64,000 nt of DNA from Draconibacterium sediminis (GTDB lineage Bacteria; Bacteroidota; Bacteroidia; Bacteroidales; Prolixibacteraceae): NCBI RefSeq assembly GCF_000949475.1, contig NZ_JRHC01000006.1, forward strand, positions 186,001 through 250,000. The letters run 5' to 3'. Below the pieces are notes generated by a model. It had not been told where the DNA came from. It saw only the letters and a list, made by a program, of their open reading frames with translations, and did no database searches. A program made the position numbers and the translations under genes. This document shows, one piece after another, positions 1 to 64,000 of this stretch. Every line of letters begins with the position of its first letter. Position 1 is the first letter of the stretch.

Positions 1-204
1 ACGCTTCATGGCCAGGTCAACCACCGGGATGATATTTTGCTGATGTGCACGCGAGGCCAACTCGGGTACTACCCCGCCATACTCTTCATGTACTTTCTGT
101 GAAGCCACCACATTCGACAGTATTTCTCCATCGCGAATGATGGCAGCAGAAGTATCGTCGCACGACGATTCGATACCCATTATTATAATTCCTTTCTCAG
201 CCAT
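1..204 (-). CDS. tsaD: tRNA N6-adenosine threonylcarbamoyltransferase TsaD, N-terminal part
   Basis: First 68 codons of TsaD (Kae1/YgjD family), which transfers the threonylcarbamoyl group to A37 of ANN-decoding tRNAs in the cytoplasm. The N-terminus [20 protein letters not shown] holds the family's 'GIESSCDDT' signature at residues 10-18. The 'PELASRAHQ' segment near residue 53 contains the first metal-binding histidine. The gene runs off the left edge, so most of the protein is missing here. It starts at an ATG at 204 and is divergent from tamB, an arrangement common in Bacteroidota. No defect is visible in the part present. Confidence 0.93.
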
Positions 205-257
205 AAAAATCTTCCCTTTTTTACCTTATTAAAACACGATAAACGGTGCCGGGTTTA

Positions 258-265
258 TATCTTTG
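258..265 (+). promoter_or_regulatory. -7 box of tamB promoter
   Basis: TATCTTTG fits the Bacteroidota -7 consensus TAnnTTTG and lies 60 bases before the ATG at 326. No clear TTTG -33 box is seen upstream, so the call rests on the -7 box alone. Confidence 0.5.
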
Positions 266-325
266 CACTTATTAAAAATAAATAGTTAACAAAACGCGCT
301 ATCCTTTTCATTTTTATTGATTGAA

Positions 326-3300
326 ATGGATTATGTTCGTTCTAAATTTGCAAAACTATTAAAAAAGGCTGGAAAATACTCATTGTTTTGCTGGCAGCAT
401 TTATAATGTTGTTGGGTGGTGCTTTTGTGCTTATTCAAAACAGTTGGGTGCAAACACAGATCACTCGAAAAATAGCCAAAAATCTTTCGAAAGATTTACA
501 TACCAACATTACGATTGGCAAAGTTGATATCGGCTTTTTTAAACGCTTAACACTAAAAGATGTTTTAATTGAAGACCAGCATGGTGATACGCTGATTTAC
601 AGCGAGCAAATTAAAGCGCGGATTGATACCTTAAAAATTAAACACAAACAGGTTGTTTTAAAAGATCTTGATTTTGAAAATAACCGAATATACGTTGCGA
701 AAGACACTGCCGATGTTTTCAATTTTGGTTTTCTGATAGAAGAATTTGGGGCCAATCCTGAAAAGGACACCCTAAATCCATGGACCTTTGCATGCAGTGC
801 GTTTAATTTTAAGGACATGCAAATTAGGTATGTAGTAAACGAAAACGTAAGCCACCCGATTATAGATACTCGTAATTTAAACCTGAAAGTTTCTAACTTT
901 TACTCATTCCGTGATTCGATTGCATTTCGGATTGAAGATTTAAGCGTTGATGCCGGCCCCAACTTACATTTAAAGCAGGCTGCTGCCAACATTACAAACG
1001 TAGGAAAAGTACTCACCGTTGAAAATTTTAACATGGTTAGTAACCATTCGTCGCTTACCAACACCAACATGCGTTTTCAGTTTTACAGCGCCAGAGACTC
1101 AATGAACCGTAGCTTCGACATGGACATTCAAATTGCCGACTCAGAAATTGGCATGCAGGAAATCGGAGCTCTTATTCCTTCGCTTAAAGGAATGCGCGAA
1201 AGAATAAAACTTTCGGGAATTATTTATGGCAGCCTTAACGACCTGAAGGGGAAGAACCTTTACCTGCAAACGGCTAATGAAACCAATGCCTTGCTCGACT
1301 TTTATGTGAACGATCTGCTTGATCCGGCCAATATGTACCTGTTTCTCGATTTAAAAAATTCAAATACAACGTTTGAGGATATCAGCAGTATACGCCTCCC
1401 CAATAGTGCGGCAAATAGTTACATTCGTTTTCCTGAAAGTTTTTACGAGGCTGGCCAACTGCGGTTTAAAGGTAACTTTAGTGGGTTCTTATCCGATTTT
1501 GTAACCTTCGGTACGCTCGAAAGCGAAATGGGCACATTAACAACCGATATATTGGTTATGCCCGAAAAAGAAGGACAGATTTATTATCGGGGAAATCTTT
1601 CAACGGTAAACTTCCATCTCGGAGAACTTTTTAAACTCGAACAGCTGGGAGAAATTACCTTACAAGGATCGGCCGACGGACAATTCAACAAAACCACCGA
1701 GGCTGTTTCGGGTATTTTTAAAGGTACTATCGACAGTATTGAATACAACAACTATAACTACCGGCATCTGTCGATTGATGGAATTTTGCGCGAAAAGATG
1801 TTTGATGGTTTGCTCGAAATTCAGGATCCGAACCTCGATTTCACCTTTATTGGAGAACTTGATTTAAATAATAAAATTCCGCGTTTCGATTTCAACATGA
1901 ATCTGCGACACGCATACACCGGTAACCTGAACTTTACACAAAACTTTCCGGCAACAAACATGTCATTTCAGATGGAAGCCAACTTTACAGGTGATAGAAT
2001 TGACAATATTGACGGGATGATCTCGGTGAAAGAAGGTTATTACAGCAACCGAAACGGCGAGGTAAACCTCCAAGGCATCGAATTTCGCGCCAATCAGGAA
2101 GATGGTAAGAATAAACTTCGAATCGAATCTGATTTTATGGATGCTGAAATTCTGGGCAGTTATAACTTCAAAAGCCTAAAAAACAATTTCTTCCAATTGG
2201 TAAACCACTATGTACCGGCTGCGCGAATACCGGTAGATTCATCAACAGCCAACTCCAATAATTTCGATTATAACATTAATGCAAAAGACATAAACCCGCT
2301 GGTAAAAATATTTGTACCGGGACTGGAATTTGAAGGGCCGTTTTTGTTGTACGGAAAAATAAATGCCCCCAGGAAAATTCTTAGTTTAAACGGCAGTATT
2401 CCGGGAATAAAATATAACGATAACTGGGCGCGCGATGTTTACATTGGTAACAACACCTTGAATGGCCTTTATAACTCCAAATTCAGAATTGGAGAATTGT
2501 ACCAGCGCAATGGACTTATGCTGTATAATTTTACGGTTGACAGCAAGATAGCCAACAATGTGCTCGACAATGTAATATCGTGGAGTAATTTCGATGAACT
2601 AACCTACAGCGGTGCGATTCGAACGCAATCAAAATTTTCGTATTCCGACTCCACACAAATGCGCCACATCGATATTTACAGTCAACCATCGCAAATCTAT
2701 GTCGCCGACACACTGTGGTCGGTAAATCCGTTTTATGCCAGCGTCGATTCAACTTCTATACAAGTAAAAGGGTTTAAAATTCAACATGCCAACCAGGTTT
2801 TCGCGATTGATGGCAGTGTTACCAGCAGAAAAGCAGATGTTGTTCGGCTTGAAATGGAAAACATTGACCTGACCTACCTGGATCAGTATTTCAACAAAAA
2901 GATTGATTTGGATGGAAAAATAAACGGATATTTTGGATTCTCACGCCTGTTTGACGAACCTGTAATTTTATCAGATTTAAAAATCGACAGTCTTTCGTAC
3001 AAAAACGAATACATGGGAAATATATCCCTGTCCAGTAAGTGGAACCAGGCCAATTCTGCCATCGATTCGGAGTTAAAAGTAACCCGAAACAACAAAACAA
3101 ACTTTCACGCTGCCGGCTCCTACACCCCTTCGGCAGGAGATTTGGATTTTGATATAGAAGTTGACAGTGCTTCGTTATTGATTTTGTCGGCTTTTATGCG
3201 CGAGAACTTTTCCAATTTCCAGGGCGTAGCATCAGGCAAAGTAAATCTTGGCGGAAATGTAAAAGGTATCCTTCTAAATGGTGCGCTTTATGGCTCTAAT

Positions 3301-4758
3301 GCCGGTGTTACCATCGATGCGACAAAGGTTCCGTATCATTTTTCCGATTCGGTTTATTTTAAGGATAGAAGCATAATTTTCGATAATATCACGGTTTTCG
3401 ACGACCAGAACAATTTTGCCATTTTTGATGGGGAAATTACGCAGCAGAACTTTCAGAACATGACTTACAATCTGAATTTTCAGTCGAATAAAATAAAAGC
3501 ACTAAATACCACTCAAAAAGACAATGAACAGTTTTATGGTGTGGTAATGGCCAACGGAGGTATCGAAATTGAAGGACAGGCAACCCGTGTTAATCTAACT
3601 TGTTTCGGAACCACTTTACCCGGCACTGATATTAAAATATCGATGGAAAGCCAGAGTGAGCTTAAACAATACGATTTCTTGGAATTTGTAAAACCGGATG
3701 AAGAAAAGGAAGAATCGGGATTTTTCACCAACAGATCGAACCGAGATGCCGGAGGTTTTAACTTAAGTATTACCGTTGAAGCCACTCCCGATGCTCAGGT
3801 TCAGCTCATCTACAATTCGCAGATCGGAGATGTTATTCATGCCAAAGGCGAAGGAATTTTGCTTTTTGAAATGGACAATGAAGGCAACATGAGTCTTTCA
3901 GGAAATTATAATCCAACCGAAGGCGACTACCTGTTCACCCTGCAAAATGTAATGAACAAACGCTTTTCAATTGAACCGGGAGGCTCAATACTTTGGTCGG
4001 GCGATCCATACAATGCTGTTGTCGATCTGCAGGCTATATACAAACTAAAAGCTTCGTTGTACGACCTGCTAAGTGCCTACCAAAACACTTCGCAAACCAA
4101 TCGTGTACAGGTTGAATGTGTTATTAATCTTCAGGACGAACTGATTAATCCAACCATTGGATTCGACATCAATTTCCCGAATATTGAAGAACCACTGCGA
4201 GAAGAGTTGCAACAATTCTTTAAAACCGAGGAGGAAATGAACAAACAAATCCTTTCGTTAATCGTTCTCGGAAAATTTTACACGCCCGAATATCTGCGTG
4301 GTACTTTCGAAGCGCAAAATCCAAATATGATCGGTACCACCGCCAGCGAGGTATTCTCGAACCAACTAAGTAACTGGCTTTCGCAAATCGATGAAGACTG
4401 GGATATTGGTATTAATTACCGCCCCGGCAACCAGGTTACCAACGATGAAATTGAGCTGGCACTAAGTACCCAGATTTTTAACGACCGGGTTACATTGAAC
4501 GGAAATATTGGAAATAATACGAACCAATACGGAAGCAATAACAATAGTAGCCAAATTGTTGGCGACTTTGAAATGAGTGTAAAACTTGTGCGTAGCGGAA
4601 AAATCCTGTTCAAAGTGTACAACCGCTCGAATAACAACCTGATTTACGACACCGCTCCTTATACGCAGGGAATTGGTTTGTCGTTTAAAGAGGAATACAA
4701 TTCAATTGATGAGTTGATTGTAAAATTTGGCAAACTCTTTAAAAAGAAAGAGAACTAG
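326..4758 (+). CDS. tamB: TamB/DUF490 translocation-assembly protein with apparent -1 frameshift near the N-terminus
   Basis: Very large inner-membrane-anchored TamB-like protein that spans the periplasm and works with a BamA-family protein in outer-membrane biogenesis or lipid transport. The main frame (388-4758, 1456 aa) has a hydrophobic segment at its N-terminus, long AsmA-like beta repeats, and a C-terminal TamB domain (about residues 1090-1450, with 'GDYLFTLQN' and 'GSILWSGDPYNA'). The main frame has no ATG before the hydrophobic segment, only a TTG at 388, which would remove the basic residues expected before the membrane helix. An ATG at 326 in another frame encodes MDYVRSKFAKLLKK and reaches A AAA AAG at 361-367. 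A -1 shift there joins it to GWKILIVLLAAF, giving a normal signal anchor and about 1477 aa. The cause could be programmed slippage, an inactivating indel or a homopolymer sequencing error. Family call is strong; the true start is open. Confidence 0.85.
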
Positions 4759-4829
4759 TGTTCACTTTTTCCGGCAAATAAAAAGACTTGTTTTATAATA
4801 TAAATCATAAAAAAAACTGACCAATTTTC

Positions 4830-4859
4830 TTTGCAGATATATTACTTAAGATAATTTTG
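4830..4859 (+). promoter_or_regulatory. promoter of nhaD
   Basis: TTTG (-33) at 4830-4833 and TAATTTTG (-7) at 4852-4859 are 18 bases apart. This fits the Bacteroidota sigma-ABfr-type consensus and leaves a leader of about 35 bases before the ATG at 4901. Confidence 0.65.
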
Positions 4860-4900
4860 CAGTTCTTAAAAGCTAAAACTTATACCTAAAATAATTTACT

Positions 4901-6280
4901 ATGTTTATATTAATGGTTGTTGTATTTGTTCTGGGCTATGTTGCCATAGCGCTTGAGCATCCTCTTAAAGTCGATAAAGCAGCATCGGCTTTAATTATTG
5001 GCACATTATGCTGGGTTGTTTATGTTCTCGGTGCCGAAGGCATTTTGCACCTTGGCTTCAGTCCCACCTGGGAGGCATTCCTCGCAGCTCATCCCGATTC
5101 GCACGGATTACATGCTGCGCATGAGTTTATTGTTGAATCGGAAATCATCCATCATTTAGGCGAAATCAGTGAAATTTTGTTCTTCCTGCTTGGTGCAATG
5201 ACCATTGTTGAAGTGGTTGATCAGCACGAAGGATTTAAGATTATTACCGACAAAATAAAAACCACCAATAAAGTAAAACTACTTTGGATTTTAAGTTTAC
5301 TTACGTTCTTTATGTCGGCATTGCTCGATAACCTTACTACAACAATCGTTCTTGTAGCATTGCTTCGTAAACTGATCGACGACAAACAAACCCGATGGTT
5401 TTTTGCCAGTATGGTAGTTTTGGCTGCCAATGCCGGTGGTGCATGGTCGCCAATTGGCGATGTTACCACAATTATGTTGTGGATTGGCGGACAGGTAACA
5501 GCCGGTAACATCATTGTAAATGTTATTCTGCCAAGTTTGGTGTGCATGGTAGTTCCGTTGGCCATTCTTTCGGTTACCATGAAGGGAAATGTTCAACGTC
5601 CGGCAATCGACGAAGATGAAGTAGAATACAGTACCGAAAAAGAACGAATTCTGTTCCTGGTTTTGGGCGTATGCGGCTTGTTATTCGTTCCGGTATTTAA
5701 AACCCTTACCCACTTGCCTCCATATATGGGAATGTTACTTTCGTTAGGTATTTTGTGGGTTGTGGGCGAAGTTGTGCACAAAGACAAACCAAAAGAAATT
5801 AAAGATAAACTAAAAGTTACTGCCGTAATTCAGCGTGTTGATGTTCCAACCGTGTTGTTTTTCCTCGGAATCCTTTCAGCAGTTGCGGCTTTGCAATCAG
5901 CAGGTCACTTAAATATCCTGGCCACATACCTTGACGATAAACTGGGGAACATTTACCTGATCGACCTTGCCATTGGTGTGCTGTCGTCGGTGGTTGACAA
6001 CGTTCCGTTGGTTGCTGGTGCCATGGGTATGTACCCGATTGCCGATGCAGGGGCCGCTGGTTACCAGGCTGCCTTTGTTCAGGACGGAGCCTTTTGGGAA
6101 TTCCTGGCCTACACAGCCGGTACCGGTGGCAGTATGTTAATTATTGGCTCGGCTGCAGGTGTTGCCGCAATGGGATTGGAAAAGATCGATTTTATCTGGT
6201 ACCTGAAAAAAATCAGCTGGCTGGCGTTAATTGGCTACCTGTCAGGTGCTGCAGTATACTTTGTGATGTTTGGTCTGTAA
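4901..6280 (+). CDS. nhaD: NhaD-type Na+/H+ antiporter
   Basis: Polytopic inner-membrane protein of 459 aa in the NhaD branch of the ion-transporter superfamily, exporting Na+ (or Li+) in exchange for protons. Recognisable segments are 'HHLGEISEILFFLLGAMTIVE', the conserved 'SALLDNLTTTIV' and 'ANAGGAWSPIGDVTTIMLW' stretches in the first half, and 'SSVVDNVPLVAGAMGMYP' in the second half; these hold the acidic and polar residues thought to bind Na+. About 11-12 hydrophobic helices can be drawn. It is a single-gene unit between its own promoter and a strong terminator at 6363. With NhaA near 61 kb it gives the cell two sodium exporters. Confidence 0.92.
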   Translation: MFILMVVVFVLGYVAIALEHPLKVDKAASALIIGTLCWVVYVLGAEGILHLGFSPTWEAFLAAHPDSHGLHAAHEFIVESEIIHHLGEISEILFFLLGAMTIVEVVDQHEGFKIITDKIKTTNKVKLLWILSLLTFFMSALLDNLTTTIVLVALLRKLIDDKQTRWFFASMVVLAANAGGAWSPIGDVTTIMLWIGGQVTAGNIIVNVILPSLVCMVVPLAILSVTMKGNVQRPAIDEDEVEYSTEKERILFLVLGVCGLLFVPVFKTLTHLPPYMGMLLSLGILWVVGEVVHKDKPKEIKDKLKVTAVIQRVDVPTVLFFLGILSAVAALQSAGHLNILATYLDDKLGNIYLIDLAIGVLSSVVDNVPLVAGAMGMYPIADAGAAGYQAAFVQDGAFWEFLAYTAGTGGSMLIIGSAAGVAAMGLEKIDFIWYLKKISWLALIGYLSGAAVYFVMFGL

Positions 6281-6362
6281 ACTATCAAAAAACAGTTGTT
6301 CATAACTCTGTAAGATACAACTGACAGAGCAAACAAAACGGTTAAAATATTACTTATTTTAG

Positions 6363-6398
6363 CGAGGTATAATATTTAAGGTTATACCTCGTTTTTTT
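6363..6398 (+). terminator. intrinsic terminator after nhaD
   Basis: Perfect 10-bp stem CGAGGTATAA / TTATACCTCG (6363-6372 and 6382-6391) with a 9-base loop, followed by seven T residues. Confidence 0.92.
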
Positions 6399-6431
6399 AT
6401 TTTAAGAATTGTAAATAATAATTGGATAAAC

Positions 6432-7124
6432 ATGTTTAACATATTAATGATTCAGACTGATCTTCCACAAGAGTTGGAAGCTATAGCGACCGAGCCGGAA
6501 GGCATTTCAACAAAATTTATAGATCTTGCTATGAAGGGTGGATGGATTATGATTCCGATTTTATTTTTGTCGGTAGTAGCCGTTTACATCTTTTTCGACC
6601 GCTATTTTGCCATAAAAAAAGCCGGTAGATTTGATTCAAGTTTGCTTGAAAAAGTAAAAGTTTATATCACTTCAGGAAAAATAGATTCTGCGGTGGCACT
6701 GTGCCGCAGCAACCCAAATCCGGCATCGCGTATGTTGGAAAAAGGAATCAGCCGAATTGGCCGGCCGTTAACCGACGTAAATGCAGCCATCGAAAACGTG
6801 GGTAACCTCGAGATTTCGAAACTGGAAAAAGGACTTCCGGTGCTGGCATCGGTAGCCGGTGGAGCTCCGATGATCGGATTTCTTGGCACGGTTATGGGAA
6901 TGATTCAGGCATTTTACGATATGTCGAACGCCGGAAACAATATTGACGTTACACTGCTTTCAACCGGTATTTACCAGGCAATGGTAACTACAGTTGCCGG
7001 ATTGATTGTAGGTATCATTGCCTACTTCGCCTACAATATTCTTGTATCGAATGTGGAGAAAGTGGTTTTTAAAATGGAAGCTACCACTTCTGAATTTATG
7101 GATCTGTTAAACGAACCGGCATAA
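6432..7124 (+). CDS. exbB: MotA/TolQ/ExbB proton channel protein
   Basis: Inner-membrane proton-channel subunit of 230 aa that energises TonB. Three membrane segments are visible at about residues 36-57, 136-162 and 180-205. The second and third carry the usual 'GxxPMIGFLGTVMGM' and 'TTVAGLIVGI' features of the MotA/TolQ/ExbB family, and the cytoplasmic loop between TM1 and TM2 is of typical size. It is the first gene of an exbB-exbD-tonB operon with gaps of 10 and 8 bases, so co-transcription and a shared complex are very likely. ATG at 6447 is an alternative start; the 15-base difference would not alter the fold. Confidence 0.93.
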   Translation: MFNILMIQTDLPQELEAIATEPEGISTKFIDLAMKGGWIMIPILFLSVVAVYIFFDRYFAIKKAGRFDSSLLEKVKVYITSGKIDSAVALCRSNPNPASRMLEKGISRIGRPLTDVNAAIENVGNLEISKLEKGLPVLASVAGGAPMIGFLGTVMGMIQAFYDMSNAGNNIDVTLLSTGIYQAMVTTVAGLIVGIIAYFAYNILVSNVEKVVFKMEATTSEFMDLLNEPA

Positions 7125-7134
7125 CCTGTAGTAA

Positions 7135-7542
7135 ATGGCACTAAAAAAGAGAAATAAAGTAAACGCTTCATTTAGCATGTCGTCGATGACCGACATCGTA
7201 TTTCTGTTGCTTATTTTCTTTATGGTTACCTCTACCCTGATTGCGCCAAATGCTTTAAAATTGTTGCTTCCGCAAAGTAACAATCAAACAGCTGCCAAGC
7301 CGATCACAACCATATCGATTACATCCGATTTGAAATACTATATCAACGACGATAACAAGCTGCAAAGTGTAAAATTTGGCGAGATAGAGCCGTTTCTTAC
7401 CAATAAGTTTGGTTCGGGTAACGACGATATTTTTATTTCGTTACATGCCGATCAATCTGTTCCGGTTAACGAAGTGGTAAAAATAATGAACATTGCACGC
7501 CGAAATAAGTATAAAATGATACTGGCAACATCGGCTGAATAG
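7135..7542 (+). CDS. exbD: ExbD/TolR biopolymer transport protein
   Basis: Periplasm-facing partner of ExbB, 135 aa with one membrane helix at about residues 19-38. Asp20 in 'SSMTDIVFLLLIFFM' is the family's protonatable residue, which moves protons through the ExbB ring. The rest is the compact periplasmic domain ('DLKYYINDDNKLQSV', then 'ISLHADQSVPVNEVVKIMNIARR'). It sits tightly between exbB and tonB, which supports assignment to the TonB rather than the flagellar or Tol system; no tolB or pal is adjacent. Confidence 0.92.
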   Translation: MALKKRNKVNASFSMSSMTDIVFLLLIFFMVTSTLIAPNALKLLLPQSNNQTAAKPITTISITSDLKYYINDDNKLQSVKFGEIEPFLTNKFGSGNDDIFISLHADQSVPVNEVVKIMNIARRNKYKMILATSAE

Positions 7543-7550
7543 ACGAAAGA

Positions 7551-8636
7551 ATGATAGAAAGAGAGGAATATAGCGAAAAGAAAAAGGGGCTTGTCGGAAC
7601 GATTGTATTTCATACAATTGTACTGATATTATTGCTTGTACTTGGCTTTTTCACGCCACTTCCTCTGCCTGGAGAAGAAGGAATTCTGGTTAATTTCGGA
7701 AATTCAGAAAATGGATTGGGCGACCGCGAACCAAGTCCGGCACGCCGACAACAACAAACCCCTCCTCCACCTCCACAAACGGCGCAAAAACAATCAACGC
7801 CCCCACCGGCCAAACAAACACCTCCGCCTCCGGTGAAAACTTCAGAACCGGAACCCGCCGAGGAAGTTGCAATGACGCAGGACTACGAAAAAACAGTAGC
7901 CATTGAAGCGGCCGAGAAAAAGAAAAAAGAGGAAGAGCGCAAACGTCAGCAAGAGCTGGATGAAAAACGACGTAAAGAACAGGAAGAAATAGACCGCAAA
8001 AACGCTGAAGAAACAGAACGAAAGCGTTTGGCTGAAATTGAGCGCAAAAAACAGGAAGAAATAGAACGCCAACAACGCGAAGAGGCAGAAAGAATTGCCC
8101 GCGAGGAAGCCGAACGCAAAGCACATGAAGAAGCTGAGCGCCAACGTAAGCTGGAAGAACAACGAAAAATTTCAGAGATAAACTCCAGAACTCAGGGAGC
8201 TTTTGCCAACAGTGGCTCCGGAAGCGGCGGCACCGGCAACAGCGACGGAAAAAGCCAGGGAGCAACATGGCCCGGTGGAAATCAGGGCAAAACAACCGGC
8301 GATCCGAATGCAACAAATTATGGCGACGGTGGCAGTGGCGCCGGAAACCAGGGATCGGGAGCTGGTATTTCATTCGATCTTGGCGGACGTTCAGCAATTT
8401 CCTTACCTAAACCTGAATATCCGGGCAACGATGCCGGAATTGTGGTGGTAAAAGTTATCGTTGACAAAAACGGAAGAGTTACTTCGGCCGAGCCGGGAGC
8501 ACGTGGTACAACCATTGCCAATAAAGCATTTTGGGACGAAGCCAAACAGGCAGCATTAAAAGCCAAATTTAATGTCGATCAAAATGCAGCTGCATTCCAG
8601 CAGGGAACTATTTCGTACCGTTTCAGACTTGATTAG
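7551..8636 (+). CDS. tonB: TonB-family energy transducer with long charged coiled coil
   Basis: 361-aa inner-membrane-anchored transducer that carries proton-motive force to outer-membrane receptors. In order: one membrane helix (about 15-36), a Pro/Gln-rich stretch (about 63-100), a long Glu/Lys/Arg-rich coiled coil (about 118-210), a Gly/Ser-rich linker (about 215-275) and a small C-terminal domain (about 285-361, 'PGNDAGIVVVKVIVDKNGRV') of the TonB/TolA fold. The coiled coil is TolA-like and longer than in classical TonB. TolA-like function cannot be excluded from sequence alone, but the exbBD neighbours favour TonB. Repetitive codons make this stretch rich in false ORFs on both strands. 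Confidence 0.85.
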   Translation: MIEREEYSEKKKGLVGTIVFHTIVLILLLVLGFFTPLPLPGEEGILVNFGNSENGLGDREPSPARRQQQTPPPPPQTAQKQSTPPPAKQTPPPPVKTSEPEPAEEVAMTQDYEKTVAIEAAEKKKKEEERKRQQELDEKRRKEQEEIDRKNAEETERKRLAEIERKKQEEIERQQREEAERIAREEAERKAHEEAERQRKLEEQRKISEINSRTQGAFANSGSGSGGTGNSDGKSQGATWPGGNQGKTTGDPNATNYGDGGSGAGNQGSGAGISFDLGGRSAISLPKPEYPGNDAGIVVVKVIVDKNGRVTSAEPGARGTTIANKAFWDEAKQAALKAKFNVDQNAAAFQQGTISYRFRLD

Positions 8637-8665
8637 GACTAAGTCTCGAGCTAAGAGTGCCTAGT

Positions 8666-8735
8666 TACCAGCATCGAGAATCCAATATCCAGTATCAAGG
8701 ATCAAGCATCCGGAATCCAGTAACCATCATCAATC
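8666..8735. repeat. degenerate 7-bp tandem repeat (ATCCAGT-like)
   Basis: Ten consecutive heptads related to ATCCAGT fill this stretch: taccagc, atcgaga, atccaat, atccagt, atcaagg, atcaagc, atccgga, atccagt, aaccatc, atcaatc. The 7-base period is exact; only the units have drifted. It lies between tonB and the YitT gene. Confidence 0.8.
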
Positions 8736-8801
8736 TTTGCTGACAATTATCTGTTTTTTAATCCATTAAAATTGTGTTCTTTTGCGAAAAATTTCAGTAC
8801 A

Positions 8802-9725
8802 ATGGCATTTCTGACAAAAGACAAAATTTTCAGTAAAAAGTGGATCCAGGACAATCTGCTTTTAGTTTCGGGCTCCTTTATTTTAGCCGCCGCTTTTGTA
8901 TTTTTTGTTACACCACATAAAATCGTTCCGGGTGGCGTTTATGGTATCGCCATTGTTGTGCACTACCTAACCGAAGGCGTTTTCTCCTTTTGGCCCGACG
9001 GAATTCCGGTGGGTACCTTTGCGCTGATGATTGATATTCCACTGATTATTGCCGGAATTAAAATTCTTGGTCCCCGCTTTGGCATAAAAACGATTACGGG
9101 ATCGGTGTTAACCGCTGTTTTTACCGACCTGTTAACCATGTTGCGCCCGGATGCCAAGTTACCTCTAGTGGATGATATACTTTTATCGTGCCTTTTTGGC
9201 GGCGTATTAATGGGATTTGGACTTGGCTTGATTTTTAAGTCGCGTGCTACCTCCGGCGGATCGGATATTATTGCCATGATCATCGCTAAATACACCCACC
9301 TACAGATTGGCCGATTGATGATCTATGTTGATTCGGTGATCGTATTTTTTGGTTTGCTCGCATTCCGCGACTGGGCTATCCCACTCTATTCGCTAATTGT
9401 AATTTACATTTGCGGAAAACTGATCGATACCGCACTTGAAGGCGCCAATTACAACAAAGCACTTCTGATTGTTTCGCGGAAACATGCAGAAATAAAAGAA
9501 AAGTTATTGGTTGATTTAGAGCGTGGAGGAACGTATCTGAATGGCGAAGGTATGTTTACCGGCGAGCAAAAAAAGATTATTTATACCGTTGTGAGTCGCC
9601 GCGAAGTTGCCATCCTTCAGGAATTTATCAGTAAAATCGATCCTGATGCATTTATTACGGTTATGGATACCAAAGAGATACTCGGTGAAGGGTTCCAGAG
9701 CTTAAATCAAAAAGTTAACAATTAG
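8802..9725 (+). CDS. YitT family membrane protein (DUF161 + DUF2179)
   Basis: Inner-membrane protein of the YitT family; the transported substrate or role is not established. The N-terminal half has about five to six hydrophobic helices, including 'FVTPHKIVPGGVYGIAIVV' and the glycine-rich 'RATSGGSDIIAMII'. The C-terminal 80 residues form the soluble DUF2179 domain ('GGTYLNGEGMFTGEQKKIIYTVVSRRE'). The open frame extends upstream to a TTG at 8772, but ATG 8802 gives the usual short basic N-terminus before the first helix and is preferred. It stands alone between tonB and the symporter gene. Confidence 0.88.
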   Translation: MAFLTKDKIFSKKWIQDNLLLVSGSFILAAAFVFFVTPHKIVPGGVYGIAIVVHYLTEGVFSFWPDGIPVGTFALMIDIPLIIAGIKILGPRFGIKTITGSVLTAVFTDLLTMLRPDAKLPLVDDILLSCLFGGVLMGFGLGLIFKSRATSGGSDIIAMIIAKYTHLQIGRLMIYVDSVIVFFGLLAFRDWAIPLYSLIVIYICGKLIDTALEGANYNKALLIVSRKHAEIKEKLLVDLERGGTYLNGEGMFTGEQKKIIYTVVSRREVAILQEFISKIDPDAFITVMDTKEILGEGFQSLNQKVNN

Positions 9726-9804
9726 AGTATTTTCAACACTAATCTCCCACTCCTTTTTCAAAATCATAATCAAAAAGGTTTTGACGCATTAAGTTTTGCG
9801 AACA

Positions 9805-9835
9805 ATTGCTACAGTTCATTTTCTTTTTATCTTTG
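9805..9835 (+). promoter_or_regulatory. promoter of the Na+/solute symporter gene
   Basis: ATTG at 9805-9808 and TATCTTTG at 9828-9835 are 19 bases apart, matching the Bacteroidota -33/-7 consensus. The -7 box lies 26 bases before ATG 9862, and this rules out the upstream TTG at 9796 as a start. Confidence 0.68.
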
Positions 9836-9861
9836 GTGGCTTCATAACAATTCTACAAAAA

Positions 9862-11325
9862 ATGATTATAGTTTTTGTTGCCTACCTGGTTATTTTAATT
9901 GGTATTGTAGCGTATTCGGCACGTCGTTCAAAAACGAACAACGACTTTGTTCTTGGTGGTAAAAAAATCTCCGGTTTTTCACTGGCTTTATCAGAACGTG
10001 CAACGGGCGAATCGGCCTGGTTACTTTTAGGTTTAACAGGTCATGCCTACGCAGAAGGAATGGCATCGTTGTGGGTGGCCTTAGGATGTGTAAGCGGTAT
10101 TCTGTTTTTATGGATATTTCTGGCCGAACCACTGCAAAAACTTACTGATAAAACAGGTGCTTTAACGGTTCCAAGTTTGTTCTCAGCCAAATTTAAAGGT
10201 ACCCAACGTAGTTTCGGAATTCTCTCATCCCTAATTATTATATTCTTTTTTGTACTGTACATTGCAGCCCAATTCAGTGGTGCTGGTAAAATATTCAACG
10301 ATACCTTTAAAATCGATCCTTTCTGGGGGATGGTTATTGGCTCAGCTCTGGTAACTTTATATACCATGTTGGGTGGATTTATAACCGTTGTTGCCACCGA
10401 TGCTTTTCAGGCAGTTCTGATGGTGGTTACCTGTGTTGTGCTGCCCATTATCGCACTCGGTATTGCAGCAGCGAACAATATTCACGTGGCCGAAGCCATT
10501 TCGCAGGCGAATTATCTTGTACCTCGAAACATTGATTCGGTAAAACAAGCCACCGGCGGTTTGCTTGTTTTAAACGGATTAAGCTGGGCATTTGGTTATA
10601 CAGGCCAGCCACAATTGCTTACACGTATGATGGCCATGCGTAGCCAGAAAGAAACCCAGCAAAGCCGGGTGCTGGCAATTATCTGGACACTTTTAGCTTA
10701 TGTTGGCGCTTTTATGATCGGGATTATTGGTTACCAGTTGGTACAAAATGGCATTTTAGGAGATGCAGCGGCTTCGGTAGCCGCCGATTCGGAAAAAATT
10801 ATGCCCATAATGGTGATGACACTTCTGAATCCGATTCTGGCCGGAATATTGTTGTCGGGAGCCGTTTCAGCAATGATGTCAACAGCATCTTCGCAACTAA
10901 TGGTCGTATCATCGTCGATGACCGAGGATTTCTATCTGCACATTACCAAAAAGCAGATTGAAGAAAGGCGAATGCTGTTTCTGAATAAAATACTTACGCT
11001 TGCCGTGGGACTGGTAGGTTTTGTTTTGGCCATCACTATGGAAGATACGGTTTACGGACTGGTTTCATACGCATGGAGCGGAATTGGAGCTTCATTTGGG
11101 CCCGCGATTGTTTTACTCATTTTCTGGAAGAAACTTTCGAGAGCCGGCGTTTTTGCCAGTTTAATTACCGGTACGCTATCGGCGGTAATATGGAAAACCT
11201 GGCTGGTTGATGCTACTGGAATATCAGAACGTCTGGCCAGTTATCTGCTGGCATTTTCAATGGCTGTTTTGTTTAGTTTTATTTTCCCTGAAAAAGAAAA
11301 ATGGTCGGAGCCAAAAGGAATTTAA
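9862..11325 (+). CDS. putP: Sodium:solute symporter, PutP (Na+/proline)-like
   Basis: Member of the SSS family with about 13 membrane helices and 487 aa, expected to import proline or a similar solute with Na+. Diagnostic stretches are 'NNDFVLGGKKISGFSLALSE' with the following 'ATGESAWLLLGLTGHAYAEG', 'GWFITVVATDAFQ'-like helix 5, 'LSWAFGYTGQPQLLTRMMA', and 'SGAVSAMMSTASSQLMVVSS' with the conserved Ser/Thr pair that binds Na+. The ATG at 9862 is chosen because a promoter -7 box ends at 9835. Substrate is inferred from resemblance to PutP; a pantothenate or other SSS substrate is possible but less likely. Confidence 0.85.
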   Translation: MIIVFVAYLVILIGIVAYSARRSKTNNDFVLGGKKISGFSLALSERATGESAWLLLGLTGHAYAEGMASLWVALGCVSGILFLWIFLAEPLQKLTDKTGALTVPSLFSAKFKGTQRSFGILSSLIIIFFFVLYIAAQFSGAGKIFNDTFKIDPFWGMVIGSALVTLYTMLGGFITVVATDAFQAVLMVVTCVVLPIIALGIAAANNIHVAEAISQANYLVPRNIDSVKQATGGLLVLNGLSWAFGYTGQPQLLTRMMAMRSQKETQQSRVLAIIWTLLAYVGAFMIGIIGYQLVQNGILGDAAASVAADSEKIMPIMVMTLLNPILAGILLSGAVSAMMSTASSQLMVVSSSMTEDFYLHITKKQIEERRMLFLNKILTLAVGLVGFVLAITMEDTVYGLVSYAWSGIGASFGPAIVLLIFWKKLSRAGVFASLITGTLSAVIWKTWLVDATGISERLASYLLAFSMAVLFSFIFPEKEKWSEPKGI

Positions 11326-11375
11326 CAATCTTAACGATTTTTAATTTTGACGCAGTAAAAATAGACCTTATTCAT

Positions 11376-11405
11376 TTTGTCTGGCTGAATATTCTGTTAT
11401 CTTCG
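11376..11405 (+). promoter_or_regulatory. promoter of the SDR-VOC operon
   Basis: TTTG at 11376-11379 and TATCTTCG at 11398-11405 (one mismatch to TAnnTTTG) are 18 bases apart, 24 bases before the ATG at 11430. Confidence 0.55.
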
Positions 11406-11429
11406 TGGCACGCTGAAAGTATGTAGTAA

Positions 11430-12224
11430 ATGGATTTTTGGGGAAAGACAATTTGGATTACAGGAGCATCGTCGGGTATTGGCAAAGCGGTGGCAATTGA
11501 GTTATCGTCGAACAACGTAACGCTAATTCTTTCAGGCAGAAAAGAAGAGGCTTTAAAAGACACCGAAAAACTCTGCATAAAAAACGGTTGCCAAACCGTT
11601 ATTCTTCCTTTCGATTTAGGTAACGAAGAATCGATTGAAGAAGCTGCTCAGTTCATCAAAGAAAACAATATCAAAATTGATGCGCTATACCAGTTTGGCG
11701 GAATAAGCCAACGTTCGTTTGTTGCCGAAACTCCGATTAGTGTTGATCGTAAAATTTTCGAAGTAAATTATTTTGGAACAATTGCCCTAACCAAAAAGGT
11801 TTTACCGCAAATGATTAAAAATGGAGGCGGACAAATTGCGGTTACCTCCAGTATAGTTGGTAAATTTGGATTTCCATACCGGTCGTCGTATTCGGCATCG
11901 AAACAAGCCTTACACGGTTTTTTCGAAAGTTTAAGAGCCGAGAATGCAAAAAACAACATTGCCGTTTCGGTTATCATTCCCGGACGAATAAAAACAAATA
12001 TTTCGGTGAATGCGATCAATAAAGACGGTAAAACACACGCACAAATGGATGCCGGCCAGGACAAAGGCATGTCGGCTGAAAAATGCGCAAAAGTGATTTG
12101 CAAAAAACTGAAAAAAGAGAAAAAAGAAATATTGGTAGGTGGTTCAGAAGTTATTATGGTACACATCAGGCGTTTTTTGCCGCGTTTGTATTATTACATG
12201 GCTTCACGCGTAAAACCATTGTAA
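11430..12224 (+). CDS. Short-chain dehydrogenase/reductase
   Basis: Cytoplasmic NAD(P)-dependent oxidoreductase of 264 aa with a Rossmann fold. 'TGASSGIG' at residues 11-18 binds the cofactor, and the catalytic residues Ser141, Tyr154 and Lys158 are all present ('YSASK'). The usual NNAG motif reads 'QFGG' at 88-91, a noticeable change. 'SGRKEE' after strand 2 suggests NADP preference. The C-terminus has a basic, aromatic tail that may touch the membrane, as in DHRS7-like SDRs. Substrate unknown. It is followed after 21 bases by a VOC-fold gene, so the two probably share a transcript. Confidence 0.88.
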   Translation: MDFWGKTIWITGASSGIGKAVAIELSSNNVTLILSGRKEEALKDTEKLCIKNGCQTVILPFDLGNEESIEEAAQFIKENNIKIDALYQFGGISQRSFVAETPISVDRKIFEVNYFGTIALTKKVLPQMIKNGGGQIAVTSSIVGKFGFPYRSSYSASKQALHGFFESLRAENAKNNIAVSVIIPGRIKTNISVNAINKDGKTHAQMDAGQDKGMSAEKCAKVICKKLKKEKKEILVGGSEVIMVHIRRFLPRLYYYMASRVKPL

Positions 12225-12245
12225 ACATATAAGTATACAGTAGAA

Positions 12246-13319
12246 ATGAAAGCACAAATAAACGGAATCCAGCAGTTAGGAGTTGGTGTTGAAGATCTTC
12301 AGGAAGCATGGAAATGGTATCGCGAACATTTCTCGATGGATATTCGAATGTTTGAAGATGAAGCCACAGCAGAGTTGATGCTGGCACATACAGCAGGAAA
12401 AACACGCGACAGAAGAGCTGTTTTGGCGCTTAATATGCAAGGTGGCGGAGGTTTTGAGATATGGCAACATACCGGGAAAAAACCTGAACCGATAAATTTT
12501 GAAATTCAACTGGGCGACTTGGGCATTAACATCGGAAAAATTAAAACCGAAAATGTACAAGCCGTTTACGATAAATTCAGTGCTTCGGAACTGAACCTGC
12601 TCACTCCTATTTCAAAAGATCCGGCCGGAAACGACCACTTCTTTATGAAAGACATTTACGGAAACATGTGGGAAATAAAAAACCAGGAAGGTGTTTTCCG
12701 TAAAAAAGAAAAGTCGTTGAGTGGCGGTGTGCTGGGAACAATTATTGGTGTGAAAGACATGGACACCAGCCTGAAAGTGTACCAGGAAATTCTGCAATAC
12801 GACGAAATTGTATACGATGAAACCGGCGTTTTTGAAGATTACAAAGGTATTCCGGGGGGCGATAAGAAATTCCGTCGAGTTTTACTTCGGCATTCCGATG
12901 TAAAACAAGGCGCTTTTAGTCCGTTTTTCGGGCAATCGGTTATTGAGTTGGTGCAGGCTTTTGATTACGAACCAAAAGACATTTACGAAGGAAGAATTTG
13001 GGGTGATCCGGGTTTTATCCACCTTTGTTTTGATATAAACGGAATGGACCAATTCCGCGAAAAAGCAAAAGCTATTGGTTATCCGTTTACCGTTGACAGT
13101 GCAAAGGCGATGGAATCATTCGATATGGGCGAAGCGGCCGGAAATTTTGCTTATATACAAGCACCGGAAGGAACGTTGATCGAGTTTGTGGAAACCCATA
13201 AAATACCAATCGTTAAAAAAATTGGCTGGTATATCGACCTGAGAAAAAGAGGTTACCACCCGCTCCCGAAATGGATTATGAATATGTTCCGTTTTATGCG
13301 GGTTAAAGACAAGAAGTAA
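12246..13319 (+). CDS. Two-domain VOC (glyoxalase-like) protein
   Basis: 357-aa protein with two vicinal-oxygen-chelate domains in tandem, at about residues 4-125 and 155-300, each with the betaalphabetabetabeta layout. The first ends in 'KDPAGNDHFFMKDIYGNMWEI', the second in 'IQAPEGTLIEFVE'. Acidic and His residues at the ends of the domains resemble VOC metal ligands. The family includes glyoxalase I, dioxygenases and resistance proteins, so the reaction cannot be named. Pairing with an SDR suggests a small catabolic or detoxifying unit. A terminator follows at once. Confidence 0.8.
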   Translation: MKAQINGIQQLGVGVEDLQEAWKWYREHFSMDIRMFEDEATAELMLAHTAGKTRDRRAVLALNMQGGGGFEIWQHTGKKPEPINFEIQLGDLGINIGKIKTENVQAVYDKFSASELNLLTPISKDPAGNDHFFMKDIYGNMWEIKNQEGVFRKKEKSLSGGVLGTIIGVKDMDTSLKVYQEILQYDEIVYDETGVFEDYKGIPGGDKKFRRVLLRHSDVKQGAFSPFFGQSVIELVQAFDYEPKDIYEGRIWGDPGFIHLCFDINGMDQFREKAKAIGYPFTVDSAKAMESFDMGEAAGNFAYIQAPEGTLIEFVETHKIPIVKKIGWYIDLRKRGYHPLPKWIMNMFRFMRVKDKK

Positions 13320-13332
13320 AAAATAATCCTAT

Positions 13333-13370
13333 AAAAAAGAGGAGATGCATACTGTATCTCCTCTTTTTTT
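13333..13370. terminator. bidirectional terminator between VOC gene and galM
   Basis: Stem GAGGAGAT / ATCTCCTC (13339-13346 and 13356-13363), flanked by A6 on the left and T7 on the right, so it can stop transcripts from both convergent genes. Confidence 0.9.
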
Positions 13371-13384
13371 ATGCACATTATTCC

Positions 13385-14509
13385 TTATTCAACTGAGAAC
13401 TTGTAGATAGTAGCAGACTTTAAAGTCTCACCTGGTTTTAACAATGTGGTTGGGAAATTAGGTTGATTTGGACTGTCAGGAAAATGTTGGGTTTCCAAAC
13501 AAAAACCGGTTCTTTTTGTATAAGCTTTTCCAGCTTTTCCTGTTTCAGTGCCTTTTAAATGGTTGCCTGTATACAACTGCACACCGGGTTCAGTTGTTCT
13601 CACTTCCATATATCGGCCACTTTCAGGCTCGTAAGCACTTGCAGCAAAAGCAAGTTCACCTTCGGCTTTATTAATTATATAGTTAAAATCGTAACCACTT
13701 CCATACTTCAACATAGGATGGTCATTGTCAATTCTTTCACCAATTTTATGCGGAGTAGTAAAGTCCAGAGCTGTTCCTTTGATGTCAGCAATTTCACCAG
13801 TAGGAATCATTGCCGAACTAGCTACCGGAGTTGATTTGTCAGCATTAATTACAAGAATATGGTCAAGAATATCACCGTTTCCTTCACCCCGCAAATTAAA
13901 ATAACTGTGGTTTGTTAAATTAAAATGACATGCTTTATCTGTTGTAACTTCATAGTCAATCTTCAACTCGTTTTCATCGGTTAAAGTATAGGTAACCTGC
14001 ACTTCTTTATTTCCCGGAAAGCCAAATTCTCCATCAGCACTTTCCAGGCTAAAAACAACTGAGTTATCATTTTCCTTGTAAACCCAAACTTTTCGGTACC
14101 AACTATCCGGCCCGGAATGTAAACAAGCTTCTCCATTGTTTACCGGAAAATTATACGTTTCGCCGTCGATTGTAAAACTGGCATTGGCAATTCTATTTGC
14201 AAAAGGCCCAACTACAGCCCCATGACTTGCACCATATTCCTGGTACTCTTCAATCGATTTAAATCCTAAAAGCACATCAGCGAACATCCCGGTTCTGTCC
14301 TGTACATAAATCGAAACAATTTTGGCTCCGTAGTTGGTCAGTGCAACCGTCATTCCGCTTTTATTTTTTAAAATAAAAAGTTGGGTTGTTTTCCCGTCTA
14401 TCACGCTCTCAAAATCTGATTTTGAAAAAGGCATTTCTATTTCTTTTTCCTGTTTACCTGAACAAGATATAAATAATAGAATCAGTATAAAAAGGCTTAG
14501 GTTTTTCAT
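13385..14509 (-). CDS. galM: Aldose 1-epimerase, lipoprotein
   Basis: Mutarotase interconverting alpha and beta anomers of galactose, glucose or related sugars, 374 aa. The N-terminus MKNLSLFILILLFISCSG is a lipoprotein signal with Cys16, so the enzyme is probably surface- or periplasm-anchored rather than cytoplasmic, as often seen in Bacteroidota. The catalytic acid His201 ('NLTNHSYFNL') and base Glu339 ('GFCLETQHFPDSPN') are present, along with the substrate-binding 'GPFANRIA'. The open frame continues upstream, but ATG 14509 gives the perfect lipoprotein signal. A monocistronic gene. Confidence 0.93.
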   Translation of the reverse strand: MKNLSLFILILLFISCSGKQEKEIEMPFSKSDFESVIDGKTTQLFILKNKSGMTVALTNYGAKIVSIYVQDRTGMFADVLLGFKSIEEYQEYGASHGAVVGPFANRIANASFTIDGETYNFPVNNGEACLHSGPDSWYRKVWVYKENDNSVVFSLESADGEFGFPGNKEVQVTYTLTDENELKIDYEVTTDKACHFNLTNHSYFNLRGEGNGDILDHILVINADKSTPVASSAMIPTGEIADIKGTALDFTTPHKIGERIDNDHPMLKYGSGYDFNYIINKAEGELAFAASAYEPESGRYMEVRTTEPGVQLYTGNHLKGTETGKAGKAYTKRTGFCLETQHFPDSPNQPNFPTTLLKPGETLKSATIYKFSVE

Positions 14510-14654
14510 TCTTTTATAGATTATTAAATTAGGCTTATAAAAATAATAAATATACATTTCAATTATAAACTATTAGAAGTTAAATTATAAGTAAAAGCCC
14601 AGAAACAGGTTTAAAAAATCAGGTATGATTCATTCACGAAAACTCGCAAAAGTC

Positions 14655-14686
14655 ATTGTGGATATCGAATTTGTAGCTTTCATTTG
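14655..14686 (+). promoter_or_regulatory. possible promoter of the serine dehydratase gene
   Basis: ATTG at 14655-14658 and TTCATTTG at 14679-14686 are 20 bases apart; the -7 box has T instead of A at its second position. It ends 18 bases before the ATG. Confidence 0.4.
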
Positions 14687-14704
14687 CACAAGATAATTTA
14701 GCTA

Positions 14705-15910
14705 ATGGAATCGATAAAAGAAATCTATAAAATAGGCCACGGCCCTTCAAGCAGTCATACAATGGGGCCGAAAAAAGCTGCTGAAAGGTTTTTGGCAGAA
14801 AACAAAAATGCAGATCATTTTGAGGTAACCTTGTTCGGTAGTTTGGCCGCCACCGGAAAAGGACACCTCACCGATTTTGCCATCGAACAAAGTTTTGGCA
14901 GCCGTCGGTTACAAATTAACTGGGAGCCGAAAACCTTTATAAAAAGGCATCCAAATGCGATGTGCTTCAAAGCTTTCGACAAAGCAAATAACCTTTTGAA
15001 AGAATGGACTTGCTACAGCATAGGTGGAGGTGCAATTATCGATGATTATACGGAAACAGAAACCGTTGATGTGTACGAACACACCACGATGGCAGAAATA
15101 CTGAACTGGTGTAACCGCAACGGAAAAAGCTTTTGGGAATACGTGGCCGAGTTTGAAGAACCCGATATTTGGGATTACCTGGAAGAAGTGTGGCACGTAA
15201 TGTTCGACAGTATTAAACGTGGATTAAAAACAGATGGCGTTTTGCCCGGAGGATTAAAACTTCCGCGAAAAGCACAGAGTTTTAACACCAAGGGACGCAA
15301 TTTTGCTACACCATTTAAACGACGTTCGCAATTGTTTTCTTACGCACTGGCAGTAATGGAAGAAAATGCTTCGGGAGGTAAGATAGTTGCAGCTCCAACC
15401 TGTGGAGCAAGTGGCGTTATGCCTGCAATTCTAAAGTATTTCCAAAAAATTCATAATACCGATAAAAAAGGCATTATCAGGGCATTAGCTACTGCGGGGC
15501 TCATCGGGAACCTGGTAAAAACAAATGCATCGATTTCAGGAGCAGAAGTAGGTTGTCAGGGAGAAGTGGGAACGGCCTGTGCAATGGCATCGGGAGCTGC
15601 TACACAAATGATGGGTGGTACCATCTATCAGATCGAATATTCAGCTGAAATGGGCCTCGAGCATCATTTGGGATTAACCTGCGACCCGGTAGCCGGGCTG
15701 GTACAAATTCCTTGTATCGAGCGAAATGCATTTGCTGCCGAACGGGCTGTTTCACACAATAATTATGCATTACTAACGGATGGCCGTCACCGCATCAGTT
15801 TTGATGAAGTGGTGGAAACCATGTATAAAACAGGGATAGATTTGCAAAGTAAATACCGTGAAACATCGGAAGGCGGACTGGCCATTTTTGATGCTTTGCC
15901 AAACTGCTGA
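14705..15910 (+). CDS. sdaA: L-serine ammonia-lyase (iron-sulfur, single chain)
   Basis: Cytoplasmic L-serine dehydratase, 401 aa, converting L-serine to pyruvate and ammonia with an oxygen-sensitive [4Fe-4S] cluster. The beta domain begins at the N-terminus ('IGHGPSSSHTMGPKKAAERF') and is fused to the alpha domain. Conserved cysteines lie in 'APTCGASGVMPAIL', 'GCQGEVGTACAMASG' and 'LTCDPVAGLVQIPCIERNA', which contain the cluster ligands of this family. The reliance on a labile cluster fits a low-oxygen lifestyle. It converges with a small lipoprotein gene one base after its stop. Confidence 0.93.
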   Translation: MESIKEIYKIGHGPSSSHTMGPKKAAERFLAENKNADHFEVTLFGSLAATGKGHLTDFAIEQSFGSRRLQINWEPKTFIKRHPNAMCFKAFDKANNLLKEWTCYSIGGGAIIDDYTETETVDVYEHTTMAEILNWCNRNGKSFWEYVAEFEEPDIWDYLEEVWHVMFDSIKRGLKTDGVLPGGLKLPRKAQSFNTKGRNFATPFKRRSQLFSYALAVMEENASGGKIVAAPTCGASGVMPAILKYFQKIHNTDKKGIIRALATAGLIGNLVKTNASISGAEVGCQGEVGTACAMASGAATQMMGGTIYQIEYSAEMGLEHHLGLTCDPVAGLVQIPCIERNAFAAERAVSHNNYALLTDGRHRISFDEVVETMYKTGIDLQSKYRETSEGGLAIFDALPNC

Positions 15911-15911
15911 T

Positions 15912-16634
15912 TTATCGGTTGGGATAGTTTTCAATGGGGAGTTCAATCTCAACCACATCGCCTTGTTTCCATTTTTTTGCAATTACACAGTAACTGCCCG
16001 GCTGCGTGAAATATTTTACATTTTTTACGATTACACTCGTTCCTTCGGCCCACTCCGGTATGCGAATGTACAACTCGATGTATTGCCGTTCCGTCATCCC
16101 GAAATGTAAACGTACACTTCCTGATTCAGGATATGTTGTTTCCTGCCGTATAGTAACATCACCACCTAGCGAGTGCTGATAATTAATTTCTGCCGGTTTA
16201 AACAGGTTTACGTAAATATGATCAACACTTCGGGTAAACACAAAAGGCTGTATATAGTCCTCCGTTGTTTTATTTCGGGCAATCTCCTCCAGTTCCTTAG
16301 CATATTTTGCATCAGCAGTTAGTTCAAGCAACAATCCATTTATTTCAATCCAGGCGGGTAATTCCGTGCTATCACAAATGGTTTCGTTTTTATTGGTATA
16401 AAACTGATCGTATTTTGCTTTAAAAACCTGTAAATCAAAGGCTGAATCTTGCGCATCAAACTGTGTTACAAAAGTAAAAAGTCCTTCGAAAGGCCCGTAA
16501 TTCCAACTATCTTTCTGTGTTACAGATGTATTATCGACAGAAATACGCTCCGATTTTTTTTCTGGAAACTGATCTTTATACGTGCACGAAAAAAGCACAA
16601 TAAACAGGAGAAGAGAATAAAGCTTAGGATTCAT
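15912..16634 (-). CDS. Lipoprotein resembling the C-terminal beta-sandwich of GH127
   Basis: 240-aa lipoprotein (signal MNPKLYSLLLFIVLFSC, Cys17). Residues about 135-235 resemble the non-catalytic beta domains that follow the alpha/alpha barrel in GH127/DUF1680 beta-L-arabinofuranosidases: 'HIYVNLFKPAEINY', 'IRQETTYPESGSVRLHF', 'LYIRIPEWA' and 'KKWKQGDVVEIELPIE'. The catalytic barrel with its Glu and zinc cysteines is absent, and no separate barrel gene is nearby. It may be a decayed enzyme remnant or a free-standing sugar-binding protein. This is a family resemblance judged by eye; no enzymatic function should be assumed. Confidence 0.6.
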   Translation of the reverse strand: MNPKLYSLLLFIVLFSCTYKDQFPEKKSERISVDNTSVTQKDSWNYGPFEGLFTFVTQFDAQDSAFDLQVFKAKYDQFYTNKNETICDSTELPAWIEINGLLLELTADAKYAKELEEIARNKTTEDYIQPFVFTRSVDHIYVNLFKPAEINYQHSLGGDVTIRQETTYPESGSVRLHFGMTERQYIELYIRIPEWAEGTSVIVKNVKYFTQPGSYCVIAKKWKQGDVVEIELPIENYPNR

Positions 16635-16716
16635 TTGTAGTAACTTTTGAGCTTATTAACAGTACTAAATTGGAAGTGTTCAATTTAATAGCGAATAAAA
16701 GTTTATTAAAAATTAA

Positions 16717-16749
16717 TTTGTTTTATAAGAATTAATTTCCATAACTTTG
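16717..16749 (+). promoter_or_regulatory. promoter upstream of the MATE gene
   Basis: TTTG at 16717-16720 and TAACTTTG at 16742-16749 are 21 bases apart. The start point would be near 16755, leaving a leader of about 125 bases before the MATE ATG, unusually long compared with other genes here. Confidence 0.6.
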
Positions 16750-16776
16750 TCAAATTCAAATAAAAGAGAACTAAAA

Positions 16777-16824
16777 ATGAATATCTCAATAAATATTACC
16801 GTCACCGATTGCCGACCGTTCTAA
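16777..16824 (+). CDS. possible 15-codon leader peptide before the MATE gene
   Basis: ATG to TAA, encoding MNISINITVTDCRPF, lies inside the leader. A 7-bp hairpin GCCGACC / GGTTGGC (16811-16817 and 16825-16831, one G-T pair) overlaps its last codons and stop. A ribosome on this ORF would open the hairpin. It may be a regulatory leader peptide, or chance; nothing but position and structure supports it. Confidence 0.3.
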   Translation: MNISINITVTDCRPF

Positions 16825-16880
16825 GGTTGGCCACATGAGATTATTCAATTAGTTTATTCATTTATTTCCATATTTTTATC

Positions 16881-18320
16881 ATGTTACGCAAAAGAGTAAG
16901 TGTTTTGTCTTTACAAAAACTAAAAGACATTGATTTAAAAGAGCTCTGGATCGATGTAAAAGAAGCAATTGGCGGTACAGAGCGCGATTTCACTAAAAGC
17001 AGCCTGGGTAAAGCCATTTTTATTTTGGCTGTTCCTATGGTGCTGGAGATGATCATGGAATCGGTTTTTGCCGTAGTCGACATCTTTTTTGTTTCGAAAC
17101 TTGGCGCTGATGCAGTGGCAACGGTAGGACTCACCGAATCGGTAATGACCATTGTTTACGCTGTTGGAATGGGACTTAGTGTGGCAACGACGGCTCTTGT
17201 TTCGCGAAGAATTGGCGAGAAAAACAACAAACAAGCCGGGGTTGTGGCTTTTCAGGCGATGATGGTTGGTCTGATATTTTCAGTTTGTATTGCCATTCCC
17301 GGTGTTCTGTTTGCCGGTGAATTTTTAAAGCTAATGGGTGCAACTGACTCCATGGCTGCCGAAGGCTACCTCTTCCCTGCCATTATGTTTGGCGGAAATG
17401 TGGTAATTATGCTGTTGTTTATTATTAACGCAGTATTTCGCAGTTCGGGCGATGCAGCCATTTCAATGCGTGTAATGTGGCTGGCCAATATTATAAATAT
17501 TATTCTCGATCCATTATTGATTTTTGGAATTGGTCCTTTTCCTGAACTTGGACTTGCAGGTGCTGCAATTGCCACTACAACAGGGCGCGGTTTGGCAGTA
17601 TTATACCAGTTTTACCTTTTGTTTGGCGGGCGTCACCGAATCCGACTGTACTGGCACAGTTTAAAAATACAGTTTAACGTTATGCTGAAACTGGTGAAAA
17701 TATCCGGTGGTGGCATTTTGCAAAACCTGATTGCAACTTCAAGCTGGATTTTGCTTGTTCGTATTATTGCCGTTTCGGGTCCTGAAGCGCTGGCAGGTTA
17801 TACCATCGCCATTCGTATAATCATTTTTGCGCTGCTTCCTGCATGGGGACTTAGCAATGCTGCATCAACGCTGGTTGGGCAAAACCTTGGAGCCAATCAG
17901 CCCGAACGTGCAGAACGATCGGTGTGGATTACCGGCTATGTAAATATGATCTTCATGGGAGTTATGGGTATAATACTGGCTGTTTTCCCCGAGTTCTGGA
18001 TAAAACTGTTTATCGGCGAAACCGCAGTTGTTGACAATGGAACACAGGCGCTGCGTGTTATCAGTTTTGGGTTCTTGTTTTACGCGCTGGGAATGGTGCT
18101 GATGCAAGGTTTTAACGGAAGTGGCGACACGATTACACCTTCAAAGATCAATTTTATGAGCTTTTGGTTGTTCGAGATACCATTGGCCTATTTTCTGGCA
18201 ATTGTGCTGAATATGGGCTTGTTTGGAGCTAGTATGTCGATTGTAATCGCCGAAACGTTTCTGGCAATCACAGCGCTGTATTTGTTCCGAAAAGGCAAAT
18301 GGAAACAACGAAAAGTGTAA
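16881..18320 (+). CDS. MATE family efflux transporter
   Basis: Inner-membrane Na+- or H+-coupled multidrug/toxin exporter of the MATE/DinF family, 479 aa, with about 12 helices in two homologous halves. The first repeat starts at about residue 40 ('LGKAIFILAVPMVLEMIMESVF'), and the second half has 'LPAWGLSNAASTLVGQNLGANQPERAE'. An unusual cytoplasmic extension of about 40 residues precedes helix 1 and holds Arg/Lys and Asp clusters. The leader contains a possible regulatory ORF and hairpin. rsgA follows after 24 bases and may be co-transcribed. Confidence 0.9.
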   Translation: MLRKRVSVLSLQKLKDIDLKELWIDVKEAIGGTERDFTKSSLGKAIFILAVPMVLEMIMESVFAVVDIFFVSKLGADAVATVGLTESVMTIVYAVGMGLSVATTALVSRRIGEKNNKQAGVVAFQAMMVGLIFSVCIAIPGVLFAGEFLKLMGATDSMAAEGYLFPAIMFGGNVVIMLLFIINAVFRSSGDAAISMRVMWLANIINIILDPLLIFGIGPFPELGLAGAAIATTTGRGLAVLYQFYLLFGGRHRIRLYWHSLKIQFNVMLKLVKISGGGILQNLIATSSWILLVRIIAVSGPEALAGYTIAIRIIIFALLPAWGLSNAASTLVGQNLGANQPERAERSVWITGYVNMIFMGVMGIILAVFPEFWIKLFIGETAVVDNGTQALRVISFGFLFYALGMVLMQGFNGSGDTITPSKINFMSFWLFEIPLAYFLAIVLNMGLFGASMSIVIAETFLAITALYLFRKGKWKQRKV

Positions 18321-18344
18321 ATTTATCTCTTAAGACTTTTTATC

Positions 18345-19406
18345 ATGAAACAACAACTTCCTGTTTCGATTGAAAATTATTCAAAAGAGAATAATATCTC
18401 AACCGCTGAATTGGCGCGGGTTATAACAGTACACAAAGAACGTTACATTATTCAAAGCGGCACATCGGTTTTAAAAGCTGAGATAACCGGAAATATCCGG
18501 TTTGCAGCCCAATCTGCTGCCGACTTCCCCACTGTTGGCGATTGGGTGCGTTTTATGCCAATGGACGATGAGAATGCCATCATTCTTGAAGTACTTCCCC
18601 GTTTTTCGAAACTCGAACGCCAGGCGGTTGGCAAATACGGCGATATACAGCTTATTGCTGCAAATGTTGATGTAGCATTTATTGTACAAGCCGTTGGGCA
18701 CGATTTTAATCCGAACCGTTTGGAAAGATACCTGGCTGTTTGTTATGCCGGGAATATCCAACCGGTTTTGGTACTCTCAAAAACTGATTTGGTAGAAGAA
18801 AGTGAATGTGAACAGCTAATTGAAGAGGTAAAAAAGCGGATTAAGAATAGTAAAATAATTGCCCTGAGCAACGCAACAAAAGAGGGTTTGGATATTCTGA
18901 GAAATGAACTGGAAGCTTTTAAAACCTATTGTTTTCTTGGCTCTTCAGGTGTTGGGAAATCAACAATCATAAATAATCTGCTCAACAAAGAAGTACTCGA
19001 AACCCGATCGATAAGCGAAAGCACCAGCAAAGGCCGGCATACAACCAGTCATCGCGAGTTGTTTGTGCTGGAGAACGACAGTATTGTGATCGACACACCG
19101 GGAATGCGCGAACTGGGAGTAACTGACTCAGCCGACGCTCTGGAAATGACCTTTGATGCGATTTCTGACTTGACTTCCGATTGTAAATTCAGCGATTGCA
19201 GCCACATTAACGAAACCGGCTGCGCAGTTTTAGCTGCAGTTGAAAGCGGTGAGTTAAGCGAAGATGCCTACGAAAACTATTTAAAACTAAAGCGCGAACA
19301 AGAACATTTTAGCAGCACGGTTTACGAAAAACGACAGCGCGACAAAGAGTTTGGAAAAATGATTAAATCGGTGCTGAAAGAGAAAAAGCGTTCAAAACCA
19401 CAGTAG
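18345..19406 (+). CDS. rsgA: Ribosome small subunit-dependent GTPase RsgA
   Basis: Late 30S-maturation GTPase, 353 aa, with circularly permuted G motifs. An OB-fold occupies about residues 25-90. G4 'SKTD' at 145-148 comes before G1 'GSSGVGKS' at 199-206 and G3 'DTPG' at 250-253, as expected for the family. The C-terminal zinc site is Cys280, Cys285, His287 and Cys293. The G2-like 'RHTT' at 231-234 is also present. The C-terminal tail is basic and fits rRNA binding. Likely in one transcript with the MATE gene, although their functions are unrelated. Confidence 0.95.
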   Translation: MKQQLPVSIENYSKENNISTAELARVITVHKERYIIQSGTSVLKAEITGNIRFAAQSAADFPTVGDWVRFMPMDDENAIILEVLPRFSKLERQAVGKYGDIQLIAANVDVAFIVQAVGHDFNPNRLERYLAVCYAGNIQPVLVLSKTDLVEESECEQLIEEVKKRIKNSKIIALSNATKEGLDILRNELEAFKTYCFLGSSGVGKSTIINNLLNKEVLETRSISESTSKGRHTTSHRELFVLENDSIVIDTPGMRELGVTDSADALEMTFDAISDLTSDCKFSDCSHINETGCAVLAAVESGELSEDAYENYLKLKREQEHFSSTVYEKRQRDKEFGKMIKSVLKEKKRSKPQ

Positions 19407-19465
19407 CTAATGAACAATAAGTCCATCTTATTCATTGTTAAACTGAAACCAAAACTTATTTATCG

Positions 19466-19942
19466 ATGAAAAAATTTGCAATTGAAATTAAATGGGCCAT
19501 TTTATTTGCCGTCGTTTTGCTGGTATGGATGTATGGGGAAAGACTAGCAGGACTTCATGATGAGAACATTGAAAAACACGCCATTGTCACCAACTTCTTC
19601 GCGCTTGTGGCTATTGCTGTCTATGTGGTTGCATTACTGGATAAACGCAAGAATGATTTCAATGGCAAAATGAACTGGATACAGGGGTTCATTAGTGGAT
19701 TGATCATCACTTTGGGAGTTACAATTCTCACTCCCCTCACCCAATACCTTACCGTTGAAGTGATCACTCCTCATTATTTTGAAAATATGATTCGTTATGC
19801 GGTTGAAAACGGCTTGCAAACACAGGAAGAGGCGGAAGGCTATTTCAACCTGCAAAGTTATATGATACAAAGTATTATTGCTACCCCGCTGATGGGATTG
19901 GTTACCTCGGCAATTGTTGCCATTTTCACCCGGAAAAAATAA
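19466..19942 (+). CDS. DUF4199 family membrane protein
   Basis: 158-aa inner-membrane protein with about four hydrophobic helices (residues 8-25, 40-58, 72-95 and 133-153), resembling DUF4199 proteins common in Bacteroidota. The loop between helices 3 and 4 contains 'YAVENGLQTQEEAEGYFNLQ', a feature of that family. Function unknown. It is followed after six bases by a YdeI-like gene, suggesting a shared transcript. Confidence 0.75.
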   Translation: MKKFAIEIKWAILFAVVLLVWMYGERLAGLHDENIEKHAIVTNFFALVAIAVYVVALLDKRKNDFNGKMNWIQGFISGLIITLGVTILTPLTQYLTVEVITPHYFENMIRYAVENGLQTQEEAEGYFNLQSYMIQSIIATPLMGLVTSAIVAIFTRKK

Positions 19943-19948
19943 TGGATA

Positions 19949-20545
19949 ATGCCACAAGCAAAAACAGTTGACGAATATATTCTGAATGCACGGTCACGAC
20001 AGGGTATTTTAATGGTCCTGCATGATTTGCTAATAGCTACAGAACTTTCGGGAACCATAAAATGGGGAGCTCCGTGTTATACGATTAACGGTAAAAATGT
20101 TGTCGGTCTCGGAGTTTTTAAAGAACACGTGGCGATTTGGTTCTTTCAGGGTGCGCTGTTAAAAGACGAAGCAAAAGTGCTTATTAATGCACAAAACGAT
20201 AAAACCAAAGCATTAAGGCAGTGGCGTTTTGTAACTGCCGATGACATTGATGCAGAAATGCTAATTGCTTACGTACAAGAAGCTATTTTCAACGAAAAGC
20301 AAAATAAAAGAGTTAAAATCAACCGAAATAAGAAGTTAATTATTCCACCCGAATTGGAAGAGGCCTTTAATCAGGATAATCATTTAAAGCTTTCATTTCA
20401 GGAATTTACGCCGGGCAAACAACGCGAATTTGCTGATTATATCGCACATGCCAAACAGGAGAAAACCAGAAAATCGAGATTGCAAAAAATTATCCCGATG
20501 ATTAATAATAACATCGGGTTAAACGATAAATACCGCAATTGTTAA
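19949..20545 (+). CDS. DUF1801 / YdeI (OmpD-associated) family protein
   Basis: 198-aa soluble protein. Residues about 5-110 form a DUF1801-like alpha/beta domain ('GTIKWGAPCYTINGKNVVGLGVFKEHVAIWFFQG'). Residues about 135-190 are the YdeI/OmpD-associated helical region ('IPPELEEAFNQDNHLKLSFQEFTPGKQREFADYI'). The family is linked by name to peptide resistance and envelope stress, but no reaction is known. Co-oriented with the DUF4199 gene six bases upstream. Confidence 0.8.
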   Translation: MPQAKTVDEYILNARSRQGILMVLHDLLIATELSGTIKWGAPCYTINGKNVVGLGVFKEHVAIWFFQGALLKDEAKVLINAQNDKTKALRQWRFVTADDIDAEMLIAYVQEAIFNEKQNKRVKINRNKKLIIPPELEEAFNQDNHLKLSFQEFTPGKQREFADYIAHAKQEKTRKSRLQKIIPMINNNIGLNDKYRNC

Positions 20546-20593
20546 TGGTTAATGAGAATTGTTTTTAATTTCATACTATCTAAATTTGATTAA

Positions 20594-21661
20594 ATGAAAT
20601 TACAGTTTTCCCTAATATTTTTATTTATGGCCAGTCTGCTTTCGGCGCAATCGTCAAAACTCAATTTCGATGAAAAGAAAGCCGAATACCTTTATCATTT
20701 TGCGTACGAGTGTATCGACCAGGAATACCCGAATAAAACCGGGCATGTTTTGGGCGACGACAGTTACCTTCAGCCTCCGCGTGTAATGCACCCGGCATTT
20801 TATGGCTGTTTCGACTGGCATTCATCAGTGCATGGCCACTGGACTTTGGTGAAAATTCTAACTGAATTCCCGGATTTTAAGTACCGCGATGAGATCATTA
20901 AAAAGCTAAAGAAAAACATTACTGAAGAAAACATATTGCAGGAAGTTGCCTATTTCGACGATGAACACAACGCCACCTATGAACGGACTTATGGTTGGGC
21001 CTGGTTGTTAAAACTCGACGAAGCTTTGCGCGAATGGGATGATCCGGTAGCACTGGAATTGCAGGCGAACCTGTCGCCATTGGTTGATCTGCTGTCGGAT
21101 AAATTTGGCGAATTTCTCGATAAACTGATTTACCCCATACGAATTGGCGAACACAGCAACATTGCCTTTGGGATGTCGTTTGCTTACGATTGGGCAAAAA
21201 AATACGATACGACACTGGCCGTTCAAATTGAACGGAAAGCAAAGGAATATTACGCTGCCGATTGTGATTGTCCGCTTACCTGGGAACCGGGTGGTTTCGA
21301 TTTTCTATCGCCTTGCCTGCAGGAAGCATCGATAATGTTAAAAGTATTACCTGAAAAAGAATTTAAAATATGGCTAAAAACGTTCCTTCCAAAATTTGAA
21401 AAACATCCTGAAAAGTACCTCGAAATTGCTGTAGTTACCGACCGAAGCGACGGTAAACTCGCCCACCTCGATGGACTAAATTTCAGTCGTGCCTGGTGCT
21501 TGTACGAAATGGGATACGCCTTAAATAACCAGCAATTGATTGATTTTGCCGATGCCCATTTTAATTACAGTTACGAAAAAATGGATTCGGGCGAGTATGC
21601 CGGGGCACATTGGCTGGCATCGTTTGCTACCTATGCATTAATAAAAAGTCATATTAAGTAA
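20594..21661 (+). CDS. DUF2891 family secreted protein
   Basis: 355-aa protein with a Sec signal peptide (MKLQFSLIFLFMASLLSAQS, cleavage near residue 19), so periplasmic or exported. The body is all-helical and aromatic-rich, with 'HPAFYGCFDWHSSVHGHWTLV' and 'SGEYAGAHWLASFATYALI', as in DUF2891 proteins, whose toroid-like fold suggests binding or cleavage of a glycan; that is inference. It ends two bases before the next gene, an M1 peptidase, so translational coupling is likely and the two may act on the same envelope substrate. Confidence 0.8.
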   Translation: MKLQFSLIFLFMASLLSAQSSKLNFDEKKAEYLYHFAYECIDQEYPNKTGHVLGDDSYLQPPRVMHPAFYGCFDWHSSVHGHWTLVKILTEFPDFKYRDEIIKKLKKNITEENILQEVAYFDDEHNATYERTYGWAWLLKLDEALREWDDPVALELQANLSPLVDLLSDKFGEFLDKLIYPIRIGEHSNIAFGMSFAYDWAKKYDTTLAVQIERKAKEYYAADCDCPLTWEPGGFDFLSPCLQEASIMLKVLPEKEFKIWLKTFLPKFEKHPEKYLEIAVVTDRSDGKLAHLDGLNFSRAWCLYEMGYALNNQQLIDFADAHFNYSYEKMDSGEYAGAHWLASFATYALIKSHIK

Positions 21662-21684
21662 ATATGAAGCTCAATCATCGTAGA

Positions 21685-23301
21685 ATGAATCGTAAAAAGT
21701 TTTGCTGCCTGTTGCTATTTCTATGCAGCGTAGTTTTATCATCCGCCCAAAAACATCAGTTGCGTTTTGAAAAAATTGATGTACAACACTACAAGTTTGA
21801 AATCCATTTAAACGATACCACAAACCAAATTGAAGGTATAGCTACCATTTCAATTAAATTTTTGCAAACCAGTAACGATATCACACTCGATTTGGTGGAT
21901 AACTCCGGCGAGAGTGGTATGCTTGTCCATTCAGTAAAAAAGAATGGCAATGAACTTGACTTTAAGCAAGCACACAACAAGCTTGTAATTCTTTTGCCGA
22001 AACAAGCACAGGCGGGCGACGTAATCGATTTCACCATTAACTATTCCGGCGTTCCTGCCGATGGTTTGATTATATCCGAGAATCGCTACGGAGATCGTAC
22101 ATTTTTTGGCGATAACTGGCCCGATCGCGCCCAAAACTGGCTTCCGTGTGTCGATCATCCTTCTGATAAAGCTACTTTAGAATTCCTGGTTTATGCTCCG
22201 GCACATTACGAGGTGATCTCAAACGGAAAGCTTGTGGAGAAAAAACAATTGGAAAATTCAGTGGAATTCACCCATTGGAAGGAAGATGTGCCGTTGGCGA
22301 GCAAACTGATGGTAATTGGAGCGGCCGATTTTGCTGTTGGAAACGAGCAGGAATTTCAGGGAATTCCGGTCAGTTCGTGGGTATTTGAAGAAAACAAAAC
22401 AAAAGGATTTGAGAATTACCAGTACGGAACAAAAGCCCTGGAGTACTTTTCGGAACTGATTGGCCCCTACCCGTATGAAAAACTGGCGCACGTACAATCA
22501 AAAACACGTTACGGCGGAATGGAAAATGCCAGTTGTATTTTTTACCACGAAAATTCAGCCATAAGCGACCGCATTCCGGAACAACTGTTTGCCCACGAAG
22601 TGGCTCACCAGTGGTTTGGAAATTCGGTTACCGAGCAAAACTGGCACCATGTGTGGCTAAGCGAAGGATTTGCCACCTATCTCACTCATCTTTATGTGCA
22701 GCACTTTTATGGCGACGAACAATTTAAAGATGGACTGAAATACGATCGTGAGCGCGTTATTGCTTTCTCAAAACAAAAATATGTTCCGGTAATCGATACA
22801 ACAGTACAGGAATATATTCGTCTACTAAATGCCAATTCGTACGAAAAAGCCGCCTGGTTTTTACACATGCTGCGAAATAAATTAGGCGATGACACTTTCT
22901 TCGCAGGATTACAGAAATATTATAATGATTTCAGAAATAAAACTGCGCTTACTAAAGATTTTCAATCGGTGATGGAATCTGTTTCAGATAAAAATCTGGA
23001 TCGCTTTTTTAACCAATGGCTCCGTAGTGCCGGGCATCCTGTTATTAAAGTTTCATGGGGAGCTGAAACCTCCGGGAAAGAAATTGACAGGCAACTAATT
23101 TGGGTTCAACAAAAGGGAAAGCAACTTTTCAGTTTCCCGCTGGAAATAAATATTGTGTATGAAGATGGTTCTGTGGATCTGCTAACCGTAATGATTGACA
23201 CAACAAAACAGCGGCAACAATTTGAAGCAAAAACAACTTCCGGGGTTAAAGATATTTACATTGACCCGAATGTGAAGCTGTTATTTGAACTGGCCCAATA
23301 A
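21685..23301 (+). CDS. M1 family aminopeptidase, secreted
   Basis: Zinc metallopeptidase of 538 aa from the ATG at 21685. This start gives a clean signal peptide (MNRKKFCCLLLFLCSVVLSSAQ); the ATG at 21664 only adds seven residues. The N-terminal beta domain covers about residues 30-200. The exopeptidase motif 'GGMEN' precedes the zinc site 'HEVAH' (His304-His308, catalytic Glu305), and the third ligand lies in 'WLSEGFATY'. It is shorter than classical aminopeptidase N, lacking most of the C-terminal helical domain. Expected to remove N-terminal residues from peptides in the periplasm. Coupled to the DUF2891 gene. Confidence 0.92.
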   Translation: MNRKKFCCLLLFLCSVVLSSAQKHQLRFEKIDVQHYKFEIHLNDTTNQIEGIATISIKFLQTSNDITLDLVDNSGESGMLVHSVKKNGNELDFKQAHNKLVILLPKQAQAGDVIDFTINYSGVPADGLIISENRYGDRTFFGDNWPDRAQNWLPCVDHPSDKATLEFLVYAPAHYEVISNGKLVEKKQLENSVEFTHWKEDVPLASKLMVIGAADFAVGNEQEFQGIPVSSWVFEENKTKGFENYQYGTKALEYFSELIGPYPYEKLAHVQSKTRYGGMENASCIFYHENSAISDRIPEQLFAHEVAHQWFGNSVTEQNWHHVWLSEGFATYLTHLYVQHFYGDEQFKDGLKYDRERVIAFSKQKYVPVIDTTVQEYIRLLNANSYEKAAWFLHMLRNKLGDDTFFAGLQKYYNDFRNKTALTKDFQSVMESVSDKNLDRFFNQWLRSAGHPVIKVSWGAETSGKEIDRQLIWVQQKGKQLFSFPLEINIVYEDGSVDLLTVMIDTTKQRQQFEAKTTSGVKDIYIDPNVKLLFELAQ

Positions 23302-23340
23302 AGGGGATCTATTTAATTCTTAAACCAAAAAGCGGGGCAT

Positions 23341-23371
23341 AAAAAAAGTCCTGACGAAACCGTCAGGACTT
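23341..23371 (-). terminator. intrinsic terminator of the thrS-infC-rpmI-rplT operon
   Basis: Perfect 11-bp stem (23346-23356 / 23361-23371) with a 4-base loop. Read on the minus strand it is followed by a run of T residues (plus-strand A7 at 23341-23347). It lies 31 bases after the rplT stop. Confidence 0.92.
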
Positions 23372-23401
23372 ACAATGTATTTCACCTAAATAATAAAGTC
23401 T

Positions 23402-23746
23402 TTATTTTACTTTTTCTACGATTGCTTTGAACGCCTCAGGTTGGTTCATAGCCAAATCGGCTAAAACTTTCCTGTTAATTTCAATGTCGTTCTTTTTCAA
23501 CAATCCCATGAATTGTGAATACGACATTCCTTCCAATCGCGCTGCAGCGTTAATACGCTGAATCCACAATGCACGGAATGTTCTTTTTTTCGCTTTTCTA
23601 TCGCGGTATGCAAACTGTTGACCTTTTTCCCAGGTATTTTTTGCAACCGTCCAAACGTTACTACGCGAACCGAAATAACCTCTAGTTTTTTTCAGTAATT
23701 TTTTTCTTCGGGCGCGTGATGCTACATGATTTACACTTCTTGGCAT
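23402..23746 (-). CDS. rplT: 50S ribosomal protein bL20
   Basis: 114-aa L20, an early-assembling 23S rRNA-binding protein. The long basic N-terminal helix ('[26 protein letters not shown]') and the globular end ('[36 protein letters not shown]') are typical and full length. Last gene of the thrS-infC-rpmI-rplT operon. In several phyla L20 represses its own operon by binding a leader RNA; the 135-base gap upstream here contains two identical small hairpins that could serve such a role. Confidence 0.97.
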
Positions 23747-23775
23747 ACTTTTTACTTTTTTGATAATCGGCGCTC

Positions 23776-23791
23776 TCCGTCAACCAACGGA
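23776..23791 (-). repeat. small hairpin, copy 1, rpmI-rplT spacer
   Basis: TCCGTCAACCAACGGA on the plus strand, a CCGT-type stem with a short loop, 30 bases upstream of the rplT start. It differs from the copy at 23866 by one base. Confidence 0.6.
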
Positions 23792-23865
23792 AATACTTAA
23801 AAGCACAATTATCTGGTTTTTAACTTTTTTTACCTCTCTCAATCAAAAGGTTTAATAAAGATAAG

Positions 23866-23881
23866 TCCGTCAACCGACGGA
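23866..23881 (-). repeat. small hairpin, copy 2, directly after rpmI
   Basis: TCCGTCAACCGACGGA on the plus strand; CCGTC / GACGG stem with a four-base loop. It touches the rpmI stop codon and repeats the sequence at 23776 with one change. Confidence 0.6.
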
Positions 23882-24079
23882 TTACTTCATGCACAATAAA
23901 AGTTTAACGTTGCTTTCGTTTGTCTTATCGATTGTTGTCCAATAAGTCAAATTACGCTTACGTTTTGTACTTTTTTTAGTCAAAATATGACTTTTGTAGG
24001 CGTGCTTCCTTTTAATTTTACCACTTCCGGTTAATCTAAAACGTTTTTTAGCACCGGAGTTCGTTTTCATTTTTGGCAT
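23882..24079 (-). CDS. rpmI: 50S ribosomal protein bL35
   Basis: 65-aa, highly basic L35 with the family start [14 protein letters not shown] and the central '[27 protein letters not shown]' region (named here by its ends only: residues 18-44). Full length. It is the third gene of the operon, 81 bases after infC and 135 bases before rplT. Confidence 0.95.
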
Positions 24080-24160
24080 AATTCCTACTAATTAAAATGT
24101 TATCAAAGAACTTTATTATATATGGTTTAACACCAAAAAACAAGCTTCGTTAACCGAAAC

Positions 24161-24727
24161 CTATTTCTTTTTAGGTGAAATAAACATTGTCATTCGCTTT
24201 CCTTCCAATTTTGGCAATTGCTCAACGGTTCCCCATTCTTCCAGTTCTGTTGCCAATCTCAGCAATAGAATCTCGCCCTGATCTTTAAATAAGATCGAAC
24301 GTCCTTTAAAGAATACAAACGCTTTAACTTTTGCTCCGTCCTGAAGGAATTTTTCAGCATGTTTCAGTTTAAACTGGAAGTCATGCTCATCAGTTTGCGG
24401 ACCAAAACGTATTTCTTTTACCACAACTTTTGTGGTTTTTGCTTTCATCTCCTTTTGTTTCTTTTTCTGCTGATAAAGAAACTTCGAATAATCAATAATT
24501 TTACAAACCGGTGGATCGGCTTTTGGCGAAATTTCTACCAAATCCAATTCCATCTCGTCTGCTAATTTTAGTGCATCACGTAAGGGGTAAACACCTTGTT
24601 CTTCGATGTTATCTCCCACTAAACGTACTTGTGGCACCCTGATCTTGTGATTTATCCGGTGTTGCGGTTCCTGCTCTTTACGTGGCTGGAATTTTCTTCT
24701 CGGACCTCTTCTTTTAATAGCTATAAT
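24161..24727 (-). CDS. infC: Translation initiation factor IF-3 with ATT start codon
   Basis: IF-3 binds the 30S subunit and checks start-codon pairing. The C-terminal domain and the '[20 protein letters not shown]' N-domain are clear. The first ATG/GTG-type codon in frame (GTG at 24637) is in the middle of the conserved '[18 protein letters not shown]' segment, so the real start must lie upstream. ATT at 24727 gives [12 protein letters not shown] at the N-terminus (188 aa) and sits five bases after AAGGAGG (24733-24739), the strongest Shine-Dalgarno site in the window. ATT starts on infC are known from E. coli, where IF-3 rejects its own start codon and so autoregulates. The site begins four bases after the thrS stop. 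Confidence 0.94.
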
Positions 24728-24732
24728 GCGTT

Positions 24733-24739
24733 CCTCCTT
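24733..24739 (-). promoter_or_regulatory. strong Shine-Dalgarno of infC
   Basis: AAGGAGG on the minus strand, five bases from ATT 24727. Other genes in the window lack such sites, so this one decides the infC start. Confidence 0.85.
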
Positions 24740-24742
24740 AAG

Positions 24743-26692
24743 TTAGTTATACAATCCTGATAATTGATCTCTTACTTCTTTATTTATAAATTCAGCGAAT
24801 TCCTGTATGGCCATCGTTCCTTTGTCGCCTTCGCCTTGTCGGCGCACAGCAATGGAATCCGACTCTGCTTCTTTTTCTCCAACTATCAGCAGGTAAGGAA
24901 TTCGTTTTAATTCGTTGTCGCGTATCTTCCTACCAATCTTTTCGTTACGATCGTCAACGACGGTGCGAATATCGGAAATATTTAGAAGATTTGAAACTTT
25001 TTTAGCATAATCGTTATACTTTTCACTGATAGGTAATACTACCACTTGCTCGGGTGTAAGCCACAATGGGAACTTACCGGCGGTGTGCTCAATCAACACA
25101 GCCACAAATCGTTCCATCGACCCGAACGGTGCGCGGTGAATCATTACCGGGCGGTGACGGTTATCATCAGAGCCAATGTATTCCAGTTCAAAACGTTCGG
25201 GCAGGTTGTAATCCACCTGAACAGTTCCCAGCTGCCAGCTTCGTCCTAATGCATCCTTGATCATAAAATCAAGTTTTGGACCATAAAATGCAGCCTCGCC
25301 AAGCTCAGTTACGGTATTTAAGCCTTTTTCTTCACAAGCTTCTATAATGGCCTGCTCTGCTTTGTCCCAGTTTTCAGGCGATCCGATATACTTCTCCGGT
25401 TTATTCGGGTCGCGCAACGAAATCTGTGCAGTATAATTTTCAAAACTCAAAGCTTTGAAAATGATAAAGATAATATCGATTACCTTCTTGAATTCTTCTT
25501 TTACCTGGTCGGGGCGGCAGAAAAGGTGAGCGTCGTCCTGGGTAAAACCACGAACACGTGTCAACCCGTGCAACTCACCACTCATTTCGTAGCGGTAAAC
25601 TGTTCCGAATTCTGCCATTCGAACCGGCAGATCTTTGTACGAACGCGGCCAGGCTTTGTAAATCTCGCAGTGGTGCGGACAGTTCATCGGTTTCAACAGG
25701 TACTCCTCTCCTTCTGCAGGAGTGGTGATCGGCTGAAACGAATCTTTTCCGTACTTTTCATAGTGACCGGAAGTTTTATACAACTTCACATCGCCAATAT
25801 GTGGTGTCATCACCTGCTCGTAACCGTATTTCTTTTGTACTTTTTTCAGGAAATTCTCCAGCTGCTCGCGCAACTGTGCTCCTTTTGGCAACCACAACGG
25901 CAAACCTTGTCCTACCGATTCAGAAAAGGTAAACAATTGCATTTCTTTACCGATTTTCCGGTGGTCGCGTTTTTTTGCTTCCTCCACCATTACAAGGTAT
26001 TCCTCAAGCATTTTTGCTTTTGGGAAAGTAACACCGTAAACACGGGTAAGCATTTTATTCTTTTCGTCGCCACGCCAGTAAGCACCTGCAATTGCAGTTA
26101 ATTTTATGGCTTTAATATAGCCGGTGTTTGGCAAGTGTGGGCCACGGCATAAATCAGTAAAATTTCCCTGGTTGTACAAGGTAATCGTTCCGTCTTCCAA
26201 TTCGCTAATCAACTCCTGCTTTAGCTCATCGTTCTTTTCAGTGAACTTGGCCAATGCATCTTCTTTCGAAATATCAGAACGAACTATATCGTTTTTCTGA
26301 CGTGCCAGTTCAAGCATTTTTTGCTCGATTTTTTGCAGGTCTTTTTCCGAAAGCACTTTTCCTTCAGGAAGATCGATATCGTAATAAAATCCTGTGTCAA
26401 CAGTTGGACCAATACCAAATTTGGTACCCGGATAATAAGCTTCAATAGCTTCAGCCATTAAGTGAGCTGATGAGTGCCAGAATGTCTCTTTTCCTTCTCT
26501 GTCGTTCCACGTGTGCAGTTTAATGTTGGCATCGTGGTCAATTTTCCGCGATAAATCCCAAACTTCGCCGTCAACCGAAATCGACAGCACATCCTTTGCC
26601 AGACGGTTCGAGATCGATTTGGCAATCTCTAAACCACTAACAGGCTCCGCAAACTCGCGCACACTGTTGTCAGGAAGTGTAATTTTTATCAT
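24743..26692 (-). CDS. thrS: Threonyl-tRNA synthetase
   Basis: 649-aa class II synthetase charging tRNA-Thr. Domains in order: TGS (about 1-60), editing domain with '[11 protein letters not shown]' carrying the HxxxH motif, then the catalytic core with '[10 protein letters not shown]' (zinc Cys and His), '[33 protein letters not shown]' in motif 2, '[12 protein letters not shown]' in motif 3, and a C-terminal anticodon-binding domain. The frame opens at a TTG at 26719, but ATG 26692 gives the standard start [14 protein letters not shown]. First gene of the thrS-infC-rpmI-rplT operon. Confidence 0.97.
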
Positions 26693-27121
26693 TTTACTGT
26701 TACTATTTTTTTGCTTCAATATTGCTATTGAAATCTATCTGTTATTCTAAATGTTGTAATTCAAATACAGTCAGAAGTTTTCGGTTTTAAAATCTTCTGC
26801 TGCAAAGCTAAATTACTTTCGAGCGGCAAAGATAATCAATACATTGATACTAGAAAGCATCGGGTGCCTGCATATTAGGCAATTGTAACGTTTTTTCAAC
26901 ACTGGGCTGTTAAATGCCAGATTCACTAAAAGTTGCCAAGCAATTCCGAGTGCATTTCACAATTGGAAGCAACTTTCAATTTAAAGCTTTTCTATTCAGA
27001 TTGTATTTAAATTAATACTAAATACGCATTTGCAATTATATTTTAATGCATTTCTTGGCATTTTATTGATTTCTTTGTAGGAGACAGCAATAAAAATCAA
27101 TAGATATTAATTTTTTGAAGT
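26693..27121. other. 429-bp intergenic region between thrS and chorismate mutase genes
   Basis: Divergent control region. On the minus strand two -7-like boxes are present: TATCTTTG at 26834-26827 and TAGCTTTG at 26811-26804, either of which could drive thrS. Neither has a perfect -33 box. No Thr-rich leader ORF, T-box-like element or terminator was found. The remaining part (about 26850-27120) is AT-rich and holds no recognisable gene. Confidence 0.5.
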
Positions 27122-27436
27122 ATGGGGTTTAAAGATCCGAAAGATTGTCATTCTCTGGAAGAACTTAGAAATGAGATTGACAAAATTGATGAACATATCA
27201 TTTTACTCTTTGCCGAGCGACATAAATATGTGGAAGCCGTTGTTCGATTTAAAAACGATAAAGATGCAATTATAGCGCAGGAAAGAAAAGATGCGGTAAT
27301 TCAGCAGCGCAGAGATTGGGCAGAATCGAAAGGATTAAACGCCGACGTTTTTGAGCAGATATATACCCTTTTGGTAGAGAGCAACATTAAGCACGAAATG
27401 AACTTATTAAAAAACAAAAATAACAGTAATGTATAA
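27122..27436 (+). CDS. Chorismate mutase (AroQ class), stand-alone
   Basis: 104-aa all-helical protein of the AroQ-type chorismate mutase fold: 'SLEELRNEIDKIDEHIILLFAER' in helix 1 with the active-site Arg, 'VVRFKNDKDAIIAQERKDAVIQQRR' with the Lys and Arg/Asp positions, and a third helix ending 'LLVESNIKHEMNLL'. It would convert chorismate to prephenate, or, as in PchB-like relatives, act as an isochorismate-pyruvate lyase. No prephenate dehydratase or dehydrogenase is fused or adjacent. Its last eight bases overlap the following aldolase gene, so the two are translationally coupled. Confidence 0.85.
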   Translation: MGFKDPKDCHSLEELRNEIDKIDEHIILLFAERHKYVEAVVRFKNDKDAIIAQERKDAVIQQRRDWAESKGLNADVFEQIYTLLVESNIKHEMNLLKNKNNSNV

Positions 27437-28379
27437 AGCAGACATAAAAGTAATGGACTGTACAGTTCGCGATGGCGGGCTGATGAACAAATGGCAATTT
27501 AGCGACGATTTTGTACGTGGCGTATACAAAGGCTGTGTTGAAGCCGGTGTTGATTACATGGAAATTGGCTACAAAAGCAGCGAATCGGCTTTTTCGAGAG
27601 ATGAAGTTGGTCCATGGAAATTTTGCGACGACAAAGATCTGCGTCGTGTTGTTGGCGATAACGATACCAAGCTAAAACTTTCGGCAATGGCCGATATTGG
27701 CCGTATTGCTCCGGAAGATATTCCGCCGGCAAACGAAAGCCTGATTGATATGATGCGTGTTGCCTGCTACTGTCACCAGGTTGATAAAGCCATTTGGCTG
27801 GCCGAACATTGTATGGACAAAGGTTACGAAGTTACCATTAACCTGATGGCCGTTTCGAAAGTAAACGAATCGGATTTGGATGAAGCCCTGGCCACCCTTG
27901 CAAAATCGCGGGTACCCATTATTTATGTGGTAGACAGCTTTGGCAGTTTGTATTGCGAAAGCATTGAGAAGCTGGTAAAAAAATACGCTGCTGCCCTGCC
28001 CGGAAAAGAATTGGGAATTCATGCGCACAACAACATGCAACTGGCCATGTCGAACACCGTAACATCGTTGATTAACGGCGTTACCATGCTTGATGCCACT
28101 TTGCTGGGAATGGGACGCGGAGCCGGAAACTGCCCCATTGAAATTCTTATCGCATTTCTGAAAAACCCAAAATACCGGCTTCTTCCGTTGCTGGAAGCCA
28201 TTCAAACGCAGGTAAAACCTTGGCAGGAAAAAATCGACTGGGGTTACCACATCCCATATTTAATTACCGGAGCCTTAAACGAACATCCACGAAGCGCTAT
28301 GCAATGGATGGATTCGGAAAAGAAAGATGACTTTGTTGCTTTTATGAAAGAAATGCACGACTACGAGCTTTTAGAATAG
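27429..28379 (+). CDS. DRE-TIM metallolyase (HMGL-like aldolase domain)
   Basis: 316-aa TIM-barrel enzyme of the HMG-CoA lyase / 4-hydroxy-2-oxovalerate aldolase superfamily. 'DCTVRDGG' at residues 10-17 is the signature with metal-binding Asp10 and catalytic Arg14; 'GIHAHNNMQLAMSN' supplies the His-x-His metal ligands; 'GMGRGAGNCPIEIL' closes the barrel. Such enzymes make or break a C-C bond next to a ketoacid, usually with Mg2+ or Mn2+. No acetaldehyde dehydrogenase partner is adjacent, so the classical meta-cleavage role is unlikely. Coupled by overlap to a chorismate mutase, which suggests an aromatic or ketoacid substrate; this is inference. Confidence 0.85.
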   Translation: MYKADIKVMDCTVRDGGLMNKWQFSDDFVRGVYKGCVEAGVDYMEIGYKSSESAFSRDEVGPWKFCDDKDLRRVVGDNDTKLKLSAMADIGRIAPEDIPPANESLIDMMRVACYCHQVDKAIWLAEHCMDKGYEVTINLMAVSKVNESDLDEALATLAKSRVPIIYVVDSFGSLYCESIEKLVKKYAAALPGKELGIHAHNNMQLAMSNTVTSLINGVTMLDATLLGMGRGAGNCPIEILIAFLKNPKYRLLPLLEAIQTQVKPWQEKIDWGYHIPYLITGALNEHPRSAMQWMDSEKKDDFVAFMKEMHDYELLE

Positions 28380-28401
28380 AAATAGATTTGGATTAAAGCG
28401 A

Positions 28402-28451
28402 AAAAGGATGCATCCGTAACTGACAGCTACGAGGATCGCATCCTTTTTTTA
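28402..28451 (+). terminator. terminator of the chorismate mutase-aldolase operon
   Basis: AAAAAGGATGC pairs with GCATCCTTTTT; an inner arm ATCCGTA / TACGAGGAT lengthens the hairpin. Seven T residues follow. Confidence 0.88.
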
Positions 28452-28580
28452 TGCTCCAGGTCTCAATTATTGCAACATTCTGCATGTTTTTTTATTGCGG
28501 GGCGCCACCCTAAGAAAATTTCCTATCGTTTAAATTCTGATATTCTTTAAATGTCATTCATCATTCGATGAACATTTTTC

Positions 28581-28588
28581 TATTTTTG
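28581..28588 (+). promoter_or_regulatory. -7 box of the DPP-IV gene
   Basis: TATTTTTG fits TAnnTTTG and lies 22 bases before the ATG at 28611. No good -33 box was found. Confidence 0.5.
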
Positions 28589-28610
28589 TTCACCATACAA
28601 AAGAAATGAC

Positions 28611-30815
28611 ATGAAGAAACTGTTTATTTTATTGGTCACATTTTTAACCGTTTTTACGGTACAGGCGCAACAGCCACAAAAAATTACGTTAGAAGATATT
28701 TTAGTAAAAGGAACTTTTCGGGCACAGTCGGTTTACGGCTTGCGTTCGATGAACGACGGAATCCATTACACCACATTGGAGCAACAAACCCAGATTGTAA
28801 AGTACAGCTACCAAACCGGTGAAGAAGTTGAAGTTCTTTTTGATATTACCAAAGTTAAGGATGCCCCTATTTCTTCGTTTTCGGCCTACGAATTTAGTGA
28901 TGACGAAACAAAAATATTGCTGACAACCGAGCGTAAATCGATTTACCGACATTCGTATACAGCTGAGTTCTATGTATGGAATTCAGTGACCGAAGAACTA
29001 ACACAACTTTCAGACAAAGGAGCACAGCAACTGGCAACTTTTTCGCCCGATGGTAACTACGTGGCCTATGTGCGCGACAACAATATTTTCATTAAAAACT
29101 TACGTTTTGGCAGCACACATCAGGCCACTACTGATGGAAAATTTAACGAGATTATAAACGGTGCTCCCGACTGGGTTTACGAAGAGGAATTTGGTTTTAA
29201 TAAAGCATTTTGGTGGTCGCCCGACAGCAAATTTCTGGCTTACATTCGTTTTGACGAAACGGAAGTGCCTGAATTTTCAATGCCCATGTACGCCGGAGCC
29301 TCTCCAACGATAAGCGACAATAAAGTATATCCGGGAGAATACACTTTTAAATACCCAAAAGCCGGTGAAGCCAACTCGAAGGTAGAAGTTTATTCGTACG
29401 AAGTGAAAACAAAAATTGCTATTAAAGTTGATATTGGCGAAAAGACAGACATTTATGTTCCGCGTTTAAAATGGACTCCGGATGATAATGAACTGGTTGT
29501 AATGCGTTTAAATCGCCATCAAAACCAAATGGATATTTTATACGCTAATCCATATACCGGCGACTCACGCAATTTCCTGACAGAGAAAAACGACCGCTAC
29601 ATCGCTGAAAATTTTCTTGATGCATTCACTTATCTTGAGGATGGAAGTTTTGCAGTACAAAGCGAACGCGATGGCTGGTCGCACTTGTACCTGTACGACA
29701 AACAAGGTTTTGAAATTGCCCAGCTCACCGAAGGCGAATTTGACGTAACCGACTTTTATGGCTACGATGCCGACAAAGAACTTTATTATTATCAGGCCGC
29801 TGCCGAATCGCCTTTGCGCCGCGAGGTTTATTACGTTAGCCAGGATAAAGAGGAAAAAGGAAAACTGTCGACACTGGAAGGAACAAACAGTGCGGTATTC
29901 AGTACCAACTTCAAATACTACATCAATTATTACAGCAGTGCAAAAGTGCCAAATTACATTACTTTGCACGACAATAAAAAGGGCGAACAAATCCGCTTTC
30001 TGCAAGACAATACCGTATTAAAAAATACTGTTAAGAGTTTGCAAATTCCGCAAAAGGAGTTTTTCACGTTTACCACATCTGAGGGAATTGAACTGAATGG
30101 CTGGATGCTAAAACCCAACGATTTTGATGCTTCGAAAAGATACCCGGTTTTTATGACACAGTACAGCGGCCCGAATTCTCAAAGCGTTAGAGACTCGTGG
30201 GGAGGTATTAGCTGGAATGAATACCTGGCACAGGAAGGTTTTCTGGTGGTTTGCGTTGATGGACGCGGTACTGGTGCCCGTGGCGAAGATTTCAGGAAAG
30301 TGACTTATATGCAATTGGGAAAATACGAATCGGACGACCAGGTGGAAGCAGCAAAATACCTCACCACCCTGCCTTATGTTGATGCTGAAAACATTTCTAT
30401 TTTCGGGTGGAGTTACGGTGGTTTTATGACTCTGTTAACGCTTGAAAAAGGTGGCGATCTGTTTAAAGCCGGTATTGCGGTTGCTCCGGTAACCAGCTGG
30501 CGATTTTACGACACGGTTTACACCGAACGTTTTATGCGCACGCCTGAAGAAAACCCGGAAGGTTACGACGATAATTCGCCGCTTTCTCATGCAGGAGATA
30601 TAAAAGGGAATTTATTGATTGTTCACGGAACGGCCGACGATAACGTGCATGCACAAAATACTTATGAAATGACCGAAAAAATGGTACAGGCGGGCGTGCA
30701 GTTCGAAATGGCGATGTACACCAACCGCAACCACGGAATACGGGGCGGAAATACAAGTATGCATTTATACACCAAAATGGTGAATTTCCTGAAGGCTAAT
30801 TTGATGGAGAAATAA
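28611..30815 (+). CDS. Dipeptidyl peptidase IV (S9B), secreted
   Basis: 734-aa serine exopeptidase that removes X-Pro dipeptides from peptides. Signal peptide MKKLFILLVTFLTVFTVQAQ; then an eight-bladed beta-propeller (about residues 50-480) with 'DWVYEEEF', the double-Glu motif that binds the substrate N-terminus; then the alpha/beta-hydrolase domain with the triad Ser601 ('GWSYGG'), Asp676 ('HGTADDNVH') and His708 ('NRNHGI'). All key residues are intact. A single-gene unit with its own -7 box and a bidirectional terminator. Confidence 0.95.
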   Translation: MKKLFILLVTFLTVFTVQAQQPQKITLEDILVKGTFRAQSVYGLRSMNDGIHYTTLEQQTQIVKYSYQTGEEVEVLFDITKVKDAPISSFSAYEFSDDETKILLTTERKSIYRHSYTAEFYVWNSVTEELTQLSDKGAQQLATFSPDGNYVAYVRDNNIFIKNLRFGSTHQATTDGKFNEIINGAPDWVYEEEFGFNKAFWWSPDSKFLAYIRFDETEVPEFSMPMYAGASPTISDNKVYPGEYTFKYPKAGEANSKVEVYSYEVKTKIAIKVDIGEKTDIYVPRLKWTPDDNELVVMRLNRHQNQMDILYANPYTGDSRNFLTEKNDRYIAENFLDAFTYLEDGSFAVQSERDGWSHLYLYDKQGFEIAQLTEGEFDVTDFYGYDADKELYYYQAAAESPLRREVYYVSQDKEEKGKLSTLEGTNSAVFSTNFKYYINYYSSAKVPNYITLHDNKKGEQIRFLQDNTVLKNTVKSLQIPQKEFFTFTTSEGIELNGWMLKPNDFDASKRYPVFMTQYSGPNSQSVRDSWGGISWNEYLAQEGFLVVCVDGRGTGARGEDFRKVTYMQLGKYESDDQVEAAKYLTTLPYVDAENISIFGWSYGGFMTLLTLEKGGDLFKAGIAVAPVTSWRFYDTVYTERFMRTPEENPEGYDDNSPLSHAGDIKGNLLIVHGTADDNVHAQNTYEMTEKMVQAGVQFEMAMYTNRNHGIRGGNTSMHLYTKMVNFLKANLMEK

Positions 30816-30836
30816 AAAGAGAATGCTATAAAAAAG

Positions 30837-30870
30837 AAATGGCTGCTAATTGATTAGCAGCCATTTTTTT
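30837..30870. terminator. bidirectional terminator between DPP-IV and TPR genes
   Basis: 14-bp self-complementary arms AAATGGCTGCTAAT / ATTAGCAGCCATTT (30837-30850 and 30853-30866), then T-rich. The minus-strand stop codon begins at its edge. Confidence 0.9.
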
Positions 30871-31745
30871 TACTTCATATAGTTTTTATAGTATTCAGTC
30901 TTGTCTTCGTCTCCAAACCGGGCGTATATATTGGCCAGGTAACCCGCGTATTCTTTTCCGGGATTCAGCTTCCACAGTTTGTTTAAATAAGGTAAAGCTT
31001 TCTTAAAATCGGCAGTTACCAAATCCAGTTCTTTTAAAAGCGTGTTATAGTTTTTGCGGGTTTTGTTCGCGTTGTATTTCGCCATTTCGCGTTCGTAGCG
31101 TTTTTGCCCGGCCCAGTAGTATTTTTTGGCGTTCCATTCCAAAGCATCCAGATGGTCGGGATTTTTATCCAGCAATACTTCAGCCAAACTATCGCAAACA
31201 GCTTCGTTTTCCAGTGCTTTATTCACCTCAAAGTAATTATCAAGGTTCTCCTCTTTATTTTTCGAAGTACCATCCAATGTTTCCCACACTGCCAAAGCTT
31301 TGTCGTTTGCATCAATTTCGGTATAAATAGCCAGTAAACGTGTATTAACTTCGCTATTATCGCTCCCGAAATTTTCGGTGATGTACTCCAGTGCCGATAA
31401 TTCTTTCGATAAATTATCCTGTTGTTTGTATATAGCGGCCAGTGTTTGGTACATTCCTACATCAGCATAATTTTTATAACGCGCCTGATCGAACCAACTT
31501 ATCGCCTGTGCAGAGTTGCCGGCTTTAAATGCCGTTTTTGCCGCCTGAGCGAAATCTGCCCCAGCTACCTCCTCAATTTCTGTTGTTTCGAAATAACTCG
31601 TCCAGGCAGTCAGTGCCTGCGAATAATTTCCTGTTGCTTCAAAATTTGTTGCTTCAGTTTTTGGGGTGATCAATACTTTTGGTGCTCCGCACGATGCCAG
31701 AAAAAGCGCCATCACGGCTACCCATAATAATTTCTTTTTAGCCAT
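30870..31745 (-). CDS. TPR-containing lipoprotein
   Basis: 291-aa lipoprotein from ATG 31745 (MAKKKLLWVAVMALFLASCG, Cys19). The rest is helical with about six degenerate tetratricopeptide repeats ('SQALTAWTSYFETTE', 'QAISWFDQARYKNYADVGMY', 'KALAVWETLDGTSKN' and a last repeat near 'ALPYLNKLWKLNPGKEY'). TPR proteins scaffold protein complexes; here in the periplasm or at the inner face of the outer membrane. No enzyme motif. A TAGTTTTG -7-like box at 31773-31766 precedes it. The open frame extends further upstream, but only this start gives a lipoprotein signal. Confidence 0.85.
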   Translation of the reverse strand: MAKKKLLWVAVMALFLASCGAPKVLITPKTEATNFEATGNYSQALTAWTSYFETTEIEEVAGADFAQAAKTAFKAGNSAQAISWFDQARYKNYADVGMYQTLAAIYKQQDNLSKELSALEYITENFGSDNSEVNTRLLAIYTEIDANDKALAVWETLDGTSKNKEENLDNYFEVNKALENEAVCDSLAEVLLDKNPDHLDALEWNAKKYYWAGQKRYEREMAKYNANKTRKNYNTLLKELDLVTADFKKALPYLNKLWKLNPGKEYAGYLANIYARFGDEDKTEYYKNYMK

Positions 31746-31868
31746 AGTCTTATAATTTCGAAGGCCAAAACTAAATAAATTATCGGGAAACACCTTTTAT
31801 GAGCAGGCCTGGCTAAGAATCGTTAACCAGATTTAATTAAAAGCTGTCTGACTGACAGGAAAATCTGC

Positions 31869-32939
31869 TTAATCATCTTCCTTTGCCTCAATATTTTTGT
31901 TGATGTTTTGAAGGATTTCATCCTGCAGCACCGGATTGGTCAGCAGGTAATCGTGCCCCAGTCCCGACATATCGTGAATGGTGATGATATCCTTTATATC
32001 CATTACATTTATGTAATCGGGTAATTTTTCAGGCGATTTCGGCCCCTTATTCCCCATCCTGTTTTTTAAATGTGCCACACTCGACAATTTTAACAGAATA
32101 TCTTTTGAGTTGACATAAACATCAACGGTATCAGCCAATTGATTCAGTTCGTAAAATGCATTTCCTTCTTCAAAAGCATCACGCGGCGCCACACTTCCCA
32201 CAAACGAAATGCGCGTATAAGTTTTAACAAACGGAATATCCTGCTTTTTCCTGTTCAGTACATATTGTCTGAAAAGTTCGTTACCAATCGACGAGAAAAG
32301 AATCGAGATCGTTAAATCTTTCGGATGAGTTTTAAAGTATTCATCATCACTAATAAACTCATCCAGCATGTGTTGAAAAATGGCAAAATCGCTGGCTCCG
32401 TTTTTCGATTTTCTTACAGCGCGGTAATAGCGGTAAGCTTTATCCTCAGTACCCCACGCAAAAACCGTAATTGATGCTTTATGAAACAATGAATCGCCAT
32501 AATTAGCCTTTAGCCGACGCATATAACTATGAACCTGTTTATTGAACGACTTTCCGTATCCTCCAACAATAAAATAAAAGTTTTTGATGCCCCGCTCCAG
32601 ACGTTGATATTCATAAAGCTGATAGAAGAAATTATGATCAACTTTTCCCTGCGGATACTTATCAGACATATTAATCACCCTGAAATTTACACCAATGGAA
32701 TCGGTATCGAAATTATAATGGCAGAAATAAAGTGTGTTGGTTTTGTCGGTAAAACTATTCTTAAAATTGAAACTACCATCTTTGTTATATGCAATAGGCC
32801 GGTTGGTAAAAAACGGTACTTTTTGAGGTTGCCAGTCAGGGTGTTCATTAAAGTAGGTAATTTCAAGCTGTGCTTTTGCCGAATGGTGCAAAAAAACGAT
32901 AGCAATAAGAAATAAAAAGTGTTTAAAATTGATGTGCAT
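31869..32939 (-). CDS. Secreted DUF900-like alpha/beta hydrolase
   Basis: 356-aa protein with a signal peptide (MHINFKHFLFLIAIVFLHHSAKAQ). The order 'FYFIVGGYGKSF' (~123-132), 'ASITVFAWGT' (~155-163) and 'ISILFSSIGNELF' (~211-223) mirrors the HGY, FxWPS and HSMGN blocks of DUF900 alpha/beta hydrolases, with Ser217 at the nucleophile position. The usual HG oxyanion motif reads GG and the A-H before the nucleophile reads F-S, so catalysis may be altered or lost. 'DMSGLGHDYLL' near the end could supply a His. It is followed by another alpha/beta hydrolase gene (70-base gap). Substrate unknown. Confidence 0.6.
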   Translation of the reverse strand: MHINFKHFLFLIAIVFLHHSAKAQLEITYFNEHPDWQPQKVPFFTNRPIAYNKDGSFNFKNSFTDKTNTLYFCHYNFDTDSIGVNFRVINMSDKYPQGKVDHNFFYQLYEYQRLERGIKNFYFIVGGYGKSFNKQVHSYMRRLKANYGDSLFHKASITVFAWGTEDKAYRYYRAVRKSKNGASDFAIFQHMLDEFISDDEYFKTHPKDLTISILFSSIGNELFRQYVLNRKKQDIPFVKTYTRISFVGSVAPRDAFEEGNAFYELNQLADTVDVYVNSKDILLKLSSVAHLKNRMGNKGPKSPEKLPDYINVMDIKDIITIHDMSGLGHDYLLTNPVLQDEILQNINKNIEAKEDD

Positions 32940-33008
32940 AATCGAAGATTTCTATTTGTATTGGTAAGTTAAGAAAAACCAAAGAATAATCCGAGTAGCA
33001 TACACAAT

Positions 33009-33740
33009 TTACTCATTCATAATACCATATATAAGTTCGCTGATGAGTTTGCCACGTGTAAGCACCATCATGTGCGAACCATCTTCCACCAGATAATCGT
33101 ACTGAACAAAGCGCGGAGGTAGCGTTTTATCAATATCGCCGTGAATATGCACGATTTTATTGCTGTAGCTTTCGCGTTTCCATGTAAGGATCATCGTTGT
33201 GGTTCGCTTCAAAAACAGGGGATCCTTATTTCGCAACATACTTTTAAAAGTTGCTTTGTCTTTGTTCCTGTCGGGTTCAACAAGAGGTTGCAGAATACGG
33301 GCACCTGTTTTAATTGCGATTCCCGGAACCACCCAATATACTGGCACTATCTTTTGAAAACGATAGCGTCCCGGAAATTCCTTCCTGCTTTTTGCACTCG
33401 AAATAACGATTACTTTTTCGGGATGCAGAAAATCGGCCATTTCTGTTGCCAGCATACCTCCCAGCGACACTCCTATTATTGAAAAAGTTTGGGTGGTATC
33501 AATTTGTTTGGCCAGTTCTCTTGCAAACCGCTCCATATCCCAATCTTTTTCAGGCGTGAAATATTCGATATTTTTTACTTGAAATGCCGTGTCGATATCT
33601 AAATTTTTGAACAGACGAGCATCTGCTCCCTGACCGGGGATTAGATAAACGGTATGTTTTTGTGCCAGGACTGCAGAGCATACAACTGCAAGTAAAAAAT
33701 ATAAAATCACACTCCTTTTTATGTGCCCGTTTAACGTCAT
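33009..33740 (-). CDS. Secreted alpha/beta hydrolase
   Basis: 243-aa protein with an N-terminal hydrophobic signal (about residues 9-26, ending 'VLAQKHT'). 'YLIPGQGADARLF' is the oxyanion loop, 'GVSLGG' at about 90-95 holds nucleophile Ser92, and 'HGDIDKTLPPRF' plus 'EDGSHMMVL' supply the likely Asp and His. Small size and lack of a specific motif prevent naming a substrate; esterase or lipase-like. It follows the nucleoside-hydrolase-like lipoprotein gene by 13 bases on the same strand, so an operon of exported hydrolases (34587 down to 31869) is likely. Confidence 0.82.
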   Translation of the reverse strand: MTLNGHIKRSVILYFLLAVVCSAVLAQKHTVYLIPGQGADARLFKNLDIDTAFQVKNIEYFTPEKDWDMERFARELAKQIDTTQTFSIIGVSLGGMLATEMADFLHPEKVIVISSAKSRKEFPGRYRFQKIVPVYWVVPGIAIKTGARILQPLVEPDRNKDKATFKSMLRNKDPLFLKRTTTMILTWKRESYSNKIVHIHGDIDKTLPPRFVQYDYLVEDGSHMMVLTRGKLISELIYGIMNE

Positions 33741-33753
33741 TCGAATTTAAATT

Positions 33754-34587
33754 CTACCGTCCAAAAGTATTGAAAAACTCATCGGTATCTTTTATTTCCT
33801 GCAATCCCAAAATCCAGCAAACTTCCGACAAGTCGGAAAAATCAAGCCCACCAGCTGCAACTGCTTCATTGTTGTATCGCCCGTCTTTACCGTTGTACCT
33901 CAAACCAATTTCAACAGCCAGTTGCCACAACTTTAAAAGCTCGGCATCTTTTACTTTAATTTTCCAATCGCTGTAGCCCGGAGTTCTAAAACCCGGAGTT
34001 CCGTTACCTACTGCATTTCCATCAGGAATTTTATGGTAATTACTGTTCGCTTTCGCATAAGCCAGGCTTTCTGGTGATGTAACCTCTTCATTCCAATTAC
34101 TGTGTTGCACAATATGAATTCGTTCGGTAGTATTAATTTCAGGCGTATGTTTTTGAATGGCTTTTATAAGCACTGCCGAAAAATCAGATTGTCCGGCCTC
34201 TGCAATCCAAACATTTCCTCCTTCTTGCAGACATTGAAGTAATACCTCTTTCATTTGCTCAATCGCTTTTGTCCGGTTGGCATGTGCATCGGCCCACTTA
34301 TCTTTAAATGCCTGCTGAAAAAGCTCGTTTGGAGGCAGATACAACCCCTTCTGAATCCCATATGTTCCGGCAACTGCAAAGTAGTTGACTTTTTTAAACT
34401 CAGGGCTGGAAAGCAAGGTTTTAAAAGCAGCAGCCGAGTGAATATCGTCTACATCGGTTTTGCAGTCGAACTGCATTACCAGCAAGTCTTTTTCGGCATT
34501 AAACCGTTTTTCTTTTTTCGTTTCATTAGCGCATGAAAAACAATAAGTTGAAAGGAGTAGCAAAATAAAAATACAAGACTGTTTCAT
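33754..34587 (-). CDS. Nucleoside-hydrolase-like lipoprotein
   Basis: 277-aa lipoprotein from ATG 34587 (MKQSCIFILLLLSTYCFSC, Cys19). 'LLVMQFDCKTDVDDIHSAAAF' resembles the DxDxxxDD calcium-binding N-terminus of the IU nucleoside hydrolase family. 'GGNVWIAEAGQSDFSAVL' and 'HIVQHSNWNEE' match the order of later active-site segments of distant members. The first Asp of the metal motif is Cys-flanked and spacing differs, so nucleosidase activity is uncertain. First gene of a three-gene minus-strand group of exported hydrolase-like proteins. Confidence 0.5.
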   Translation of the reverse strand: MKQSCIFILLLLSTYCFSCANETKKEKRFNAEKDLLVMQFDCKTDVDDIHSAAAFKTLLSSPEFKKVNYFAVAGTYGIQKGLYLPPNELFQQAFKDKWADAHANRTKAIEQMKEVLLQCLQEGGNVWIAEAGQSDFSAVLIKAIQKHTPEINTTERIHIVQHSNWNEEVTSPESLAYAKANSNYHKIPDGNAVGNGTPGFRTPGYSDWKIKVKDAELLKLWQLAVEIGLRYNGKDGRYNNEAVAAGGLDFSDLSEVCWILGLQEIKDTDEFFNTFGR

Positions 34588-34728
34588 AATTTGGATTTCT
34601 CGTTGGTTATTTGGATTTTTGATAAAGCTACTCAATTAATAAAAATCAATAGTGCTTTTTGAACAAAAAAAGCAGCAGTCCATTATTGTTAAAACATATT
34701 ATGCTGTTTAAACACCTCAATAAACTGG

Positions 34729-35403
34729 ATGGAAGAAATAAACACGATATACCTTTTTGGAGTAAAAATTGACGAGCCGGTTGTAACCCTCACCGACTTG
34801 CTTGTTTCGGTATTGTGTTTCATATTCGCCTACAAAATCCACAATAACAACCGGTCTGAAAAAGTATTTACCTATTTCAAACTTTATTTTCTGATTATGG
34901 GAATAGCTACAGCTTTGGGTGGTCTGATCGGTCATGCTTTTTTGTATCATTTTAACTTCTACTGGAAGTTACCGGGCTGGATAACCAGTATGTTTTCAAT
35001 AATGTTTGTTGAACGGGCAGCAATTGAACACACCCGGATTCAATTATCAAAACAGATCGTTAAGATTCTGAGTATACTTAATATCGTTGAGTTTCTAACC
35101 TTTCTAACCTTAACCATTGTTACGCTCAACTTCTTTTATGTTGAATTTCATTCGGGCTACGGATTAATGTTTGTTGTGCTTTCGCTGGAAGGATTTTTAT
35201 ACGTAAAAACACGCAATAAAGCCAGTAAATTCATGCTTATCGGAGTTGCTTTTGCGGCTGTTGCGGCTTTATTTTTTATGAACAACATTTCCATACACCA
35301 GTGGTTTAATTACATTTCGGCAAGCCATGTTCTAATGGCTGTTGCTGCCTGGTTTTTCTATATCGGAGCCAGCAAAATCAACATGAAAACAAGCCCAAAA
35401 TAA
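34729..35403 (+). CDS. Seven-helix membrane protein of unknown function
   Basis: 224-aa integral membrane protein with about seven predicted helices: residues 18-36, 47-70, 82-93, 107-133, 137-153, 160-180 and 187-208. 'HNNNRSEKVFTYFKLYFLIMG' and 'GHAFLYHFNFYW' place His and aromatic residues near membrane ends. It resembles small Bacteroidota membrane proteins annotated as DUF6962, but I do not recognise it firmly. Divergent from the hydrolase group and followed by DUF5916 after 74 bases. Confidence 0.6.
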   Translation: MEEINTIYLFGVKIDEPVVTLTDLLVSVLCFIFAYKIHNNNRSEKVFTYFKLYFLIMGIATALGGLIGHAFLYHFNFYWKLPGWITSMFSIMFVERAAIEHTRIQLSKQIVKILSILNIVEFLTFLTLTIVTLNFFYVEFHSGYGLMFVVLSLEGFLYVKTRNKASKFMLIGVAFAAVAALFFMNNISIHQWFNYISASHVLMAVAAWFFYIGASKINMKTSPK

Positions 35404-35477
35404 CTTACACCTCTTAAAAAATCAATTTTAGTTGTAACACTTTTTAATTACTGCAGTCTTATTGAAAAATTGTTTCT

Positions 35478-38099
35478 ATGAAAATTGCTGCCATCCTATG
35501 CTTATTGTTGTTTTTTTATGCAACATCGGCACAGGAAAAAAGAACCTATAAAGCCAGTACCGCTGATGAGATGGACATTTCTGTCAACGGCGTTTTTGAC
35601 GAACCGGAATGGCAAAATGCCAATTGGGAAAACGACTTTATTCAACATGAACCCAACGAAGGAGAAGAGCCGACCCGGCAAACAGAATATGCCATTTTAT
35701 ACGATGCCAACAACCTTTATGTGGCTATACGATCGTTCGATGATCCGGACAGTATTTCCATGCGCATGACCCGACGAGATGAGACAGATGGCGATCTTGC
35801 CGGCGTTTATATCGACTCGTATTTTGACAAACGAACCTCATTTGCATTTATAGTATCGGCAGCAGGAGTACGTTCGGATATGGTAAGTACCAATGATGGC
35901 GATAACGAAGACGATACCTGGGACCCGATTTGGTATGCAAAAACATCAATAACTAAAAACGGATGGAACGCAGAAATGAGGATTCCCCTCACCCAATTGC
36001 GGTTTGATGAAAACGACGAACAGATTTGGGGACTGAATGTATTGCGCTATATTTTCAGGGAAGACGAACTTTCGTCGTGGCAACCCATGAAACGCGAAAC
36101 GGCTGGTTTTACCTCGCAGTTTGGTATTTTACGGGGAATTGAAAATATAAAACCACAAAACTCGCTGAATGTAACTCCGTATATGGTTGCCCGTACTGAA
36201 CGTTTTGAAAAGGAGCCTGAAAATCCATTTCTGAAATCGGGAAAATCAAATGGTTTTGATGCCGGTTTAGATGCCAAAATCGGTCTCACCAACTACCTGA
36301 CGATGGATTTAACGATCAACCCCGACTTTGGGCAGGTTGAAGCCGACCCGTCGCAGGTAAACCTAAGTACTTACGAAACCTTCTTCAGAGAGAAGCGACC
36401 GTTTTTTATCGAGGGTAACAATATCCTGTCGTACAAACTTGCTTTTGGCGATGGCGATCAATCGGCCAATAACCTGTTTTACTCGCGCCGTATCGGACGA
36501 CGCCCCAATCATTCTCCCGATCTGGCAAATGATGAATATGCCGACACACCTGATTTTACACGTATACTGGGTGCAGCCAAAATAACCGGAAAAACAAAAA
36601 GCGGTTGGTCGATCGGGGTAATTGAAAGTGTAACTGCTGAAGAAGAAGCTGAAATAAAAGGCATTTCGGGCAACAAAACCGAGGTGGTTGAGCCCTTAAC
36701 CAATTATTTTGTAGGCAGAGTTCAAAAGGATTTTGACGAGGGCAATACTTATATAGGCGGAATGCTTACCGCCGTTAACAGAAATATAAATGATGAGCAT
36801 CTCGATTTTCTGCATAAAAGCGCCTACACGGGCGGTGTTGATTTTGTACACAAATGGCACAACAAAGATTGGTTTGTAGACGGTGGAGTATATTTTAGCC
36901 GTGTTGAAGGTAGCGAAGAAGCGATTCTTAACACGCAAACTTCCTATTCGCGAACTTATCAACGCCCTGATGCCGATTATGTAACACTCGATTCATCAAG
37001 AACTTCACTTTCGGGCACCGGTGGAAAATTCAATATCGGTAAAACCGGTGGGAAGTTGAAGTTTGTCGGAATATTTAGCTGGAAATCGCCGGGACTGGAA
37101 ATTAATGATATTGGTTACACACCCGAGGTTGACGAGATTATGCAAGCCTTTTGGGTAGGATATCGATGGTACGAGCCCTTCTCTATTTTCAGAAGTATGG
37201 GCCTTAACTTTAACCAGTGGACTGGTTATGATTTTGGCGGCAATTTATTGGGTGCCGGCGGTAATATTAACGGGCACACCCAGTTTAATAATTTTTGGCG
37301 GGCCTTTTCAAGTATAAATTTTAACGGCGAGCAGCTTTCGCATTCGGCACTACGTGGCGGCCCGGCGATGAAAACTCCCGGAAATCACAGTTTTTATGCC
37401 GGTTTATTTTCCAACCCACAGAAGAAATTCACATACGGAGCCGATGGAGGAATGAACTGGAGTAACGAAAAAGGTTACTACTCGAGAAAAAGCTTTGAGG
37501 TAGAATTTGGATACCGCCCCGTTAAGGCCATGCAAATTGAAATTAGTCCGGAATTCGGCGTAAGCGACAATCAGCTTCAGTATATTACGCAGCAAGACCA
37601 CATGAACGACAAACGTTACATAATGGGAACCATTCAGCAAAAAACGTTCAGTACATCGATTCGGATAAATTATAATGTAACGCCTGATTTGACCGTGCAA
37701 TTTTGGGGACAGCCTTTTATTGCAACGGGAGACTACGATGCGTTTAAATACATAACTGATAGTAAAGCAGATGATATAAACGACCGGTTTGCATTGTACT
37801 CGGGTGAGCAGATTACTTACGACACCGAGAACAGTGTATACCACATTGATGAAACCTTAAATGGCCAAACCGATTATAGTTTTGACAATCCCGATTTTAA
37901 TGTAAAAGAGTTCTTATCAAACCTGGTAGTTCGCTGGGAGTATCGTCCCGGCTCGATGATTTACCTGGTATGGTCTCAAAACCGTGGCTGTTATGACAAC
38001 AGGGGGAACTTTGATTTTGGTAACGACTTATCTGATCTCTTTGATGAGAAACCTCATAATGTCTTCCTGGTAAAATTTTCGTACCGAATTGGAAGATAG
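35478..38099 (+). CDS. DUF5916 outer-membrane protein with CBM9-like domain
   Basis: 873-aa exported protein (signal MKIAAILCLLLFFYATSAQ). Residues about 25-210 form a CBM9/DOMON-like beta-sandwich ('DEPEWQNANWENDF', 'AILYDANNLYVAIRSFD', 'FAFIVSAAGVRSD'), and the remainder is DUF5916 with repeated aromatic-ended beta strands and a C-terminal 'HNVFLVKFSYRIGR', typical of an outer-membrane barrel whose last residue is inserted by the BAM machinery. 'DFGQVEADPSQVNLSTYETFFREKRPFF' is the strongest family signature. Role unknown; possibly binding or passage of a glycan or peptide. Confidence 0.88.
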   Translation: MKIAAILCLLLFFYATSAQEKRTYKASTADEMDISVNGVFDEPEWQNANWENDFIQHEPNEGEEPTRQTEYAILYDANNLYVAIRSFDDPDSISMRMTRRDETDGDLAGVYIDSYFDKRTSFAFIVSAAGVRSDMVSTNDGDNEDDTWDPIWYAKTSITKNGWNAEMRIPLTQLRFDENDEQIWGLNVLRYIFREDELSSWQPMKRETAGFTSQFGILRGIENIKPQNSLNVTPYMVARTERFEKEPENPFLKSGKSNGFDAGLDAKIGLTNYLTMDLTINPDFGQVEADPSQVNLSTYETFFREKRPFFIEGNNILSYKLAFGDGDQSANNLFYSRRIGRRPNHSPDLANDEYADTPDFTRILGAAKITGKTKSGWSIGVIESVTAEEEAEIKGISGNKTEVVEPLTNYFVGRVQKDFDEGNTYIGGMLTAVNRNINDEHLDFLHKSAYTGGVDFVHKWHNKDWFVDGGVYFSRVEGSEEAILNTQTSYSRTYQRPDADYVTLDSSRTSLSGTGGKFNIGKTGGKLKFVGIFSWKSPGLEINDIGYTPEVDEIMQAFWVGYRWYEPFSIFRSMGLNFNQWTGYDFGGNLLGAGGNINGHTQFNNFWRAFSSINFNGEQLSHSALRGGPAMKTPGNHSFYAGLFSNPQKKFTYGADGGMNWSNEKGYYSRKSFEVEFGYRPVKAMQIEISPEFGVSDNQLQYITQQDHMNDKRYIMGTIQQKTFSTSIRINYNVTPDLTVQFWGQPFIATGDYDAFKYITDSKADDINDRFALYSGEQITYDTENSVYHIDETLNGQTDYSFDNPDFNVKEFLSNLVVRWEYRPGSMIYLVWSQNRGCYDNRGNFDFGNDLSDLFDEKPHNVFLVKFSYRIGR

Positions 38100-38118
38100 C
38101 TTACTATGCGAAGGGTAA

Positions 38119-38387
38119 TTAACCTGAGTTCGTTTCTAAAATATTTTCACAGAAAGTCATAATTACGTCAGATTTGTATTTAGAATTAAGAAGTAATAAC
38201 GGGTTATTTCGAGAAATTCTAAATGTAAAGATGGCGTGAGAAGGACTTTCCTTCGGGCTTTGCTCTTTTTGCAATAAACTCCCTCCATTTTTCTTGTATT
38301 ATCCCAATAGTTCTGCGAAAACTGGAGGGAGTTTCTAATCAAAAATAGCTAAAGCTGTGTATTATTTTAGAATCGAATTCAGGTTAA
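38119..38387. mobile_element. MITE-like element with 25-bp imperfect terminal inverted repeats
   Basis: Left end 38119-38143 begins TTAACCTGAGTTCG; right end 38363-38387 is its reverse complement with two mismatches in 25. Total 269 bp with no ORF. Inside is a second inverted repeat, AAACTCCCTCCA (38276-38287) / TGGAGGGAGTTT (38323-38334), extended by TTTT/AAAA after one mismatch. The TTAA ends could be a target site. Alternatively the whole may fold as one long structured RNA. Confidence 0.55.
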
Positions 38388-38416
38388 AAAAGGCGCAGCT
38401 AATAACTGCGCCTTTT
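38388..38416. terminator. bidirectional terminator next to the S8 protease gene
   Basis: AAAAGGCGCAG / CTGCGCCTTTT (38388-38398 and 38406-38416) with a 7-base loop and A/T runs on both sides. It can end the S8 gene on the minus strand and DUF5916 on the plus strand. Confidence 0.88.
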
Positions 38417-38452
38417 ATTTTACCAATCGGGGTTTATATTTGATTATTTTAA

Positions 38453-39634
38453 CTACATATGCGCAATTGGATCTGCGTCGCCATCAGGATCGCCGGATAC
38501 ATATCCATCGGTTGACAGATGTCCGTCGGTTGCCAGCAACAATCCACAAACATGTGGTGCAGCCATTGATGTTCCGCTCATGGTTGCAAAACCACCACTT
38601 TTGTAACAAGAAAGAATGCTTACTCCGGGAGCGCAGTAATCAACATGTTCACCATAATTTGAAAAATAAGCCCAGTAGTCATTGCTATCCATTGCCGAAA
38701 TGGTATAGATATTAACTCCTTCAGTTCTTGCCGGCGAATGGTTTTCGGCATCATCTGATTCATTTCCGGCAGCAAGTGCCACGTATATACCTTGTGCGCC
38801 AAGATTGGCAACAGCCAGGTCGATGGGTTCATAAACACCACCGCCTAAACTCATATTTGCTGCATCACCGGGATCGGCATTTGCAGCAACATAATCAACT
38901 CCGGCAATAATTACCGAATAAGCTCCGGAACCTTTTCTATCCAGAACTTTAACCGGAACAACGGTTGCGCCTGCTGCTACACCAACAACTCCAATTTCGT
39001 TGTCGATTGCTGCAACTATACCTGCACAATGAGATCCGTGTCCATTATCATCTTCCGGCGTTGTAGTTCTGGTGATAAATGTAGCACCCAGCGTTTGATC
39101 AACATTCAGGTCAGGGTGATCCATATCGATACCGGTATCAATTATCCATGCTTTATTAGACCCGGTGTATGTTGTTCCACCACCAACTCTTGTAATTCCA
39201 TAAGGAACTGTTTCGGCAGGAGGATCGGAAGGAAGAGTTCCCGGTTTAGCCAAGGTTACCATTTTATCAGCGTAAACACCGGCAACACCATCAGCAGATT
39301 TTAAGGCCTTGGCTTCCTTTTCAGAAATATTTACAACTAAACCCTCAATAGCCTGGCTGTACACCATTTTGGGCTCACCCAAATTGATGTGAGCAGCGTT
39401 GCTTATTTTTAGCGCTTTTGTTGCTACTGCACGATCTGCTTCAGCTTTACTTTTATAAGCAGATTTTAAATTAGAGGATTCGAGCAATACAATATATTGC
39501 CCGGGGATCACCACTTCAGAATGAGTTATAAACTCCACCTGGTCGGGGTTTGTTACAGAAATCTCATCCGTTTTTTCACAAGAAACAATTACAATGGCCA
39601 GTGCCATTACAATTAAAACTAAATACTTTTTCAT
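38453..39634 (-). CDS. Subtilisin-like S8 serine protease, lipoprotein
   Basis: 393-aa lipoprotein protease from ATG 39634 (MKKYLVLIVMALAIVIVSC, Cys19). Residues about 44-128 form an I9-like propeptide ('PGQYIVLLESS' to 'VAGVYADKMVTL'), which folds the enzyme and is then removed. Catalytic residues: Asp166 ('AWIIDTGID'), His199 ('NGHGSHCAG'), Asn291 ('ALAAGNES') and Ser356 ('SGTSMAAPH'). The protease is close to proteinase-K/thermitase types. The short C-terminal tail 'GDPDGDADPIAHM' is unusual and acidic. Expected to be anchored outside the cytoplasm. Confidence 0.93.
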   Translation of the reverse strand: MKKYLVLIVMALAIVIVSCEKTDEISVTNPDQVEFITHSEVVIPGQYIVLLESSNLKSAYKSKAEADRAVATKALKISNAAHINLGEPKMVYSQAIEGLVVNISEKEAKALKSADGVAGVYADKMVTLAKPGTLPSDPPAETVPYGITRVGGGTTYTGSNKAWIIDTGIDMDHPDLNVDQTLGATFITRTTTPEDDNGHGSHCAGIVAAIDNEIGVVGVAAGATVVPVKVLDRKGSGAYSVIIAGVDYVAANADPGDAANMSLGGGVYEPIDLAVANLGAQGIYVALAAGNESDDAENHSPARTEGVNIYTISAMDSNDYWAYFSNYGEHVDYCAPGVSILSCYKSGGFATMSGTSMAAPHVCGLLLATDGHLSTDGYVSGDPDGDADPIAHM

Positions 39635-39827
39635 GATTAATAAAGGTTTTAACAATTAAACAGCGATTGGTTTTATTGTAATTTATAACATAATTTCATT
39701 ATTTCCTATAGTAGCCTCTTCTCTAATTCAACTATATGTTCATTATTTAAACAAATCGCCAGCAAAATCAACACTTTTATTGCAGATCATATTTCTCTAT
39801 TAAAAATCGTTTTTTAATAGAAGAGCA

Positions 39828-39867
39828 AAAAAAAAGGTCTGCTAATCAGATGTTAGCAGACCTTTTT
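39828..39867 (-). terminator. terminator of the GH3 gene
   Basis: 15-bp perfect stem AAAAAGGTCTGCTAA / TTAGCAGACCTTTTT (39831-39845 and 39853-39867), with the A run giving a T tract when read on the minus strand. Confidence 0.9.
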
Positions 39868-39888
39868 CGATGTTGGATAATTTTTACC

Positions 39889-42501
39889 CTATTCAATAAA
39901 AGTGTTCTTTCCTTTCAATTCAATTGTTTTTGAAATACCATTTTTCCCTTTTCCTTCGGGCTGACTTCCCCCAACAAAAAGTGTAAAATCTCCGGGTTCG
40001 ATTACCCGCTTATCATTGGAGCCAATAATGGAAAACTGACGAGGTTCAAGTACAAACTTCACCGTTTTTGTTTCACCCGGTTTTAACGCAATTCGCTGAA
40101 AACCCTCTAACTGATATTTCGGTCGTGGTGTTGATGCGACCATGTCTTTTAGGTAGATCTGAACAACCTCTTCGCCTGCTGCATCTCCGATATTGGTTAC
40201 TTTGGCACTAATTTCAATGGTATCGCCAATTTTGGCCTGCTTTGCCAGTTTTACATCTGAATAAGTAAAAGAAGTATAACTCAATCCGTAGCCAAAAGGA
40301 TATAACGGTTCACCATTGAAGTACTTGTAAGTGCGGTTCTTCATATCATATTCTTCAAACGGTGGTAGTTGATCAACCGATTTATAGTAGGTAACCGGCA
40401 AACGTCCGGCCGGATTATAATCGCCCATCAACACATCGGCAACAGCGTTTCCGCCCTCCTGCCCCGGATAACCTGCTGTAATAATTGCTTCCAGGTTTTC
40501 GTCGGCCCAGTTAACAGCCAATGCACTTCCGTTTAGTAAAACAAGAATTACCGGTTTACCGGTTGCTTCAATGGCTTTCATCAATTCGCGTTGTGTTGCC
40601 GGAAGTTTTAAATGTGTACGATCGCCGCCTTCAAAACCATCTACTTTCAATTCCATTTCTTCGCCTTCGAGGCGTTGCGAAAGGCCAAGTACCAAAACAA
40701 CAGCATCAGCTTTTTGAGCTACTTCAACGGCTTCCTGTTTTAAGTTTTGGTTTGGCATGGCCCACAACAGTTTGGCATCTCCTTCGCCATGAAAGTTGGC
40801 GTATTCATAAACAAATTTATACTTTTTACCAGCCTCCATTTTTACAGCCTTTTCGTGATGAAAGGCATGGTGCTCGGATTTATGACTTAGTAACTTTTCT
40901 CCTTCAAGCCAAATATCGAGTTTTGGCATTCCCCAACATCCAATCCGGTACTCACCACTCACCGGAGGAACAATGTAGCCTGTCCAACGCACACTAAAAT
41001 TATCGTCATTCATCTCAGGTGTCGGCGCATCAGCTTCCCAGTAAAAATTTATATTTCCATCAATTCGGGTAAACATTGGTTCGCCTTCCAGTTCTGCATT
41101 ATTAAAATACTCTCCTATTACACCTTGTGTACCATCTTCGGTTTGCAAAAACTCTGCAGGAATCGCATTAAGGTTACTAACTCCTTTGGCCAAATGACTT
41201 CCTTCGGCATAAAGTATTTTGGTGTTCGGCAATTTATTTTGTAATCCTTTTAACACGGTTACCGGATTTTTGGCAATACCATTGTAGTTTCCAACCAGCG
41301 ACTCCCAGTTATCAGCATTTGGGCCAATAACAGCAAGTGTTTTAATGTCTTTTGAAAGCGGTAATGTTTTATCCTGGTTTTTCAGTAAAACAATACTTTT
41401 TCGTGCTGCTTCCAGTGCCAGCTCATTATTCTCTTTCGATGTATTCACCGAAAATGGAATTTGTGCGTAAGGCACGTCTTCATTCGGATCGAACATTCCC
41501 AGCTTAAAACGGGCCGTAAACAAGCGCTTTACGGCAATATCAATTTCATCTTCCGTGATCAAACCGCGCTCAACAGCCTCGATAAGATGACGGTATGAAT
41601 TTCCACAATTCAAATCGGTACCGGCTTTAACAGCCACAGCCGCTGCTTCTGCGGCATCTTCCGAGAAATCCTGAAAAGTAAAAAAATCGGAAATAGCCCA
41701 ACAGTCAGACACAATGTAACCATCAAATCCCCAGTCGTTGCGTAAAATGCCAATTAGTTCATCGCTGGCACAACACGGAACTCCGCGGAACTGGTTGTAC
41801 GCGCCCATTACCGAATACGCTCCTCCGTCTTTCACCAACATGCGAAATGCCGGCAAATAAGTCTCGCGTAAATCGCGTTCGCTTACCAGCGCATTAAATT
41901 CGTGACGCAAAGGTTCCGGCCCTGAGTGTACTGCATAATGTTTTGCGGTAGCCACTACTTTCAGGTATTTCGGATCATCGCCCTGAAGCCCTTTTACAAA
42001 CCGGGTTCCCAAAATTCCGGTGAGATACGGATCTTCACCATAAGTTTCGTGTCCACGTCCCCAACGCGGATCGCGGAAGATGTTGATATTAGGTGACCAA
42101 AAAGTAAGTCCCTGGTAAATGCCCCTTTTGTCGCGACGAACAAACTCATGATGTTTTGCACGTGCTTCGTCTGAAATAGCCACTGCTACCCGGTTTAACA
42201 AATCGGCGTCCCACGAGGCAGCAATACTTATCGACTGCGGATAAACCGTTGCGTAACCGGCCCTTGCCACTCCGTGTAAACACTCGTTCCACCAGTTGTA
42301 TTCCGGTACTTGCAAGCGGTCAACCGCTTTTGAAGTGTACTCCAACTGATCAACTTTTTCCTGCAGGGTCATTTGCGACACCAGTAATTCAACACGCTCC
42401 TCCATTGGAAGCGCCGGATCTAAAAAGTCGAGATTTTCATTTTGTGCAAATACTGCAAAAGCACAAAAAATTAGAATTAGGTTTAAAATTGATTTTTTCA
42501 T
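39889..42501 (-). CDS. GH3 beta-xylosidase/glucosidase with PA14 insertion, secreted
   Basis: 870-aa exported glycoside hydrolase (signal MKKSILNLILIFCAFAVFAQ). The TIM-barrel domain contains 'NWWNECLHGVARAG', 'TAKHYAVHSGPE' and nucleophile Asp266 in 'GYIVSDCWAI'. The second alpha/beta domain is interrupted by a PA14 carbohydrate-binding domain (about residues 450-590, 'FNNAELEGEPMF' to 'AKLLWAMPNQN'). A fibronectin-III-like domain ends the protein ('YPFGYGLSYTSF', 'RPKYQLEGFQRI'). 'LHGVA' favours the xylosidase/arabinosidase branch. No SusC/SusD pair is adjacent, so it is not in a classical polysaccharide locus. Confidence 0.92.
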   Translation of the reverse strand: MKKSILNLILIFCAFAVFAQNENLDFLDPALPMEERVELLVSQMTLQEKVDQLEYTSKAVDRLQVPEYNWWNECLHGVARAGYATVYPQSISIAASWDADLLNRVAVAISDEARAKHHEFVRRDKRGIYQGLTFWSPNINIFRDPRWGRGHETYGEDPYLTGILGTRFVKGLQGDDPKYLKVVATAKHYAVHSGPEPLRHEFNALVSERDLRETYLPAFRMLVKDGGAYSVMGAYNQFRGVPCCASDELIGILRNDWGFDGYIVSDCWAISDFFTFQDFSEDAAEAAAVAVKAGTDLNCGNSYRHLIEAVERGLITEDEIDIAVKRLFTARFKLGMFDPNEDVPYAQIPFSVNTSKENNELALEAARKSIVLLKNQDKTLPLSKDIKTLAVIGPNADNWESLVGNYNGIAKNPVTVLKGLQNKLPNTKILYAEGSHLAKGVSNLNAIPAEFLQTEDGTQGVIGEYFNNAELEGEPMFTRIDGNINFYWEADAPTPEMNDDNFSVRWTGYIVPPVSGEYRIGCWGMPKLDIWLEGEKLLSHKSEHHAFHHEKAVKMEAGKKYKFVYEYANFHGEGDAKLLWAMPNQNLKQEAVEVAQKADAVVLVLGLSQRLEGEEMELKVDGFEGGDRTHLKLPATQRELMKAIEATGKPVILVLLNGSALAVNWADENLEAIITAGYPGQEGGNAVADVLMGDYNPAGRLPVTYYKSVDQLPPFEEYDMKNRTYKYFNGEPLYPFGYGLSYTSFTYSDVKLAKQAKIGDTIEISAKVTNIGDAAGEEVVQIYLKDMVASTPRPKYQLEGFQRIALKPGETKTVKFVLEPRQFSIIGSNDKRVIEPGDFTLFVGGSQPEGKGKNGISKTIELKGKNTFIE

Positions 42502-42712
42502 CTGTTTATAATTGTTCTATTTTTTAGTTGGCAACAGACATAACACGCATGCACTTTTTTATTCCTTGTGGTTTAAATTTTATTGCGTGCTCGTTTTATT
42601 TCATAAATTACTATTCTGTTCTATTCTGCAAAAGATTACAAATATACGACTAATTGAGGGATTTGCTTTCCAAAAAAAGACACTTCTGTTTTAATGACGG
42701 GTAAATTTTCCA

Positions 42713-42745
42713 TTTCTTTCACTTTCATTTGATTGCTTACCTTTG
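42713..42745 (+). promoter_or_regulatory. promoter of the YkgJ-type gene
   Basis: TTTC at 42713-42716 and TACCTTTG at 42738-42745 are 21 bases apart. The -7 box fits well; the -33 box is weak. It ends 24 bases before the ATG. Confidence 0.5.
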
Positions 42746-42769
42746 CTATTTCAAAAACAATAGAAAAAT

Positions 42770-43282
42770 ATGGATTTTACAGCATACAAAACGTTACGAA
42801 AGATTATTGACGAATTATCGGAAAAACTGGAAACGCAACACAAAAAACATATGAAATGTAAAGCAGGCTGCGATCTGTGTTGTATGGATTACAGCATTTT
42901 TCCGGTAGAATTTTATAGCATTGTTAAAGCGCTAAAAGATCGTAAGGATAAACCTATCTTTAATACCGAGAAAGATGAATCAAGTTGTATTTTTCTAAAT
43001 AACCACCAATGCGAAATTTATGACAACCGACCGATTATTTGCAGAACACACGGTCTTCCGTTGTTATATATGAATGAAGAAAATGGATGGGAATTATCGG
43101 CTTGCGAACTTAACTTTACGGAATTTGACATGGAAGAATTTTCGGAAGAGAACACCTTTCCGCAAGATAAATTTAACAGCAAACTCTATTTGTTGAATAA
43201 AGAGTTTATTGCTAAAAATCAATTATCCAACTACTCGGAGCTTGATTTAATTCCAATAAAAGAATTGGCAAAACACATTTAA
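42770..43282 (+). CDS. YkgJ family cysteine-cluster protein
   Basis: 170-aa cytoplasmic protein with the cysteine pattern of the YkgJ/CxxCxxCC (UPF0153) family: Cys30, Cys34, Cys37, Cys38, then Cys73, Cys81 and Cys91 ('CEIYDNRPIICRTHG'). The cluster is expected to bind Fe-S or zinc. Function is unknown. It is 11 bases ahead of a secreted DsrE-like gene and probably shares a transcript, hinting at sulfur or redox work. Confidence 0.87.
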   Translation: MDFTAYKTLRKIIDELSEKLETQHKKHMKCKAGCDLCCMDYSIFPVEFYSIVKALKDRKDKPIFNTEKDESSCIFLNNHQCEIYDNRPIICRTHGLPLLYMNEENGWELSACELNFTEFDMEEFSEENTFPQDKFNSKLYLLNKEFIAKNQLSNYSELDLIPIKELAKHI

Positions 43283-43293
43283 AATCTTAGACT

Positions 43294-43713
43294 ATGAAAC
43301 GTAATTTAGTACTCGTATTTTTAATCCTGCTTTGCAGTGTAGCAATGGCAACAAACAACAAACCAATGGAGGAAAATAAAAACAAACTGGCGGTGCTGTG
43401 GACCAGCGGCGATCCGGACGTGGCCGAAAAAATGGCTTTTATGTACACCTACAATGCCAAAAAACAAGGTTGGTTCGACGAGGTGGTTCTGATTATTTGG
43501 GGACCATCGGCAAAACTGGCTGCCGAAAATAAAATGATACAGGATTACATTAAAAAGATGCAGGAAGCAGGCGTAAAAATCGAAGCGTGTTTATACTGCG
43601 CCAAGATGTACGAAGTTGACGAAAAATTAGCCGAAATGGGTGTTGATGTTAAAGGAATGGGCGTTCCGTTATCCGACTACTTAAAAGAAGGCTGGAAAAC
43701 TTTAAGCCTCTAA
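43294..43713 (+). CDS. DsrE family sulfur-carrier-like protein, exported
   Basis: 139-aa protein with a signal peptide (MKRNLVLVFLILLCSVAMAT) followed by a DsrE/DsrF-like alpha/beta domain ('LAVLWTSGDPDVAEKMAFMYTYNA', 'VVLIIWGPSAKLAAEN'). Two cysteines three residues apart in 'EACLYCAKMYEVDEKL' are the probable reactive site. DsrE proteins relay sulfane sulfur or act in redox sensing; export to the periplasm is less usual. Co-directed with the YkgJ-type gene. Confidence 0.82.
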   Translation: MKRNLVLVFLILLCSVAMATNNKPMEENKNKLAVLWTSGDPDVAEKMAFMYTYNAKKQGWFDEVVLIIWGPSAKLAAENKMIQDYIKKMQEAGVKIEACLYCAKMYEVDEKLAEMGVDVKGMGVPLSDYLKEGWKTLSL

Positions 43714-43723
43714 AAAGAAATAA

Positions 43724-43753
43724 AAAAAGCATCCGCCATCAGACGGATGCTTT
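43724..43753. terminator. terminator between DsrE-like and DUF2795 genes
   Basis: AAAGCATCCG / CGGATGCTTT (43726-43735 and 43744-43753) with an 8-base loop; A-run on the left gives a good T tract for the minus strand, TTTAT on the right serves the plus strand weakly. Confidence 0.8.
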
Positions 43754-43772
43754 ATATACTATCATTTTATTG

Positions 43773-43994
43773 CTAGTATTCATCTTCGTTAAAAAAGAAA
43801 TCATCCTTACTTGGATAATCCGGCCAAATATCCTCAATACTTTCGTACATCTCACCTTCATCCTCAATCTCCTGCAAGTTTTCAATTACTTCAAGCGGAG
43901 CACCCGAACGTATTGCATAATCAATTAACTCGTCTTTTGTTGCCGGCCAAGGTGCATCTTCTAACTTCGATGCTAATTCCAGAGTCCAATACAT
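43773..43994 (-). CDS. DUF2795 small acidic protein
   Basis: 73-aa acidic protein: 'MYWTLELASKLEDAPWPATKDELIDYAIRSGAP' (given by its ends, residues 1 and 33) and a Glu/Asp-rich tail, as in the DUF2795 family of Bacteroidota. The helix-rich core has the 'A(S/T)KLEDAPWPA(T/S)K(D/E)EL' signature. Function unknown. A monocistronic gene ending in a terminator. Confidence 0.85.
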   Translation of the reverse strand: MYWTLELASKLEDAPWPATKDELIDYAIRSGAPLEVIENLQEIEDEGEMYESIEDIWPDYPSKDDFFFNEDEY

Positions 43995-44089
43995 GTGTCT
44001 ACAGTTTTTATGTGGTTAAACTCGATTTTTTACTTTGGCGCGAATATAACAAAAAATAAATACGAAAAAACTTTCCTGAAAAAAAAATA

Positions 44090-44647
44090 TCAATACTGCC
44101 AGGTTGTTTCGTCAATTCCTTTATCATGAGCGAGTTTTCGGGCCAATACAAACAGATAATCCGAAAGCCGGTTAATATACTTTATTAGTTCGGACTGAAC
44201 AGGTGTTTGTTCTGAGAATTCAACGATTCGGCGCTCTGCCCTTCGGCATATAGTTCGTGCCATATGGCACTGAGCTGCTGACAGTTCCCCTCCCGGTAGG
44301 ATAAAATTCCGCAGTTCGGGCAACGTTTCGTGGTACGAATCAATTGCTTTCTCCAACACCTCAATATCTTCATTTTTAACAATGAGTTGCGCGGTGTACT
44401 CCTGCCCTTTTTCATCCGAAGCCAGGCGCGAACCAATGTTGAAAAGTTTATGTTGAATTTTTAGCAGTAAATCTTTCACTGCCGGATCAATATCGAATGA
44501 TCGGATGACACCGATACACGCATTTAATTCATCAACCGTTCCGTAACTCTCTAAACGCAGATCGTATTTTTTAACACGGCTGCCACCAACAAGTCCGGTT
44601 GTACCGTCGTCGCCGGTTTTTGTATATATTTTAAAATCTCCTGACAT
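44090..44647 (-). CDS. Cob(I)yrinic acid a,c-diamide adenosyltransferase, PduO type
   Basis: 185-aa four-helix-bundle enzyme that adenosylates cob(I)alamin to give adenosylcobalamin. 'IYTKTGDDGTTGLVGGSRVKK' near the start binds ATP, and 'RTICRRAERRIVEF' near residue 140 carries the conserved Arg and Glu residues. ATG 44647 gives the family's normal N-terminus; the open frame extends further. No other cobalamin gene is adjacent, which fits a salvage role. Confidence 0.94.
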   Translation of the reverse strand: MSGDFKIYTKTGDDGTTGLVGGSRVKKYDLRLESYGTVDELNACIGVIRSFDIDPAVKDLLLKIQHKLFNIGSRLASDEKGQEYTAQLIVKNEDIEVLEKAIDSYHETLPELRNFILPGGELSAAQCHMARTICRRAERRIVEFSEQTPVQSELIKYINRLSDYLFVLARKLAHDKGIDETTWQY

Positions 44648-44674
44648 GTTAATTCTTTTGTAATTGAAGAACAT

Positions 44675-44705
44675 AAAAAATCCCGAGATGTTTACCATTC
44701 GGGAT
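44675..44705 (-). terminator. terminator between the ABC ATPase and adenosyltransferase genes
   Basis: ATCCCGA / TCGGGAT (44680-44686 and 44699-44705), then T6 when read on the minus strand. It separates the two co-directed genes. Confidence 0.85.
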
Positions 44706-44731
44706 ATAATATCGTAAACGATTTTACAAAG

Positions 44732-45433
44732 TTAATAAATCGGATTCTCATTAATTATATCCGACTCCACTTCTCCGTCTTTTAACCGAATAATACGATG
44801 TGCGTGCTCGGCAATATCTTCTTCGTGGGTTACCATAACCAAGGTATTCCCCTTTCGGTGAATTTCAGCAAAAAGCTTCATAATTTCTTCCGAAATTTTT
44901 GAATCGAGGTTACCGGTTGGCTCATCGGCCAAAAGCAAAGCAGGCTTATTTACCAGCGCACGGGCAATGGCCACACGTTGGCGTTGTCCTCCCGACAATT
45001 CGTTGGGTTTGTGTTCCATACGGTCTTCCAAACCTACATCAACAAGGGTGGCTTCGGCCATTTGTTTGCGTTCGGCCTTGCGCTTTCCGGCATAAACCAG
45101 TGGCAACATTACGTTTTCAAGAGCTGAGTTACGTGGTAAAAGGTTAAATACCTGGAATACAAAACCGATCTCCGAGTTTCTTATTTCTGCCAAACTATCA
45201 TCCGACAGGCTGCTCACATCATTTCCGTTCAACACATATTTTCCACTGGTTGGAGTGTCCAAACAGCCTATAATGTTCATTAAGGTTGATTTTCCCGAAC
45301 CCGAGGCCCCCATAATGGCAACATATTCTCCTTTATAAATATCAATAGAAACCGAACGAAGGGCGCGAACTTCCTGCGTTCCAACCTTATATATTTTTAC
45401 AATGTTCTCGAGATGAATAATTTTTTCCGGCAT
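44732..45433 (-). CDS. ABC transporter ATP-binding protein (MacB/LolD type), orphan
   Basis: 233-aa ATPase of the MacB/LolD/FtsE group, which powers mechanotransmission or lipoprotein release. Walker A 'GASGSGKST' (42-50), Q-loop Gln94 ('[10 protein letters not shown]'), signature 'LSGGQ' (146-150), Walker B 'LLLADE' and His203 are all present. The usual FtsX-type permease is not adjacent on either side, so the partner is encoded elsewhere. No TAnnTTTG promoter box is obvious upstream. Confidence 0.9.
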
Positions 45434-45761
45434 AGCTTTATTTTATGTATTTGTAGTATTTTTTTAGTCGCATTACATGTAACGAACGAATCGTTGTTAA
45501 AAATATGATTTTCCAGCTGTTCTCAGACTGGAAATAGCATTTTTTAAGATTTATTATCATAAGTAATACCGATGTGAAATCAAATTAAGCTTTATTTCAG
45601 ATAATTCCTCCTTTCAATCGGCATTAACTCCCGAAATATCGGGATAATTTCACCATTTCGTTTAAGGCTCACTTTGAAATACAAATGGTAAAACTTTTCG
45701 CTTTATTACAAAAACTGTACCCAACAGTTAATTTCTTTTGAATATTTCGGTATTATTCGCT
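45434..45761. other. intergenic region upstream of recG and ABC gene
   Basis: No gene. It contains a perfect TTACATGTAA palindrome (45473-45482) about 40 bases before the ABC gene, a TTTCCAG / CTGGAAA hairpin (about 45511-45534), and a CCCGA / TCGGG hairpin near 45630-45643. The palindrome is placed like an operator for the ABC gene; no regulator is encoded nearby. Confidence 0.45.
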
Positions 45762-45793
45762 GTTGCCGCAATTTGTGTGAATATGTATATTTG
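45762..45793 (+). promoter_or_regulatory. promoter of recG, implying a leaderless mRNA
   Basis: GTTG at 45762-45765 and TATATTTG at 45786-45793 are 20 bases apart. The -7 box ends four bases before ATG 45798, so transcription would start at or next to the start codon. Confidence 0.6.
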
Positions 45794-45797
45794 CTGC

Positions 45798-47900
45798 ATG
45801 CCAGAATTTCTCGATCAGGAAATAAAATTTTTACCCGGCGTGGGGCCAAAACGTGCGGAAATTTTATTCAAAGAGCTGAAAATAAAAACCTTTAGCGATT
45901 TGATATATTATTATCCATACAAATACATCGACCGCACCAAATTTTATAATATTTCCGACATTAACACCGAGATGGCATACATACAGGTGAAAGGCGTTTT
46001 GCGCTCGATGGAAACCGTTGGTACCGGAAGCAAACAGCGGCTTGTTGCCCGTTTTTCGGATAACACCGGCACCATAGAACTGGTGTGGTTCAGGGGTATA
46101 AAATGGCAAAAAGAGCAACTCCTTATTAACAAAACCTATATTGTTTTTGGCAAGCCGGCTTTGTTTAGTGGCCGCATTAGTGTGGTCCACCCCGAAATGG
46201 AAACCGAGCAGGAAATGCAGTTAAAGCCAATCGGGCTTTTTCAGGGGCATTACAACACCACCGAGAAAATGAAAAAGCAGTTTCTCACCTCGAAAACCAT
46301 TAACAAATTTCAGCTAACCTTGCTTGGGCTGGCAAAGGGAAAAATCAAAGAAACTCTGCCCGAATACCTCACCCGCGAGCTAAAATTAATGCCGCTTGAG
46401 CAGGCACTCTCTGCCATTCACAAACCGGAAAAACCAATTGAACTAAAAAACGCCACCTTTCGATTAAAATTTGAGGAGCTGTTTTTTATTCAGCTGAAAA
46501 TACTGGCGTTAAAACATAACAGAAATCAAAAATTCAAAGGATTTCATTTTGAAAAAGTTGGCTTTAATTTCAATACGTTTTACGAAAAATACCTGCCTTT
46601 TGATCTTACCAATGCACAAAAAAAGGTGATCAAGGAAATCCGGCGCGATGTTAACGGAACGTCCCAGATGAACCGTTTGCTGCAGGGCGACGTGGGAAGT
46701 GGCAAAACGTTGGTGGCATTAATGACCATGCTGTTGGCTATGGACAACGAATTCCAGAGTTGTTTAATGGCCCCAACAGAAATTTTAGCCCAGCAACACT
46801 ATCAATCCATTTCACGAATGCTGGATGGCATGGGTATAAACGTTGGCTTGCTTACCGGATCGACAAAAGCCAAACAGCGCCGTGAATTGCACGCCGCACT
46901 GCAATCGGGCGAAATGCAAATTATTATTGGTACCCACGCATTGATTGAAGATACGGTAAGTTTTAAACGGCTGGGACTTGTTATTGTCGACGAGCAGCAT
47001 CGTTTTGGTGTAGCTCAACGGGCAAAACTCTGGAAAAAGAATGATCTGATTCCACCACATATTTTGGTAATGACAGCCACACCGATACCGCGAACATTGG
47101 CCATGACCGTTTACGGCGACCTGGAAGTATCAGTGATTGATGAATTGCCACCGGGACGAAAACCGATACAAACCATGCACTTTTTCGAGAACAGAAGAGC
47201 GCAACTGAACCGTTTTTTGAAACAACAAATTGATAAAGGAACGCAGGTTTATATTGTTTACCCATTGATTTCGGAATCGGAAAAAATGGACCTGAAAAAC
47301 CTGGAAGAAGGTTACCGACATATTTCTGAGACTTTTCCCGATTACAAAATCAGCATGGTACACGGGAAAATGAAACCCAACATTAAAGAAAATGCCATGC
47401 AGGCTTTTAAACGTGGCGAAACGCAGATTATGGTTGCCACAACCGTAATTGAGGTGGGTGTTGACGTACCAAATGCAGCGGTTATGGTAATTGAAAGTGC
47501 CGAACGTTTTGGTTTGTCGCAGTTGCACCAGCTGCGTGGCCGTGTGGGGCGTGGCGCCGAACAATCGTATTGTATTTTAATGTCGTCGTACAAAATCAGT
47601 ACCGAAAGCCGCAAACGACTCGATACAATGGTACGAACCAACGATGGTTTTGAAATTGCCGAAGTGGATATGAAATTGCGTGGTCCCGGTGATTTGGAAG
47701 GCACACAGCAAAGTGGTATGGGTTTCGACCTAAAAATTGCCAATCTCGGAAAAGACGGCGAGATTCTTCAAAAGGCCAGAAACATTGCCAACGACATTCT
47801 CGACGACGATCCGTTTTTGCAAAAGGAACAAAACCAATTGCTTCTTAAAAATCTCTTGTCATCAAAGGATACAAGCTTCGACTGGAGTTCGATAAGTTAA
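45798..47900 (+). CDS. recG: ATP-dependent DNA helicase RecG
   Basis: 700-aa superfamily 2 helicase that regresses stalled forks and unwinds branched DNA. 'FLPGVGPKRAEILFKEL' is the N-terminal helix-hairpin; an OB-fold wedge domain follows at about 60-150. Helicase motifs: 'LLQGDVGSGKT' (I), 'DEQHRFG' (II), 'TATPIPRTLA' (III), 'VATTVIEVGVDVPNA' (V) and 'QLRGRVGRG' (VI). ATG 45798 is chosen because it gives the family N-terminus and the promoter overlaps any earlier start. Complete. Confidence 0.95.
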   Translation: MPEFLDQEIKFLPGVGPKRAEILFKELKIKTFSDLIYYYPYKYIDRTKFYNISDINTEMAYIQVKGVLRSMETVGTGSKQRLVARFSDNTGTIELVWFRGIKWQKEQLLINKTYIVFGKPALFSGRISVVHPEMETEQEMQLKPIGLFQGHYNTTEKMKKQFLTSKTINKFQLTLLGLAKGKIKETLPEYLTRELKLMPLEQALSAIHKPEKPIELKNATFRLKFEELFFIQLKILALKHNRNQKFKGFHFEKVGFNFNTFYEKYLPFDLTNAQKKVIKEIRRDVNGTSQMNRLLQGDVGSGKTLVALMTMLLAMDNEFQSCLMAPTEILAQQHYQSISRMLDGMGINVGLLTGSTKAKQRRELHAALQSGEMQIIIGTHALIEDTVSFKRLGLVIVDEQHRFGVAQRAKLWKKNDLIPPHILVMTATPIPRTLAMTVYGDLEVSVIDELPPGRKPIQTMHFFENRRAQLNRFLKQQIDKGTQVYIVYPLISESEKMDLKNLEEGYRHISETFPDYKISMVHGKMKPNIKENAMQAFKRGETQIMVATTVIEVGVDVPNAAVMVIESAERFGLSQLHQLRGRVGRGAEQSYCILMSSYKISTESRKRLDTMVRTNDGFEIAEVDMKLRGPGDLEGTQQSGMGFDLKIANLGKDGEILQKARNIANDILDDDPFLQKEQNQLLLKNLLSSKDTSFDWSSIS

Positions 47901-47949
47901 TTTTTATCCCTAATTTCCCGGGACATTTTCACCCGAAAAGTTTAACATC

Positions 47950-48945
47950 ATGAATAAAGTACAGTTACCCGCATCAGACGTAAAAATTACACCAATTACT
48001 TTTGGCGCCTGGGCCATTGGCGGATGGTTTTGGGGCGGAGCCGAAGAAAAAGAGTCGGTTAAAGCCATTGAAGCAGCTATTACAAACGGCATGACAACCA
48101 TCGACACTGCGCCGGTTTACGGTTTCGGGCAAAGCGAAGAGTTTGTTGGAGAAGCCATAAAAGGCAAGCGAAGCAAGGTTGAACTGTTAACCAAGTTTGG
48201 TTTGGTGTGGGACCGAAAATCGGGTCATATACATTACGAAAAAACTTTTGATAATCAGGGAAACGAGGTAAGCTTGTATCGTTTGGGCAGCAAAGAAAGT
48301 GTAATAAGGGAATGTGAGGACTGTCTAAGACGACTTGGTACTGACTATATTGATCTTTTTCAGCAGCACTGGCCCGACAGTTCCACTCCGGTTGAAGAAA
48401 CTATGGAAGCACTGGAAATACTGAAGGATCAGGGGAAAATCCGCGCCGGTGGCGTAAGTAATTACTCCATGAACGAAATGGAGAAAGCTGAAAAGTATTT
48501 TACACTTTCATCGAACCAGGTTCCGTACAGCATGGTTAACCGCGGTATAGAAGACGAAGTGGTTCCGTACTGCATTGCCAATGATAAAGCAATTATTGCC
48601 TACAGCCCGCTGCAAAGAGGTCTTTTAACCGGAAAAATTACGGCCGGTTATAAATTTGCAGAAGGTGATCATCGGCCAACTACCCCGTTTTTTAAAGAAC
48701 CGAACTTGTCACGAATCAACACATTTCTGGATAAAATAAAACCAATTGCTGATGCCAAACAAGCAACACTGGCACAGTTGGCTTTAAACTGGACCATAAA
48801 CCAACCCGGAATCACTTGCGCACTTGCCGGTGCCCGAAATGAAAAACAGGTATTGGAAAATCTGAAAGCTGCAGAGTTAAACATTTCGGATGAAGAGTTT
48901 ACCTTCATACGAAATGAACTTGATCAACTTGTTTTGGAAATCTAA
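47950..48945 (+). CDS. Aldo/keto reductase
   Basis: 331-aa NADPH-dependent TIM-barrel oxidoreductase. The catalytic tetrad is Asp52, Tyr57, Lys82 and His140 ('IDTAPVYG', 'LLTKFG', 'QQHWPD'). The length and the loops resemble the AKR11/AKR12 (YghZ/GSP69-like) branch of general-stress reductases; the substrate is unknown. A single gene downstream of recG (49-base gap), possibly read through. Confidence 0.93.
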   Translation: MNKVQLPASDVKITPITFGAWAIGGWFWGGAEEKESVKAIEAAITNGMTTIDTAPVYGFGQSEEFVGEAIKGKRSKVELLTKFGLVWDRKSGHIHYEKTFDNQGNEVSLYRLGSKESVIRECEDCLRRLGTDYIDLFQQHWPDSSTPVEETMEALEILKDQGKIRAGGVSNYSMNEMEKAEKYFTLSSNQVPYSMVNRGIEDEVVPYCIANDKAIIAYSPLQRGLLTGKITAGYKFAEGDHRPTTPFFKEPNLSRINTFLDKIKPIADAKQATLAQLALNWTINQPGITCALAGARNEKQVLENLKAAELNISDEEFTFIRNELDQLVLEI

Positions 48946-49523
48946 GATTTGGCTTTCCAAATCTCCAATATTGGAATCTGTTCGATTCTAATTGTGACAT
49001 GGTTGAGATGATAAAAATTATACACAAGAATTTAGTTCCTATAGCCTTATCAGGCGGATTTTACTTTTTGTCTTGAGACAATAAGTAAACAAAAAACTCA
49101 AGGCTGCGCCCACTTCACTTGGAAAAACTACGCGATGCCAGCTAAAATTCCTGAAACTCGTCGTACCTCCTCAAACATCAGTAATTTTTTAACGCCGTCA
49201 CCACTTGTTTTCCGGTTCACCGGCCGAGGCCGAAGCTTCGATATTGCTTTCGTATCTGCTAACAATACTTAAGTGGACCGGCCTCTTTTGGTATTTACCC
49301 GGAGTGGAAATGAAACCTTAGTGAGAGCGGGAAGCTCCGAGGGAGCGAGGAGATCACCCGCCAGAACTTAGGTTTTATGAAAATGTAGGGTGAAGATCAA
49401 AAGCAGCCTTGATCTTTTTGCTTCGTTTTTGCATTAAGGCAAAAATGAAGGCCGCCGGCAGGCAAAAGCACAACCTACAGGTAATCCCCATTTTGAATGT
49501 ATAAATTTGCAAGAACAAACTAA
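48946..49523. repeat. intergenic region with a composite palindromic repeat element
   Basis: 578 bp without a gene, more GC-rich than its surroundings in places. Nested inverted repeats: TTGTCT / AGACAA (49068-49081), GCGGG / CCCGC around 49327-49361, AGATCAA / TTGATCT (49394-49400 and 49409-49415), TTTTTGC / GCAAAAA (49426-49432 and 49439-49445, with CTTC / GAAG outside), and AAACCTTAGT near 49313 opposite ACTTAGGTTT near 49366. This looks like a dispersed, non-coding composite element of Bacteroidota genomes, possibly transcribed; copies elsewhere would confirm it. Confidence 0.5.
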
Positions 49524-50357
49524 TTAAACCAACTCAAAAAACAGCTTTTGCAACAAACGTGTTATTTCGCCAGGTTTTCCGTTACCAAGCAACTGATCTT
49601 CGATTTGCACCACCGGACAAATTTCGCTACCTGTACCTGCGATAAAAACTTCGTCCATTTCGTAAAGTTCTTCTTCGGAGTACGGGCGCTCCTCAACCGG
49701 AATGTTATTGGCCGCGCACAGTTCCATGATAACTTTTCGGGTAATTCCCGGTAAAATCAGGTTTGATAAAGGCCGTGTTACCACAATGCCATTTTTTACA
49801 CAAAGTACGCTGGAATGCGTAGCTTCGGTAACCTTTCCGTCGCGGATAAGAATACACTCGCCTGCCCCGCTTTGGTGCGCTTCGTTATAAAGCATGGTAT
49901 TGGGCAGCAACGAAACTGATTTAATATCGCAGCGTTGCCAGCGAATATCGTCGCGGGTAATTACTTTAATTCCGTTCTCCAGTTTTTCTGTAGCCGAAGG
50001 CAGATCAAAAGCATAGGCATAAACGGTTGGTGCAATCTCATCAGGGAAATGATGCGAACGTTTGGCTGTGCCCCGCGATATTTGCAGGTAAATTCCGGCA
50101 TGTTTGTCAGCCATATCGTTTTTCTGAATCAACTCCATAAATACTGCTTCAAGTTTTTCAGTATCGTATTCAATACCAATCTCTTTTAAACTGCGGTTCA
50201 GGCGGTCTAAATGATCCTGGAAACGAAAAGCCTTGCCATAATAATATTTGGCTACTTCGTAAACACCGTCGGCAAACAGAAATCCCCGGTCGTTTGGTGA
50301 AATCTTTGCTTCATCGGCTGCTACATATTCTCCGTTCAGATAAACGATATTGCTCAT
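49524..50357 (-). CDS. Class IV aminotransferase, D-amino-acid transaminase-like
   Basis: 277-aa fold-type IV PLP enzyme. Catalytic Lys146 lies in 'RWQRCDIKSVSLLPN', a sequence typical of D-alanine/D-amino-acid transaminases rather than branched-chain ones. 'SPNDRGFLFADGVYE' near residue 20 and 'EATHSSV', 'LPGITR' and 'EVFIAGTGSEICPV' complete the active site. Likely makes D-Glu or D-Ala for peptidoglycan, or deaminates D-amino acids; aminodeoxychorismate lyase is a weaker alternative. Confidence 0.88.
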   Translation of the reverse strand: MSNIVYLNGEYVAADEAKISPNDRGFLFADGVYEVAKYYYGKAFRFQDHLDRLNRSLKEIGIEYDTEKLEAVFMELIQKNDMADKHAGIYLQISRGTAKRSHHFPDEIAPTVYAYAFDLPSATEKLENGIKVITRDDIRWQRCDIKSVSLLPNTMLYNEAHQSGAGECILIRDGKVTEATHSSVLCVKNGIVVTRPLSNLILPGITRKVIMELCAANNIPVEERPYSEEELYEMDEVFIAGTGSEICPVVQIEDQLLGNGKPGEITRLLQKLFFELV

Positions 50358-50423
50358 AATTATAATCGGGTTGAATTGAAACTCAAAAATAGAAAAACTT
50401 TGAATTTTGGTCTTCTAAAAAAC

Positions 50424-50453
50424 AAAAAGGGATTCAACTTAATGAACCCCTTT
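50424..50453 (-). terminator. terminator of the RRM gene
   Basis: AAAGGGATTCA / TGAACCCCTTT (one G-T pair) with a T run on the minus strand; 30 bases beyond the stop at 50484. Confidence 0.8.
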
Positions 50454-50483
50454 CCTATATTATCAAAAAATTCTTTTCTGATC

Positions 50484-50804
50484 CTAGTAACGGTCACGAC
50501 GTCCGTAACCACCACCGCCACCACGGTTGTAACCACCGCCGCCACCGCCACGGTTGTTGTTTTCGCGAGGTTTTGATTCGTTAACTTTAATGTTACGACC
50601 TGCAACCTCAGCGTTGTTCAATTCTTCGATAGCTTTGTTAGCTTCTGAATCGTCTTCCATTTCAACAAAACCGAAACCTTTGCTTCTTCCAGTAAATTTA
50701 TCCATGATAATTTTAGATGAAGCAACTTCACCATACTCTTCAAAAATTTCTCTCAAATCTTCTTCGCCCATGTTGAAGGGCAAATTTCCAATGTAAATGT
50801 TCAT
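50484..50804 (-). CDS. RNA-binding protein with RRM and glycine-rich tail
   Basis: 106-aa single-RRM protein: RNP2 'IYIGNL' (3-8) and RNP1 'KGFGFVEM' (42-49), then an Asn/Gly/Arg-rich tail like eukaryotic hnRNP-type or cyanobacterial Rbp proteins. In bacteria these are cold- or stress-induced RNA chaperones. The tail is coded by a low-complexity GGN run, which also creates false ORFs on the other strand. A 285-base region upstream holds no other gene. Confidence 0.92.
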   Translation of the reverse strand: MNIYIGNLPFNMGEEDLREIFEEYGEVASSKIIMDKFTGRSKGFGFVEMEDDSEANKAIEELNNAEVAGRNIKVNESKPRENNNRGGGGGGYNRGGGGGYGRRDRY

Positions 50805-51089
50805 TTTATACTATAATTTAAAGTTAATATATCCATCTTACTGATCACCAGAAGAACCAATCAAAATGCATCACGTCCTGGTGTTACTTGAATACAGTAT
50901 AAAATAAGCTTTATTAACGATTGAAATAACGTCGGGAAAAACACAAGAGAGATAAACTGTCCGGTTTATTAATATCAATAAAAAAAGACCAAAATGCTAA
51001 TTGCCAGACTTTTCTAAAAATTAACAGCCCAAAGGTAATTCTTTATTCGAACTAACAAACTAAAATTAACATATTTCTTAAACATACAT

Positions 51090-51803
51090 TTATTCCGCAA
51101 TCAGATCGCGAATTACTGCGCTGGCAATAAAGCCTCCAAACAGTGGTGGCATGTACGAAATGGTTCCTACTGTTGATTTTTTATTCCGGCCTTCCTCGAT
51201 ACGTACGGCCTTTTCATCGATATCCTCGGAAGAGAAAACCACTTTTACGCCCTTTTTAACGCCCAGACGACCAAGCCGTTTTCGCATCATTTTTGCCAGT
51301 TTGCAATTGTGTGATTTTTTAATGTCAGTGATTTCTATTTTCGACGGATCCATTTTTCCACCGGCACCCATCGAACTGATTACACGAAGTTTTAACTGTA
51401 GTGCATGATAAACCAGAAATACCTTTGGCGAGAGCGTATCGATAGCATCAACAACATAATCAAAAGGAGCACTGTTTAAGAGTTCGATGGTCTGCTCATC
51501 GCGGATGTAATCATTTACGATTGTCAATTCCAACTCCGGATTTATATCCATAAAACGTTTTGCCAGGATTTCGGCTTTTGGCTGCCCTTTGGTACTTATA
51601 AGCGCGGGTAATTGACGGTTGCGGTTACTTTCTTCCACCACGTCGCCGTCAACAATGGTCATTTTTCCAATTCCTGCACGACATAATTGTTCTGCCGCAT
51701 AAGCGCCAACTCCACCTAGGCCAACTACCAGTACATTTGCATTTTTAAGTTTGGCCAGTTTTTCTTCTCCTAACAATAACTCAGTTCGTTCTAACCAGTG
51801 CAT
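51090..51803 (-). CDS. tcdA: tRNA threonylcarbamoyladenosine dehydratase TcdA
   Basis: 237-aa E1-like (ThiF/MoeB) enzyme that cyclises t6A at tRNA position 37 to ct6A. 'LVVGLGGVGAYAAEQLCRAG' (Gly28-Gly33 nucleotide loop), 'DGDVVEESNRNRQLPA' and 'VDAIDTLSPK' are the ATP-binding motifs of the family. It acts after TsaD, whose gene starts at the left end of this window. The C-terminal part is normal. Confidence 0.92.
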   Translation of the reverse strand: MHWLERTELLLGEEKLAKLKNANVLVVGLGGVGAYAAEQLCRAGIGKMTIVDGDVVEESNRNRQLPALISTKGQPKAEILAKRFMDINPELELTIVNDYIRDEQTIELLNSAPFDYVVDAIDTLSPKVFLVYHALQLKLRVISSMGAGGKMDPSKIEITDIKKSHNCKLAKMMRKRLGRLGVKKGVKVVFSSEDIDEKAVRIEEGRNKKSTVGTISYMPPLFGGFIASAVIRDLIAE

Positions 51804-51850
51804 TACTCTCTAAAACTAAATTTTCGTGGCGCAAAGAAACAAAATTGTGT

Positions 51851-52540
51851 TTAAATTCTTCCTGGCATCAACGATTTTTCTATCTGGTTAAAGTTGGTCC
51901 ACACCGCCTTTTTAAGCTCCTCAACCGGCATTTCCTTTAAAGCTGCAGCCTGCTGATAAATGGTATCAACATTAAAATCCAGCTCATCGGTCTCGAAGAA
52001 TATTTTATTTAGCGGAAGATATTTAAATGATTTTACGGCTTTTGAATCTTCCCTGAAAAGATTTTTTCCAAACGAAAACAAAAAACCTTTATCTACCAGT
52101 TGTTTTGTAATTTCAACACTACCGTTGTATCCATGCATAATCCAGGGCATAACGGGATTCATTTTTTCGCGGAGTGCAATTACCTCGTTCAACGCTTTCA
52201 CACAATGAATGATTAACGGATATTGATACTCTTCGGCAATAACGGCCTGTGCTTCAAAAACCCGAAGTTGCTCGATAAAATCGCCGCCGTTAATTTTGTC
52301 GAGGCCCGCTTCTCCCACAAAAATTACATGGTCGAATTCAAGTGCTTCCTCTACCATTTGCAGCGCTTCATTATTTTCCTGTTTGCTGCCAAGATGCCAG
52401 GGATGAAGCCCAACCGAATAAAAATTGCGTCCGTTGAAAGCCGCAAATCCGTCGCCCGGAAATATATTTTGTACCGTTATCGTTTCAATTTCGTTATGAA
52501 ACGGATGTGTGTGAATATCGATATAGGGAATTGAACTCAT
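51851..52540 (-). CDS. TatD family metal-dependent hydrolase
   Basis: 229-aa TIM-barrel metallohydrolase. 'YIDIHTHPF' gives His10 and His12, 'GEAGLDK' the glutamate ligand, 'IIHCVKA' the third His, and 'FETD' the final Asp. The 'GLHPW' motif is typical. TatD proteins are DNases or quality-control hydrolases. It is shorter than average (260 aa), lacking some helices. 31 bases after elbB on the same strand; likely co-transcribed with elbB and possibly tcdA. Confidence 0.9.
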   Translation of the reverse strand: MSSIPYIDIHTHPFHNEIETITVQNIFPGDGFAAFNGRNFYSVGLHPWHLGSKQENNEALQMVEEALEFDHVIFVGEAGLDKINGGDFIEQLRVFEAQAVIAEEYQYPLIIHCVKALNEVIALREKMNPVMPWIMHGYNGSVEITKQLVDKGFLFSFGKNLFREDSKAVKSFKYLPLNKIFFETDELDFNVDTIYQQAAALKEMPVEELKKAVWTNFNQIEKSLMPGRI

Positions 52541-52571
52541 AAACCAGTTTTGTTAGCTAAACTCTTCTCAA

Positions 52572-53219
52572 TTACGCCATCTCCAGCATTTTAGCAACCA
52601 CATTTGAAGCGCCATCTGCAATTTGTGTGATCGTAGCATCGAGCATATAACAAGGCGCTGTAATTACTTTGTATTTTTCGTCAACCACAATTTCGCCGTG
52701 TGTGGTGGTAACGTGTGTGGCACCCAATGATTCAAGCGCATCGGCAGTTCCTTTGTCCTGACCAATGGTAAGTTTTACGTCGCCTAAAACTTTTGCAATT
52801 ATTGCGGGCGAAATACACAGTGCTCCCACAGGTTTTTCTGCTTCAACAGTAGCTTTAATGGCTTTCTCAACATCTGGATTTACCTTACAATCGAGGCCAT
52901 CGAAAGCAAATGTGCAAAGGTTTTTAGCAGCACCAAAACCTCCCGGAAAAATAATTGCATCGTAATCGGCAGCTTTATACTCCGACAATGCTTTTATATT
53001 ACCGCGAGCGATGCGGGCAGCTTCTACCAAAACATTACGGGTTTCGGGCATTTCCTCTCCTGAAATATGATTTACCACATGCGCCTGATCCACATCGGGG
53101 GCAAAACACTGATAGGCCGCGCCCTGCTGCGCAATGGCCAATAAAGTTAATGTGGCTTCGTGAATTTCGGCACCGTCATAAACACCATTTCCGGCTAATA
53201 CTACTGCTATATTTTTCAT
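52572..53219 (-). CDS. elbB: Isoprenoid biosynthesis glyoxalase ElbB
   Basis: 215-aa DJ-1/PfpI-like protein with 'VLAGNGVYDGAEIHEA' at the start and the nucleophile elbow 'VGALCISPAI' (Cys about 135), 'IIFPGGFGAAKNL' and 'THGEIVVDEKYKVITAPCYM'. The product is a glyoxalase III-type enzyme named for its effect on early isoprenoid synthesis. Full length. The gene heads the elbB-TatD cluster and stands 76 bases after the metA stop codon. Confidence 0.92.
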   Translation of the reverse strand: MKNIAVVLAGNGVYDGAEIHEATLTLLAIAQQGAAYQCFAPDVDQAHVVNHISGEEMPETRNVLVEAARIARGNIKALSEYKAADYDAIIFPGGFGAAKNLCTFAFDGLDCKVNPDVEKAIKATVEAEKPVGALCISPAIIAKVLGDVKLTIGQDKGTADALESLGATHVTTTHGEIVVDEKYKVITAPCYMLDATITQIADGASNVVAKMLEMA

Positions 53220-53295
53220 TTTATATCCTATTTAATTTTGTATTTCAAAGTTACAAGATAAAAAGTGAATCAGAAAGCCCAACAGTGATCAGTTC

Positions 53296-54213
53296 TTAAC
53301 TAATCTGCTCCAGATCGTATGGTGTTTCCTGGTAAACGTAATAATTCAGCCAGTTGGAGAACAACAGGTTTGCTGTTGATTTCCAGCGCATAACCGGAGT
53401 TTTCGCCGGATCGTTATCCGGATAGTAATTTCTTGGAATTTCGATGGGTAAATTTTTGGCCATATCGCGTTTATACTCCCCGTCCAGAGTGTTTCGTGAA
53501 TATTCAGAATGCCCGGTAATAAACAGCTGCCGTCCGTTTTTGGCTTTTACGATTGACACACCTGCCTCCTCCGAATGTGAAATGACCTGCAGCTCATCCA
53601 CTTTTTCTATGTCACCTTTACGAATTTCGGTATGACGTGAGTGAGGAATAAAAAAGACATCATCAAAACCTCTGAATATTGGTAATGTATTGTCGGACAG
53701 ATGATGCTCGAAAACGCCAAACATTTTTTTGTCGAGCGGATATTTGGGTACCTCGTAATAGTGATACAAAGCCGCCTGCGCTGCCCAGCAAATAAACAAC
53801 GACGAAGTTACGTGATGCTCAGCCCAGTCAAGGATCTCCTTCATTTCATCCCAATAGGTAACCTCCTCAAAATCGAGCTGTTCAACCGGAGCACCGGTAA
53901 TAATCATACCGTCGTACTTTTTGTTTTTCAGTTCATCAAAAGTATCGTAAAACTCACTCATGTGTTGCGATGGCGTATTCTTGGGCGTATGTCCTTTAAT
54001 TTTCAGAAAGTCGATCTCAATCTGTAATGGTGAATTGGATAACAGACGAAGCAGATCAGTTTCTGTTGAAATTTTCAGCGGCATCAGGTTTAAGATCACA
54101 ATTTTTAGTGGTCGGATATCCTGGTGCGATGCCCGCGATGAATCCATTACAAAAATATTCTCCTCGCGAAGAATTTCAATTGCCGGTAATTTGTCGTTTA
54201 TATTTAATGGCAT
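53296..54213 (-). CDS. metA: Homoserine O-acetyltransferase, MetA type
   Basis: 305-aa enzyme making the activated homoserine ester for methionine synthesis. Catalytic Cys142 ('ICWAAQA'), His235 and Glu237 ('FITGHSEYSR') are present. Residue 111, which sets acyl choice, is Glu ('APVEQLDFEEV'), as in the acetyl-CoA-specific Thermotoga-type MetA; succinyl-specific E. coli has Gly. The product should be O-acetylhomoserine, the substrate of MetY, whose gene lies just upstream. ATG 54213 is the family start. It has its own promoter with a palindrome in the spacer. Confidence 0.94.
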   Translation of the reverse strand: MPLNINDKLPAIEILREENIFVMDSSRASHQDIRPLKIVILNLMPLKISTETDLLRLLSNSPLQIEIDFLKIKGHTPKNTPSQHMSEFYDTFDELKNKKYDGMIITGAPVEQLDFEEVTYWDEMKEILDWAEHHVTSSLFICWAAQAALYHYYEVPKYPLDKKMFGVFEHHLSDNTLPIFRGFDDVFFIPHSRHTEIRKGDIEKVDELQVISHSEEAGVSIVKAKNGRQLFITGHSEYSRNTLDGEYKRDMAKNLPIEIPRNYYPDNDPAKTPVMRWKSTANLLFSNWLNYYVYQETPYDLEQIS

Positions 54214-54283
54214 TTTATAGTCGTTTTTTCGTATCAAGAGCACTCGATTCCTTATCTCATCACTCCGTTTTTTTCAGTTCGCG

Positions 54284-54314
54284 CAAAAATAACCAACATT
54301 ATGAATGTTGGAAA
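54284..54314 (-). promoter_or_regulatory. metA promoter with palindromic operator
   Basis: On the minus strand TTTC (54314-54311) and TATTTTTG (54291-54284) are 19 bases apart. The spacer is filled by the perfect inverted repeat CCAACATT-atg-AATGTTGG (54293-54311), placed exactly as a repressor operator would be. A hairpin role in the RNA is the alternative, but it lies upstream of the transcription start. Confidence 0.62.
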
Positions 54315-54319
54315 ATATT

Positions 54320-54354
54320 TATTCACCTGCTAACCCGAAGTCAGCAGGTGAATA
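54320..54354 (-). terminator. hairpin after metY
   Basis: Perfect 12-bp stem TATTCACCTGCT / AGCAGGTGAATA (54320-54331 and 54343-54354) with an 11-base loop, 17 bases after the metY stop. The following minus-strand tract AATATTTT is only moderately T-rich, so it may terminate partly or stabilise the 3' end. Confidence 0.6.
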
Positions 54355-54370
54355 TTCATGAATGATTTTC

Positions 54371-55857
<1,487 letters not shown>

Positions 55858-55892
55858 TCATTCTTTAATAATTGTAACAATTCTATTTATTA

Positions 55893-57206
55893 CTAGAAAA
55901 AAGCCTTATAAACTTCTCTTACACTTTTTTCTTTGTCGGATTCCTGCACCACCAAATAGCTTACAAGGTCGGATGCTCCGGAGCCGCTTAGTATTACATT
56001 AATTTTATTGTTAGCCACCGCAGCAAATATCTTTGCCGACACACCGTAAGCCTGTTGCATTCCATGACCTACAATACCAATCAGCGCCACGTCGTTCACC
56101 ACTTTGATATCAGTAACAGCCGAAAAGCCCAATTTGTGCACGAGTTTTAGTGCTTTTGCACCATTTTCTTTGCTTAAGATAAAATTGATGGACGTTTGCG
56201 AAGTGATCACCGACTTAATATTTAGCCCGGCATCGTTTAACTGGTTGGTAACTTTTGCCAGAATACCCGGTTTTAAACCAACGCCAGGCCCGTCGAGTTT
56301 CAGCAACGAAATATCGTCGGTGCAGGCCACACTTTTTACAATCTGCTCCTCAATGTAGGTTTCGGTGTTGATAACGGTTTGAACTTTGCCCTCAGCAGTT
56401 TCAGCGCTCAGCACCTGTATGGGAATGTGCGCATGTTCCAGCGGTTCCACGGTTCGCGGGTGAAACGAGTAGTGCTCGAAATAAGCCAACTCGCTTGCCT
56501 CTGAATACGTTAGGCGTTGAATGATCTCGGGATTTTCGATAATTGCAGGTTTTGCCCGCTGAAAATCGTTGTCGAGGCCCCAAAGTTTTAGCGTATCGAC
56601 ACCCAATTCTTTGGTCAAAAAAGCTGCTGTATAATCGGCTGCCGTTTTTCCGGTTCGAGCCAGTTTATTGTTCTCGTCGATGCCGTAAGTACCGGGAATC
56701 AGGTAAACACCTTCCTCCAGTTTATTGAGTTTATCTGTATCTACCGAAAGGAAAGTTGCATTTCCAAAATCGGATGACACCCGTAAATCAATATCTTCGG
56801 GATGAATTATACTTGCCTCGTTCCAGAGCGACGACAGAATCTCGACTGACAGTTTTTCAGAAAAACTCAGTACCTGGTCTTTTAAAGCCCGCGAATAATC
56901 GCCGATAAGCCCGATCCCCTTTAGTAATCCAACCAACTGTTTGGCTAATTTTGAATACACTTCAGAGGGCTGCTCATCAACTTTACCGATATAAAATCCG
57001 TATATCTCGTTCAGGATTTCCTCCTCGTCCAATTCTTGCAGAAATACCTGTTGCAGATTAAACTGAACAAGATCGAGCAATTGCGGAATAGCCGAAACCA
57101 CCACATAATTGCGACTTTTGCTGCCCGCTAACCAGGCTTTTAAATTTTGTAATGCTATTTGGTTGCCAATATGGCTTCCACCAAATCGAATAACATTATC
57201 CGACAT
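55893..57206 (-). CDS. Aspartate kinase with altered catalytic residues
   Basis: 437-aa aspartokinase: kinase domain (about 1-285) and two ACT domains (about 295-437) that bind the end-product amino acid. The N-terminal motif KFGGTS reads 'IRFGGSHIG' (Arg7 where Lys is catalytic), the GRGGSDYTAA motif reads 'TGKTAADYTAA' (Lys187 where Arg is expected, Asp191 kept), and the S-x-GE motif reads 'SFSEKLS' (Glu117). The Lys/Arg exchange may be compensatory, or the protein may have become a sensor. Position upstream of metY-metA suggests it feeds methionine synthesis. It has its own promoter and a Met-rich leader ORF. Confidence 0.85.
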   Translation of the reverse strand: MSDNVIRFGGSHIGNQIALQNLKAWLAGSKSRNYVVVSAIPQLLDLVQFNLQQVFLQELDEEEILNEIYGFYIGKVDEQPSEVYSKLAKQLVGLLKGIGLIGDYSRALKDQVLSFSEKLSVEILSSLWNEASIIHPEDIDLRVSSDFGNATFLSVDTDKLNKLEEGVYLIPGTYGIDENNKLARTGKTAADYTAAFLTKELGVDTLKLWGLDNDFQRAKPAIIENPEIIQRLTYSEASELAYFEHYSFHPRTVEPLEHAHIPIQVLSAETAEGKVQTVINTETYIEEQIVKSVACTDDISLLKLDGPGVGLKPGILAKVTNQLNDAGLNIKSVITSQTSINFILSKENGAKALKLVHKLGFSAVTDIKVVNDVALIGIVGHGMQQAYGVSAKIFAAVANNKINVILSGSGASDLVSYLVVQESDKEKSVREVYKAFF

Positions 57207-57256
57207 AAAAATATTTTTTTGAAATTTTGTTTGCTTAATAAACGCTTGTACGGAAT

Positions 57257-57290
57257 GCCTTCAAACAACGAATAACCATCGAATGAAGGC
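57257..57290 (-). promoter_or_regulatory. hairpin between the Met-rich leader and aspartokinase
   Basis: GCCTTCA / TGAAGGC arms (57257-57263 and 57284-57290) with a 20-base loop. Its 5' arm begins in the leader's stop codon, so ribosome position on the leader would control its folding. No T-run follows, so it is not a standard terminator. Confidence 0.45.
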
Positions 57291-57382
57291 TATCGCATAG
57301 ACATAAACATAGACGACATAAACATTGCTCCGCAACGGATTGCTGCGAAAGAAGAAGTAGTATTTCTTTGGTCAATGTTCAT
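57290..57382 (-). CDS. Met-rich 30-codon leader peptide of the methionine locus
   Basis: An ORF from ATG 57382 to TAG 57290 starts 17 bases from the expected transcription start. It begins MNIDQRNTTSSF and ends 'AMFMSSMFMSMR', with Met at positions 20, 22, 25, 27 and 29. Five Met in the last eleven codons, followed at once by a hairpin and then a methionine-pathway gene, is the arrangement of an attenuation leader: at low Met-tRNA a ribosome would stall here. The sequence is also low in complexity (ATGTTTATG repeats), so chance is not excluded. Mechanism (transcriptional, Rho or translational) cannot be seen. Confidence 0.6.
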   Translation of the reverse strand: MNIDQRNTTSSFAAIRCGAMFMSSMFMSMR

Positions 57383-57403
57383 TCTTGCCGAATTTGTTTG
57401 ACG

Positions 57404-57434
57404 CAAATATAAATTGATTTTTGATAAATGCAAG
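57404..57434 (-). promoter_or_regulatory. promoter of the Met leader-aspartokinase transcript
   Basis: On the minus strand CTTG (57434-57431) and TATATTTG (57411-57404) are 19 bases apart. Transcription should begin near 57399, giving a leader of about 190 bases before the aspartokinase ATG at 57206, long compared with other genes here. Confidence 0.65.
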
Positions 57435-57539
57435 CTTATCTGGATTGATTTTAGATAAAGTTTACATTGGGAAACAAAGGATCCGATCCGTATTTATTGC
57501 AGATTCTACGAATCGGATCTCCTGTCTTGGGCTTACCGC

Positions 57540-58100
57540 TTACTCATTATATTGCTCAGGCCCAACAGATATTTTGGTTATGAACACCCCGTTTTTATCT
57601 ACGTATTTATAGTTCATGGTTACCTGGTTCACACGAAATAATTCCATATCGGGGTTGGTTTTTATATTGTTAGTTATTTGCGGAATCAGGTATGCTTCAA
57701 AACTGCTGATATCGATCGAGTCTTTTACCAAAGTCATTAGCGAATAGTTGTACTGAAAAGTATTGTTGGCCATTGCCACAGTATTATCGAGGCGGGTTTC
57801 GGCATCTACCATTAAGGGGCAGGCTTCATTTAATTCGCTGGCGGTTTTCATTAACACCTTATCGAAAGAAAAAACACGCTGCACCAGTTGTTGCACCACA
57901 AAAAAGGCAACTACAAAGGATACTACACTAACAAGCGTAACGATCAACTTCTGTTTGGTTAAACCTTGTGTTTGTTTTGCCACCGGTTGTTCTATGGTTT
58001 CTTTGGGCTCAACTTTTGGCAGTTCGTAACCACAATAGCGGCAGTATTTGGCATTGGTTTTATTGTCTTCGTTACAATGCGTACACTTAACTAGTTCCAT
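57540..58100 (-). CDS. Zinc-ribbon membrane protein of unknown function
   Basis: 186-aa protein from ATG 58100. The N-terminal zinc ribbon has Cys6, Cys9, Cys20 and Cys23 ('CTHCNEDNKTNAKYCRYCG'). One membrane helix follows at about 60-79 ('LIVTLVSVVSFVVAFFVV'), then an external domain of about 105 residues without a known motif. The open frame extends to 58190 but earlier codons lack a zinc-ribbon start. Function unknown. Confidence 0.78.
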   Translation of the reverse strand: MELVKCTHCNEDNKTNAKYCRYCGYELPKVEPKETIEQPVAKQTQGLTKQKLIVTLVSVVSFVVAFFVVQQLVQRVFSFDKVLMKTASELNEACPLMVDAETRLDNTVAMANNTFQYNYSLMTLVKDSIDISSFEAYLIPQITNNIKTNPDMELFRVNQVTMNYKYVDKNGVFITKISVGPEQYNE

Positions 58101-58376
58101 TTTTGTGTTTTTTTGCTCGGTTTGAATTTGATTTCTTCGGATACCAAAGTAGTAATATTTTCGATAAATGGTTTTATGTTTAAGGGACATCTATAGCAAA
58201 TATCTAAACAATACATTTGGGGCGCTTCCCTCATGTAGCTTAATAAAAGATTGTTTCAAATATATTAAGAGGGATTTATACCATCTGACAGACAAACCTT
58301 TAATGAATATTTCAATCCTTAATGAGGTTGAAGTTAACAAAATGTTTTGTAGCTTTGGAAAACAAAAACCAATATT

Positions 58377-59246
58377 ATGACAAAGAAAGCCACCACAACC
58401 ACCACTACTGACGATTCTCGTAAGAAGTGTTTTATCATTTCTCCGCTTGGCGAAGACAATTCTGAAACCAGAAGAAAAGCTGACGGTTTAATTAATGCGG
58501 TTTTAAGACCAGTTCTTGAAAAACTGGATTTTTGCGCAATTGCACCGCACGATATAGACACTCCCGGATCGATAACTAAACAGGTCATTAAACATCTGCT
58601 TGAAGATGATCTTGTAATTGCGAATTTAACCGATTTGAATCCAAATGTAATGTATGAATTAGCCGTCCGGCATGCCAAAAGATTGCCGGTTGTTACAGTA
58701 ATAGAAAAGGGCACCAAGTTACCTTTTGATATTGCTGCAGAGCGGACAATATTTTATGACGATGACATGGCAGGAGTTGAGAAGCTAAAACCGTTATTAG
58801 AAGCTGCAATTACAGAAGCTTTAAAAGAAAAATCCCCTGATAATCCTATCTATTCAACCATTCAGGACAATATTATTAGAGAGGTTGCATCAACAGATAG
58901 TACGCAAACTTATATATTAAATAGATTGGATGCTCTTACTAGTCAAATTAGTAGATTTAATAATCAAAATTTAAATCCATTCGTAAAAACAACTTCATCA
59001 ACAGATTTAGAGATTACGATTTCTGGATTTGATAAAGGAGTTAGACAAACTGAGGTTCTAAGTATCATAGCAAATGTCATTTCAAATGATCAATATGAAA
59101 GTATGAGAGTAATTGATGCCACTAAAAATGGAACGACTTTTAGAGTATTAATATCTAAAGTTCAATCACCTAATCACGCTAAGGCTATTGTTAATATACT
59201 TAGAAATTCGGATTTTTCAGTTGAAGCTTTCGCCATAATCAATTAA
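58377..59246 (+). CDS. TIR/nucleoside-deoxyribosyltransferase-like protein
   Basis: 289-aa soluble protein. Residues 17-128 match the alpha/beta nucleotide-binding domain related to nucleoside 2-deoxyribosyltransferases and TIR-like NADases: 'CFIISPLG' opens the fold and 'DLVIANLTDLNPNVMYELAVRHA' contains the conserved Glu94 in the N-x-x-Y-E-L motif, the usual catalytic residue. 'LPFDIAAERTIFYDDD' closes it. Residues 150-289 are unfamiliar, with a coiled-coil-like 'STQTYILNRLDALTSQISRFN' and a final alpha/beta piece. Codons in this second half are distinctly more AT-rich. Domains of this type occur in phage-defence and signal-nucleotide proteins; that role is inference, and no partner gene is adjacent. 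Confidence 0.7.
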   Translation: MTKKATTTTTTDDSRKKCFIISPLGEDNSETRRKADGLINAVLRPVLEKLDFCAIAPHDIDTPGSITKQVIKHLLEDDLVIANLTDLNPNVMYELAVRHAKRLPVVTVIEKGTKLPFDIAAERTIFYDDDMAGVEKLKPLLEAAITEALKEKSPDNPIYSTIQDNIIREVASTDSTQTYILNRLDALTSQISRFNNQNLNPFVKTTSSTDLEITISGFDKGVRQTEVLSIIANVISNDQYESMRVIDATKNGTTFRVLISKVQSPNHAKAIVNILRNSDFSVEAFAIIN

Positions 59247-59704
59247 ATAATCCAAATATCGAAGAAACTACCATAGATAAGAGTTAAACAAGTACTAACT
59301 AACCAATTTTAAATCCACACAAAGTAAGCAACGTACATATTAGCGCCCTTTTCCTCCCTTCCCCACGCAACAACTGCCCATCGCAAACAGTTAATACACC
59401 CTGCCCATAAGACAAATGCCTGTATAAAACCTGTTTGCCAACGTCCCCATGTCATGGGGAAGGCTTCAAACCGATTTTTTACCGCCACCATGCGGCCGAT
59501 ATGGGTGTAAAACTTGTTTTTTGCCGAGCCCACAACTTAGATCATGGTCTCAAATGGTTTTTACACAGGCATTAAAAACGTGGGCATATAAGGTATTGCC
59601 TTTCATGATGCAACCAGGCGAACAACATTCATCAAAAACATTTTTGAAGTAAATAATCGCCTCCTGTTTTAAACAAAAGTTTGCTGCACAACATATATTC
59701 AGGC
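59247..59704. other. intergenic region with inverted repeats
   Basis: Nearly 460 bp without a credible gene. AATGCCTGTATAAAACC (59415-59431) faces GGTTTTTACACAGGCATT (59556-59573) as an imperfect inverted pair bracketing 159 bp, within which CCCCATG / CATGGGG (59445-59451 and 59453-59459) forms a perfect palindrome. It could be a small mobile relic or a structured RNA. The local GC varies sharply, as in accessory DNA. Confidence 0.4.
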
Positions 59705-59736
59705 CTTGACTTGACTTAATATATCGTTTAGTTTTG
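59705..59736 (+). promoter_or_regulatory. promoter of the DUF6261 gene
   Basis: CTTG at 59705-59708 and TAGTTTTG at 59729-59736 are 20 bases apart. The -7 box lies within GTTTA / TAAAC, a small palindrome that could be an operator. A leader of about 90 bases follows, containing the direct repeat ACAAATTCAT twice. Confidence 0.55.
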
Positions 59737-59829
59737 TTAAACACTTAAAAACCACAAGCGTACAACATCCACAAATTCATACACATATAAATAATCAACA
59801 CACATTTCAATTAAACTCACAAATTCATC

Positions 59830-60594
59830 ATGACAAAAATTAAAAATGTAGTATTTAGTCGTTTCCGCAATAACGACCATTATCAGTTTATAACTGAATT
59901 CAAAACCCGAATTGACACGGTCACTCCGGCAATTTTAAACATTGAAACAAAAATGCCCGATTTCAATACAGCTTACGATGCAATGGATACGGTATACAAG
60001 AAGAGCAACAGTAGTGATTTTACTCCCCTCATTGGAGGTGCCGACGTACGACGCGACCGTTATTGGAGTGCGATATACATGCGTCTGCGATCAACCCTGA
60101 TGGGGCCAATCGAAAGCGAGGTTGAGGCCGCTGAAAAACTAAAAGCCCTTTTTGATTTACATGGCAACGTGCGCCAAATGCCTTTAAAAGGCGAATCGGC
60201 TGCACTTACCAATCTTATTCAGGATCTTGAAAGCCGTGACTTTGGTGGCTATTGTAACACCGTGGGCATCCTGCCCTGGATTGAGGCATTAAAAACCGAA
60301 AATCTGTTGGTGCAAAACCTGATGGAAGAACGTCGTCAGGAATCGGTAAACCAAAACAGTGAAGATTATAAGCTGTTGCGTAAAGCTGTTGACATTGCTT
60401 ACGAAAATATTGTTTCGCGAATAAATGCACTTGTTGAGCTGGAAATGTCGACACCCGAAATTGAAAATTTTATTGAATTAACAAATAATCAGATAACCGA
60501 CTACGAAAACGAACTTACGGCCCGTCAGGGACGTCTTGACAGTGAACAGGAAGAAGAGGAGCCAATAACTCCTGCTCCTGATGTAGAAGCATAA
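59830..60594 (+). CDS. DUF6261 family protein
   Basis: 254-aa, mostly helical, acidic protein resembling the DUF6261 family of Bacteroidota ('FSRFRNNDHYQFITEFKTRID' near the start, 'DRYWSAIYMRLRSTLMGPIESE' in the middle). Residues 170-235 are likely coiled coil, and the tail is Glu/Pro-rich ('QEEEEPITPAPDVEA'). No enzyme motif or signal peptide. Such genes often occur in many copies; none is seen elsewhere in this window. Own promoter and terminator, so a single-gene unit. Confidence 0.75.
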   Translation: MTKIKNVVFSRFRNNDHYQFITEFKTRIDTVTPAILNIETKMPDFNTAYDAMDTVYKKSNSSDFTPLIGGADVRRDRYWSAIYMRLRSTLMGPIESEVEAAEKLKALFDLHGNVRQMPLKGESAALTNLIQDLESRDFGGYCNTVGILPWIEALKTENLLVQNLMEERRQESVNQNSEDYKLLRKAVDIAYENIVSRINALVELEMSTPEIENFIELTNNQITDYENELTARQGRLDSEQEEEEPITPAPDVEA

Positions 60595-60616
60595 AAGTGT
60601 AGGATTTGTGGAGAAC

Positions 60617-60646
60617 AAAAGGCATTCTGTGAGGGATGCCTTTTTT
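60617..60646 (+). terminator. terminator of the DUF6261 gene
   Basis: AAAAGGCAT / ATGCCTTTT (60617-60625 and 60636-60644), then T-rich. Confidence 0.88.
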
Positions 60647-60784
60647 GGTAGTTACTGCTTGCTATTGCTACAATTTTACCTCCGATATATTAGAAACTCT
60701 TTAAAGTACATACGCGTAAATACAAGAAGAATTGGTGTTTCTGAATTTATTTAGGCGAAACAGGAACAGAAAACTGGAGGAATT

Positions 60785-62092
60785 ATGGAGATTAAATTCG
60801 ATCCCTTACGCCGGTTTATAAAAATTAAATCACTGAGCAGCATTTGTATGCTTATGGCTGCCATTGCGGCGCTTGTCGTCTCCAATACCAACCTGCACAC
60901 TTACTATGAACAATTCTTAGAGCTGGAATTTTTAATTGGTTTCTCCCGGTTCCACTTATCAAAATCGGTACTGCACTGGATTAACGATGGTTTAATGACC
61001 ATTTTCTTCTTTGTTATCGGGCTGGAAATAAAACGCGAATTTCTGATCGGAGAACTCAGTTCGGCGCGAAAAGCCATACTGCCCATATTTGCGGCTATTG
61101 GCGGAATGATCTTCCCCATTGCCATCTTTTTTTTGATGAACTCAGGAAAAGAAGGTACACATGGCTGGGGAATAACCATGGCTACCGATATTGCTTTTTC
61201 GTTAGGAGTACTGGGCATACTGGGGAAAAAAGTTCCTTTTGGCCTCACCATTTTCCTGGCGGCCTTTGCCATTATCGACGATTTGGGCGCAGTATTGGTT
61301 ATTGCAGTTTTCTACAGTTCGCTAATATACTGGCACCTGGTAGCTATTGCATTTGTCCTGTTAATTGGGTTGTCGCTTTTATCGGTAAAAAACTTCTATT
61401 CCAGGTATATCTATATTCCTGTCGGGCTGGTAATCTGGCTGCTGTTTTTAGAGTCGGGCATACACCCCACTATTGCCGGTGTGCTTTTTGCGTTTACCAT
61501 TCCTTCGCATCGTAGAAAAAGGCTTATCGAAGTTATAGGAAAAGGGAAAAATGCCCTTAACGAGTTATCTCAGCTAATCGGGCAAAAAGTAGTTGAATTT
61601 AAACATCATAAAACCGCTATTAACATTCTCGATAATATAACCTCCGAAATTCAATCGCCATTGCAACATTTGCAAAACAAACTTGGCACAATGGTTTCTT
61701 TTTTAATTATTCCGCTATTTGCTTTTGCCAATTCGGGTATAAATTTTATTGGCGACGAAGGTGCTTTTACTCCGCTTTCCGTCAGCATTGCCGTTAGTTT
61801 GGTTTTTGGTAAAATAATTGGGATAAGCTTATTTTCATGGCTGGCCATAAAACTTAAAATTGCGGTACTGCCCAAAAATGTCGACTTCCGGCAGATTTTT
61901 GGATTATCCTGCCTTGGTGGTTTTGGCTTTACGATGTCGATTTTTATCTCCAACCTCTCCTATGAGTCGGTTCATTTACAAGACTCGGCAAAGTTGGGAA
62001 TACTTATCGGCTCACTGGTTGCAGGTGTTAGCGGGTATTTGGTTATTCGGTATGCGCTTAAGAGAAGTGCACTATCAGCAAATCGCCAGTGA
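60785..62092 (+). CDS. nhaA: Na+/H+ antiporter NhaA
   Basis: 435-aa inner-membrane antiporter with about 12 helices. 'FFFVIGLEIKREFLIGELSS' and 'TDIAFSLGVLGILG' belong to the conserved core, and the paired aspartates 'AIIDDLGAVL' are the cation-binding site. A cytoplasmic loop of about 55 residues near the middle ('SHRRKRLIEVIGKGKNALNELS' onward) is longer than in E. coli NhaA and typical of Bacteroidota. It exports Na+ at alkaline pH. It converges with the MDR gene. Confidence 0.93.
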   Translation: MEIKFDPLRRFIKIKSLSSICMLMAAIAALVVSNTNLHTYYEQFLELEFLIGFSRFHLSKSVLHWINDGLMTIFFFVIGLEIKREFLIGELSSARKAILPIFAAIGGMIFPIAIFFLMNSGKEGTHGWGITMATDIAFSLGVLGILGKKVPFGLTIFLAAFAIIDDLGAVLVIAVFYSSLIYWHLVAIAFVLLIGLSLLSVKNFYSRYIYIPVGLVIWLLFLESGIHPTIAGVLFAFTIPSHRRKRLIEVIGKGKNALNELSQLIGQKVVEFKHHKTAINILDNITSEIQSPLQHLQNKLGTMVSFLIIPLFAFANSGINFIGDEGAFTPLSVSIAVSLVFGKIIGISLFSWLAIKLKIAVLPKNVDFRQIFGLSCLGGFGFTMSIFISNLSYESVHLQDSAKLGILIGSLVAGVSGYLVIRYALKRSALSANRQ

Positions 62093-62120
62093 ATTTAGTC
62101 TATTTGTTGTACAAATTGGC

Positions 62121-63107
62121 TTAAGCATTTTGCGCATCAACTATAACCACAACATTACCTTTTTTATGCCCTGATGCAATGTAACGATGTGCCTCAGAAA
62201 TCTTTTCCAACGGATACTGCCGATCGATTACTGTTTTTAAACGGCCTTCTTTAAACATAGGCACAAGTTGAGCAAAAAGATCACGGAGCTCTGTTTCGGA
62301 GCGCAGACCTGTTGCCGCAAATTTGGCTTTCTTTTTTGCAAATACTTTTGTCCATAACATTTGCAACAGCAACGAGAATTTTAATATCGGCGACACGTAT
62401 TGTCCTGATTCAGTGAGAATATTTTTACTTTTTGCATACGAGCTTTTCCCAACAGTATCAAAAACAAGGTCGTATTTTATATTCCCTCGGCTGAAATCCT
62501 CTTTGTTATAATCAATAACATGATCGGCTCCAAGCGATTTTACCAGCCCCACATTTCGTGTACTGCAAACACCGGTAACCCAGGCCCCCATAAACTTTGC
62601 AATTTGTACTGCTGCAGTTCCCAAACTTCCCGAGGCTCCGTTAATCAATACTTTATCGTTTGGTTTAATTTGTGCAATCTCTTTGAGAAAATTCAAGGAG
62701 GTTACATGCCCGTCGCCATAGGTTGCTGCTTCGGCATAGGTCATATTATCGGGCATCGGCAGAATTACACCGTCCTCAGGTACTGCAACATATTCGGCAT
62801 TGGTACTCATTACTAAAGTGGTCTCACCAAACACCCGGGTTCCGAGAATAAATTTGTTGGTATTTAATCCTGTTTCAACGATATAACCGGCAAAACCTGT
62901 ACCGGGGATTTGATGTTTGGGCTTTCGTAATCCGGTTATTAACCGCCCGAAGTATGGTTTTCCTGATCGCATCATTTCATCGGCTGTTGTTGCCGAAGTG
63001 GCTATTACTTTTACCAGCACCTCATTTTCTTTAGGGCTGGGTTTGGGCATACTTTTAATTTGAAGTACTTCAGGACCTCCGTAACCGCTTGCTACAATTG
63101 CTTTCAT
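62121..63107 (-). CDS. Medium-chain NAD(P)-dependent oxidoreductase
   Basis: 328-aa zinc-free MDR enzyme close to quinone oxidoreductases. N-terminal GroES-like domain ('MKAIVASGYGGPEVLQIKSMP'), Rossmann 'GASGSLGTAAVQIAK' near 150-164, and 'TDYGLRK'-like catalytic segments replaced by 'GDGHVTSLNFLKEIA'. No structural zinc cysteine cluster is present. ATG 63107 gives the classical MKAIV start; ATG 63119 adds four residues. Expected to reduce quinones or enals with NADPH. It is downstream of, and on the same strand as, an AraC regulator, which may control it. Confidence 0.9.
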   Translation of the reverse strand: MKAIVASGYGGPEVLQIKSMPKPSPKENEVLVKVIATSATTADEMMRSGKPYFGRLITGLRKPKHQIPGTGFAGYIVETGLNTNKFILGTRVFGETTLVMSTNAEYVAVPEDGVILPMPDNMTYAEAATYGDGHVTSLNFLKEIAQIKPNDKVLINGASGSLGTAAVQIAKFMGAWVTGVCSTRNVGLVKSLGADHVIDYNKEDFSRGNIKYDLVFDTVGKSSYAKSKNILTESGQYVSPILKFSLLLQMLWTKVFAKKKAKFAATGLRSETELRDLFAQLVPMFKEGRLKTVIDRQYPLEKISEAHRYIASGHKKGNVVVIVDAQNA

Positions 63108-63356
63108 CATTTCTTTCATCTTTTCTGTTTTGTTGTTCTAATTTCTGTTTATTGAAATCATGAAACAAAAGTAGCGCAGGTAGTAATCTCAGTCGTTCGG
63201 GAAAAAAAAATAGAAGTTCGGAATTATAATTGCGGGCTAAAAAGTTAGGGGCAAACACAGCATTCAGCTTAAAAAATACAAATACGACTCATAAGAAGAA
63301 AAACACATACAGAGGTTAACTAATTACCCTCGGCATCCATTCATGCGCAGGAATTT

Positions 63357-64000
63357 TTATGTTTTTAAAACGGCCGATGCCTTATCAAAACCAACCGTTT
63401 CGCGGTAATACTGCGGAGACACTTCGGCATTTTTTTTGAAAAACCGGCTAAAATAATACTCATCGTTATAACCTAAATCGTAAGCAATTTCCTTAACGGT
63501 TTTATTGGTGAGGTACAATTCTCTTTTGGCTTCAATAATTATCCGTTCGGCAATTAGGTCGCTTAAGGTTTTGTTGAAATGCGTTTTTGTAAGCCGGGTT
63601 AATGCTTTTGGTGTTATGGCTAAAAGATCGGCATATTCGCTGGCACTGTGTTTTGTTTTGTAGTGCATTTCAATCGCATTTTTCAGGTTTTGCAAAATAA
63701 ATGGTTCTTCCTCTTTTGCTGTGGTTTGTTGGGCTTCGGTTTGCTGCTCCGTTTTTAGTCGCGATGCCGTGATCAGAAATATTTTTAGGTATGAAATAAG
63801 CAATTCATACTGCGCCAAAGCCGGGTTTTGCATTTCGGCTTTAAACTGTTCAATCACCATCTCAAAATTTGCAGCAGCTTTTTCATCGATGTAAACAAAT
63901 GGAGAATTGTAAATATTATTAAACAAAACACCATGGCATGCAACTTCTTTGTGGTGCTTATGAATACAGAAAAAATCGGGATGAAAATTGATAACCCATC
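63357..64000 (-). CDS. AraC-family transcription regulator, C-terminal part
   Basis: The C-terminal part of an AraC/XylS regulator; the frame is open to the right edge, so the first residues are missing. About 214 codons are visible. 'HPDFFCIHKHHKEVACHGVLF' is the end of the effector-binding beta domain; a linker helix follows; the last 100 residues hold two helix-turn-helix units ('YADLLAITPKALTRLTKTHFNKTLSDLI' and 'VKEIAYDLGYNDEYYFSRFFKKNAEVSP'). The usual 'P..YR' ending is present. Likely binds upstream of the MDR gene 250 bases downstream. Confidence 0.9.
   Translation of the reverse strand, partial: WVINFHPDFFCIHKHHKEVACHGVLFNNIYNSPFVYIDEKAAANFEMVIEQFKAEMQNPALAQYELLISYLKIFLITASRLKTEQQTEAQQTTAKEEEPFILQNLKNAIEMHYKTKHSASEYADLLAITPKALTRLTKTHFNKTLSDLIAERIIIEAKRELYLTNKTVKEIAYDLGYNDEYYFSRFFKKNAEVSPQYYRETVGFDKASAVLKT

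Follow-up and report, generated by a model that had tools for sequence, protein, structure and literature searches.

A conserved methionine-rich leader ORF in front of an aspartokinase-metY-metA operon of Draconibacterium sediminis, a candidate reporter of methionine supply with SAM-I-associated counterparts in relatives

The window analysed here, a 64,000-nucleotide stretch of the Draconibacterium sediminis genome, carries on its minus strand a short methionine-rich ORF in front of an aspartokinase-metY-metA locus, which raises the question of whether this ORF is a translated leader and how it might act on the genes behind it. The leader locus sits between the gene for a zinc-ribbon protein and that for a monofunctional aspartokinase with ACT domains (55893–57206; Pfam PF00696, PF22468 and PF13840), which is followed by metY (O-acetylhomoserine sulfhydrylase, 54371–55738; TIGR01326, 680 bits, cut-off 495) and metA (homoserine O-acetyltransferase, 53296–54243; NF047918, 499 bits, cut-off 460.5). 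The true starts of metY and metA probably lie near 55672 and 54213, respectively, and the aspartokinase is considered divergent, since the NCBIfam aspartate kinase models score under their curated cut-offs. In the direction of transcription, an imperfect inverted repeat (TTTATCTAAAATCAATCCAGATAAG, 57435–57459) directly precedes a promoter-like pair of boxes (57404–57433), TTG (57433–57431) and TATATTTG (57411–57404), which are 19 nt apart and which we take to be the Bacteroidota promoter form. The leader ORF itself (57290–57382) consists of 30 codons, encoding MNIDQRNTTSSFAAIRCGAMFMSSMFMSMR, and a TAG stop. Five of its last eleven codons are Met (codons 20, 22, 25, 27 and 29, at 57325, 57319, 57310, 57304 and 57298), and codons 20–29 form what is called here the Met segment (57296–57325). 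A hairpin of seven outer and six inner pairs (57257–57290) begins with the G of the stop codon, and between this hairpin and the aspartokinase start lies an AAGCGTT/GAGCGTT element (57241–57247) that is kept across the genus (alignment A1). A preliminary description of this DNA had listed the promoter, the 30-codon Met-rich ORF, the hairpin starting in the stop codon and the aspartokinase-metY-metA order, all of which are present in the sequence.

Conservation of the leader was examined in the genus, the family and beyond. The genus set comprised 30 aspartokinase loci, one of which (L030) was left out because it has no upstream DNA; the leader ORF was found in all 29 others, including a locus (L002) with an aspartokinase 97% identical to that of the window. 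These ORFs begin at −174 to −186 and count 30 or 31 codons up to the position of the window's stop, which is lost in three loci (L026, L028 and L029), where the ORF extends 5–6 codons into the hairpin; two further loci (L018 and L023) have an additional, longer upstream start. With a 90-position model (R1), 106 of 140 family genomes and 15 of 23 genera were matched at E values up to 0.1. Thirty-seven of the 40 fetched family matches adjoin an aspartokinase and/or metY gene downstream (assigned by eye from the N-termini, and including both divergent and ordinary-looking aspartokinases); the other three (L103–L105) were false, being the three that were examined out of six weak second matches in family genomes, and have no leader. 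Further copies in the window's own genome were not found with this model, the other matches there having E values of 0.37 or worse. Moreover, a 23-nt pattern (TYTATGNNNATGCGNTAGCCTTC), which occurs once in the window and in none of 100 shuffles, matched 36 stretches in a scan of 84,980 species. This type of ORF end together with the 3' arm of the hairpin was present in 33 of them, 30 of which have the start of an aspartokinase-like gene within 250 nt; the three stretches without the hairpin came from Pseudidiomarina (two) and a member of the Saprospiraceae. By name, the members found in the scan include Draconibacterium, Maribellus, Mariniphaga, Sunxiuqinia, Mangrovibacterium and Gaoshiqia. 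In the comparison of relatives that the preliminary description had proposed, the Met codons, the ORF end and the hairpin are kept while much else drifts, so that a Met-specific leader ORF is well supported.

Evidence for translation was sought in 64 leaders (29 from the genus and 35 from the family), reduced to a non-redundant set of 43 that were less than 80% identical. The 35 family leaders had been selected for an ATG-started open frame, which left out L073 (open, with a GTG start) and L102 (a 14-residue ORF, also omitted from alignment A4). When the start codon and the final ten codons were disregarded, frame 0 was open in 43 of the 43 non-redundant leaders, compared with 10 and 11 in the other two frames, and letter shuffles of the leaders were open 23% of the time. 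The single gap inside the ORF in the genus alignment measures three bases. Met occupied codon −4 in all 64 leaders and also codon −2, the latter, though, being imposed by the search pattern; these are the only Met codons that are invariant across the family, and many classical amino-acid leaders keep more invariant end-product codons than two. Codon −3 was found to encode nine different residues, and the last residue at the usual stop position was Arg in 56 leaders, Gln in six, Cys in one and His in one. The N-terminal part drifts, with only four of 38 columns invariant among 17 leaders, and its single-base codon differences (131 synonymous, 229 non-synonymous) reveal a weak synonymous preference; support for translation therefore comes from the frame, the start, the stop and the positions of the Met codons.

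The leader also displayed a conserved RNA structure. For this, 22 genus sequences were aligned (alignment A1; seven near-identical genus members were omitted) and folded with RNAalifold, which gave three elements: a helix joining the start region to the Met segment, an ORF-internal hairpin and the post-stop hairpin. The first of these pairs segment A, made up of the 5' UTR and the first codons (57369–57404), with the Met segment (57390–57386/57318–57314 and 57381–57373/57327–57319) and is marked by covariation. The consensus structure is paired in 91.3% of the cells, and both sides vary in 16 of its 32 pairs. Its covariation score was 0.350, compared with 0.199 in shuffled alignments (0 of 500 reached 0.350) and at most 0.137 when the structure was slid. 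As this shuffle test is inflated by kinship and the same alignment had supplied the structure, pairing was tested separately across genera by comparing the energy with which each start region pairs with its own Met segment and with the segments of other leaders. In 32 non-redundant leaders without SAM-I, the own pairing averaged −16.4 kcal/mol, which none of 10,000 permutations equalled, and in 31 of the 32 the minimum-energy fold left no more than one base of the start codon unpaired. Five other pairs of regions among the start region, the Met segment, the post-stop hairpin and the downstream leader gave no pairing signal. In the hairpin within the ORF (57330–57348), each of the seven pairs showed one or more two-sided changes, and 85% of the cells were paired. 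The post-stop hairpin, examined in 46 sequences, has an almost invariant outer stem, GCCTTC/GAAGGC (with a few G-U variants and one U-A variant), and a covarying inner stem, and the genus leaders also share conserved 5' nucleotides. The absence of a T-run behind this hairpin, already remarked upon in the preliminary description, was confirmed: a terminator scan returned two sites, both within the ORF, and no intrinsic terminator after the hairpin, for which reason classical attenuation is not established. The idea of attenuation by a Met leader accordingly holds up in part only, in that the Met-specific ORF is well supported by conservation while a refolding attenuator of the classical form is not, neither an intrinsic terminator nor a competing antiterminator pairing having been found.

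Upstream of the leader, ATATTTG was found at −202 to −215 relative to the aspartokinase in 29 of 29 genus loci, and TAnnTTTG precedes the leader's ATG by 28–46 nt in 33 of the 35 family leaders. The two that lack it are the two that have a SAM-I riboswitch (see below), suggesting that the leader of most family members follows straight on from its promoter, with no aptamer between them. The inverted repeat at 57435–57459 is kept in the genus and, as judged by eye, in some other genera, and is possibly an activator site or an upstream promoter element; as it may be bound by a transcription factor, a second control of the operon is conceivable. A regulon under this repeat was considered and rejected, the window's own genome containing a single good copy (one mismatch to the consensus, the next best having three).

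The preliminary description had also remarked on the lack of a SAM riboswitch. This is correct for the window locus, where a search of window positions 50000–64000 against Rfam families, T-box and SAM-I included, gave no match up to E = 1, but not beyond it: the same genome has a SAM-I riboswitch elsewhere, and several relatives have one (RF00162) at this very place, directly 5' of such a leader. In the order-level match L034, from another family, a canonical SAM-I aptamer lies just 5' of a leader ending in SMCMR and a stop codon, in front of an aspartokinase gene; within the window's own family, two of 37 loci (L099 and L101) have SAM-I 5' of the leader. A further search (R2) gave matches at E values up to 0.05 in 37 of 395 phylum genomes and 55 of 393 order genomes. 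Of 43 such loci inspected, ten were taken by eye and 33 were judged to be chance matches; the motif-like L143 overlaps a gene on the opposite strand. The ten loci (L108, L138–L142, L144 and L146–L148) stand before metY, metX, metH or aspartokinase genes, a context that is not independent evidence, since they were picked for having an ORF and a Met gene. SAM-I was present at eight of them (L108, L138, L139, L142, which is the same as L034, L144, L146, L147 and L148), with the leader starting 8–14 nt past the aptamer in seven and 39 nt past it in L148, and was not found at L140, L141 or L033.

A sample was also assembled from SAM-I sites chosen by RF00162 alone, so as not to select by Met content. 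The 70 sites consisted of the genome's own site, 39 of 50 listed sites of the same class and 30 loci (of 38 sites) from an order sample with one genome per genus. An ORF of at least ten codons with its ATG 3–16 nt after the aptamer was found at 30 of the 70 sites, a main gene at that distance at three, and neither at 37. The three main genes, metH-like by eye (L237, L244 and L246), have their own ATG at +12 to +15 behind the aptamer, which fits riboswitch gating of whichever start codon lies there. Twenty-one of the 30 ORFs, starting at +7 to +14, have at least two Met among their final 15 codons, compared with 2.2% of dinucleotide shuffles; the other nine lack this signature. Met made up 13.2% of these codons (vs 1.6%) and Cys 9.5% (vs 3.4%). 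Since the genomes are related and not independent, the p-values (down to about 1e-34) overstate the significance, yet in the order sample alone the signature was still present in 15 of 21 ORFs. As a control, 30 top-scoring SAM-I sites were analysed; 28 came from other classes of the phylum, and one of the other two was already among the 70. An ORF at that distance was found at ten of the 30 and two Met in none of the ten, suggesting that the Met signature is a feature of the window's class, within the sites sampled, and does not simply come with SAM-I; among the 28 sites from outside the class, no SAM-gated Met leader was found.

The single SAM-I site of the window's own genome at E values up to 1e-6 (L194, contig C14, 47792–48952) is followed, 11 nt behind the aptamer, by a Met leader, MKKLHYKLFFTSYLHGANMCMRQRF, that ends in a stop codon in front of a homocysteine biosynthesis gene (Pfam HcyBio). 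The helix between start region and Met segment was absent from 27 SAM-gated leaders picked for Met or Cys, the own pairing averaging −7.35 and mismatched pairing −7.72 kcal/mol. An unusually stable fold at the stop codon (z below −1.5) was found in 27–40% of 30 SAM-gated leaders at offsets of −6 to +6, compared with 7–20% elsewhere, and the post-stop hairpin is therefore not universal among them. Arg followed an internal Met in 21 of 61 cases, as opposed to 36 of 851 elsewhere (30 SAM-gated ORFs among L194–L263), and all 21 Arg codons were CGN, which suggests that the peptide or the AUGCGN string has a role beyond what Met-tRNA sensing explains. Cys-rich or Cys/Met-rich short ORFs were seen behind SAM-I at L208, L214, L221, L223, L224 and L229, one of them ending in MQQPCCMCICCPCC and a stop codon; they are possibly a Cys-sensing version of the same design. 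In genome G052 (L258), an aspartokinase sharing 39% identity with that of the window is preceded by SAM-I at a distance of about 390 nt, with no leader ORF at the usual spacing.

These observations have to be weighed against other readings of the locus. The simplest, that the ORF is a chance product of low complexity, draws on the short ATGTTTATG repeat of the window copy, to which the preliminary description had cautiously traced the Met codons; it is contradicted by 66 loci with diverged sequence and by the specificity of the pattern among 84,980 species, and was rejected as having a negligible probability. A gene for a small protein acting in trans would account for the conserved in-frame ORF, the promoter-like box and the conserved C-terminus, but hardly for the drifting N-terminus, the attachment to the same operon in 66 loci or the RNA structure laid over the ORF, and we regard it as very improbable. 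Strong covariation across the whole leader, together with the conserved 5' nucleotides and the occupation of a place where some relatives have SAM-I, would suit a structured RNA sensor, that is, some new aptamer of which the ORF is merely a by-product. This is improbable given a frame that is open in every non-redundant leader, a lone in-ORF gap of three bases, Met codons that recur in unrelated leaders and the lack of any Rfam match up to E = 1.

An arrest peptide comes closer to what is seen, although we consider it unlikely too. Here, with Met, SAM or a related compound bound, a nascent chain ending in M-x-M-R would halt its ribosome on the stop codon, where this ribosome would mask the 5' arm of the hairpin, with no readout of tRNA charging; TnaC and SpeFL are leaders of this type, with invariant residues and a ligand-induced stall. 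The predominance of Arg as the last residue (56 of 64 leaders, with Gln in six), the roughly eightfold enrichment of Arg after Met in the 30 leaders sampled through SAM-I, with CGN codons throughout, and a hairpin that starts exactly within the stop codon are in line with such a mechanism. Against it, the last residue can also be Gln, Cys or His and codon −3 is free, the Cys-rich versions behind other SAM-I sites fit codon sensing better, and the RNA helix may account for part of the constraint on the C-terminus.

At the level of sequence, comparison across the relatives establishes the ORF, its Met codons, both structures and the exchange of aptamer for self-pairing. The explanation that we favour as probable is that the leader ORF acts in cis, signalling the supply of methionine to the aspartokinase-metY-metA operon, and that it is gated by its own helix here and by SAM elsewhere. 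When Met-tRNA is scarce, a ribosome would wait on the Met codons and keep the Met segment open, leaving the leader start codon free for more ribosomes, and the operon would stay expressed. When Met is plentiful, ribosomes would clear the Met segment, which could then refold onto the start codon and silence the leader; an untranslated leader would end in premature (perhaps Rho-dependent) termination or in poor expression, so that full expression of the operon would require translation of the leader. Because no intrinsic terminator was found, Rho-dependent termination is favoured for the step from leader to operon, by analogy with CruR and the mycobacterial cys leaders discussed below. In many other members of the class, SAM-I takes the place of the self-gating helix: between its aptamer and the start codon of a Met- or Cys-rich leader lie 7–14 nt, and at high SAM it would close this codon. 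The window's lineage represents the aptamer-less form of the design. More tentatively, and with somewhat less than even confidence, the class may use a two-input sulfur gauge in which SAM-I gates the leader and the Met or Cys codons read tRNA charging; in the window's family the self-gate, with its Met segment folded back on the start codon, would have replaced the aptamer, and a stalled ribosome would keep the leader open.

Leader-peptide control, Cys leaders without a terminator and pairs of riboswitch and uORF are each already known separately. If the above is true, Met-specific leader control would exist in Bacteroidota, operating without any intrinsic terminator that we could find; a metabolite sensor (for SAM) and a charged-tRNA sensor (for Met or Cys) would be coupled in one RNA; a riboswitch would be replaceable by a helix made of the leader's own codons; and the target of many SAM-I riboswitches of the class would be a leader's start codon and not the enzyme gene.

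The trp, his and thr attenuators consist of a short leader ORF with codons for the end product and an RNA structure near its stop. The window leader resembles them as an ORF with end-product codons placed before biosynthetic genes, with structure near the stop; unlike them, it has no intrinsic terminator, its helix joins the Met segment to the start region, and it is Met-specific and found in Bacteroidota. Within this phylum, whose mRNAs are described as lacking Shine-Dalgarno sequences in the part consulted of PMC6847099, leader-like sORFs occur in 5' UTRs of B. thetaiotaomicron, for example BT_4401 (PMC7366714, in excerpt). No Bacteroidota Met leader is named in the portions covered of PMC2965389 and PMC3766115, and those of PMC6429828, PMC6230763 and PMC9373788 mention neither a Met leader nor a combination of SAM-I and leader in this phylum. 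More generally, a Bacteroidota Met leader, SAM-I gating of a leader and an aptamer-less self-gate were not found among the literature matches listed, which were partial texts and included few subscription journals.

Closer parallels come from other bacteria, again as far as the consulted sections of the papers go. The leaders of mycobacterial cys operons have Cys codons near the stop and no terminator, and their authors suggest Rho (PMC1262725). They share with the window leader the sulfur amino-acid codons close to the stop and the lack of a detectable terminator, and differ in having Cys instead of Met, no conserved terminator hairpin and no riboswitch partner, and in belonging to another phylum (PMC1262725). 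In the copper-responsive uORF CruR, stalling is tied to Rho-dependent termination before the next gene (PMC9426467); there, in contrast to the Met leader, the signal is not amino-acid supply but copper, sensed by a CXXC motif in the nascent protein (PMC9426467). In M. tuberculosis, a B12 riboswitch and a short translated uORF jointly control one gene, as described for metE and ppe2 (PMC11260477). Although these pairs respond to another ligand and carry no end-product codon signature, and although the window locus itself has no riboswitch, they resemble the SAM-I/leader design of the relatives in that a riboswitch and a uORF act on one gene (PMC11260477).
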